Shown: positions 1 to 35,610 of the stretch, one piece after another
Numbering within the stretch: the first letter of the stretch is position 1
How the letters are laid out: every line of letters starts with the position of its first letter
Notes under the pieces: model-generated
What the model was told of the DNA's origin: nothing
Databases searched by the model: none
Seen by the model: the letters and a program-made list of their open reading frames with translations, nothing else
DNA from: Anaerolineaceae bacterium
GTDB lineage: Bacteria; Chloroflexota; Anaerolineae; Anaerolineales; E44-bin32
NCBI GenBank assembly: GCA_020350285.1
Contig: CP070708.1
Span: 2,870,943 to 2,906,552 of the forward strand
Direction: 5' to 3'
Length of the DNA stretch: 35,610 nt
Program-made: the position numbers and the translations under genes

Positions 1-1209
1 TTGAACTTTGATGATCTCAGCAGTTATCTTATGAGTGAGGTCAGGAGGCTGCTTGACTGTGACGCATGCGCTATCTTCATGCCTAACCAATCCCAAGAGC
101 ATCTCAATTTCGTAGCTGCGAGCGGTTGGTGGAGCGACCCTGTAGCTGAGAGGAGACAGATCCCCAATGAGGCCGATAGCGGTCCAGGATGGGTAATGCG
201 AACTCAGCAGCCTCTATTGGTAGAGAATCTCCAAAAAAGCGATCCCACTTCCTGGTTACCCGAGTGGTTAATGGAAGAAGAGTTTAAAGGTCATGCAATC
301 GTTCCTTTAGTGGCAGAGGATCATTCTATCGGCGCGCTGGCCATCAATTCCCGTGAACCACGTCTACTCAATGAAGATGAGGTGAACTTCCTGCAATTGA
401 TGGCCAATCAGGCTGCGATCGCGATAGAGACGAATCGATTGCATATGGAAGAGATTAAACGAGAGCGTATCGAGGAGGAGTTGGCGGTTGGAAGGCAAAT
501 TCAACTCAGCTTGTTGCCAAAATCCCTACCAACTATTTCGGGCTGGGAGTTTGCAGTTCACTACGAGGCCGCTCATCAAGTAGGAGGTGACTTTTACGAT
601 CTCTTTGAATTGCCAAATCAAGAGGACCAGATTGGGCTATTCATCGGTGATGTATCCGGCAAAGGTGTACCAGCAGCTCTATTCATGGCCATGAGCCGCA
701 CGATGCTTCGATCAACAATTATCACCAGTAGGAACCCATCTCAAGCATTGATACGCGCCAATGAGTTGATTCAGAAAGACAGCCAAGCTGACCTCTTCCT
801 CAGTGCTATCTATGCCACATTCAATACCCAGACGGGGCACTTCACATATGCAAATGCCGGTCACAACCGACCGATTCTCCTGCGTTCAAGCACAGGCGAT
901 ATTCAGGAGCTGACCGCACGGGGGATCATCTTGGGTGAATTCGATGACATCCAACTGGAAGAAGATAATGTAGAACTCTTACCAGGGGATGTCTTCGTTT
1001 GCTACACAGACGGCGTGACGGATGCCATTAACGCCCAGCAGCAACCCTTTGATGAGCAACGCTTATTTGAGATCATCTCATCCCATCACGATGCCAGCGC
1101 TGAGGAAATGCTATCAGCGATCTTGGATGAAATCCGACGATTCGTTGGGGATACGGATCAAACGGACGATATGACATTGGTTATCGTAAAACGGCAATCG
1201 GATTCCTAA
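1..1209 (+). CDS. GAF domain plus SpoIIE/RsbU-type PP2C phosphatase (5' end probably cut)
   Basis: A likely serine/threonine phosphatase of the RsbU/SpoIIE type, which in characterised bacteria controls anti-anti-sigma factors in partner-switching pathways. A GAF sensor domain fills residues 1-145. A linker with the family's 'RQIQLSLLPKSLP' motif (165-177) leads to the PP2C domain. The metal-binding acidic residues are visible: D197 in GGDFYD, D217 in IGDVSGKG, D337 in YTDGVTD, and the D389-D390 pair before MTLVIV. The frame is open from base 1 with a TTG that could be a start, but the GAF domain begins abruptly, so the real N-terminus, perhaps with further sensor domains, probably lies outside the window. 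No anti-sigma or antagonist gene is adjacent. The phosphatase class is secure; its target is unknown. Confidence 0.9.
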   Translation: MNFDDLSSYLMSEVRRLLDCDACAIFMPNQSQEHLNFVAASGWWSDPVAERRQIPNEADSGPGWVMRTQQPLLVENLQKSDPTSWLPEWLMEEEFKGHAIVPLVAEDHSIGALAINSREPRLLNEDEVNFLQLMANQAAIAIETNRLHMEEIKRERIEEELAVGRQIQLSLLPKSLPTISGWEFAVHYEAAHQVGGDFYDLFELPNQEDQIGLFIGDVSGKGVPAALFMAMSRTMLRSTIITSRNPSQALIRANELIQKDSQADLFLSAIYATFNTQTGHFTYANAGHNRPILLRSSTGDIQELTARGIILGEFDDIQLEEDNVELLPGDVFVCYTDGVTDAINAQQQPFDEQRLFEIISSHHDASAEEMLSAILDEIRRFVGDTDQTDDMTLVIVKRQSDS

Positions 1210-1255
1210 TCCAACATCCACTTTAATTCAAACCTCTTTTCCACTTAAATCATCA

Positions 1256-1279
1256 GGGCTTGTCCTTAAAGACAAGCCC
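1256..1279 (+). terminator. Hairpin downstream of the phosphatase gene
   Basis: A perfect 9-bp stem (GGGCTTGTC/GACAAGCCC) with a 6-nt loop lies 47 bases after the phosphatase stop codon. No T-run follows, so it would be a weak or factor-assisted terminator, or an mRNA 3'-end stabiliser. Confidence 0.45.
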
Positions 1280-1310
1280 GTGGACAGCAAGAATACCCTA
1301 TACCACGTGA

Positions 1311-1422
1311 TATTGTTGCGAGGAGCTATCCCTCAATCTGTCATTGCGAGGAGCCGTCCCTCAATTTGTCATTGTGAGGAGCCGCCCTTCAATCTGTCAT
1401 TGCGAGAAGCCGTCCCTCAATT
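1311..1422. repeat. Tandem 28-bp repeat, four units
   Basis: Four units with an exact 28-base period start at 1311, 1339, 1367 and 1395. A typical unit reads TGTCATTGCGAGGAGCC followed by a GTCCCTCAATT-like tail. The first unit is the most diverged. A fifth partial unit at 1423 forms the left end of the palindromic element that follows. There are no unique spacers between units, so this is not a CRISPR array. Confidence 0.85.
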
Positions 1423-1549
1423 TGTCATTGCGAGGAGCCGTTAGGCGACGAAGCAATCTTTTCATTGAGGAGATTGCTTCACGACGGAGCCTGTCCTGAG
1501 CTTGTCGAAGGAGAGCTCGCAATGACATGCGGGGGAGGAGATTCCTTCG
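1423..1549. repeat. Palindromic interspersed repeat, copy 1
   Basis: Perfect 12-bp terminal inverted repeats, TGTCATTGCGAG at 1423-1434 and CTCGCAATGACA at 1516-1527, enclose an internal perfect 10-bp inverted repeat (GAAGCAATCT at 1450-1459, AGATTGCTTC at 1471-1480). A 19-base tail (1531-1549) also occurs in the second copy at 18978-18996. The right half carries a stretch absent from copy 2 that includes CCTGAGCTTGTCGAAGG (about 1495-1511), itself a palindrome type common in bacterial intergenic DNA. The element lies between the convergent 3' ends of the phosphatase and corrinoid-protein genes, and its hairpins may terminate both transcripts. It encodes no protein. Confidence 0.8.
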
Positions 1550-1552
1550 ACC

Positions 1553-2206
1553 CTATACCCCCAACCCTAATACTTGCCGAGCAACCTCTACCGCTCCCAG
1601 TGCATCTTCTGCATACCCATCCGCGCCTATTGAGTTTGCCCACTTCCGCGACACCGGAGAACCACCCACAAGGACCTTAACTTGATCTCGAATGCCCGCT
1701 TCATCTAGGGCTTCGATGACCTCTCTCTGACCAATCATGGTCGTCGTTAAGAGTGCTGAAAGACCAAGAATATCTGCACCCGTCTCCTGCACCTTCTCAA
1801 CAAACCGCTCCAGCGGGACGTCCACCCCTAAGTCGTGGACCTGAAATCCATTCACCGATAACAATGTGCCCACCAATGATTTCCCGATTTCGTGAATGTC
1901 GCCGTGCACGGTTCCGATCACCACCGTTCCGACGACCTCAGGGGTTTCTTGTCGTAAACTCAACTCTGGTTCCAATAAAGCCATGGCTTCTTGCATCCCT
2001 TTGGCTGCAATCAGCAGGTGTGGCAGAAAGAACTCCCCACGCGAGAATTTTTCACCAGCCTCCTCCATTCCCGGCAATAATCCTTGGTTGATAATCACCA
2101 AAGGTTCAAGACCTGCGCTAAGCGCCTCCTCGGTTAGTGCGACGACTCTTTCTGTCTCTCCTATGAGTAGTTTTTCAGTAATTTGGGCAAGAATATCGTC
2201 GGCCAT
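1553..2206 (-). CDS. Methyltransferase cognate corrinoid protein (MtbC/MttC-like)
   Basis: A cobalamin-binding carrier of 217 residues that accepts the methyl group from a substrate-specific methyltransferase such as the MttB homologue encoded just upstream. Residues 1-85 form the helical cap typical of B12-binding methyltransferase proteins. The Rossmann-like corrinoid domain follows, with DIHEIG at 103-108, in which H105 is the lower axial cobalt ligand. LSALLTTTM (149-157) and VGGSPVS (180-186) are the other conserved corrinoid-pocket motifs. I placed the start at the ATG at 2206 because it is preceded by GGAGGAAAGGA; the open frame extends to 2275, but that would overlap the mttB-like gene. 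It is the last gene of a three-gene operon, 31 bases after the methyltransferase stop. The cytoplasmic role is secure; the methyl donor is not known. Confidence 0.92.
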   Translation of the reverse strand: MADDILAQITEKLLIGETERVVALTEEALSAGLEPLVIINQGLLPGMEEAGEKFSRGEFFLPHLLIAAKGMQEAMALLEPELSLRQETPEVVGTVVIGTVHGDIHEIGKSLVGTLLSVNGFQVHDLGVDVPLERFVEKVQETGADILGLSALLTTTMIGQREVIEALDEAGIRDQVKVLVGGSPVSRKWANSIGADGYAEDALGAVEVARQVLGLGV

Positions 2207-2237
2207 AACTCGTATTCCTTTCCTCCGTCCGTAATTA

Positions 2238-3701
2238 TTATGCAATCGGTAATGGTGGCAATTCATCCATCCCAAAATCCTGTGCCGCCACCGTCGTTAT
2301 TCGGCGTAATTCCACCCTTAATTCATCGGTTAACGGGCGCGCTTCATAGCTACCCAAAAGTTGGTCCACTCGATCCGAAGCTCGATCGGCAGCAGACTTA
2401 CCTCCTCTGCTCTGCCACCCATCATACGAACAACGATCAATCACCTCTGAGGGGATGTAAAACTCTTCCTGGAACCATTTAAGCGTATGCGGACTGACGA
2501 GATAATCCGCTTCGTGACCCATAGATCTCATGAGGGTCAAGGCGATTGGTTCATCTCGGACTTCTATCCCTGCAACTAATCGCTTAGCCATCCCAATGAT
2601 CTCCGCGTCGATGACAAGCTTCTCAAAACTTTGACAACTTTCAAAGTCCATCATCCCAGCCCCTGAGATCATGTTGATACCTGTCAATGCTGCCAGGATG
2701 GTCCCTCCTGATGATTCCAATCCACTTTGTACATCCACGATCTTCGCATCGCTCATGCCCAGGTAGGCGTGGGTCGGCAGATTAAGAGCTTTCCCAACTT
2801 CCGCGTAGGCGCAATCGATCATCCAAGTCCCTACCGCTCCCATCGGCGTTGTTCCCTCACGCATATCGAAGGCAGCTGGTGACCCGCCCCAAACGATCGC
2901 TGCTCCCTTTTGAGATAGCTGATTAATCACTACACCACTCAAGCATTCTGCGGCATGTTGAACCACCGCACCCGCTAATGTGACCGGCGCTGTTGCTCCT
3001 GCTAGAGGCATCGATACCAATTCCGCCGGGATCCCAGAGCGAGCACAATCGATCATATTTTGACAAGTTATATCGCTCCACAGAAGCGGTGGAGAAGGGC
3101 AAACATCGAAGATCGCGATCGGCTTTGAGGCGAGCTCCGCCTCGCCACCGGCCATCGTCACCAACAGTTCTTTCATCGTCCACCACGTATCTTTACCAAA
3201 GGCTCCAGTAACGATCGGTTTACGCATAAAATTCAACGCGAGATAGAGACGGTATAGATCACCGATCTCCTCGGGCACATCCTTACAAATAAACGCCGTG
3301 CTTTGGGCGTCCAATTGCGGAAGCATTTCAACCAATTTGATAAAATCAACAAAATCCTCTGTCGTCGGATCCCGCTGCTTTTGGGTCTTCCTATCCAGAA
3401 TTGTTATCGCTGCCGAACCAGGATCAAAGTGAACGTTATCTCCGGCATAATGGACGACCGATTCTCCATCCAAATCATGAAGATAAAATTCACTCGGTGC
3501 GGTCTGTAAAGCGTCTCTGACGATTGATTCTGGGATACGAGCGATGCTTGAAGTCAAATCAACTTCCGCACCAGCTTCGGTTAATAATTCAAGCGCCTCA
3601 TCATTGTGGACTCTTACGCCTGGGTCCATTAACAAACCAAAAGCTTCGTCAATGATCTGACGTACCAATTCATCATCGAGCAGTTTTAACATAGGTCTCA
3701 T
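2238..3701 (-). CDS. MttB-family methylamine/betaine:corrinoid methyltransferase (no pyrrolysine)
   Basis: A 487-residue member of the MttB superfamily (COG5598), whose TIM-barrel enzymes move a methyl group from a methylated amine to a corrinoid protein. Family hallmarks visible are the N-terminal helix with LLMDPGVRVHN, the glycine-rich SMPLAGATAPVTLAGAVVQ stretch, and the GMSDAKIVDVQSGLES motif followed by FEKLVIDAEI. There is no in-frame TAG, so this is not the pyrrolysine-containing trimethylamine enzyme. It belongs with the pyrrolysine-lacking group, whose studied members (MtgB, MtpB, MtcB) use glycine betaine, proline betaine or carnitine. The ATG at 3701 has GAGGAG 8 bases upstream; a TTG one codon earlier is less well spaced. 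It lies between the activator and corrinoid-protein genes. The substrate cannot be read from the sequence. Confidence 0.93.
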   Translation of the reverse strand: MRPMLKLLDDELVRQIIDEAFGLLMDPGVRVHNDEALELLTEAGAEVDLTSSIARIPESIVRDALQTAPSEFYLHDLDGESVVHYAGDNVHFDPGSAAITILDRKTQKQRDPTTEDFVDFIKLVEMLPQLDAQSTAFICKDVPEEIGDLYRLYLALNFMRKPIVTGAFGKDTWWTMKELLVTMAGGEAELASKPIAIFDVCPSPPLLWSDITCQNMIDCARSGIPAELVSMPLAGATAPVTLAGAVVQHAAECLSGVVINQLSQKGAAIVWGGSPAAFDMREGTTPMGAVGTWMIDCAYAEVGKALNLPTHAYLGMSDAKIVDVQSGLESSGGTILAALTGINMISGAGMMDFESCQSFEKLVIDAEIIGMAKRLVAGIEVRDEPIALTLMRSMGHEADYLVSPHTLKWFQEEFYIPSEVIDRCSYDGWQSRGGKSAADRASDRVDQLLGSYEARPLTDELRVELRRITTVAAQDFGMDELPPLPIA

Positions 3702-3751
3702 CAATGTTACTCCTCTATGGTTTGGTACCTTCTGATGAGCTAGACAGGTAT

Positions 3752-5653
3752 CTAGAAAATCATCGCTTTCATAAACACATCTGTAAAATTCGGATACGTG
3801 GTTAGTTCCAGGTACTCGACCTTCCGAGCGATCTCCTCCGCTGCTCGTCGACGCTCAGATGAGATCAACATCTGTTTAGCGCCCATACCAGCAGCGTTGC
3901 CAACTTGTTGGTATTTCGCATGGGGAAAATCAGGGAACATCCCAATCCTTATCGCGCTTCGAATATCAAGATAGGTTCCGAAGGCACCAGCGACGATAAC
4001 CTCTTCGACCTCCTCATAATTTAGCTTGGCTTCTCCCAATAAAACCTCGATCCCTGCTCGGATCGCGCCTTTCGCAAGTTGGATCTCGTTCACATCCTTA
4101 CGAGTGACGATCACATCACGATCATTTCCTGATTCAGAAGCAGGGACGACAAGGAAGATCAGCTCATCGTTTTTCCGCTGTATGAGTGGATGATCCTCCT
4201 GTAGCCCTCCACGATGATCAATCAGACCTTCATTGAGCATTTGGCTAATAGCATCCAAGATCCCCGAACCACAGATTCCAACTGCAGGTTGTCCCATCAC
4301 CGTGTACACGCGAACTTCCTGACCTTGGATTTGAACACGCTCGATTGCGCCTGGCGCGGCACGCATGCCGTCACGGATGTGAGCACCTTCGAAAGCAGGA
4401 CCTGAGGCACAGGAACAACAAATCACACGACTGCCTGTTATCAAACTGATCTCGGTATTGGTTCCAATATCAAGCGCGATGACTGACTTATCTTGTTCTA
4501 CTACTTCCGTGGCGAGGAGCATAGCGACATGATCCGCACCAACATAACCCGCAATGATGGGCGGCAAATGCACATATGCGCCGTCGGACAATGCTAATCC
4601 AACCGATTGGGGTGGCACATCTAAACTATCCGAAACCTCTGGCACGTAAGGGGCTTCACCAAGCTGTCGAACGGGCAATCCGACGAACAAATGGTGCATT
4701 GCTGTATTGCCGACCACCACGGCATCAACGATCTGCTCCCGAGAAACTTGAGCCTCGTAAATTAGCTTGTCCAGCATCGAATTTAACCTGGAAACCACCT
4801 TTTCCTGCAGTACCTGTCGACCATCTTTATTTGTATTGGTATACGCGATCCTGCTGACCACATCTTCCCCATAACTAATTTGGGGGTTCATATCTCCAGT
4901 TTTCGCTAGGGTATTCCCACTACTCAGATCGATAAGATAAGCGGCTAATTTTGTTGTGCCGATATCAACCGCCAAACCGAGTAGGAGTTCTTCTGGATGA
5001 AGCACCGCGACCACTTCGTTTCCACGCAGCGCTAAACGAGAGTTCCAACCTTGAGCACGTAATTGATCCGAGAGATTCTCTAAAACTGAAAACCCGATCA
5101 TGGGTGAGGGCACTCCAAGCGTTTCGAGCACCTGTTTTATGCGGGTTACATCAGCCCGGAGGTCATCAAACGTTGGCGGGGTAAGCTCTACTTCGACGGG
5201 AACGACTACCGGCTCGGGCTCGATGGAGATCTCATGACCTTCGATTTGCAACCGTTGCGATGCGGTGAGTGAGGATAGAGGTATCTCGATTTTCACATCA
5301 CTCAACGGTCTCGCTTGACAAGCAAGACGATAGCCTTCTAGAAGCTCCTCAATGTCGAAAACCTTTTCCTCCTCCTTGGTTGGGGGAGAAAGCGTTCCAC
5401 TCACATGTCGAATCCGGCAGTTCTCACAGGATCCGACACCACCACACACAGAGATCAATTGAATCCCAGCATTCCTTGCAGCAGTGAGCAAATCCTCTGA
5501 TTCTTTAATGCGGATGCGACGTCCAACAGGCTGAAAATCTATATTGTAAGACTTGGAATGTGGAGCTGAATCTTCAGTCATCAGGATCCATTCGTCAATG
5601 AATCGATCTACATCGTTATTTGAAATAGAACCCACCCTCAAGGCAGGGTACAT
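3752..5653 (-). CDS. RACo-like ATP-dependent corrinoid reductive activator (2Fe-2S, DUF4445)
   Basis: A 633-residue homologue of the RACo/RamA-type activators that use ATP and electrons to return accidentally oxidised Co(II) corrinoid protein to active Co(I). An N-terminal plant-type 2Fe-2S domain has cysteines at 70, 76, 79 and 112. A linker/middle region (about 120-225) and an ASKHA-type ATPase core follow, with DIGTTKLAAYL (about 230), DIGTNTEISL (about 395) and AGAFGTYLD (about 557). It is first in the operon, 50 bases ahead of the mttB-like gene, as expected for maintenance of the downstream corrinoid protein. The start is uncertain: neither the first ATG (5653) nor the in-frame ATG at 5581, which sits closer to the ferredoxin domain, has a strong ribosome site. 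A candidate extended -10 promoter lies just upstream of 5653. Confidence 0.92.
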   Translation of the reverse strand: MYPALRVGSISNNDVDRFIDEWILMTEDSAPHSKSYNIDFQPVGRRIRIKESEDLLTAARNAGIQLISVCGGVGSCENCRIRHVSGTLSPPTKEEEKVFDIEELLEGYRLACQARPLSDVKIEIPLSSLTASQRLQIEGHEISIEPEPVVVPVEVELTPPTFDDLRADVTRIKQVLETLGVPSPMIGFSVLENLSDQLRAQGWNSRLALRGNEVVAVLHPEELLLGLAVDIGTTKLAAYLIDLSSGNTLAKTGDMNPQISYGEDVVSRIAYTNTNKDGRQVLQEKVVSRLNSMLDKLIYEAQVSREQIVDAVVVGNTAMHHLFVGLPVRQLGEAPYVPEVSDSLDVPPQSVGLALSDGAYVHLPPIIAGYVGADHVAMLLATEVVEQDKSVIALDIGTNTEISLITGSRVICCSCASGPAFEGAHIRDGMRAAPGAIERVQIQGQEVRVYTVMGQPAVGICGSGILDAISQMLNEGLIDHRGGLQEDHPLIQRKNDELIFLVVPASESGNDRDVIVTRKDVNEIQLAKGAIRAGIEVLLGEAKLNYEEVEEVIVAGAFGTYLDIRSAIRIGMFPDFPHAKYQQVGNAAGMGAKQMLISSERRRAAEEIARKVEYLELTTYPNFTDVFMKAMIF

Positions 5654-5693
5654 AGCAGAAGCCAGGCTCGAGGATGGTCATACGTGACGCTTA

Positions 5694-5702
5694 ATCATAT
5701 CA
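5694..5702 (-). promoter_or_regulatory. Candidate extended -10 promoter of the activator-methyltransferase-corrinoid operon
   Basis: On the minus strand TGATATGAT carries a TGn extension and a 5-of-6 match to the -10 consensus, about 35 bases before the activator's first ATG. No good -35 box is seen at the right distance, which is tolerable for an extended -10 promoter. It would fire away from the importer promoter at 5825-5853. Confidence 0.35.
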
Positions 5703-5824
5703 GAGCTTACCATTTTTTAGTGGATCAGCCTCCCGCTTAGATCAATAATTCGTTGGCGCTAGAACTGGGTACAACAGTTTTTCCTAAGTTCTAATCCACT
5801 CGCCTAAAACGGGAAATGTTGGTT

Positions 5825-5853
5825 TTGACACATGTGTCATCCGCTCCTATAAT
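5825..5853 (+). promoter_or_regulatory. Consensus sigma70 promoter of the peptide-type ABC importer operon
   Basis: TTGACA (5825-5830) and TATAAT (5848-5853) are both exact consensus matches, separated by the optimal 17 bases. Transcription would start near 5860, giving a leader of about 200 bases before the substrate-binding protein gene at 6060. An unregulated promoter this strong would be unusual for a catabolic importer, which fits the operator overlapping its -35 box. Confidence 0.8.
5826..5839. promoter_or_regulatory. Perfect 14-bp palindromic operator over the -35 box
   Basis: TGACACATGTGTCA is a perfect palindrome that covers most of the -35 hexamer and the first part of the spacer of the importer promoter. 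A dimeric regulator bound here would block RNA polymerase. No regulator gene adjoins the locus, so the protein that reads this site is unknown. It lies in the divergent gap and could affect both directions. Confidence 0.6.
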
Positions 5854-5924
5854 GGTGAAATAACTCACACATCGAAATCATATTCCAGGACCATATAAAA
5901 CAACCTTTTAGTATCTTGTAATAA

Positions 5925-5968
5925 CCTCAAGACTGAGGAATGATGAAAGTTTGAGGTCAATCACTCAA
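5925..5968 (+). promoter_or_regulatory. Two short hairpins in the importer mRNA leader
   Basis: CCTCA/TGAGG (5925-5938, 4-nt loop) and TTGAG/CTCAA (5951-5968, 8-nt loop) are consecutive 5-bp stems. The right arm of the second is followed at once by AAGGAGGTGG (5971-5980), a full Shine-Dalgarno-like sequence 80 bases before the real start codon. No known riboswitch class is recognised. The stems are short and may be incidental. Confidence 0.3.
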
Positions 5969-6059
5969 GGAAGGAGGTGGCAGAAGACAGCGAGAATTAT
6001 TTAGCAGTCTACGCCAACTGAGGACCATTCGCATTTTGATTTAAGAGGAGAAGAAAACT

Positions 6060-7745
6060 ATGTCCTTCAAACGAACTATTTGGATTGGTCTGCTGTTGTT
6101 GACCATGATCAGTCTAGTCTTGGCAGGTTGTGCACGGGCCACGGAGGAACCGGTCGCACCACCGCCTGAAGATACCGAACCAGCCCCCCCTCCGACTGAG
6201 GCGCCACCAGCCGAGCCCAAGATCATTACCATCGCCTGGACCCAGGAACCCGATACGTTGAACCAAGCGTATTCCGCCATGTGGTACTCGTGGGCGACAA
6301 CAGCGGTCTGGCATTGCTGGCCCTGGCAATATGATGAAAACAACGAACCCTATCCCCACATGTTAACCGAGATGCCCACTGTTTCAGCGGACGGCCTTGT
6401 CATCACCATGAACTTGCGGGATGATATTACCTGGTCGGATGGGACACCAATAACAGCAGATGATTTTGTGTTCACCCATGAGATGATCATTAACCCAGCC
6501 AATGCTGTTGACTCCACATATCCCTACGATTACTTTGAAATTTCGGCACCCGACGCACAAACCGTGGTGATGACCTTCGAGGAACCCTTCACCCCCTGGA
6601 TGAGCAATCTCTGGCAAGGGGTATTGAAGCCCAAGCACGTGCTGCAACCGGTATTCGACTCCGAAGGCACACTCGATGAAGCAGAATGGAACCTGGCTCC
6701 AACCGTTAGCTGCGGCCCATTCGTTTTCGATGAATGGGAGTCCGGCAGCTTCATTCGTTTTGTAAAGAATGAAAACTACTGGGGCGGCGAGCCTAAATTG
6801 GATGCGGTGGTATTCCAATTCGTTCCCGACGATGCCGCCCAAACAGCGGCTGCGCTCGCCGGTGACGTCGATATCGCCTTCTGGCCACCCTACGAGGACA
6901 TACCCGCATTCCGTGATGCCGGCCTCAATATCGTCACTCAGGCATCCGGCTACAACGAGGGCTGGTACTTCAACATGCGAGAAATGGCTTCACCTGGAGT
7001 CAAGGACTTAGTTGTGCGCAAAGCGATTGCAATGTCGCTCGACCGCGCATCGAACACCGCCATAAGGCTTGGGGTTGTTAAGCCAGTCAAGACATTCTTC
7101 GATGCCATTCCGGCTTTCGTCGACCCAACCCTGGAACCTTGGCCATACGACCCAGAGGCGGCTAAGCAACTCCTAGAGGATGCTGGCTATGTAGATTCAG
7201 ATGGTGATGGCATTCGCGAAGACCTCGACGGCAATCCACTGACGCTCACACAAGGCAACACCACAAAAGAGGAACGCCTAAATTACCAGGCCGTTGCTCA
7301 ACAGCAACTCCTCGAAGTCGGTATCGACCTGCAGATACTCAGTTACGATGCTGATATCCTCTTCGGAAGCTTTTCAGATGCTGGCCCTGCTGCTATCGGT
7401 GATCTCGACATCATGCAATGGTCAGACGCTCCTGCCTTCCCAGATCCAGACACGGATTACTGGCTGTGCAGTGAGATGCCAAGTGAAGAGTATCCATGGG
7501 GTTACAACTACTTCTTCTGCGACGAGACCCTGGATGCGCTCTTCAAAAAACAACTGGTTACCGTAGATGCTGACGAGCGGGCTGCGGTCTTCCACGAGAT
7601 CTCTCGCTACATGCATGAGAACGTGTACTGGCTCGGTATTTGGGAAGATCCAGACGTCTGGATCGTGAACCCACGCTTGTCCGGCTACTTGTTCTCGGGT
7701 GTGACCCCATTCTTCAACATAATGGATTGGGATGTCGTCGAGTAA
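6060..7745 (+). CDS. ABC importer substrate-binding lipoprotein, peptide/nickel (SBP_bac_5) family
   Basis: The extracytoplasmic solute receptor of a Dpp/Opp-type ABC importer, 561 residues. A signal peptide ends in the lipobox LAGC with lipidated Cys24. A Pro/Glu/Ala-rich tether (25-53) follows, then the family 5 binding fold, starting at ITIAWTQEPDTLNQAY and including the conserved LRDDITWSDGTPITADDFVFT stretch in two adjacent parts. The DSDGDGIREDLDGNP loop is common in this family. A strong ribosome site (AGGAG, 9 bases before ATG) supports the start. It is first in a five-gene operon behind a regulated consensus promoter and divergent from the methyltransferase operon, which suggests the ligand is the methylated compound demethylated there or a conjugate of it. 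Family members bind peptides, opines, nickel complexes and other solutes, so the ligand is unproven. Confidence 0.92.
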   Translation: MSFKRTIWIGLLLLTMISLVLAGCARATEEPVAPPPEDTEPAPPPTEAPPAEPKIITIAWTQEPDTLNQAYSAMWYSWATTAVWHCWPWQYDENNEPYPHMLTEMPTVSADGLVITMNLRDDITWSDGTPITADDFVFTHEMIINPANAVDSTYPYDYFEISAPDAQTVVMTFEEPFTPWMSNLWQGVLKPKHVLQPVFDSEGTLDEAEWNLAPTVSCGPFVFDEWESGSFIRFVKNENYWGGEPKLDAVVFQFVPDDAAQTAAALAGDVDIAFWPPYEDIPAFRDAGLNIVTQASGYNEGWYFNMREMASPGVKDLVVRKAIAMSLDRASNTAIRLGVVKPVKTFFDAIPAFVDPTLEPWPYDPEAAKQLLEDAGYVDSDGDGIREDLDGNPLTLTQGNTTKEERLNYQAVAQQQLLEVGIDLQILSYDADILFGSFSDAGPAAIGDLDIMQWSDAPAFPDPDTDYWLCSEMPSEEYPWGYNYFFCDETLDALFKKQLVTVDADERAAVFHEISRYMHENVYWLGIWEDPDVWIVNPRLSGYLFSGVTPFFNIMDWDVVE

Positions 7746-7769
7746 CCTCAATGTCGATGTTCGATAATT

Positions 7770-7802
7770 CTTGGCTGGGCTGGGAGCTTAAGCCCAGCCA
7801 AG
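7770..7802 (+). terminator. Intercistronic stem-loop after the binding-protein gene
   Basis: A perfect 12-bp stem (7770-7781 with 7791-7802) and a 9-nt loop sit between the binding-protein stop and the first permease. Only three T residues follow. Such structures in ABC operons commonly protect the upstream mRNA or cause partial termination, so that the receptor is made in excess over the membrane parts. Confidence 0.65.
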
Positions 7803-7824
7803 TTTCGTCATTAGAGAATATGCT

Positions 7825-8859
7825 ATGTCTAGATATATCGCCAGACGGTTGTTACAGGCAATCCCCCTTCTCATCATCATCAGCATATTAATATTTGTGC
7901 TTCTTCGAAGCAGTGGCGACCCACTCGCCACCATGGGCGGCCGTCGTGTCACACGACCTGATGATCGAGCACGACTGGCACGGGTACTGGGATTAGATCA
8001 ACCGATTTACATGCAATATATTTATTGGTTAATCGGAAATGACTGGGTGATGATCGATGTTGACGGTGATGGTGTCCCTGAAACGCAAGGAAGCAGAAGG
8101 GGTGTACTGCGAGGAGATTTTGGGAACTCCTTGGTCACTCGCGGTAAATCTGCAGTGGAGATTATTACCGAACGTTTGCCCAACACACTTATGTTAATGA
8201 TTCCAACCGAGATCATCATTCTGACTATCTCGTTATCAATTGGTATTTATTCAGCCCTACGCCAGTACTCTATTCTTGACCAAGTTGTCACCGCTGGCTC
8301 CTTCATTGGCTATTCCATGCCCATATTTTTCATAGCTCTGGCTTCAATGTATTTGTTTGCGGTTAATTTCAGGAAATGGGGCCTTCCTTATCTGCCAACT
8401 GTGGGAATGTTCGATCCCAAGGTAGGTAAAACCACTTCACAAATTATATGGCACATGGTCCTTCCGATTCTAAGCATGTCGGTCATCAGCATCTCAGGCT
8501 ATAGCCGCTACATTCGATCACAGATGCTTGAAGTCATCAGCCAGGACTACATCCGGACGGCATATGCAAAAGGTCTCTCAGAACGGATGGTGCTTATCGG
8601 TCATGCGTTAAAGAACGCTTCAATACCCATTGTAACCCTGATTGGAATTGATATCCCATTTCTACTCGGCGGCGCAGTGGTTACAGAAACCATTTTTGGC
8701 TGGCCGGGTATGGGACGCTTGTTCATCGACCATTTATCTCGCTATGACGTGCCTGTGGTGATGGGTATATTGATGTTAATCTCTATTGCCGTGGTTATAT
8801 CCCAATTGCTCACAGATCTCGTCTACGGATGGCTGGATCCGCGTATCCGGTATGACTGA
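7825..8859 (+). CDS. ABC importer permease, DppB/OppB-like
   Basis: The first inner-membrane subunit of the importer, 344 residues. It opens with the family signature MSRYIARRLLQAIPLLIIIS and has six predicted membrane segments. The cytoplasmic coupling region contains ISQDYIRTAYAKGLSE, the EAA-type loop that contacts the ATPase subunits. The large extracytoplasmic loop after the first membrane segment carries an insertion (about residues 72-92) with the calcium-loop-like DVDGDG at 78-83 and basic residues after it, which is unusual for this subunit. It follows the binding-protein gene after the intercistronic hairpin and precedes the second permease by 17 bases. The family is certain; the transported solute is inferred only from context. 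Confidence 0.92.
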   Translation: MSRYIARRLLQAIPLLIIISILIFVLLRSSGDPLATMGGRRVTRPDDRARLARVLGLDQPIYMQYIYWLIGNDWVMIDVDGDGVPETQGSRRGVLRGDFGNSLVTRGKSAVEIITERLPNTLMLMIPTEIIILTISLSIGIYSALRQYSILDQVVTAGSFIGYSMPIFFIALASMYLFAVNFRKWGLPYLPTVGMFDPKVGKTTSQIIWHMVLPILSMSVISISGYSRYIRSQMLEVISQDYIRTAYAKGLSERMVLIGHALKNASIPIVTLIGIDIPFLLGGAVVTETIFGWPGMGRLFIDHLSRYDVPVVMGILMLISIAVVISQLLTDLVYGWLDPRIRYD

Positions 8860-8876
8860 GATGGGGAAGTGAGATA

Positions 8877-9830
8877 ATGGAAACTTCGTTCGGGCCCACA
8901 GCCCCACTTGCTATCGCCGATGCTGAAAGGTCTCCCCTTTCCTTAGGTCAACTTGTATGGCTGCGATTCAAACGTCACAAAATGGCCGTTATAGGTGTAG
9001 TAATACTTATCCTCTTAATCCTTTATTCAGTCGTTGGAGCATTTTTTTTCACCGAAGCCGAAGCCAATCACACTGATCTTACCCTCAAATTTAAACCACC
9101 ATCTTCTGAGCACCCCCTTGGTACCGATGTGATTGGTCGTGACATTCTTGCTCGCACCATCTTCGGTGGACAGATCTCCCTGATGATTGGTTTATCCGCT
9201 ATGATTGTTCAGGTCATGGTAGGCGTGCTCATCGGCGCTATCGCTGGCTATTATGGTGGTCTTCTCGACAGCATCTTAATGCGTTTCACCGAAGCGATGT
9301 TTAATATCCCCCAACTTCCTCTGCTACTCGTGCTGAGTAAAATGCTTTCCGACAAAATTCCATCTGTGAACCTGTTTGGTAGAGAGTTCAGCGGCAGCGT
9401 TGTCGTTATCGTTGCGGTCATCGGTCTCACCAGTTGGATGGGTCTTGCCCGGATCGTGCGAGCTAATTTCCTCTCACTCAGGGAACAAGATTTTGTGACC
9501 GCGGCTAAATGCATCGGAGCATCGAATGCATCTATTATCTTTGAGCACATTTTGCCAAACACTATGGCACCAGTCATTGTTAATGCCACGTTGGGTGTTG
9601 CTAATGCCATCATCAATGAGGCTTATGTGAGTTTTTTAGGCGTAGGGGTGATGCCACCAACTGCCACATGGGGAAACATGCTCAATGGCGCCTATAAATA
9701 CATCGAAAGTGCCCCCTGGTTATGGATCTTCCCCGGAGGCCTGATCGTATTGACTGTGCTTTCTATAAATTTTGTCGGCGATGGCTTGCGCGATGCGCTT
9801 GATCCAAGGGCGCTGGTTGAAACTGAGTAA
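8877..9830 (+). CDS. ABC importer permease, DppC/OppC-like
   Basis: The second inner-membrane subunit, 317 residues, pairing with the DppB-like protein. A cytoplasmic N-terminal tail of about 35 residues leads to WLRFKRHKMAVIGVVIL, the usual start of OppC-type proteins. The PLGTDVIGRDILARTIFG motif and the EAA loop REQDFVTAAKCIGAS are present, and the C-terminus ends in the common DGLRDALDPR. Six membrane segments are predicted by eye. The gene begins with ATG 17 bases after the first permease, with GGGGAAGTGAG upstream, and is followed within 9 bases by the first ATPase gene. Nothing unusual is seen. Confidence 0.92.
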   Translation: METSFGPTAPLAIADAERSPLSLGQLVWLRFKRHKMAVIGVVILILLILYSVVGAFFFTEAEANHTDLTLKFKPPSSEHPLGTDVIGRDILARTIFGGQISLMIGLSAMIVQVMVGVLIGAIAGYYGGLLDSILMRFTEAMFNIPQLPLLLVLSKMLSDKIPSVNLFGREFSGSVVVIVAVIGLTSWMGLARIVRANFLSLREQDFVTAAKCIGASNASIIFEHILPNTMAPVIVNATLGVANAIINEAYVSFLGVGVMPPTATWGNMLNGAYKYIESAPWLWIFPGGLIVLTVLSINFVGDGLRDALDPRALVETE

Positions 9831-9839
9831 GAAGCAAAC

Positions 9840-10826
9840 GTGACCCCACTGCTGGAAGTTCGAGACCTCACGACCCGGTTCCACACGCTGGACGGAATCG
9901 TTCACGCGGTAAACGGCATCTCCTACACGCTGGAAGACGGTGAAGCGTTGGGTATCGTGGGTGAGAGTGGATGTGGTAAGAGCGTCAGTGTTCTCTCCGT
10001 CATGGGACTCATACCTGATCCTCCCGGCAAGATCGCCAACGGTCAGGTCATCTTCCGAGGTCAAGACTTGCTGAAACTTGACGAGACACAAATGCAACGC
10101 ATCCGGGGAAAAGACATCGCTATGGTATTTCAAGACCCCATGACCTCCCTAAATCCGGTTCTGACCATTGGTCACCAAATAAGCGAGGCGTTGACAATCC
10201 ACACGGGCATAGATAAGGTTCAAGCCCTTGAAAGAGTAGTTGAGTTGTTGGGGATGGTAGGCATCCCTAAAGCACACGATCGGTACCGAGATTACCCCCA
10301 CCAATTCTCTGGTGGTATGCGTCAACGGGTAATGATCGCCATGGCGTTGGCTTGCAATCCCAGCATCCTCATCGCTGATGAACCTACCACAGCCCTGGAT
10401 GTTACCATTCAAGCCCAAATCATCGATCTCATCAAGAGTTTACGAGACAGGTTGGATATGGCCGTGATTTGGATCACCCACGATTTGGGAGTTATTGCGG
10501 GTATGGTAGAGAAAGTAATTGTGATGTACGCGGGTTTCATCGTCGAACAAGGAAATGTGGATGATATCTACGAAAACCCTCGCCACCCTTACACGCTCGC
10601 GTTATTAAAATCAGTGCCTCGAGTAGATCGCAACAGCACAGAGAGATTGGCAACTATCCCGGGTTTTCCGTTAGATCTCCTGATCCTACCCCCGGGCTGC
10701 CCCTTCACACCGCGCTGCGCCTTTGCGGTGAAACGATGCCTTTCAAAAAACCCTCGTCTGATGCCTATCACATATGATCACGAAATTGCATGCTGGGTAG
10801 ATGTCACAACTGGATACGAATTATGA
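9840..10826 (+). CDS. ABC importer ATPase, DppD/OppD-like
   Basis: One of the two ATP-hydrolysing subunits, 328 residues. Walker A is GESGCGKS (41-48), the ABC signature is FSGGMRQR (about 156), Walker B is [12 protein letters not shown] (about 173), and the switch histidine is in ITHDLG. The C-terminus carries the oligopeptide/dipeptide extension with [15 protein letters not shown], a Cys-containing segment typical of peptide-type ABC ATPases and known in some members to hold a 4Fe-4S cluster. The start is a GTG at 9840, the only one that keeps the whole N-terminal strand ([13 protein letters not shown]). The stop overlaps the start of the next ATPase gene (ATGA), so the two are translationally coupled. 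Confidence 0.92.
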
Positions 10827-11803
10827 GTAGGGATGATGTGATTGTGCAGGTAAAAGATCTCAAGAAATATTTCCCTGTCACCATGGGAATTCTAATCCAG
10901 CGACAGGTAGGTGCAGTCAGGGCTGTGGATGGTGTGTCTTTCGATATATATCAGGGGGAAACGCTGGGACTGGTAGGAGAGAGTGGCTGCGGTAAGACGA
11001 CCGCAGGCCGCACGATCCTGCACTTGTATAAACCCACCGCCGGCCAAGTAATTTTCGATGGGATAGACCTGACCTCTCTGAAGAGTGAAGAATTACGGCA
11101 CATGCGACGGCGGATGCAGATGATATTTCAAGATCCCTTCGCATCCCTCAACTCCCGGTGGACCATTTCCCGCATCATAGGGGAACCTCTTCGGGTTCAC
11201 AAAATTGCATCTAGCAGCGAGCAAATCGAGCGGATCCAGCAACTACTGCACTTGGTCCACCTCAACCCCCGCTTCATCAATCGATACCCACATGAGTTCT
11301 CCGGGGGTCAGCGACAACGTATCGGAATCGCCCGCGCATTAGCCTCTAACGCGGAATTCATTGTATGCGACGAGCCCATCTCCGCCTTGGACGTCTCCAT
11401 TCAAGCTCAGGTAGTTAACTTGCTAGAAGATCTGCAAGAACAGTTAGAGTTGACTTATTTATTCATCGCTCATGATTTGAGCATGGTTCGTCACATATGC
11501 AGCCGTGTGGCGGTCATGTACCTTGGTAAAATCGTTGAACTTGCTTCAAAGAACGAACTTTACGATCATCCACTTCATCCTTACACGATAGCGCTCTTAT
11601 CCGCCGTCCCAGTCCCAGATCCATCCGTCGAGCGTCAACGAAAGCGTATTGTCCTCGAGGGTGATGTTCCAAGCCCTACTGATCCACCCCCAGGCTGCTA
11701 CTTTAACACTCGTTGCCCTCACGTCATGGAAGTCTGCTGTGAAGAAGAACCCCTATGGAGAGATATGGGTGGGGCTCATTTCGTTGCCTGCCACAAGGTT
11801 TGA
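10823..11803 (+). CDS. ABC importer ATPase, DppF/OppF-like
   Basis: The second ATPase subunit, 326 residues. Walker A is GESGCGKT (52-59), the Q-loop is in [11 protein letters not shown], the signature is FSGGQRQR, Walker B is [12 protein letters not shown], and the switch histidine is in IAHDLS. A C-terminal [15 protein letters not shown] segment matches the peptide-importer extension. The ATG at 10823 overlaps the preceding TGA in ATGA; an ATG 33 bases earlier in the same frame would create a longer overlap and an N-terminus not seen in the family, so I rejected it. It is the last gene of the importer operon, followed about 60 bases later by a terminator-like hairpin. Confidence 0.92.
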
Positions 11804-11861
11804 AACCAATTTATCGCGAGTACCTAGGCAAGCGGGGATGTCTAATTTTATAACTTGTCGC

Positions 11862-11884
11862 ATCGCTCAGACCTGCTGAGCGAT
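11862..11884 (+). terminator. Likely terminator of the ABC importer operon
   Basis: A perfect 9-bp stem (ATCGCTCAG/CTGAGCGAT) with a 5-nt loop lies 59 bases after the last importer gene. Only a short T stretch follows, so intrinsic termination may be incomplete. Confidence 0.6.
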
Positions 11885-11898
11885 TTGACACTGGATGA

Positions 11899-12132
11899 AT
11901 ACCAGCATCAGATTACCTCCTCGAGCTGTACTTCGATCAGCCAGTGGACATTCACCTGCCCTTCAACGTTCTGAAGCTAAATGCATTGTTAATCCCTATC
12001 GAGGGCTTGCACGCCAGACGCGGTTATGTTTTCCGCGGCAAGGATGGAAGGTGGCTAGCTGGGCAAATGCTTATGAGTGACCCCCAGCCCCTCGTAGACG
12101 CATTATCAACGTTGGGCTATATTCAGCTGTAG
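11899..12132 (+). pseudogene. Coding-like remnant or unannotated small protein, unrecognised
   Basis: This frame reads like real protein for about 77 residues without an ATG: it begins SDYLLELYFDQPVDIHLP, continues through GLHARRGYVFRGKDGRW, and ends DALSTLGYIQL before TAG at 12132. Possible starts are a GTG at 11944 (62 residues) or CTG codons upstream. Just before it, a different frame reads SDLLSDLTLDEYQHQ, which would join naturally after a +/-1 shift near 11900, hinting at a frameshifted gene. Against this, the upstream stretch overlaps the hairpin at 11862-11884. I do not recognise the family. It may be the decayed tail of a lost gene. Confidence 0.35.
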
Positions 12133-12330
12133 ATCTCTATGCATTACAGTCACCAAGTGGTTATCACCGATCACGATACAGCTTGTAATTTCGATTAACG
12201 ATTCTCCTCGCCCAATTACCTATGCATAAGAATTCAATATTGGAAGATTAATGGAAAGCTTGCACCGCGATTAACAATAAGAAAGCATCTAAGCGGAAAT
12301 ATTAAGAGTTATGCCATGAGCTAGTCACGT
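12133..12330. other. Gene-free AT-rich gap between convergent units
   Basis: I see no convincing gene, strong hairpin or repeat here. It separates the importer operon's downstream remnant from the 3' end of the M20 amidohydrolase gene on the other strand. Confidence 0.5.
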
Positions 12331-13488
12331 CTATTCGCTACGTAGAAAACGCAACGCTGCCTCAGCTAGGATGGCGACGCCGATGGGTAGGCAACGCTCA
12401 TCAATATCAAAGCGTGCGTTATGGTGCACCCGTTCATCGCCTTCTATCAAACACCCTAGTCCGAACATCGCACCGGGCACCCGTGAGGTGAAGAAACCAT
12501 AATCCTCCGCACCCATCTCAGGTGTGGGCGGTTGAATACACTCTTCCCCTAACAAATCAGTTGTGACCTGGTGCAGTAGTTCCACCACTCCTGAGTCGTT
12601 GATCATGGGCGGGTCGCCAACCTCAATCTTATGCTCGTAATCACCACCTAACGTCCGTGCAACCTCCATAGCTCGCTTGATTTCGTCATGGATCTTTTCT
12701 TGCACTTCTGTATTCATGTAACGAATAGTGCCAGTGATTCTTACCCGTTCCGGGATCACATTATCCGCTTCACCTCCGTGAATAGATCCGATGCTTACAA
12801 CGGCCGGTTCAAAGGGTCTCAATCGGCGAGATACAATGCCATGTAAGGCGAGAATGACATGACTGGTGATATAAATCGGATCCACAACTTCATGGGGCAT
12901 CGCACCATGGCCTCCGCGGCCGATGATTGTGGCATAGAGGGTGTCCACACCTGCTGATGATGGCCCATCACCCAGTTCGATATCTCCAGTATCTAAGGTG
13001 GAATCTACGTGCAAGGCCAATAGACTATCTACCTCCTCCAATGCTCCATCCTCGACCATACGTGGTGCGCCGCTAATCCCCTCCTCATCCCCCACTTCTT
13101 CGGCTGGCTGAAAGAGAAAACGAACTGTTCCGGAGAAAGTCTCTCGCGCCAGCAGGGTCGCCACTCCTAAAGCGATCGCAGTATGGGCGTCGTGACCACA
13201 CGCGTGCATCACCCCAGGGACTTGCGACGCATAAGGTGCCTCGTTGGCCTCCTGAATGGGTAGGGCATCCATGTCGGCCCGTATTCCGATCACAGGTTTA
13301 CCTTCTCCCAGTTCCGCGACGACTCCCGTGCGTCCCACCCCTGTGCGAACTCGGCAGCCAAGGTCTTCCAAGATAGCAGCGACCTTTGCTGCGGTACGCT
13401 CTTCTTGGAACCCTAATTCGGGGTGCATGTGGAAATCCCTGCGCCATGCAACGAGTTGACCCTCCAGTTTACGTGCAGCATCCAGCAT
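12331..13488 (-). CDS. M20D-family amidohydrolase (N-acyl amino acid or peptide-conjugate hydrolase)
   Basis: A 385-residue zinc-type amidohydrolase of the M20D group (HipO/AmaA/IAA-conjugate hydrolase type), which cleaves N-acyl or amide bonds of amino acid conjugates. It starts with the group's WRRDFHMHPELGFQE motif (15-29). Metal ligands are expected at C97 and H99 in HACGHDAH, E131 in QPAEEVG, H160 in ALHVD, and a C-terminal histidine in VHHNARFDID. The dimerisation lid lies around residues 180-290. It has AAGGAG 7 bases before ATG and begins 28 bases after the second mttB-like gene, so the two are probably cotranscribed. Context suggests it releases a quaternary amine from an acylated precursor. 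It lacks a signal peptide and is cytoplasmic. Confidence 0.9.
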   Translation of the reverse strand: MLDAARKLEGQLVAWRRDFHMHPELGFQEERTAAKVAAILEDLGCRVRTGVGRTGVVAELGEGKPVIGIRADMDALPIQEANEAPYASQVPGVMHACGHDAHTAIALGVATLLARETFSGTVRFLFQPAEEVGDEEGISGAPRMVEDGALEEVDSLLALHVDSTLDTGDIELGDGPSSAGVDTLYATIIGRGGHGAMPHEVVDPIYITSHVILALHGIVSRRLRPFEPAVVSIGSIHGGEADNVIPERVRITGTIRYMNTEVQEKIHDEIKRAMEVARTLGGDYEHKIEVGDPPMINDSGVVELLHQVTTDLLGEECIQPPTPEMGAEDYGFFTSRVPGAMFGLGCLIEGDERVHHNARFDIDERCLPIGVAILAEAALRFLRSE

Positions 13489-13516
13489 GATGGTCTCCTT
13501 GCAACTCTTTTAAGTA

Positions 13517-14932
13517 TCAATTCGAGATTAACTCGCTTGAGGCTTCCTCCATAATCTCATCTAAAGCTTGTTCCTGGTCCTCCGTGAGTGATGGGACCTC
13601 GTGTTCAGCCAGCAGCCTCTCTACTTCAGATTGCGCTTTGCCCCCCATTCCTTCTCTCCCGGTTCGATCCCATTCCTCCCAGGACGTACGATCGGCCAGA
13701 TGGGTGACGAAAATCTCTCCCGTACGAAGATAACGCACCGTGTGCTCCTGACTGAGAAAATTGCGTTCACTCTCCATCACTGCTCCGATAACATCAACGG
13801 CTAATGAATCCTCATCGACCTCGAGATCCCGTCGTAACCGATGTACGCTACCTGCGATCTCATCATCACAAACCATTTGGGCATACGAGCCCATCACACC
13901 TGCTTCCATCTCACCTATACCAGAAAGCTCATCCGCCCCAGCCAACGCGGGAATGATCGCATTGAGCGCCCTCTCATAGCCGTTTTGAATATCTAATGTA
14001 TGAGCATTGGTCGCCAGTCCATAAACATTAACCGGGAGACCATAAGCATGACCGATCTGGACCGTTGCAGCAGATGCGAATCCCAGCTCCACCCCTCCCC
14101 ACACTGAGGAACCAGAACGTGGTTCCATCATCGCCAAGCGACCGCAATAGATGATTGGCAATCCAGGATGCACCAATTGGGCTAAAACAACCGAAGCGAG
14201 AACTTCCGCATTTTGCTGCGTTAAAGAACCTGCCAATGAAAGCGGTGATGTCGCTCCAGCCGTCGGACATGGCAACGGTCCCAGTGCAACCCCATTACGC
14301 GCGGTCTCAATGATTGACCCTACGACGTCCTCCGGGAAGGTTAAAGGACTCAGTGGGGAAATCCCAAAAGTTAAAACCTCTTGAGGGGGACCGATGACCG
14401 ATGCCATCCTAACCACATATCTCACTTCAGCAGCTGTTTGAACGCCGGGGCCATGGACAGGCTTGGTTGTATGCGGCAGCGTGTGACGATACATCGCCAA
14501 GGTCATCACCTGGCCCGGTACATCTTGTGGTGTAAAGAACGGCGTTATGGTAGTTGCGTTTTCCAATGCATCGAGTACCTTTGCGCTATCACATACATCT
14601 TGGACCATCGCGGGGCGTTTCTGCCCTAAACGCGGTTCATAAACATCCCGCGCCCCTCCTAGATTGTGCCAATGAAGCACCCCATCACCCAATATGGCTG
14701 CCTTCTTATCCCTGCCATGAATAGTTACCGTGCGAGGGCATTTGGCTATCTCCCGCTCAACCAAGTCCGGTGGTAGATATAACCGTTCACCTCGGACAGT
14801 GCCTCCCGATCCAGTAAGGATTTCAACTCCCTCTGGTTCTGTCAACACAACACCGACATCGCTCAATAAACGTAACGTTGCCTCGTGTATCGCCTTCACA
14901 TCCTCGTCAGACAATACGATTAATTTCGCCAT
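13517..14932 (-). CDS. Second MttB-family corrinoid methyltransferase, divergent and without pyrrolysine
   Basis: A 471-residue MttB-superfamily protein, only distantly similar to the copy at 2238-3701. Shared landmarks include LLSDVGVVLTEPEGVEIL near the N-terminus, CPTAGATSPLSLAGSLTQQNAE in the barrel, and the TLDIQNGYERAL region followed by MVCDDEIAGSVHRL. The SDSK-type residues seen in the first copy are replaced by TNAH, so the active site probably binds a different substrate. There is no in-frame amber codon. GAGGAA lies upstream of ATG at 14932. No corrinoid-protein gene adjoins it; it may share the one at 1553-2206. It is flanked by an S9 peptidase and an M20 amidohydrolase in the same direction. 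Confidence 0.9.
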   Translation of the reverse strand: MAKLIVLSDEDVKAIHEATLRLLSDVGVVLTEPEGVEILTGSGGTVRGERLYLPPDLVEREIAKCPRTVTIHGRDKKAAILGDGVLHWHNLGGARDVYEPRLGQKRPAMVQDVCDSAKVLDALENATTITPFFTPQDVPGQVMTLAMYRHTLPHTTKPVHGPGVQTAAEVRYVVRMASVIGPPQEVLTFGISPLSPLTFPEDVVGSIIETARNGVALGPLPCPTAGATSPLSLAGSLTQQNAEVLASVVLAQLVHPGLPIIYCGRLAMMEPRSGSSVWGGVELGFASAATVQIGHAYGLPVNVYGLATNAHTLDIQNGYERALNAIIPALAGADELSGIGEMEAGVMGSYAQMVCDDEIAGSVHRLRRDLEVDEDSLAVDVIGAVMESERNFLSQEHTVRYLRTGEIFVTHLADRTSWEEWDRTGREGMGGKAQSEVERLLAEHEVPSLTEDQEQALDEIMEEASSELISN

Positions 14933-15034
14933 AGCATGATTTCCTCGTCAGTTACACTATCGGAGTGAAACAGTCATCCTGCGTTCGTGTCCCTTACTCG
15001 TCTCATTATGTTTATTGCAAGATTATTATCCCAT

Positions 15035-16867
15035 CTAGAAGCCTTGCTCCAACACTCTGGCGAGAAAGGTGACCCGACGCAACTTCGCATCTACCTGATT
15101 CTCCGTCTTTAAAAAACTGTGCCCCTCATCATGGTAGAGAACGAAATCGACTTCCTTGCCTTGAGCTAGCAGTTCATCGCGCGCTTGAGTTGACTCACTC
15201 GCCGGGCAGCGAGGATCATGGGCGCCGCAGATTAATTGCACCGGCACAACTATGCGGTCAAGGAAGAAGTACGGTGAACGCTCATACCACAGATCATGGT
15301 TCTCCTCCGGATCGCCGAAATTTTCACGATCCCAATGCTGCAGATCCTCCCTCGAGTTGGCATGAGCCGTGAACCAGTTGAGAAAAGGGACCACCGCTGA
15401 CCCAACCGCCCAACGATCAGGATATTGGGTCAAACTCGTCATGGTCAGATAGCCTCCATGGCTTCTTCCGGTGACAGCGATGCGGGAGGTATCAGCCAGA
15501 CCTTCTCTCACCAAATAGTCAGCTCCTGCTACTACGTCCTGTGTCTCACCACCACCAAAATCAAAGCGATTGGCCAGTTGCCACGCACGACCAAATCCGG
15601 TGGAACCCCGATAATTTGGGGCCAATACCGTCCACCCCCGACTGATCATATGTTGAGTCAAAGGATCCCATGTAATCTGACTCAACCAGTTCGGACCACC
15701 ATGGATATTGACGATTCCAGGGGGTAAAGGATCTTCTTTTTTATGATCCACGCGCTCCTCGTGGGGTGGCGAATAGAGCAAGGCAGGGACATCCTCTCCA
15801 TCCAAGCTCGGATAGCTCACCTCTCGAGGCATGACGAAGTTTGCTTGCCGCAGGGGCACTGGGAGGGAGTCGCTAAGACGCCGAAGGCCTCCATCACGTA
15901 ATGAAAGCAGCCAAAGATCAGGTGGATGCCGGGGGTTGTCAAAGATAAATACCAAGTGCTCCCCGTCGGAAGTGAATTGAGGGCGGTAATGAACCCCAGG
16001 CTCTACCTGGTAGTGTGTCTCTGTCCCTTGCTCGATTTCCTTTACGACAACCGATGTCGATGGTCCCTGGCTAAAGGTGCATGCGAGTTTGTTGCCATCA
16101 GGGGACCAAATAGGGTTCTCCCAATCCCCTCCCCCTTTTGTTATCCACGTGATTTCACCACTTGAGATTTCATATAGTCCTATGTCAAATCTGTCATGAT
16201 GATCGGATGAAAATGCAATCCGTTGACTGTCCGGTGACCAGCGTGCATCTTTAGCGCATATCGGCTCACCGCTTTGGCTAACTTGTATCGCTTCCCCTTC
16301 TTCCAGGGGGACAATAAACGTTCCGTAATCTTGCCCCTTGGTCTCGGCGACGACTGAGAGCCAATACCCGTCGGGTGACCAACGAATCTCCCAATCCGGA
16401 TAGTGATGATCAAGCACTCGTCGAGCTGTCCCACCTGAAGCGGGCATAATGTAGGTGTCAAAACAACCTGAGCGATCGGAGGCAAAAGCTATCCATTGAC
16501 CATCAGGAGACCAACAAGTACCTGGTTGAATGGCATCGTCCGTGTCCGGTGTGAGATTCTGGTGCTCACCTGTAGAAAGATCATAGATAAAGATGTCGTA
16601 CAGCTCACCACCGTCGAGATCAAAGACATACGCAATACGGCTGCCATCAGGTGACCAACGAGGGACAAATTTGGCGCCGGATCCGATGGTAATTTGATTG
16701 GGTGCTGAAGGCCTGTCTAATGGCAGGGTGAAGATCTCCCACTGCCCATCGGGATTCCAGGAAAATGCGACTCGCTTGCCATCCGGTGAAAGGTCAAACT
16801 CACCATAAGGGTCAACATATGGCACCCTTAGCAGGGCTTCTAGATCTAGAAGAGTCTCTCTTTTCAC
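15035..16867 (-). CDS. S9-family prolyl oligopeptidase-like serine peptidase
   Basis: A 610-residue serine peptidase of clan SC family S9 (acylaminoacyl-peptidase/dipeptidyl-peptidase type). Residues 20-340 form a beta-propeller made of repeated WSPDG-type PD40 blades, which gates access to the active site. The C-terminal alpha/beta-hydrolase domain has an HGGP oxyanion segment (389-392) and a complete triad: S469 in GRSHGGY, D551 in CGAHDPR and H583 in DEGHSF. The GTG start has GAGGAT upstream. No signal peptide is seen, so it probably trims short imported peptides in the cytoplasm. It sits 33 bases after the MetH-activation-like gene and 102 bases before the second mttB-like gene, consistent with one operon. 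Confidence 0.92.
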   Translation of the reverse strand: MKRETLLDLEALLRVPYVDPYGEFDLSPDGKRVAFSWNPDGQWEIFTLPLDRPSAPNQITIGSGAKFVPRWSPDGSRIAYVFDLDGGELYDIFIYDLSTGEHQNLTPDTDDAIQPGTCWSPDGQWIAFASDRSGCFDTYIMPASGGTARRVLDHHYPDWEIRWSPDGYWLSVVAETKGQDYGTFIVPLEEGEAIQVSQSGEPICAKDARWSPDSQRIAFSSDHHDRFDIGLYEISSGEITWITKGGGDWENPIWSPDGNKLACTFSQGPSTSVVVKEIEQGTETHYQVEPGVHYRPQFTSDGEHLVFIFDNPRHPPDLWLLSLRDGGLRRLSDSLPVPLRQANFVMPREVSYPSLDGEDVPALLYSPPHEERVDHKKEDPLPPGIVNIHGGPNWLSQITWDPLTQHMISRGWTVLAPNYRGSTGFGRAWQLANRFDFGGGETQDVVAGADYLVREGLADTSRIAVTGRSHGGYLTMTSLTQYPDRWAVGSAVVPFLNWFTAHANSREDLQHWDRENFGDPEENHDLWYERSPYFFLDRIVVPVQLICGAHDPRCPASESTQARDELLAQGKEVDFVLYHDEGHSFLKTENQVDAKLRRVTFLARVLEQGF

Positions 16868-16900
16868 GGCTGATCCTCACCATAAGTGATTTTAGTTGGA

Positions 16901-17593
16901 CTACTTCCCACCAGAAACTGTCTTATATTGGCAGGTCTCTCCCATACTGCAATAATCACATGGGTGTCCTTCGTTCCCCACCTCAGGACCAAAGCCTAAT
17001 ACCAACGTCAGCGATTTACGAGGGATCATCATGCTGCTTGGTGTCAACCTTACGCCAGCTTTGTCATCACCCAACATGCTAAAGATTTCTTGTTGGCCAA
17101 TCTCTACGGGCCAACCCACCATCCCTGGGCTGAGAGGGATGGAAGCCCGATGTCCCTGCTCAGCGACTTGGGTTTCGAAATGGTGGCAGACGGCGTTCGC
17201 CAGGGATTCGACTGCCGCCGAGCCAAAACCATCAAGCGCCAGCCCATAGGCCGGATCCTCTCCCATCACCTGCGACACCCTTCTTTCAAGCGAGTCGCCT
17301 ATGGTGCATAAAACCCCGACGACCCTCTCCGCCGCACCAAGGTGTTGAACGATCAGCGAGCCTGTTAATCGCGCACCGCCCTCAAGGTCGATCCGCTCAT
17401 GACGCAGGGATTCAACGGTCCTCCAACGATAGGCCACTACCGGTTCAAGATGGGCCTTTCCCTCCTTTAAAGCCTTTTCTGCCAGATCCACTAAAGCACC
17501 CCCGCGCATCCTGACGGCTTCTGGATCGCTCCCCTGACTTCGGAGGACTGCATCTACATCGATATCCAGTTCCCAATTTCTCAGAATCGACAT
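16901..17593 (-). CDS. Stand-alone MetH activation-domain-like protein with C-terminal Cys motif
   Basis: A 230-residue protein resembling the S-adenosylmethionine-binding reactivation domain of B12-dependent methionine synthase, here as an independent protein. The diagnostic stretch is SPGMVGWPVEIGQQ (155-168) followed by GVRLTPSSMMIPRKS (180-194). Residues 85-145 match the region with the VVGVLCTIGDSLE motif of the family. Beyond the fold, the C-terminus has C212-x2-C215-x5-C221, which could bind an iron-sulfur cluster or zinc. No methionine synthase gene is nearby; the neighbours are the S9 peptidase and MttB-family genes, so it may help methylate or reactivate a corrinoid protein of this locus. 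The family is fairly sure, the role inferred. Confidence 0.8.
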   Translation of the reverse strand: MSILRNWELDIDVDAVLRSQGSDPEAVRMRGGALVDLAEKALKEGKAHLEPVVAYRWRTVESLRHERIDLEGGARLTGSLIVQHLGAAERVVGVLCTIGDSLERRVSQVMGEDPAYGLALDGFGSAAVESLANAVCHHFETQVAEQGHRASIPLSPGMVGWPVEIGQQEIFSMLGDDKAGVRLTPSSMMIPRKSLTLVLGFGPEVGNEGHPCDYCSMGETCQYKTVSGGK

Positions 17594-17761
17594 GTCCCAA
17601 GTGCCTCTGTTGTGTTAGAGATGTATAACAAGTTCACCTTTTATTTAAGTGGATTAGCATTAGGAAATGTATGTATAGATATCAGTATTTTCACGAAGAT
17701 ATTGATTAATTGCTCGAACGCGTCGAGAGAGTCAGTTCCAATTCTAAAACCACATAGCTGG

Positions 17762-18739
17762 TTAAGGTATAAATACTCGAAGCACCATAAAGAGCGCGGC
17801 ACTCAATATCGCGGTTACAGGGATGGTGATCAACCAAGTGACGATCATCTCCCTTCCAACCTGCCAGCGGACTTTCGATATCCTCTCCGCCGCACCGACG
17901 CCCATGATCGCAGAACCCACGACCTGTGTTGTGCTCACTGGACCTCCTAATAATGCCGCGGACAGGATGACGCCGGCAGAGGCCATTTGTGAGGTAAAGC
18001 CATGGATGGGACGTATCCTCACAATCCTTCCCCCGAGGGTATGAATGAGACGCCAACCGCCCAGCGCGGTACCTAAAGCGATCGCGCTCGCGCTGGCTGC
18101 AATAACCCACAACGGCACCTCAAAGGTTTTTTGAAAACCTGCCGAGACAAGCCCCATAGTGAGAATGCCCATCGTTTTCTGAGCATCGTTGGTGCCATGT
18201 GAGAGGGACAGTGCAAGTGCAGTGAAGATCTGAAGGCGCTTGAAGACAGTACTTACCCGAGGCGAGGCCTTACGAACCAAGAAGAGCACGATGCGCATGA
18301 ATAGATATCCAGCAAGCATTCCGAGTGGAGGGGAAATGAAGAGCGCAAGAAGTACCTTCAATAGCCCACTGACCTGGATAATTTCAAGACCTTGAGCGAG
18401 GATAGCCGCGCCTAACAAACCCCCAATCAAGGCGTGCGATGAAGAAGAAGGCATCCCCAGCCACCAGGTGAGGATATTCCACAGGACCGCGGCTATGACA
18501 CCAGCGATGATGACTTTCGGTGAGATAGCCGATGGGTCAATGACACCTTTGCCAATGGTTGTCGCCACCGCTACACCGAAGAGGAACGGTGCACAGAAAT
18601 GCGCGATCGCAGCCATGATCAGCGCAACCCGCGGGCTCATTGCGCGTGAGGAAATCACGGTTGCCACGATGTTCGACGAATCGTGAAAACCGTTGAGGAA
18701 ATCAAAAAGTAAACCTGCACCGATGATTACTTCAAGCAT
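17762..18739 (-). CDS. PiT-family inorganic phosphate permease
   Basis: A 325-residue multi-pass inner-membrane phosphate (or metal-phosphate) symporter. Both internally repeated PiT signatures are present: NGFHDSSN (16-23) and LSHGTNDAQK (179-188), plus GMPSSSSHALIGG (95-107) and its second-half counterpart GPVSTTQVVG. About nine to ten hydrophobic segments can be seen. CAGGAG lies close before the ATG. No PhoU-like DUF47 regulator gene, its frequent partner, adjoins it. A 12-base inverted repeat CCGTT-TT-AACGG (18794-18805) lies in its upstream region and could be part of its control. It appears to be transcribed alone, 168 bases before the MetH-activation-like gene. Confidence 0.93.
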   Translation of the reverse strand: MLEVIIGAGLLFDFLNGFHDSSNIVATVISSRAMSPRVALIMAAIAHFCAPFLFGVAVATTIGKGVIDPSAISPKVIIAGVIAAVLWNILTWWLGMPSSSSHALIGGLLGAAILAQGLEIIQVSGLLKVLLALFISPPLGMLAGYLFMRIVLFLVRKASPRVSTVFKRLQIFTALALSLSHGTNDAQKTMGILTMGLVSAGFQKTFEVPLWVIAASASAIALGTALGGWRLIHTLGGRIVRIRPIHGFTSQMASAGVILSAALLGGPVSTTQVVGSAIMGVGAAERISKVRWQVGREMIVTWLITIPVTAILSAALFMVLRVFIP

Positions 18740-18867
18740 CCCCGCTCCTGCGAGACAGATTGTACACGCTTATGGATATGGATGCCTATTCTACCGTTTT
18801 AACGGCCAGCAATCAGATTCACGTGAATGCAAAGATTCCCTGATCATGTTACAGGTCGTCAATGTGA

Positions 18868-18996
18868 TGTCATTGCAAGGGGCTCCTCAATCTGTCATTG
18901 CGAGGAGCCGTTAGGCGACGAAGCAATCTTTTTGTTGAGGAGTTTGCTTCGCCCCCGCGGGGCTCGCAATGACATGAGGGGGAGGAGATTCCTTCG
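18868..18996. repeat. Palindromic interspersed repeat, copy 2
   Basis: The same element as at 1423-1549. Terminal inverted repeats TGTCATTGCGAG (18893-18904) and CTCGCAATGACA (18963-18974) are identical to copy 1, as are the following GAGCCGTTAGGCGACGAAGC block and the 19-base tail at 18978-18996. A degenerate 25-base form of the tandem unit precedes it at 18868-18892. The loop between the internal arms and the right terminus is shorter than in copy 1 and contains CCCCCGCGGGG. It lies upstream of the phosphate permease gene and encodes nothing. Confidence 0.8.
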
Positions 18997-19135
18997 CCTT
19001 CGACTCAAAATGACATCATGGGCCGGTCCAAAAAGGAACAGCACTATTCGTGTTTGAGGGAGAAATCACCAAGATGGGATGTTGAAAAGGAAGAAAAACC
19101 TAAATCCAAAGGGCGAATCTGTATGTCAACCTAGG

Positions 19136-19207
19136 TGGCGAGGGCGGGATTTGAACCCACAACCAAGGGCTTATGAGTCCCCTGCTCTACCATTGAGCTA
19201 CCTCGCC
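19136..19207 (-). tRNA. tRNA with CAT anticodon (probably elongator Met)
   Basis: A 72-base cloverleaf on the minus strand. The acceptor stem GGCGAGG/CCTCGCC is perfect, the D-arm is GCTCAATGGTAGAGC, the anticodon loop CTCATAA gives anticodon CAT (19173-19175), the variable loop has 5 bases, and the T-arm is GTGGG-TTCAAAT-CCCGC. The discriminator is A and no 3' CCA is encoded. Positions 31 and 39 form an A-G mismatch at the base of the anticodon loop, and 27-43 is a G-T pair. Elongator methionine is most likely, but an isoleucine tRNA modified with lysidine cannot be excluded from the sequence. Confidence 0.92.
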
Positions 19208-19278
19208 ATGGACAAACATGCGAAGGAATTCTAACCAAGAACCATCCCATCGGCAAGGTTAGGTCCTATTTTTCATCC

Positions 19279-19307
19279 TTGACAGCTTATTACACTTCGT
19301 ATATACT
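19279..19307 (+). promoter_or_regulatory. Strong sigma70 promoter of the membrane protein/winged-helix pair
   Basis: TTGACA (19279-19284, exact) and TATACT (19302-19307) are separated by 17 bases. The predicted start point near 19314 gives a 50-base leader. TTCGTATATAC (19296-19306) and TTCGTTATACA (19329-19339) are near-identical direct repeats 33 bases apart that straddle the -10 box and start point, and may be regulator sites. Confidence 0.7.
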
Positions 19308-19363
19308 TCATTTTAATTATAGTATACATTCGTTATACATCTTAATCTGAAAGGACCATCTTC

Positions 19364-20179
19364 ATGTACTACATGAGAAAACTAAAACCAGACAGCTCGG
19401 TCACCGGCCTGCTCATCATCCTCGGGATCCTGGGCATAGCTGGGATCGCTGGAGCGCTGTTCGGTCAGGCGTGGGGACTCAAGGTCCTTGGTGGACTCAT
19501 CCTACTCTACGCGCTCTACTCGTTGAACGTGTGGATCCGCACGATGAGCACGGGGTATCTCGTAGCGACTCTCTACCAAGCTGCGTTGGGAATCTTCATC
19601 ATGACGTTACCGGCTGACCTAGAGGTGGGGCTACAGTCACCATTCAGTCGCTTGTTCCTCGTTATTTATGTCCTCCTGCTGCCTGTGCTTGGATACTACG
19701 CTTTCACCAAAAAGATCAAGTGGCGAGGGCGAGAGATCCTCGAACTTGCCGCCACCACGGTAGAGGAGGTCGGAAATGGGTTTACCCCTCGGCCACTCCC
19801 CGCAGGGAAACTCGAGTACACCCACAATGAGCTGCTTGCGTTCACAGAGTTTGTACGGCGTAATCTAGTAGCAATCCCGTTTAATGAAGGACAGCGGATC
19901 ATGATGGTGGTGGTAAAGATGGGCGAGGAATTTCGGTACATACTCAGGCTCCATGACGACATCCTGGACGAGACTTGGGTGTCATTCGATTTTAATGGTG
20001 AGGTCTCGGTCAATATCTCACAGCGTGATTACCTGGAGTTCCGTGAGGCGCTCTCCTTTGATCAGCTATGCGACTCGCTCGGTAAACTCTTCATCGATTT
20101 CTTCGATATGTTCCGGCGGGGTGAAAGCGTGCGGGTGATCGACCGCATGGATGCCCTACGGCTGTCTCCCTTTTCATGA
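19364..20179 (+). CDS. Membrane protein with C-terminal soluble domain, function unknown
   Basis: A 271-residue protein I do not recognise. The N-terminal 120 residues hold about four hydrophobic segments (roughly 13-34, 39-58, 62-82 and 95-115). Residues 125-271 form a soluble, charged domain with predicted alternating strands and helices (such as RIMMVVVKMGEEFRYILRL) ending DMFRRGESVRVIDRMDALRLSPFS. AAAGGA lies 8 bases before the ATG at 19364; a second in-frame ATG three codons later is possible. It overlaps the following gene by ATGA, so the two are translationally coupled and probably act together, for example as a membrane sensor with a DNA-binding partner. That role is inference. Confidence 0.8.
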   Translation: MYYMRKLKPDSSVTGLLIILGILGIAGIAGALFGQAWGLKVLGGLILLYALYSLNVWIRTMSTGYLVATLYQAALGIFIMTLPADLEVGLQSPFSRLFLVIYVLLLPVLGYYAFTKKIKWRGREILELAATTVEEVGNGFTPRPLPAGKLEYTHNELLAFTEFVRRNLVAIPFNEGQRIMMVVVKMGEEFRYILRLHDDILDETWVSFDFNGEVSVNISQRDYLEFREALSFDQLCDSLGKLFIDFFDMFRRGESVRVIDRMDALRLSPFS

Positions 20180-20781
20180 GTGCGACCATGGATTTCCAAA
20201 CCGCTGCAACCCTGGGTGGGCATCTTGCGAAGACCTACGCTAAGGATTTCTTCGAGTTGTTGGTGACGTACAAGGACATCTCGGCCTCAGAGGCGGCTTC
20301 GAGGCTAAATCTACACATCCAAACGGCACAGGACTTTTTAGAGGCGATGACAGCATTAGGGATCCTAAAAAAGGTCGAGGTCTATGAGAAGAAACGCCCA
20401 TACTTCCGCTATACCTTAGAGAAGGAGAAGATTCGTTTGGAGATCGACCTTACGAAACTGCAAAGGGCAAAAAACAGTGGCGTATTATCTCAACGGATCC
20501 GAGAGCGGCGAAACACCGGCGCCCGGTTCTCGACAGCCCGGAGTGGTCTCGCTATCAGCAGTGTCATAATCTGGACGGGTGAGGGGCGCGATCGTCAGGA
20601 ACGCAAGATCAACCTCACGACTCCGCAGGGAAAGTTCCTCTATCACCTACCCTTTCCAAACGCCGAGCCCCTAAGCATCGAGGAGATCATGCGTAAAGCC
20701 GGATTGGATGAGGGGCTCTCCCCTGAGATTGAGGACATCGTGGGGGTTCTCGAAGATCTGGGGGTGATTGAGGGGATGTAG
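20176..20781 (+). CDS. Winged-helix DNA-binding-like protein, coupled to the membrane protein
   Basis: A 201-residue protein with an N-terminal helix-turn-helix/winged-helix region (about 20-80): ISASEAASRLNLHIQTAQDF reads as the recognition unit, followed by FLEAMTALGILKKVEVYEKKRPYF in two adjoining parts as the wing. The middle is basic (SQRIRERRNTGARF, about 105-118) and the C-terminus has a second small helical module (LSIEEIMRKAGLDEGL) that resembles another winged helix. The ATG overlaps the TGA of the membrane-protein gene. A second ATG four codons in is possible. It may control its own promoter through the direct repeats at 19296-19339. Family placement is moderate; the target is unknown. 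Confidence 0.78.
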   Translation: MSATMDFQTAATLGGHLAKTYAKDFFELLVTYKDISASEAASRLNLHIQTAQDFLEAMTALGILKKVEVYEKKRPYFRYTLEKEKIRLEIDLTKLQRAKNSGVLSQRIRERRNTGARFSTARSGLAISSVIIWTGEGRDRQERKINLTTPQGKFLYHLPFPNAEPLSIEEIMRKAGLDEGLSPEIEDIVGVLEDLGVIEGM

Positions 20782-20855
20782 AAGTCACATTTTATAGTGA
20801 ATACCCCTGCTGTTAGAAGCTTGACTCCGATCTCCATCGGAAGAAGGGGGGCGAA

Positions 20856-21830
20856 TTACAGCCTCTCACCTACCCGTTCCGCCTGAGCTATCAGGTTTTT
20901 AATTTCCAGCGGTTCACTCTTGTTGGGATCCCGAATCAAGGAAAGCGCACCCATTTCACAAGTTGAAACACACACACCACAACCCATACACTTTTCTTGA
21001 TCGGGCAGAGCGATTGCGTCCTCAAGCTCCATCACTTCAAACGGGCATACACCAACACAATCACCACATCCAATGCACGCCTCTGCATCCACAGTACACG
21101 TATAGCCTGAAGCTGCCAGGACCGGTGTTCCATGACGCACAGCTTGTATGCCTGTGCAGCAGCACTTACAACAATTACATATGCCAAAAAACCGATCCAG
21201 CATCACATCTCGGAAGAAGGCGTGGTGCACATGACCTCGTTCGTGTGCAGCCTCCAAAATATCACAGGCTTCATCGGCAGAGATCCACCTGGCGCGTTGC
21301 GGATGGTGCTCGACGATGAAACCAGCGAACGGCTCCCCCACCACCAAGCACACGTCGAGGGGTGAGCAAGGCTCTGGGCGGGAAGTGCGGCACGGACACT
21401 CAAGCACGACGATATGATCTGGGTTTTTGAGGACGATGTCGCGCGCCTCTCTGTAGGGGATCACTTTTTCCAAGTTTTCCAGACGGATATCTTCCCTGAC
21501 CATGACAAGTTGTCGGGCTGAATCGGGGGTGAGAACTTTCGCATGGTATGTCTGCTCAAGGCCTTGTTTGGGAACGTCTTTATTCGCATTTGACGGAAAC
21601 AGACGACCAAAGACTCCCAGGATGGGTCCGATCTTCCTCACCAGCTGATGTTCACCATTGAGGATGCTGATGTAAAGATATGGCCATCGAGAATAGACGT
21701 AACCATGGAGAAAATCGAACAAAGTAAATCCCGGCGTGCGGCGCCCCTCTTCTAAAAACGCTCTCGTCGAGGGGCAAATCAAACCACCGTTCTTACCCAG
21801 CGTGTTCTTCTGTTTGGTTTGTTCCAACAC
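20856..21830 (-). CDS. Cys-rich 4Fe-4S ferredoxin-domain protein
   Basis: A 324-residue iron-sulfur protein. The C-terminus has two classic 4Fe-4S motifs, CIGCGDCVGVCP (252-263) and CMGCGVCVSTC (281-291), the pattern of an 8Fe ferredoxin domain. Upstream are two further cysteine groups: C145, C147, C155 and C161, and the dense C218-C220-C221-C223-C224-C225 run, which suggest additional clusters or a metal site. The N-terminal 100 residues have no recognised domain. The GTG start is chosen because AGGTGA lies just upstream. It is last in the TetR-led operon, 40 bases after the flavodoxin gene, so it probably exchanges electrons with that flavodoxin. The redox partner reaction is unknown. Confidence 0.85.
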   Translation of the reverse strand: MLEQTKQKNTLGKNGGLICPSTRAFLEEGRRTPGFTLFDFLHGYVYSRWPYLYISILNGEHQLVRKIGPILGVFGRLFPSNANKDVPKQGLEQTYHAKVLTPDSARQLVMVREDIRLENLEKVIPYREARDIVLKNPDHIVVLECPCRTSRPEPCSPLDVCLVVGEPFAGFIVEHHPQRARWISADEACDILEAAHERGHVHHAFFRDVMLDRFFGICNCCKCCCTGIQAVRHGTPVLAASGYTCTVDAEACIGCGDCVGVCPFEVMELEDAIALPDQEKCMGCGVCVSTCEMGALSLIRDPNKSEPLEIKNLIAQAERVGERL

Positions 21831-21870
21831 GGATCACCTGTATTCAAAGCTATCGTTTGACAATCAGTTT

Positions 21871-22341
21871 TTACTTGTTTCCTTTACCATCCAATCGATC
21901 TAAAATCGTCCTCGCCCAATCCCTGGCTCGCTCGATCTCACCCTCATACAGGGGGCCTTCTCTCCCCTCGACATAGAAAGTCTCTGGCGGAACGACCCGC
22001 TTCCCCCCCAACTTACGCAGCTTTTGAGCCAGTTTTTTAGCTGCCGTGAAACGCGCAAGTATCGATGACATCTTGTAAGAGGTATCAAAGGCCGCAACGG
22101 GTACACCTCGGAGAATGCGTTTCGGCAATCTCTCGAAAATAGGTCGAACCGCCTCCGGCAGGTTCATACGATGGGTTGGGCTTCCCATCACTACCAGATC
22201 GACATCCTCCAAGTCCGTATCCGCGAGTTGATCCGAGCTAAGTAAGCGAACAGGACCAACCGATTCGAGCCCTTCCGCGATGGATTCGGCAACCATCCGT
22301 GTGTGACCGAATTTCGAAAAGTAGACAACCAAAGTGTTCAC
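21871..22341 (-). CDS. Flavodoxin-like protein
   Basis: A 156-residue FMN-binding flavodoxin-fold protein, an electron carrier or small quinone-type reductase. The first strand and phosphate loop read TLVVYFSKFGHTRMVAESIAEG, split here into TLVVYFSK and FGHTRMVAESIA (residues 3-22), and the next conserved segment is DLVVMGSPTHRMNLPEAV. The open frame runs upstream to 22401, but the fold begins at VNTLVVYF; the GTG at 22341 overlaps the transglutaminase-gene TGA in GTGA, which marks it as the true, translationally coupled start. It lies between the transglutaminase-like and ferredoxin genes. The domain resembles the flavodoxins of protoporphyrinogen oxidase type, but I assign no specific reaction. 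Confidence 0.87.
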   Translation of the reverse strand: MNTLVVYFSKFGHTRMVAESIAEGLESVGPVRLLSSDQLADTDLEDVDLVVMGSPTHRMNLPEAVRPIFERLPKRILRGVPVAAFDTSYKMSSILARFTAAKKLAQKLRKLGGKRVVPPETFYVEGREGPLYEGEIERARDWARTILDRLDGKGNK

Positions 22342-22919
22342 CAGTCTTGATCCTTTCCTGTTAGGTAATAGCGATGCGCGTTCACTGCGGGTGCACCCCA
22401 TGTCTCCAAAACTCTGAGAACAGCAGGCACCTCCCCCACCTCGGATAACGCTGTAAACGTAATTTCAGCAGTATCTGCATCATAGAAGATGGTATCTATG
22501 TCATGGACCTCATTATCAACCACAACCTGAACCCAGGCGTGTGAGTCTACGCTAGCATCAAAAAACCGATTGCGAAAAGCTTGAACGACCTTTGCTTCGA
22601 ATCCCAACCGGGATAGCAGGTCAGCCAACGCATTCGCCTGTTGAGAACAATACCCGTAGCCTCTCTCGAAGGCTCGAGCGTAGCTATCAAAGCTGTTACG
22701 TCGACTGTAGGCCATTCTCTCCGCAACCAGGGAGCGCGCGGCTTCCACCAATTCCATTCCCGAATCGACTGACTCACGCAGATTCATCGCTGCCTGTGAG
22801 ATGGTCAATGATTGCAGGTCAGGTCGGATTCCACGCGGTAACGACAAGGTAGCCGGAAGTGCATACAGCGGAACCCCAATCATGATCCCAACCACTACAA
22901 TGAGCACAATTTTGATCAT
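22338..22919 (-). CDS. Transglutaminase-like cysteine protein, membrane-anchored or exported
   Basis: A 193-residue protein with an N-terminal hydrophobic segment (about 3-22) that acts as a signal peptide or anchor, followed by a transglutaminase-like core. The papain-type triad is complete: C91 in YGYCSQQANALADLL, H127 in DSHAWVQV, and D140 or D142 in VHDID. Such domains act as peptidases or amide-bond enzymes outside the cytoplasm. It follows the TetR gene by 30 bases and overlaps the flavodoxin start by 4 bases, so it is part of one transcript. It is odd to find this exported hydrolase in a redox operon. The fold is confident and the substrate unknown. Confidence 0.85.
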   Translation of the reverse strand: MIKIVLIVVVGIMIGVPLYALPATLSLPRGIRPDLQSLTISQAAMNLRESVDSGMELVEAARSLVAERMAYSRRNSFDSYARAFERGYGYCSQQANALADLLSRLGFEAKVVQAFRNRFFDASVDSHAWVQVVVDNEVHDIDTIFYDADTAEITFTALSEVGEVPAVLRVLETWGAPAVNAHRYYLTGKDQDW

Positions 22920-22949
22920 CTTTTTTCAACCCTCATCTTTCCAAGAGAA

Positions 22950-23549
22950 CTATTTCCGAAGCGCCGACAATACAAAATCGGCGACTTGATCAGATCCCAA
23001 CCAGATGCGGCCTTCGTCGTCCGCATGAGAGGCGATCCCCAAGTACAGGTTCATGATCAACGCAGTGGTGAAATTTATATCAACCGGTCGGAATACCCCT
23101 TGCTCGATACCCAGAGAGATGATGTCTTCGCGGATCAGTTTGTGCATCGGTTGATAGGCCTGCCAGAGCTCCAATTTGAACTCCACATCGGGTCCATAGA
23201 GCGTGTTAACCAGGATGCGCAGTTGGGGCAGGTATTCCGCGACCACCGACCATCCCGACTCAAAGAAGCTCATCAATCGCCGTTCAGCCTCGTCCTCTTG
23301 CACAACGCGAGCGGTGATGTATTCGAGGTGGAGGTTCGCTGTCTCATGGATCAACGCCAGCATAAGATCCCGCTTGCTCTCAAAATAGTTGTAGATAGTT
23401 CCTTTGGCGAACCCGGCTGCCTTCGAGATTTGATTGATATTCGCTTTTTCAAAACCATCGCGTGCAAACGCTTCTATGGCAGCCTGCAACAACAATTGCC
23501 TAGTTTCGGATTTGATTTGGTCGCGCTCAGATTCCTTATATCGGGGCAT
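22950..23549 (-). CDS. TetR-family transcriptional regulator
   Basis: A 199-residue TetR repressor. The helix-turn-helix occupies about residues 15-63, with the recognition helix in ISKAAGFAKGTIYNYFESKRDL. The rest is the helical ligand-binding and dimerisation domain. It is first in an operon with the transglutaminase-like, flavodoxin and ferredoxin genes. A perfect palindrome at 23568-23595 overlaps its promoter, so autoregulation of the whole operon is likely. The inducer is unknown. No alternative start is needed; the ATG gives the usual N-terminus PRYKESERDQIKSETRQ. Confidence 0.93.
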   Translation of the reverse strand: MPRYKESERDQIKSETRQLLLQAAIEAFARDGFEKANINQISKAAGFAKGTIYNYFESKRDLMLALIHETANLHLEYITARVVQEDEAERRLMSFFESGWSVVAEYLPQLRILVNTLYGPDVEFKLELWQAYQPMHKLIREDIISLGIEQGVFRPVDINFTTALIMNLYLGIASHADDEGRIWLGSDQVADFVLSALRK

Positions 23550-23567
23550 GGATTACCATCCTGTCAT

Positions 23568-23595
23568 TAATATGGGTGACCGCCCACCCATATTA
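23568..23595. promoter_or_regulatory. Palindromic operator of the TetR-led operon
   Basis: Perfect 11-bp arms TAATATGGGTG and CACCCATATTA are separated by 6 bases, a length and layout typical of TetR-family sites. The distal arm contains the -10 box of the TetR gene promoter, so binding would block transcription. Confidence 0.8.
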
Positions 23596-23618
23596 CATCA
23601 GGAGGCTTTATTTGTCAA
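23590..23618 (-). promoter_or_regulatory. Promoter of the TetR-led operon
   Basis: On the minus strand TTGACA (23613-23618, exact consensus) and TAATAT (23590-23595, 4 of 6) are separated by 17 bases. The start point would lie inside the palindromic operator, about 35 bases before the regulator's start codon. Confidence 0.7.
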
Positions 23619-23773
23619 GGATGAAAAACTACTAATAAAAACAATACGCTGTAAGACTAAAGCATAGTACCTGGCTGAGCAGGCTGATGTTTTCATCCAT
23701 TAGGTAATTACGAACCAAAATACCGACCCGCCCTACTTCCGAGAAGGCCATTCAATCAAGAATGGGTTGATTT

Positions 23774-23802
23774 TTGCCCAGAACCTTCGATTTCCGTATA
23801 AT
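23774..23802 (+). promoter_or_regulatory. Promoter of the first SLC13-type carrier
   Basis: TATAAT (23797-23802, exact) has a 4-of-6 -35 box TTGCCC (23774-23779) 17 bases upstream. The leader before the ATG at 23829 would be only about 20 bases. Confidence 0.55.
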
Positions 23803-23828
23803 GATTTAACGCCAATCAGGTTGTCAAC

Positions 23829-26171
23829 ATGACCCCAGAAATCGCGATCGTCTTAGGCATCCTTGGGATCGCCATCGTACTCTTTATTACCGAATGGGTA
23901 CGTATCGATGTCACCGCCTTGATGGTGCTCGTCAGCTTGGCGCTCACTGGACTGGTAAGTCCTTCCGAGGCGCTATCAGGTTTTAGTAACCCGGCGGTGA
24001 TCACCGTTTGGGCTATTCTCATCCTGAGCGGTGGATTGGCGCGCACCGGCATTGCAGGGCTGATCGGGCATCGCGTACTGCGTTTAGCAGGAAAGAGTGA
24101 AATCCGCCTGCTGACGATCATCATGCTAACCGTCGGAGTGCTTTCCGGATTCATGAATGATATCGGCGTGGCCTCGCTGTTTCTACCCGTTGTGATCGAC
24201 ATCGCGCGACGGATAAAACGAGCACCATCCAAACTCTTGATGCCGCTGGCTTTCGCTGCATTACTAGGCGGCTTGAATACCCTCATTGGCACGCCACCCA
24301 ATATCCTGATTAGCGAAGCGCTGGGGGATGCTGGCCTGCGCTCCTTCCAGATGTTCGACTACACCCCTGTCGGTGTGGCCGTGTTAATCGCAGGGACAGC
24401 TTTTATGGTCTTTGTTGGACGTCGCCTTCTGCCGGAACGTGACATCGCCAGAGAATTCACGACCGCTGCTGACGCAGATTACAAAGAAATGTACGAATTG
24501 CACGAGCGTATGATTGTTCTACGCCTTCCTCCTGAAACCACTCTGGATGGCAAGACATTGGCTGAAAGCCGTTTAGGTTCAATATTGGGGTTGAACGTGA
24601 TCGGCATCCTGCGGGGTGACGAAACACACCTGGCCCCCAGTCCCGACGCCTGCCTCCGTTCAGGCGACAGGCTTCTGGTCGAGGGTCGACTCGATCAGTT
24701 ATCGGAACTGCATGATCGCCGTCACTTCATCATCGAAGAAGAACGCTTACCTGCAGAAAGGTTGATTTCAGGCGATATAGAACTGGTCGAGATCAGTTTC
24801 CTCCCACAATCACCGCTCATCGGTCAGAACTTACGCCAGTTAGGATTCCGCCACCAGTATGGCGTGATCGTGCTTGCTATCAAGCGAGACAGCGTCATTA
24901 TCCGCACTAATCTGGAGAGGACCCCCCTGCAATCTAGTGACGTTCTTCTGGTTCAAGCGCACCAAACCCAGATCAGGGAGCTAAAGAGTGATCCCGACCT
25001 GCAGATCTCCAAGCCCGATTCGCTTGAGGATTATCACCTAGAAGAAAGGCTGATGATGGTGCACGTCCCTCATGACTCGTCCCTGGTGGGTAAAACGCTT
25101 ATCGAAAGCCGATTGGGAGATGCGTTCGGGTTAGGCGTGATGGGGATCGTGCGTCAGGGAACCACCCATCTGATGCCCGCCCCCGAGGATCAGTTGATGG
25201 CTGGGGACACCCTGCTGATCAAGGGCAAGCGTGAGGACTTGATAACGGTTGAAGGTTTGCAAAGTTTGGAGATTGAAACGCGCGAAGCGCTTGACATGGA
25301 GCAACTCGAATCCGAGGAGATCGGGTTGGTAGAAGCAGTCCTCTCGCCCCACACTACCCTGGTTGGAAAAACACCGCGAGAATTAAATTTTCGAGCCAAG
25401 TATGGTCTCAGTGTACTGGCCATTTGGCGTGAAGGTCGTGCATACCGCTCGAATTTGCGAGACATGGCTCTTCGCTTCGGTGACGCCCTCCTGCTCTATG
25501 GTCCGCGCGACAAGCTTCGGATACTGGGCAGTGAGCCAGATTTCTTGGTGCTCACGGAGGAGGTTCAGGAGGCACCGCGACTGAAGAAAGCACCCGTGGC
25601 CTTATTGGTGATGGGATTGGTCCTGTTGCCGGTCATCCTGGGATGGGTACCCATCGCAATCTCGGCCATCGCCGGAGTGGCACTGATGATCCTGACCGGC
25701 TGTCTGAACATGGAGGAAGCCTACCGTTTCATCCAATGGAAGGCCATCTTCCTTATCGCCGGCATGTTACCTCTGGGGATCGCCATGGAGCAGACCGGCG
25801 CGGCGCGCTTTCTGGCCGAAGGTGTGGTCAACATCGTCGGAAGTTTGGGCCCACTGGCGATCATGGCCGGACTTTTCATCCTGGCCGCATTGGCCTCGCA
25901 GGTGATGCCCAATCCGGCAGTGGCCGTACTCCTGGCACCCATCGCGCTAAACACTGCAGCAGACCTTGGTGTATCCCCCTACCCCTTGATGATGGCTGTG
26001 GCGGTCTCAGCCTCGGCGGCGTTTCTGAGTCCGGTCGGCCACTCAGCGAACATCTTGATCATGGGCCCCGGCGGCTACCGCTTCTCGGATTACATCAAAG
26101 TCGGCCTACCGCTTACCTTGGTCGTATTGGTAGTGGTACTTCTTGTCATGCCCATCTTCTGGCCTTTTTAG
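23829..26171 (+). CDS. SLC13/DASS-type anion carrier with four internal RCK_C (TrkA-C) domains
   Basis: A 780-residue membrane carrier of the divalent anion:Na+ symporter/CitT-like superfamily, whose members move dicarboxylates, sulfate or similar anions. Membrane half 1 spans residues 1-200, with GFSNPAVITV (51-60) and GTPPNIL (154-160); half 2 spans 586-780, with its counterpart SPVGHSANILI (734-744). Between them lie four cytoplasmic RCK_C domains at about 226-295, 316-386, 406-474 and 497-568, in an A-B-A-B pattern: domains 1 and 3, and 2 and 4, are the closest pairs. Two such domains are the common number, as in the paralogue at 33116-34900. RCK_C domains bind ligands in other transporters, so they probably gate transport. 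The solute is unknown. Confidence 0.9.
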   Translation: MTPEIAIVLGILGIAIVLFITEWVRIDVTALMVLVSLALTGLVSPSEALSGFSNPAVITVWAILILSGGLARTGIAGLIGHRVLRLAGKSEIRLLTIIMLTVGVLSGFMNDIGVASLFLPVVIDIARRIKRAPSKLLMPLAFAALLGGLNTLIGTPPNILISEALGDAGLRSFQMFDYTPVGVAVLIAGTAFMVFVGRRLLPERDIAREFTTAADADYKEMYELHERMIVLRLPPETTLDGKTLAESRLGSILGLNVIGILRGDETHLAPSPDACLRSGDRLLVEGRLDQLSELHDRRHFIIEEERLPAERLISGDIELVEISFLPQSPLIGQNLRQLGFRHQYGVIVLAIKRDSVIIRTNLERTPLQSSDVLLVQAHQTQIRELKSDPDLQISKPDSLEDYHLEERLMMVHVPHDSSLVGKTLIESRLGDAFGLGVMGIVRQGTTHLMPAPEDQLMAGDTLLIKGKREDLITVEGLQSLEIETREALDMEQLESEEIGLVEAVLSPHTTLVGKTPRELNFRAKYGLSVLAIWREGRAYRSNLRDMALRFGDALLLYGPRDKLRILGSEPDFLVLTEEVQEAPRLKKAPVALLVMGLVLLPVILGWVPIAISAIAGVALMILTGCLNMEEAYRFIQWKAIFLIAGMLPLGIAMEQTGAARFLAEGVVNIVGSLGPLAIMAGLFILAALASQVMPNPAVAVLLAPIALNTAADLGVSPYPLMMAVAVSASAAFLSPVGHSANILIMGPGGYRFSDYIKVGLPLTLVVLVVVLLVMPIFWPF

Positions 26172-26288
26172 AACAGAAGAGACCATACACTCAGCCCTTC
26201 AAATTGTGCATGACTTTATCCCCACATATATATACAATTAAGATAATTTTAGTATAATATTTTCGTTTTTACGTAAGAGGGATATGTT

Positions 26289-26735
26289 ATGGATTTGATT
26301 GAAATCATTGATCGAGTCCTATACAACCTATTGGAAGTCCACCCCATTCATACACTGGTGGTTCACTTCCCGATCGCCCTGACCGGTGCAGCCTTGTTCT
26401 TTCTGTTATTGTCGCTTTGGCGACGCAATTCGATGCTGGAATATGTTGCCTTTGCCAATATCGCTTTAGCTTCGATCAGCACCGCTGCCGCAGGTCTGAC
26501 GGGTTTGATGGACAATGCTGAGATCTATGGCGGCCAAGCACCGAACGCTAGTACCAAGATCGTGCTAGCGATCGTCCTTCTCATCATCACCGCGACGACA
26601 GCTTTCTTCCGCTGGCGCAATTCACAATTGCTCCACTCACGAGCCCGCGCTTTATATATTGGCGCGTATGTGATCAGCTTTCTACTTGCTTCCGTGCTCG
26701 GTTTTCTCGGTGGTGTAATCCTTTACGGTTTCTAG
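26289..26735 (+). CDS. DUF2231-like four-helix membrane protein
   Basis: A 148-residue integral membrane protein with four hydrophobic helices. The start of the first helix contains VHPIHTLVVHFPIALTGAALF, read as HPIHTLVVHFPIA with paired histidines; this histidine-bearing motif is typical of DUF2231 proteins and could ligate heme or metal. A poorly supported -10 TATAAT lies at 26253-26258, and AGAGGGA precedes the ATG. It is followed 15 bases later by a heme-c lipoprotein gene, a common partnership that suggests a membrane-bound redox role. No function is proven for the family. Confidence 0.82.
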   Translation: MDLIEIIDRVLYNLLEVHPIHTLVVHFPIALTGAALFFLLLSLWRRNSMLEYVAFANIALASISTAAAGLTGLMDNAEIYGGQAPNASTKIVLAIVLLIITATTAFFRWRNSQLLHSRARALYIGAYVISFLLASVLGFLGGVILYGF

Positions 26736-26750
26736 AAAGGGGGAACGGTA

Positions 26751-27155
26751 TTGATTAAAGATTTCATGCCCATTTATTTCATCTTGATTAGCCTGATGGT
26801 TTCTGCCTGCGCTGCGAATTACTCCGGGTCAACTGAAGATCCGATTGAGTTTCAACCGGAATTGCCCACCATAGTGGATATCAGCTTTGATAATGACGTG
26901 CTTCCAATATTACAGAGCCGTTGTGTTGTCTGCCATGGCGGAGAGCGAAGAGAATTTGGCTTGGACTTGACCAGCTATTCGGGCCTGATCGCTGGATCGG
27001 ATAGTGGTCCAGTCATTATCCCTGGTAACGCGGATAACAGCTTGATCGTCAAACTCGTCTTGAACGGCAGGATGCCCAAACGAGCGCCAAAATTAATCCC
27101 CATCCAAATACAAACCTTGATCGATTGGATCAATCAAGGAGCCTTGGACAATTAG
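26751..27155 (+). CDS. Small c-type cytochrome lipoprotein (planctomycete-type cytochrome C fold)
   Basis: A 134-residue exported lipoprotein with lipobox VSAC (Cys20) and a single heme-c motif CVVCH (58-62) in the context NDVLPILQSRCVVCHGG, as in the planctomycete-type cytochrome C domains. The distal part has NSLIVKLVLNGRMPKR; its methionine may be the sixth heme ligand. The TTG start is chosen because AAGGGGG lies 7 bases upstream; an ATG five codons later would leave a short signal peptide. It is coupled with the DUF2231-like gene, so the two may form a small extracytoplasmic electron-transfer pair. Confidence 0.85.
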   Translation: MIKDFMPIYFILISLMVSACAANYSGSTEDPIEFQPELPTIVDISFDNDVLPILQSRCVVCHGGERREFGLDLTSYSGLIAGSDSGPVIIPGNADNSLIVKLVLNGRMPKRAPKLIPIQIQTLIDWINQGALDN

Positions 27156-27345
27156 AAACCCACTTTGTTCAACTCATTCCGAAGTTTTCGTTATAAAATC
27201 CTCGCTCTGATTCGTACCCTCTGCTGTCTTTCCCACAATTCAAGTGGTGTTCATGCTACATGAAAAAGATCTATAGGGTAAACTACATGCCTGGCTCGCA
27301 TCCGGGGCAATTTCGTATAGGATTTAGGGGCAGGTGTAAAGGATC

Positions 27346-28239
27346 ATGGGAAGGCGAGAACAACGAACTACACAAGCCGTCAGAATTGGCTTAATCGCCA
27401 ATATACTCCTTGCTGGTTTAAAGAACACAATCGGCATCATTGGGCACAGTCCGGCGCTACTGGCGGATGGCATTAACTCTACATCTGATGTTGCTTATTA
27501 TCTCGTTGTTGCAGTGTTTATGCGCCAGGCAAGAAAACCGCCTGATGAAGAGTATCCCTATGGATATCGACAGATGGAGAGCATCGCCGGTGTGGCTGTT
27601 GGGGCATTCGTAATTGCTACCGCCGTTGCCATCTTTTGGGATGCAATTAATACGGTCTACGATTTTCTCATTGGAGTCGGCGATCAAATGGCAACTTCCA
27701 CAACCGCGCTTATCGTCGCTTTATCGACGGTCATCCTAAAGATATTCCTCACCTTCTACACACGTTGGGTTGGTGAAGAAACCAAGAGCGCAGCAGTGAT
27801 CGCACTGGCCTACGACCACCGCAATGATATATTCTCCGCCCTTGCGGCAACGATCGGGATCCTCTTCGCACGGTTCGGATATAAATGGATGGATCCTCTG
27901 GCTGGAGCGCTTGTCGCCATCGTCATCCTACGGACTGGAGTGATGATCATACGGGATTCATCCATTGAGCTCATGTCGACAAAACCCGATGCGGATCTGC
28001 TCACTCAAGTTCATACCCTGATCGCGAATGTTACAGGTGTACGAGCAGTTGAGGAAGTCTTTGTACACCGATTTGGTCCCTATCTTGTGCTGAACATCAC
28101 ATTAGGAATCGATGGATCGATGAGCGTTCAACAAGGAGACCGGATCTCGACTCTGGTTGAAGACATCCTTCTCAAGCAGATTGATTTCCTCAGCAGGGTT
28201 CATATTCACTACCATCCTGCAAGCGAAAGCTCGATGTGA
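27346..28239 (+). CDS. CDF-family divalent metal exporter with an Mn-type site
   Basis: A 297-residue cation diffusion facilitator, an inner-membrane proton-driven exporter. Six membrane segments are seen, followed by the cytoplasmic ferredoxin-like domain from about residue 210, ending VHIHYHPASES. The transport-site ligands read N44 and D48 in ADGINSTSD (segment 2) and D157 and D161 in AYDHRNDIFSA (segment 5). This ND-DD set is the one described for the manganese exporter MntE, while zinc exporters such as CzcD have HD-HD. Manganese, or another non-zinc metal, is therefore the best guess. AAAGGA lies very close to the ATG. It is a single-gene unit whose stop codon lies inside an inverted repeat. 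Confidence 0.9.
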   Translation: MGRREQRTTQAVRIGLIANILLAGLKNTIGIIGHSPALLADGINSTSDVAYYLVVAVFMRQARKPPDEEYPYGYRQMESIAGVAVGAFVIATAVAIFWDAINTVYDFLIGVGDQMATSTTALIVALSTVILKIFLTFYTRWVGEETKSAAVIALAYDHRNDIFSALAATIGILFARFGYKWMDPLAGALVAIVILRTGVMIIRDSSIELMSTKPDADLLTQVHTLIANVTGVRAVEEVFVHRFGPYLVLNITLGIDGSMSVQQGDRISTLVEDILLKQIDFLSRVHIHYHPASESSM

Positions 28240-28247
28240 CATCGAGC
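28229..28247. terminator. Inverted repeat at the 3' end of the CDF gene
   Basis: GCTCGATGT and ACATCGAGC are perfect 9-base arms around a single central base, which would fold as a 7-bp stem with a 5-nt loop. It covers the CDF stop codon and lies 66 bases from the convergent 3' end of the cyclase-like gene. No T-run follows. Confidence 0.4.
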
Positions 28248-28312
28248 GGAACCCCAGATCTTTTCCAAGGTTAACTGAGGGGAAGTACTTAAGATTTGGT
28301 TGGATAAATATC

Positions 28313-31300
28313 TTACTTCGTCTCTGTCATCACCATCTTGATTGCCTCTTCCATCAACATGGATTGGCCTTCTGATTCTTCGAGCTGAAACTCATTCTCT
28401 CCAATTTCATTGCGGATATCATCTTTCCATTGAACAAGTGAATCCTCGTCAACTGGCGACAGAGGGATACCAATCTGGTCACGTAAATTGTCCACGAATC
28501 CGATGAGTCTACTGGCATGGATAAAATCATCCCCTGCTGCAAAATATCTCGCCGCTCCTTCCAAACATGCAGCGACACCTTCAAGGTTGTCACGATTCCT
28601 TTCAATAGCAAGGCATTCTCGAAAGTATGTATTCGCACTAGTTAGTTCACCGCTACCAAGGGCGCAAAATCCCAGTAATCGAAGTGCATTGGCCTCACCT
28701 TGCTCATTCTCGGTCTCACGTGCTAATCTCAAACTTTCAGCAAGATGTTCCTTTGCAGTTTTATGATCTTCCTGATCCAAGGCGACTTTCCCAAGACCTG
28801 CAAGTGTAATAATGCTGCAGCCTTTGTCGCCGATCGCCTGAAAAGTATCCAACCCTCTTTCGTACAATTCCTTAGCGATCGACGTGTTCCCATAACATCG
28901 CTCGATTTCCCCTAAGCACCTAAGTTGGGTGGCTACACCATGTGTGTCCTTTAATTCCTCATAGATCGACATACTCTCGGTAAATAATTTTTTTGCTTCC
29001 TCATAGCGTCCTGAACGCAGCGAAATCTGACCGAGGTTCCACAGGGCACCAGCGATCTCACGCTTATCCCCTACTTCTCGGAAGAGAGCTAAACTCTCAG
29101 TAAAAAGCTGAGAGGCACCCGCAAAATCATATTTGGCGGCTGCTTGGTGAGCCAATGGACCTAGCGCAGAAGCGATTCCGCGCTTATCCCCGATCTCGCG
29201 CCACAACTCAAGATTTTCGATGTAAAGGGATTTCACGATCTCGTCAGAATCTCCTATCCAGTTATGTATGAAGGCTAAGTTACTGAGCGCATTTGCCAAT
29301 CCCGATTTGTACTCTAGATCGCGAGCTAGATTCGCTGCGTGATTAAATAGTTTTAACCCCTCGTGGATCTCCCCTTGACGACTCGCAAGCCATCCTGCTC
29401 CAATCAAAGCATCCACTCGCTCAGGAATCTGAGCCTCGTATCGAGTTAATGCTCTCCGTATCCATCTCCTCCCTTCAGTCACATAACCGTGTGTATCCCA
29501 AAACCTATATAACGACGATGACATTTGTAATGCCGATTTTGCTGCTCTTGTGCTAAGCTCATCTTCCCCTTCCGCTTGTTTAAGGTACCAATTCAAGGCA
29601 GCGCGCAGATTATTGTGCTCACTTTCTAATAAATCCAACCACAACTCTTGTTCTGGGCCTTCGAGCTTGGGTTTCGCATCCAATGCAAGAGCTAGAAAGA
29701 AATCCGCATGCCTGTCGCGGATCGATTCCTCCCGACTACTTTCTATCAACTTCTCCTTCGCGAACTCCTGGATTGTCTGCAACAAACTGAAGCGCGCTTC
29801 ACCCCTTAGCCCAGCCTCTTGCCGGAGAAGGCTTTTATCTATAAGGGATGCCACTCCGTCCATCACCTCTACATCCTGTGTGACTTCAGAACTTGATAAA
29901 GGTTCACCCTCTCCAGAACAACAAACTGCTTCTGCAGCATCCAAGGTGAAACCACCGTAGAATACCGAAAGTTGTTGGAACAATGCTTGCTCAGCTTCAT
30001 CGAGTAATTCATAGCTCCAATTGATCGCAGCCTGTAAAGTTTGATGACGTCTCGGCGCATCCCGTGGGCCACCAGACAAAAGCTGTAAAGAGCTCACCCC
30101 GTTTGATTCCATCAACCGTTTGAGTAACGCTTTTGGCGTGAAAAGTTTGATCCGAGCTGCAGCCAATTCAATCGCAAGCGGTAAGCCATCCAGTCGAATA
30201 CAGATCCCGGAAACTGCCTGACAGTCTTCATCAGTTAGGTAGAAATCAGGTTTAACCGCTTGAGCCCGTTGGTTAAACAACGATATCGCTGGGTTTTGCA
30301 GCAATTGGTCCGCTTTTTGAAACTCGGTTTCACTAGGTAAAGTCAAGGGTTGAACAGGGAACTCAAATTCACCACGTAGATGCAACACTTCACGACTGGC
30401 AACCAAGAATTTTGATCCTTCGCAAGTTTCCATTAAATGGGATACGTCCGAGGCTGCCGAGATCACATGCTCAAAATTGTCCATAAAAATAAGCATCTGT
30501 TTGGTGCGCAGGAATTCCACAAGGGATTCCAAAATTGACTTATCTCCTTGATCCTGCACGCCTATCGTTTTAGCAATCGTAGAGGTGACAATTTCGGGGT
30601 CTGTGATAGGTGTTAAGGGAACGAAGTAAACCCCATGATGGAATTCGTCACAAAGCTCAGCAGCTAACTGTAGACCCAAGCGAGTTTTACCCGTCCCTCC
30701 GGGTCCGGTTAGTGTTACCAACCGCACCTCTGGACGGGACAATAACTCCCTCGTAGTCTGAAGATCCTTATCCCTTCCGACAAGAGATGTCGGCTGAATG
30801 GGCAGGTTGTTAGGATACGCATCAAGGGATTTGAGAGGCGGAAAGTCTGCGGGAAGATCTGGTATGAGCAATTGATGAATGACCTCTGTAAGACTTAGAT
30901 CTTTCATTCGGTGAAAGCCAAGATCACGTAAGCTGATATCCTGTGGAAGCTCGCTTCGGACCAATGGGACAGTCGTTTCGGAAAGTAAAACCTGCCCTCC
31001 GTGCCCGATATGAGCTATACGTGCTGCACGGTGTACATCTATCCCAATGTATCCTTCCTCAGTGACTCGCGGTTCACCAGTGTGAAGCCCCATGCGGACG
31101 CGAACATCTGCCCCCTCAGGCCAAGAGTGTGCTTGCAATGCTCGTTGGGCCTCAATTGCAGCTGCCACCGCCTCTGTCGCTTTCGGGAATGAATAGAAAA
31201 AGGCATCCCCCTGGGTGTCCACTTCGTACCCATTCCATTTGCTAAAAACATTCCGTAGGATTTGACGATGATCAGCCAACACCTTTGTGTATTGATCGCG

Positions 31301-31396
31301 GAGGTGCTTAAGTAACTCTGTTGAACCCTCGATGTCGGTGAAGAGGAAAGTTACCGTTCCACGTGGAGGTGCTGTGAAGGCGTCTCCGGACTTCAT
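28313..31396 (-). CDS. Class III cyclase-homology/NB-ARC ATPase/TPR regulatory protein
   Basis: A 1027-residue multidomain signalling protein. Residues 12-180 form a class III nucleotidyl cyclase homology domain, with metal aspartates D21 (FTDIEGST) and D64 (TQGDAFF). However, the substrate-specifying lysine position has D60 (EVDTQGD), and the transition-state asparagine position has H122 (DVHRAARI), so cyclase activity may be weak or absent. Residues 200-480 form an AAA/NB-ARC-like ATPase with Walker A GPGGTGKT (231-238) and Walker B MLIFMDN (301-307). From about 560 to 960, repeated TPR helices form a protein-interaction scaffold. Unlike the similar mycobacterial proteins, it lacks a C-terminal DNA-binding domain. 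AAAGGG lies 8 bases before the ATG. The partner is unknown. Confidence 0.9.
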   Translation of the reverse strand: MKSGDAFTAPPRGTVTFLFTDIEGSTELLKHLRDQYTKVLADHRQILRNVFSKWNGYEVDTQGDAFFYSFPKATEAVAAAIEAQRALQAHSWPEGADVRVRMGLHTGEPRVTEEGYIGIDVHRAARIAHIGHGGQVLLSETTVPLVRSELPQDISLRDLGFHRMKDLSLTEVIHQLLIPDLPADFPPLKSLDAYPNNLPIQPTSLVGRDKDLQTTRELLSRPEVRLVTLTGPGGTGKTRLGLQLAAELCDEFHHGVYFVPLTPITDPEIVTSTIAKTIGVQDQGDKSILESLVEFLRTKQMLIFMDNFEHVISAASDVSHLMETCEGSKFLVASREVLHLRGEFEFPVQPLTLPSETEFQKADQLLQNPAISLFNQRAQAVKPDFYLTDEDCQAVSGICIRLDGLPLAIELAAARIKLFTPKALLKRLMESNGVSSLQLLSGGPRDAPRRHQTLQAAINWSYELLDEAEQALFQQLSVFYGGFTLDAAEAVCCSGEGEPLSSSEVTQDVEVMDGVASLIDKSLLRQEAGLRGEARFSLLQTIQEFAKEKLIESSREESIRDRHADFFLALALDAKPKLEGPEQELWLDLLESEHNNLRAALNWYLKQAEGEDELSTRAAKSALQMSSSLYRFWDTHGYVTEGRRWIRRALTRYEAQIPERVDALIGAGWLASRQGEIHEGLKLFNHAANLARDLEYKSGLANALSNLAFIHNWIGDSDEIVKSLYIENLELWREIGDKRGIASALGPLAHQAAAKYDFAGASQLFTESLALFREVGDKREIAGALWNLGQISLRSGRYEEAKKLFTESMSIYEELKDTHGVATQLRCLGEIERCYGNTSIAKELYERGLDTFQAIGDKGCSIITLAGLGKVALDQEDHKTAKEHLAESLRLARETENEQGEANALRLLGFCALGSGELTSANTYFRECLAIERNRDNLEGVAACLEGAARYFAAGDDFIHASRLIGFVDNLRDQIGIPLSPVDEDSLVQWKDDIRNEIGENEFQLEESEGQSMLMEEAIKMVMTETK

Positions 31397-31533
31397 TTTT
31401 CGAGCCCTTTCGATTGTTCATAGCATAGCATGTTGAAGGCTTCAATGAAGAACGAATTCGTTGATCAATGGATTATAGTAATTACTAACCAATAATGAAA
31501 TGACTAATGGATCGATGACTACAACCATCAAGA

Positions 31534-31558
31534 AAAAGCCCCTCAGCAAGGGGCTTTT
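31534..31558 (-). terminator. Rho-independent terminator of the glycosidase-like gene
   Basis: A perfect 10-bp stem with AAAAGCCCCT/AGGGGCTTTT arms and a 5-nt loop; on the minus strand it ends in five T residues. It is symmetrical enough to work in both directions, but the only gene transcribed into it is the one on the minus strand ending at 31665. Confidence 0.85.
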
Positions 31559-31664
31559 CTAGATAGGTTTCCAATTTTTATGATGATACATGTCAGGACA
31601 TGTATTCCAAACTAAAAAGGCAGAGTTAAAGTGGAGTCTTAACAACCCAAAGAGATAGCAGGAC

Positions 31665-32807
31665 TTAATCCGAGGCAAATGGTGTAAATCTTCGAATGAT
31701 ATTGATTTTTCTGTACAGATATTGGTGATAAACAAGAGATGTGTCCCAAGCCAATACCCCTGATGCGCCGGCCTCAAACGCTGCGAGCTGTTGTTCCTCA
31801 AACTCTCTTAATGTCATCATTCTCCCAAATCTATAGTCAGGGTAGGCTTGATACCATGTCTTGATCGATGCAGAAGGATTTACCTTCTTCAACCTATCTC
31901 GTGTTAGTTTCGTAATCAAGTACACGTATTCGTAGGGACAGTCTGTTCCTACGCGACATGATTCTGGTATACCAGGCCATTTTGTCGCACTTAAACCCGG
32001 ATAAGCCATGGGGTATAAACCATCGAGAAACGGCGCATGGGTTTCAATATGTTGCCCTATTCCCATATCTCCACCTTCAAGCCACGCAGTTCCTCCAAAG
32101 AAATCTACGGATAAATCGCCGCCGTTATTCTTCACTGACGCATAGATGATTTCCAAGTAATCTCTTAATGCACCTGTCCGAGTAGCAAAATTACTTGGCC
32201 TCGTATGCTGAATCTGGTCAATCTCATCTTCACCACTTGGAAATCGGAAATAATCGATGTTTATTTCTTTGATGCCAAAATTTATCGCTGCTTCTGCTAT
32301 CGCAGCGTTATAATACGCAGCTTCGAGTCTAAAGGGATTCACCCATGGTCCTTGTGCTCCTCGCCACATGGTTCCATCTTTTCTCTTAAATGCGAATCTT
32401 GGATGTGATAACAACAATTTCTGGTCTGGCATTAAGCACAATCTTCCGATTACCCGTATTCCATGTACATCTGCCCAATTTAAGAATTTTGATAGGTGTG
32501 TTGGACTCTCTAAATCGGATGAGTAAATCGGTTTATAGATGTGATTGAAAGGAACATGCGTTAATCCAAATTCATTCTTGATATCGAGAACGACAGTATT
32601 TGCACCGCAATTGAGAATGAGATGTTTAAATGGCTCGACGATCGTCTCGTCTGGTATCTTTTGAAAGGGGAGGTGTAACCCTAATACATTTAGATCTCGT
32701 GGTTCCCTACGTTTTTTATTAAAAAGGATCAGCGATGGGAATACCACAGATAACTCTTTGAGAAATTGCCTTCTGCTAATTCTTTCCGTAGTTGTTCTTT
32801 TCGTCAT
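31665..32807 (-). CDS. Tat-signal TIM-barrel protein, DUF4015-like putative glycoside hydrolase
   Basis: A 380-residue protein carrying a twin-arginine signal (SRRQFLKELSVVFPSLILF, about 11-29), so it is probably exported folded. The body resembles the DUF4015/GH13-like putative glycosidase family: strands and acidic motifs include NTVVLDIKNEFG, EINIDYFRFPSGED, DLSVDFFGG and GVLAWDTSLVYH, whose Asp and Glu residues could be catalytic. I placed the start at the ATG at 32807; a TTG 18 bases upstream (32825) is possible, and neither has a clear ribosome site. A promoter lies upstream at 32843-32870 and a terminator downstream. It is a single-gene unit. Substrate unknown; the family call is moderate. 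Confidence 0.8.
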   Translation of the reverse strand: MTKRTTTERISRRQFLKELSVVFPSLILFNKKRREPRDLNVLGLHLPFQKIPDETIVEPFKHLILNCGANTVVLDIKNEFGLTHVPFNHIYKPIYSSDLESPTHLSKFLNWADVHGIRVIGRLCLMPDQKLLLSHPRFAFKRKDGTMWRGAQGPWVNPFRLEAAYYNAAIAEAAINFGIKEINIDYFRFPSGEDEIDQIQHTRPSNFATRTGALRDYLEIIYASVKNNGGDLSVDFFGGTAWLEGGDMGIGQHIETHAPFLDGLYPMAYPGLSATKWPGIPESCRVGTDCPYEYVYLITKLTRDRLKKVNPSASIKTWYQAYPDYRFGRMMTLREFEEQQLAAFEAGASGVLAWDTSLVYHQYLYRKINIIRRFTPFASD

Positions 32808-32842
32808 GATCGAAATAGGTTCCAATTCGAATGGCTAACTAT

Positions 32843-32870
32843 TGTATAAATAGAAATTCTACAATGCCAA
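32843..32870 (-). promoter_or_regulatory. Candidate promoter of the glycosidase-like gene
   Basis: On the minus strand TTGGCA (32865-32870, 5 of 6) and TATACA (32843-32848, 4 of 6) are separated by 16 bases, about 35 bases before the ATG. Confidence 0.5.
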
Positions 32871-33115
32871 AGCTAATTTAAAAAAATGCATGCAATTTTC
32901 TTGCCATGCGTAAGCGCACTGAAGATCCACCCGCTAATTACGATAGCATCTATATGGGTTCGTGAAAATGGACCCTAAGTTGGATGTGACATCAAGCTGA
33001 GTCTACTTCGTGATGAATACCTATGGGTCTGTAGGTTGGAGGTTTCGGTCCTGTTAACGACTGAATAGAAAAGGATTACTGTTAATGATGCAAGTTTGGG
33101 AACAGACTAATGGGC
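32871..33115. other. Intergenic stretch without recognisable genes
   Basis: Beyond the promoter above, I see no convincing gene, strong hairpin or repeat. An 11-base inverted repeat GATGT-G-ACATC (about 32984-32994) is present but short. Confidence 0.5.
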
Positions 33116-34900
33116 TTACGGGAACAGTGGGAACAGGATTGGTAAGGCGATCATCGTGTTGATGAAGAGAAATAAAGTCAGGAGTGTACCCACGCGTGCG
33201 TAATCGAAAAACCTGTAGCCTCCTGGCCCAAAGACCAACACGTTGGCCTTGTGGCCTACAGGTGTGAGGAAACTTGTCGCCGCCCCGATAACTACAGCTA
33301 GCGTGAAGGTCAGATGATTGGCGCCCAAACTGGCGGCAGTGTCAATCGCAATCGGCACCACCAGCACCATGGCGGCCGCGTTGGACATGGGTTGTGTAAT
33401 CAGGGCAGCCAGGATGTAAATCCCGGCCAGCGCGGCCATCGGACCCAGCCCACCCACTGCGCCAAGTAGCAGGTCGGCAATATAGCGCGCCGTGCCGGTG
33501 GTCTCCATAGCCATACCAAGAGGCAACATGCCGGCTACCAGGAAGACCGTACGCCAATCTATGCTCTTATAGGCCTCGTCCATCGTCAGGCAGCCAGTCA
33601 GGACCATCGCGATCGAACCGATGACCATCGCCATCGAGATGTGAAGATCGGCTAACAGCACCAAGCCGATGACTAAACCCATCAGCCCAAGGGCGATGGG
33701 CATTTTCCTGCGCCGATGACGAGGGATGGTCACGGGTTCCAGTACGAGGAACTTGTTACCTTCCTGCAGGGTTGGCAGACGATGACGCGGACCTTGCAAC
33801 AACAAGGCATCACCAAATTGTAGTTCCTCGTCTCGAAGACGCTTGGTGATGACCTCCCCCTCTCGTCGAATCGCTAAAGCTGTGAAGCCGAACTGATCGC
33901 GAAATCGAATCTCCTTCAATGTGCGGCCCACGATATCTGAGCGGGGTGCCAACGTGGCCTCGACAATGTGGACATCCTCGTCTTCCAGGTCCTCCAAGTC
34001 CAAATGGAGTCCTTCCTCAAGCCTCAGACCGAGATTGCTGCTGGCGCGCATAAGATTTTCGATTGATCCCTCTACCATAAGCAGATCATTTCCCTGAACA
34101 TCCGTATCGCGGTTGAGTGCCGTATGGACATCTCCATCACGAACAAGAGCGATGACAGTGAGGTCGTAATTCGCACCCAAACCGGATTCAAGCAGGGTAC
34201 TGCCCGCAAGACGGCTTTCTGGTAGCACCCGCACCTCGCTGATGTACTCTCGCAACTGCTGGGTAGAAGGTTGTTCTCCTGGTGGTTCTCGGACCGGCAG
34301 CAGGTGACGTCCGATGATGATCATGTATACGATGCCCGTTCCGAAGACGACCAATCCAATGGGTGTGAAATCGAAGAAGCTGAAGGTAGGTAACCCATGC
34401 TCGGCCACGATGCTGGTCGCCAGGATATTCGCAGGTGTTCCGATCAGGGTTAACTTTCCACCCAGGAGTGAGGAGAAAGACAAGGGAATGAGCAGCTTGG
34501 ATACCGGTACTTTCGTCTGGCGGGATACGTTGACCACGGCCGGAAGCAACATGGCGGTGGCACCAACGTTGTTGACGAAGGCTGAGATGATACCGCAGGC
34601 CAACATGATAATGGCGATTAGCCGCACCTCGCTATCTCCAGCCAAGCGCAAGATAAAACGCCCCAGAATGTCGGCTACGCCGGTGTTGAACAGCCCTCCG
34701 GAAACGATGTAAACCGCCCACACAGTAATCACTGCCGGGTTGGAAAATCCAGCAAAGACCTCTTCCGGACCTACCAGCCCGGTGAGCGCAACGGCCAGTA
34801 GGACCATCAGGGCGATCACATCTACGCGCAGCTTCTCGGTGCCGAAGAGGATCAGTGCCCCGGCAACGATCGCTAATGTGAGGGCGATTTGAGGAGTCAT
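33116..34900 (-). CDS. SLC13/DASS-type anion carrier with two RCK_C domains
   Basis: A 594-residue paralogue of the carrier at 23829-26171. Membrane half 1 covers residues 1-202 (GFSNPAVITV at 51-60, GTPANIL at 154-160); half 2 covers 400-594 (TPVGHKANVLVFGPGGYRF at 546-564). Two RCK_C domains lie at about 217-287 and 308-378, the normal number. The membrane halves align almost residue for residue with those of the longer protein, so the 186-residue difference is explained by the extra pair of RCK_C domains there. A weak -10 TATAAT lies upstream, without a clear -35. It is transcribed alone. The solute is a di- or trivalent anion in related carriers, but this is not determined here. Confidence 0.9.
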   Translation of the reverse strand: MTPQIALTLAIVAGALILFGTEKLRVDVIALMVLLAVALTGLVGPEEVFAGFSNPAVITVWAVYIVSGGLFNTGVADILGRFILRLAGDSEVRLIAIIMLACGIISAFVNNVGATAMLLPAVVNVSRQTKVPVSKLLIPLSFSSLLGGKLTLIGTPANILATSIVAEHGLPTFSFFDFTPIGLVVFGTGIVYMIIIGRHLLPVREPPGEQPSTQQLREYISEVRVLPESRLAGSTLLESGLGANYDLTVIALVRDGDVHTALNRDTDVQGNDLLMVEGSIENLMRASSNLGLRLEEGLHLDLEDLEDEDVHIVEATLAPRSDIVGRTLKEIRFRDQFGFTALAIRREGEVITKRLRDEELQFGDALLLQGPRHRLPTLQEGNKFLVLEPVTIPRHRRRKMPIALGLMGLVIGLVLLADLHISMAMVIGSIAMVLTGCLTMDEAYKSIDWRTVFLVAGMLPLGMAMETTGTARYIADLLLGAVGGLGPMAALAGIYILAALITQPMSNAAAMVLVVPIAIDTAASLGANHLTFTLAVVIGAATSFLTPVGHKANVLVFGPGGYRFFDYARVGTLLTLFLFINTMIALPILFPLFP

Positions 34901-35132
34901 GTTTAAGCCTACAGATTATCGTAAATTATAACTGGATGTAACCCTTTCCATTCTTTGGAAGGGAATTCCACAGCCTCTGTCCGTGGATACTTACACGCTC
35001 ACCCATTGGTTAGTATTACACTGGGAAGACGAAGTCGCCTAAGCGTAACTCTACCTCAAGCAAATCCCCTGATTTGGAGACACAAAATGCCGATGACAAC
35101 AGACGCTCGCCATTTAGAAATCGCTATTAAAC

Positions 35133-35145
35133 CAACAGTCTGTTG
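35133..35145 (-). terminator. Short inverted repeat after the DUF502 gene
   Basis: CAACAG-T-CTGTTG is a perfect 6-base inverted repeat 16 bases after the stop codon, followed on the minus strand by GTTTAAT. The stem is short; a weak terminator at most. Confidence 0.3.
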
Positions 35146-35160
35146 AGATCTGTCCCGGTT

Positions 35161-35610
35161 CTAAAAGCCCGACACACCACCGGAGACGATGAATGCCATG
35201 ACCTTACCACTTTCAATCTCCAACGCTGAGACCTGCTCTTTCGGTACAACGATCACATTACCAGCAAAATTGTAAGATTGTGGAATATAAACCGCAATAC
35301 TCTCCGCCATGCCGATATTCTCAAGGCTGTCCCTGGTTACAAACCCCATTATCTGGACACCACTTCCCGGCAAGACTTCTACCATCACGGGCTTATCAAA
35401 CCGCTTTTGGTCACCCACAAAGGCACTTACCAGATCCTTAATCGACGAATAAATCATCTTTATGATCGGCATGCGGCGAAACAGGTTATCGATGAGGTTG
35501 GCAACACCCCTCGCAAGAAAGGTGGAGACAAGGAATCCTATGGTCGTGACGAGAACCAATGTCAGCAGAAAGCCCAATCCCGGGATATTAAATCTGAAGA
35601 TCTGGTCGAC
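35161..35610 (-). CDS. DUF502 membrane protein (5' end cut by the window)
   Basis: A partial protein of 149 residues, reading in frame from the window's right edge. It opens with DQIFRFNIPGLGFLLTLVLV, typical of DUF502 proteins, followed by the RMPIIKMIYSSIKDLVSAF motif and a soluble domain with GFVTRD and VYIPQSYNFAGNVIVVPKEQV. The family has two membrane helices and a cytoplasmic domain; at least one helix and the N-terminus are missing here. A TTG inside the frame at 35577 is not the true start. Function is not established; homologues occur widely in bacteria and plants. Confidence 0.88.
   Translation of the reverse strand, partial: VDQIFRFNIPGLGFLLTLVLVTTIGFLVSTFLARGVANLIDNLFRRMPIIKMIYSSIKDLVSAFVGDQKRFDKPVMVEVLPGSGVQIMGFVTRDSLENIGMAESIAVYIPQSYNFAGNVIVVPKEQVSALEIESGKVMAFIVSGGVSGF

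Follow-up and report, generated by a model that had tools for sequence, protein, structure and literature searches.

Inactive B12 proteins are rescued by two unrelated routes: AdoMet-dependent reductive methylation, as in the methionine synthase MetH, and ATP-dependent reduction, as carried out by RACo or RamA. A stand-alone protein of the MetH type is TM0269 (PDB 1j6r), described as the reactivation protein of the Thermotoga maritima methionine synthase TM0268. We analysed a stretch of 35,610 nucleotides from an Anaerolineaceae bacterium (GCA_020350285.1, contig CP070708.1; hereafter the window), which encodes a MetH-activation-like protein of this stand-alone kind. Like TM0269, the window protein is of similar length, and the two can be aligned over most of that length. 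In contrast, TM0269 keeps an R..SPGY motif and its chain ends before any cysteine tail; it serves a methionine synthase, whereas the window protein has lost the Arg and the Tyr and its family pairs with RACo. With the C-terminal activation domain of MetH (PF02965) the window protein shares profile similarity and the equivalent of E1097, but it is not fused to MetH, scores below the cut-off, lacks the equivalents of R1134 and Y1139 and carries a cysteine tail.

On the side of the ATP-dependent route, the RACo of the window is a homologue of AcsV, the corrinoid activator of CODH/ACS operons (NF040756, 446 bits). However, none of the nine CODH/ACS-linked RACo genes examined adjoins a homologue of the activation-like gene. 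DUF1638 (PF07796), which Pfam treats as a family separate from the activation-like protein, adjoins RACo genes in some loci. No description of a RACo paired with a MetH-activation-like protein was found in the literature searched, whose coverage excluded most subscription journals.

Distant homology to the MetH activation domain

The gene at 16901-17593 is a minus-strand ORF with an ATG start and encodes 230 residues ending in ...HPCDYCSMGETCQYKTVSGGK; it is present in one copy in the genome (3.4 Mb, one contig). Comparison with a same-genus relative gave a dN/dS of 0.14-0.19, which reflects purifying selection and marks it as a working gene. Pfam PF02965 scores the window protein at 16 bits, below the cut-off of 25, so that a profile match is not reached, and 16 of the 34 members of its subfamily (A1) match this profile only at E<=0.01. 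The sole match of the window protein in the PDB (phmmer) was 1j6r with an E-value of 4e-7, and a profile of the 34 A1 members aligned with the same structure over most of its length at 7.7e-14. Profile-profile comparison (hhalign) of the family with 26 MetH C-termini yielded a probability of 90.8%. Judged by these comparisons, the protein is distantly related to the MetH activation domain, with T. maritima TM0269 as its nearest solved structure. The independent MetH-activation-like protein proposed in an earlier note on this DNA is thereby confirmed, the homology being real but remote. AlphaFold, run on two sequences only (the window protein and that of locus L003), gave a pLDDT of 31, too low to serve as a model, and a scan of viral contigs for relatives of the window protein found none.

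The earlier note had asked whether the genome's MetH lacks its own activation domain, since a split metH with exactly this gene as its activation part would have spoken against the note's reading. A search of the genome with PF02965 identified one full-length MetH of 1180 residues with its own PF02965 domain at 120 bits (ORF L033:2398-5940), and no short MetH is encoded in the window. Because the genome's own MetH is full-length, a split metH was rejected. True split systems do occur in the same order and consist of MTHFR (MetF), a stand-alone activation protein and a MetH of about 790 residues ending at the B12 domain. Their activation proteins (A2, n=5) retain the Arg, contain four cysteines and form a separate clade. 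Loci L083, L086, L089 and L092 show this arrangement of MTHFR, four-Cys activation protein and MetH without activation domain.

The AdoMet site and the cysteine tail

Residues of the 34 A1 members were aligned to E. coli MetH, with numbers checked on the sequence. The E. coli motif RPAPGY (R1134-Y1139) corresponds to PLSPGM in the window protein (residues 153-158), so both Arg and Tyr are lost. Throughout A1, the R1134 equivalent is Pro (31 members) or Ala (three) and never Arg (0/34), and the Y1139 equivalent is Met (28), Leu (four), Ala (one) or Glu (one) and never Tyr (0/34), while the E1097 equivalent is Glu in 27 of 34. Arg and Tyr are both present in all five split-type A2 proteins, and the genome's own MetH has the R1134-equivalent Arg and contains the motif RYSWGYP. 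Arg-1172 of human MetH, the R1134 equivalent, contacts AdoMet in an AlphaFold model (PMC12272874). Tyr1139 of E. coli MetH caps the cobalt and tunes its potential, the Co(II)/Co(I) potential being lower in the Tyr-to-Phe mutant (PMC10567725). Because the equivalents of both residues are lost, an AdoMet route is unlikely for the window protein. The AdoMet-dependent reactivation that the earlier note had suggested for this gene is thus not borne out, as the AdoMet-contacting Arg is missing from all 34 subfamily members and the cobalt-capping Tyr is replaced.

The C-terminal CxxCx5C tail (C212, C215 and C221; residues 212-221) is found in 34 of 34 A1 members, always with spacing 2/5. C96 and C136 are each present in 30 of the 34, besides the three invariant tail cysteines. 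A CxxCx4-5C tail occurs in 132 of 142 distinct homologues, a set deduplicated by the last 100 residues in which a few sequences are truncated and one pair is possibly the same gene. The branch of stand-alone proteins that keeps the Arg has the tail just as commonly (48/48), and the idea that the tail is a special addition linked to RACo was therefore rejected. Hence, the cysteine motif noticed earlier is real, but it is ordinary for the stand-alone family and not an added feature special to this gene. One subgroup (L082, L085, L087, L088, L090 and L213), marked by RPGIGxWP, is without any cysteine tail; four of these six members share their locus with corrinoid and MtmB-like genes.

Gene order and pairing with RACo

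The features of the window are listed below. Pfam agrees with the S9 and MttB neighbours pointed out in the earlier note, and it identifies RACo, MttB and a corrinoid protein at 1553-5653. The methyltransferase context named in that note is supported as well, the protein being tied to corrinoid methyltransferases.

Features of the window, with the basis of each assignment
Feature	Position	Strand	Basis
Corrinoid protein, cap and B12-binding domains	1553..2275	-	Pfam
MttB-family methyltransferase adjoining RACo	2238..3704	-	Pfam
Corrinoid activase of the RACo type, ATP-dependent, with a 2Fe-2S domain	3752..5653	-	Pfam; RACo tree
Gap between RACo and divergent transporter gene	5654..6059	.	comparison with L039, L040
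Five-gene ABC-transporter-like block	6060..11803	+	colinear with same-genus locus L039
M20 peptidase/amidohydrolase	12331..13488	-	Pfam; 85% to L039, same cluster there
Second MttB-family methyltransferase	13517..14932	-	Pfam
S9 prolyl oligopeptidase-family protein	15035..16867	-	Pfam; incidental neighbour
MetH-activation-like protein of 230 aa, stand-alone; subfamily A1 (no AdoMet site, linked to RACo)	16901..17593	-	profile/PDB searches
CxxCx5C tail (C212, C215, C221)	16931..16960	-	conservation in A1
Equivalent of E. coli MetH R1134-Y1139	17120..17137	-	alignment

The RACo of the window is the only one detected in its genome. The activation-like gene lies 11 kb from it in the same cluster, behind the M20, MttB and S9 genes; the intervening five-gene block is presumably transporter-like, judging by its sequence. 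In the same-genus loci L039 and L040 the activation-like gene stands between a transporter gene and RACo, filling the slot that is an empty 406-bp gap in the window. In L039, which has longer flanks, RACo is followed by MttB and the corrinoid protein, and to either side of the slot each gene has its counterpart in the window. Within the genus, the activation-like proteins group together at 85/79 only, whereas the RACos of the genus form one clade at 99, in which the window's RACo joins four others; two of those genomes (L039 and L040) have the activation-like gene directly upstream. On these groupings, the activation-like gene was likely relocated, rather than replaced, in the lineage of the window. 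The S9 gene, which adjoins the activation-like gene in no locus other than the window and that of its nearest relative, was rejected as a meaningful neighbour.

Among the 142 homologues, the next gene downstream is a RACo on the same strand in 35 (26 in the order, nine in another class), none of which has the Arg, and MttB in 30, all of which have it. A corrinoid or short MetH gene follows in eight (four being short MetH; Arg in five) and another gene in 69 (Arg in 13). Wide stretches were fetched for 60 of the matched places in the order, and 47 loci had at least 1.5 kb downstream; RACo is next in 23 of these, 26 have it at any position, and 21 have a corrinoid or MttB gene within eight genes. 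Further operon members include a pterin-binding methyltransferase, MtmB-family or MttB-family proteins and homocysteine methyltransferase, and one operon contains MTHFR and formate-THF ligase. Two observations count against a role beside RACo: the 11 kb between the two genes in the window, and the absence of RACo, MttB and corrinoid genes from the 400 bp downstream of 56 of the 94 Arg-less homologues, although contig ends cut off some of these.

A homologue is present in 66 of 301 genomes of the order and RACo in 203. RACo occurs in 65 of the 66 genomes with a homologue compared to 138 of the 235 without (counts that ignore kinship), and the one exception, G040, is of the split-MetH kind. The earlier note had suggested that the protein may provide an alternative to RACo; its relatives, which have RACo next downstream in both the order and the other class, and the 65 genomes with both mark it as a neighbour of RACo instead. 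In a tree of 73 RACo proteins, 27 adjoin a homologue, and 26 of these fall into one clade of 41 with a support of 99, which further comprises ten others and five DUF1638-linked proteins. For some RACo genes of this clade (clade I), a homologue is missing from the adjoining position or from the genome, which again counts against a role beside RACo. A quick tree of the homologues separates an Arg side from an Arg-less RACo side, which includes the window protein, with a weak root support of 50. A single deep split thus carries both the Arg loss and the RACo pairing, and the association may represent one evolutionary event rather than many.

DUF1638 genes of the order adjoin clade-I RACo in five loci without an activation-like gene (L106 and L108-L111, of which L106 and L108 were tested with Pfam and the others assigned by similar sequence). 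DUF1638 thus seems to take the slot of the activation-like gene beside RACo in other genomes. Loci L071 and L073, with corrinoid protein, homocysteine methyltransferase, activation-like protein and RACo, resemble a modular methionine synthase equipped with the two repair components. MtmB-family ORFs (L036:12011-13405, L052:800-2194 and others; PF05369, E-value 1e-88 for L036) adjoin corrinoid proteins in Anaerolineae-like operons and are uninterrupted, thus without an in-frame stop codon.

Scanning 400 genomes of the phylum with the A1 profile gave matches in 15. A second stand-alone branch, A4, keeps both Arg and Tyr, has a CxxCx4C tail and heads operons in the order A4, MttB, pterin methyltransferase, MttB, corrinoid protein. 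Matches to A4 were found in 64 of 294 genomes of one class, 34 of them strong (E<=1e-72), and in all 30 strong members fetched the Arg is present and the following gene is MttB. In the same class, nine extra loci fetched with a family member upstream of RACo all lack the Arg. RACo was undetected in 12 of the 34 genomes with a strong A4 (ten of these at least 90% complete) and detected in 22, and it is commoner with the A4 branch than in the rest (22/34 versus 77/260 genomes, kinship ignored). An exclusive rule, Arg kept and no RACo, drawn from five of six genomes, was accordingly rejected in the larger sample. Proteins of the Arg-keeping branch are candidates for an activator of MttB systems that is driven by AdoMet. 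The AdoMet idea, not borne out for the window gene, fits this sister branch better, with its MttB operons and the third of genomes without detected RACo. Loci L214-L219 (e.g. L215:6022-6723) hold Arg-keeping stand-alone proteins heading MttB operons. Another stand-alone group (L202-L212, L187-L190 and L282), with PGSLxDWP and a CxLCPRxNC tail, is mostly without Arg and adjoins RACo or MttB in none of its loci.

Possible roles of the window protein

We consider it reasonably probable that the window protein is an AdoMet-independent accessory of the RACo-type activator, acting for the corrinoid protein of the cluster. As the AdoMet-gripping residue is gone and RACo adjoins in relatives, the protein probably helps the ATP-driven B12 repair enzyme and does not replace it. 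Gene pairing, lost AdoMet residue and kept homology together agree with an accessory that would bind the corrinoid protein as RACo delivers the electron, and from them we infer a docking step, an order of events, an electron path and a metal site. Once the cobalt has slipped to inactive Co(II), the activation-like protein would dock over the corrinoid protein, as the MetH activation domain does, displace the cap and keep the cofactor reducible. An electron would then come from ATP-driven RACo via its 2Fe-2S domain. Because the AdoMet-contacting Arg is lost, the activation-like protein would not methylate the cobalt, and Co(I) would be passed directly back to the methyltransferase. Metal binding is probable for the three-Cys tail, and an Fe-S cluster there may aid electron entry. 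To our knowledge, the RACo/RamQ-type activators characterised so far function without a partner of this kind, which counts against the accessory reading. A precedent for an accessory of RACo is given by Phaeobacter, where DUF1638 and a RamA-like protein are needed for methionine synthesis (PMC5764234).

Of the other explanations, a corrinoid chaperone or loading factor, which would deliver or hold cobalamin for the corrinoid protein and use the activation fold for docking only, appears unlikely. Cofactor loading of MetH has the activation domain over the cobalamin domain (PMC10567725) and corrinoid protein genes are found in the operons, but RACo is next downstream for 35 homologues compared to a corrinoid-domain gene for only eight. 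Quite unlikely is an AdoMet-dependent reactivator that binds AdoMet and methylates the reduced cobalt as an alternative to RACo. Membership of the MetH activation superfamily, the mostly retained E1097 equivalent and the sister branch, with Arg, Tyr and MttB operons and in part without detected RACo, would agree with it, but Arg and Tyr are absent throughout the subfamily of the window protein, and its genome encodes RACo, which adjoins the gene in relatives. That the protein has lost reactivation and become a redox or regulatory protein, its tail sensing metal or oxygen, we regard as very unlikely: the tail is near-invariant in AdoMet-type and RACo-type branches alike and the Arg-less CxLCPRxNC group stands apart from RACo and MttB, but the operon pairing with RACo argues against it. 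A TM0269-like piece of a split methionine synthase, for which the closest solved structure and the true split systems of the order could be cited, is highly improbable given the complete MetH of the genome and the separate, Arg-keeping clade of all five split-type proteins.

The accessory reading offers a partner protein for a class of activases thought to act alone. A MetH-type module without the AdoMet Arg is paired genetically with RACo, and a sister branch with the Arg sits in MttB operons, a third of its genomes being without detected RACo. From this it can be predicted, clearly and in a form open to testing, whether a given corrinoid methyltransferase system relies on AdoMet or on ATP. 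As a tentative extension, which we find possible although somewhat doubtful, the MetH-type docking module may have given up AdoMet and become an Fe-S relay from RACo to the corrinoid protein, while its Arg-keeping sister would run MttB-type methyltransferases on AdoMet without RACo. If this were true, the two known B12 repair routes would be two states of one protein family.
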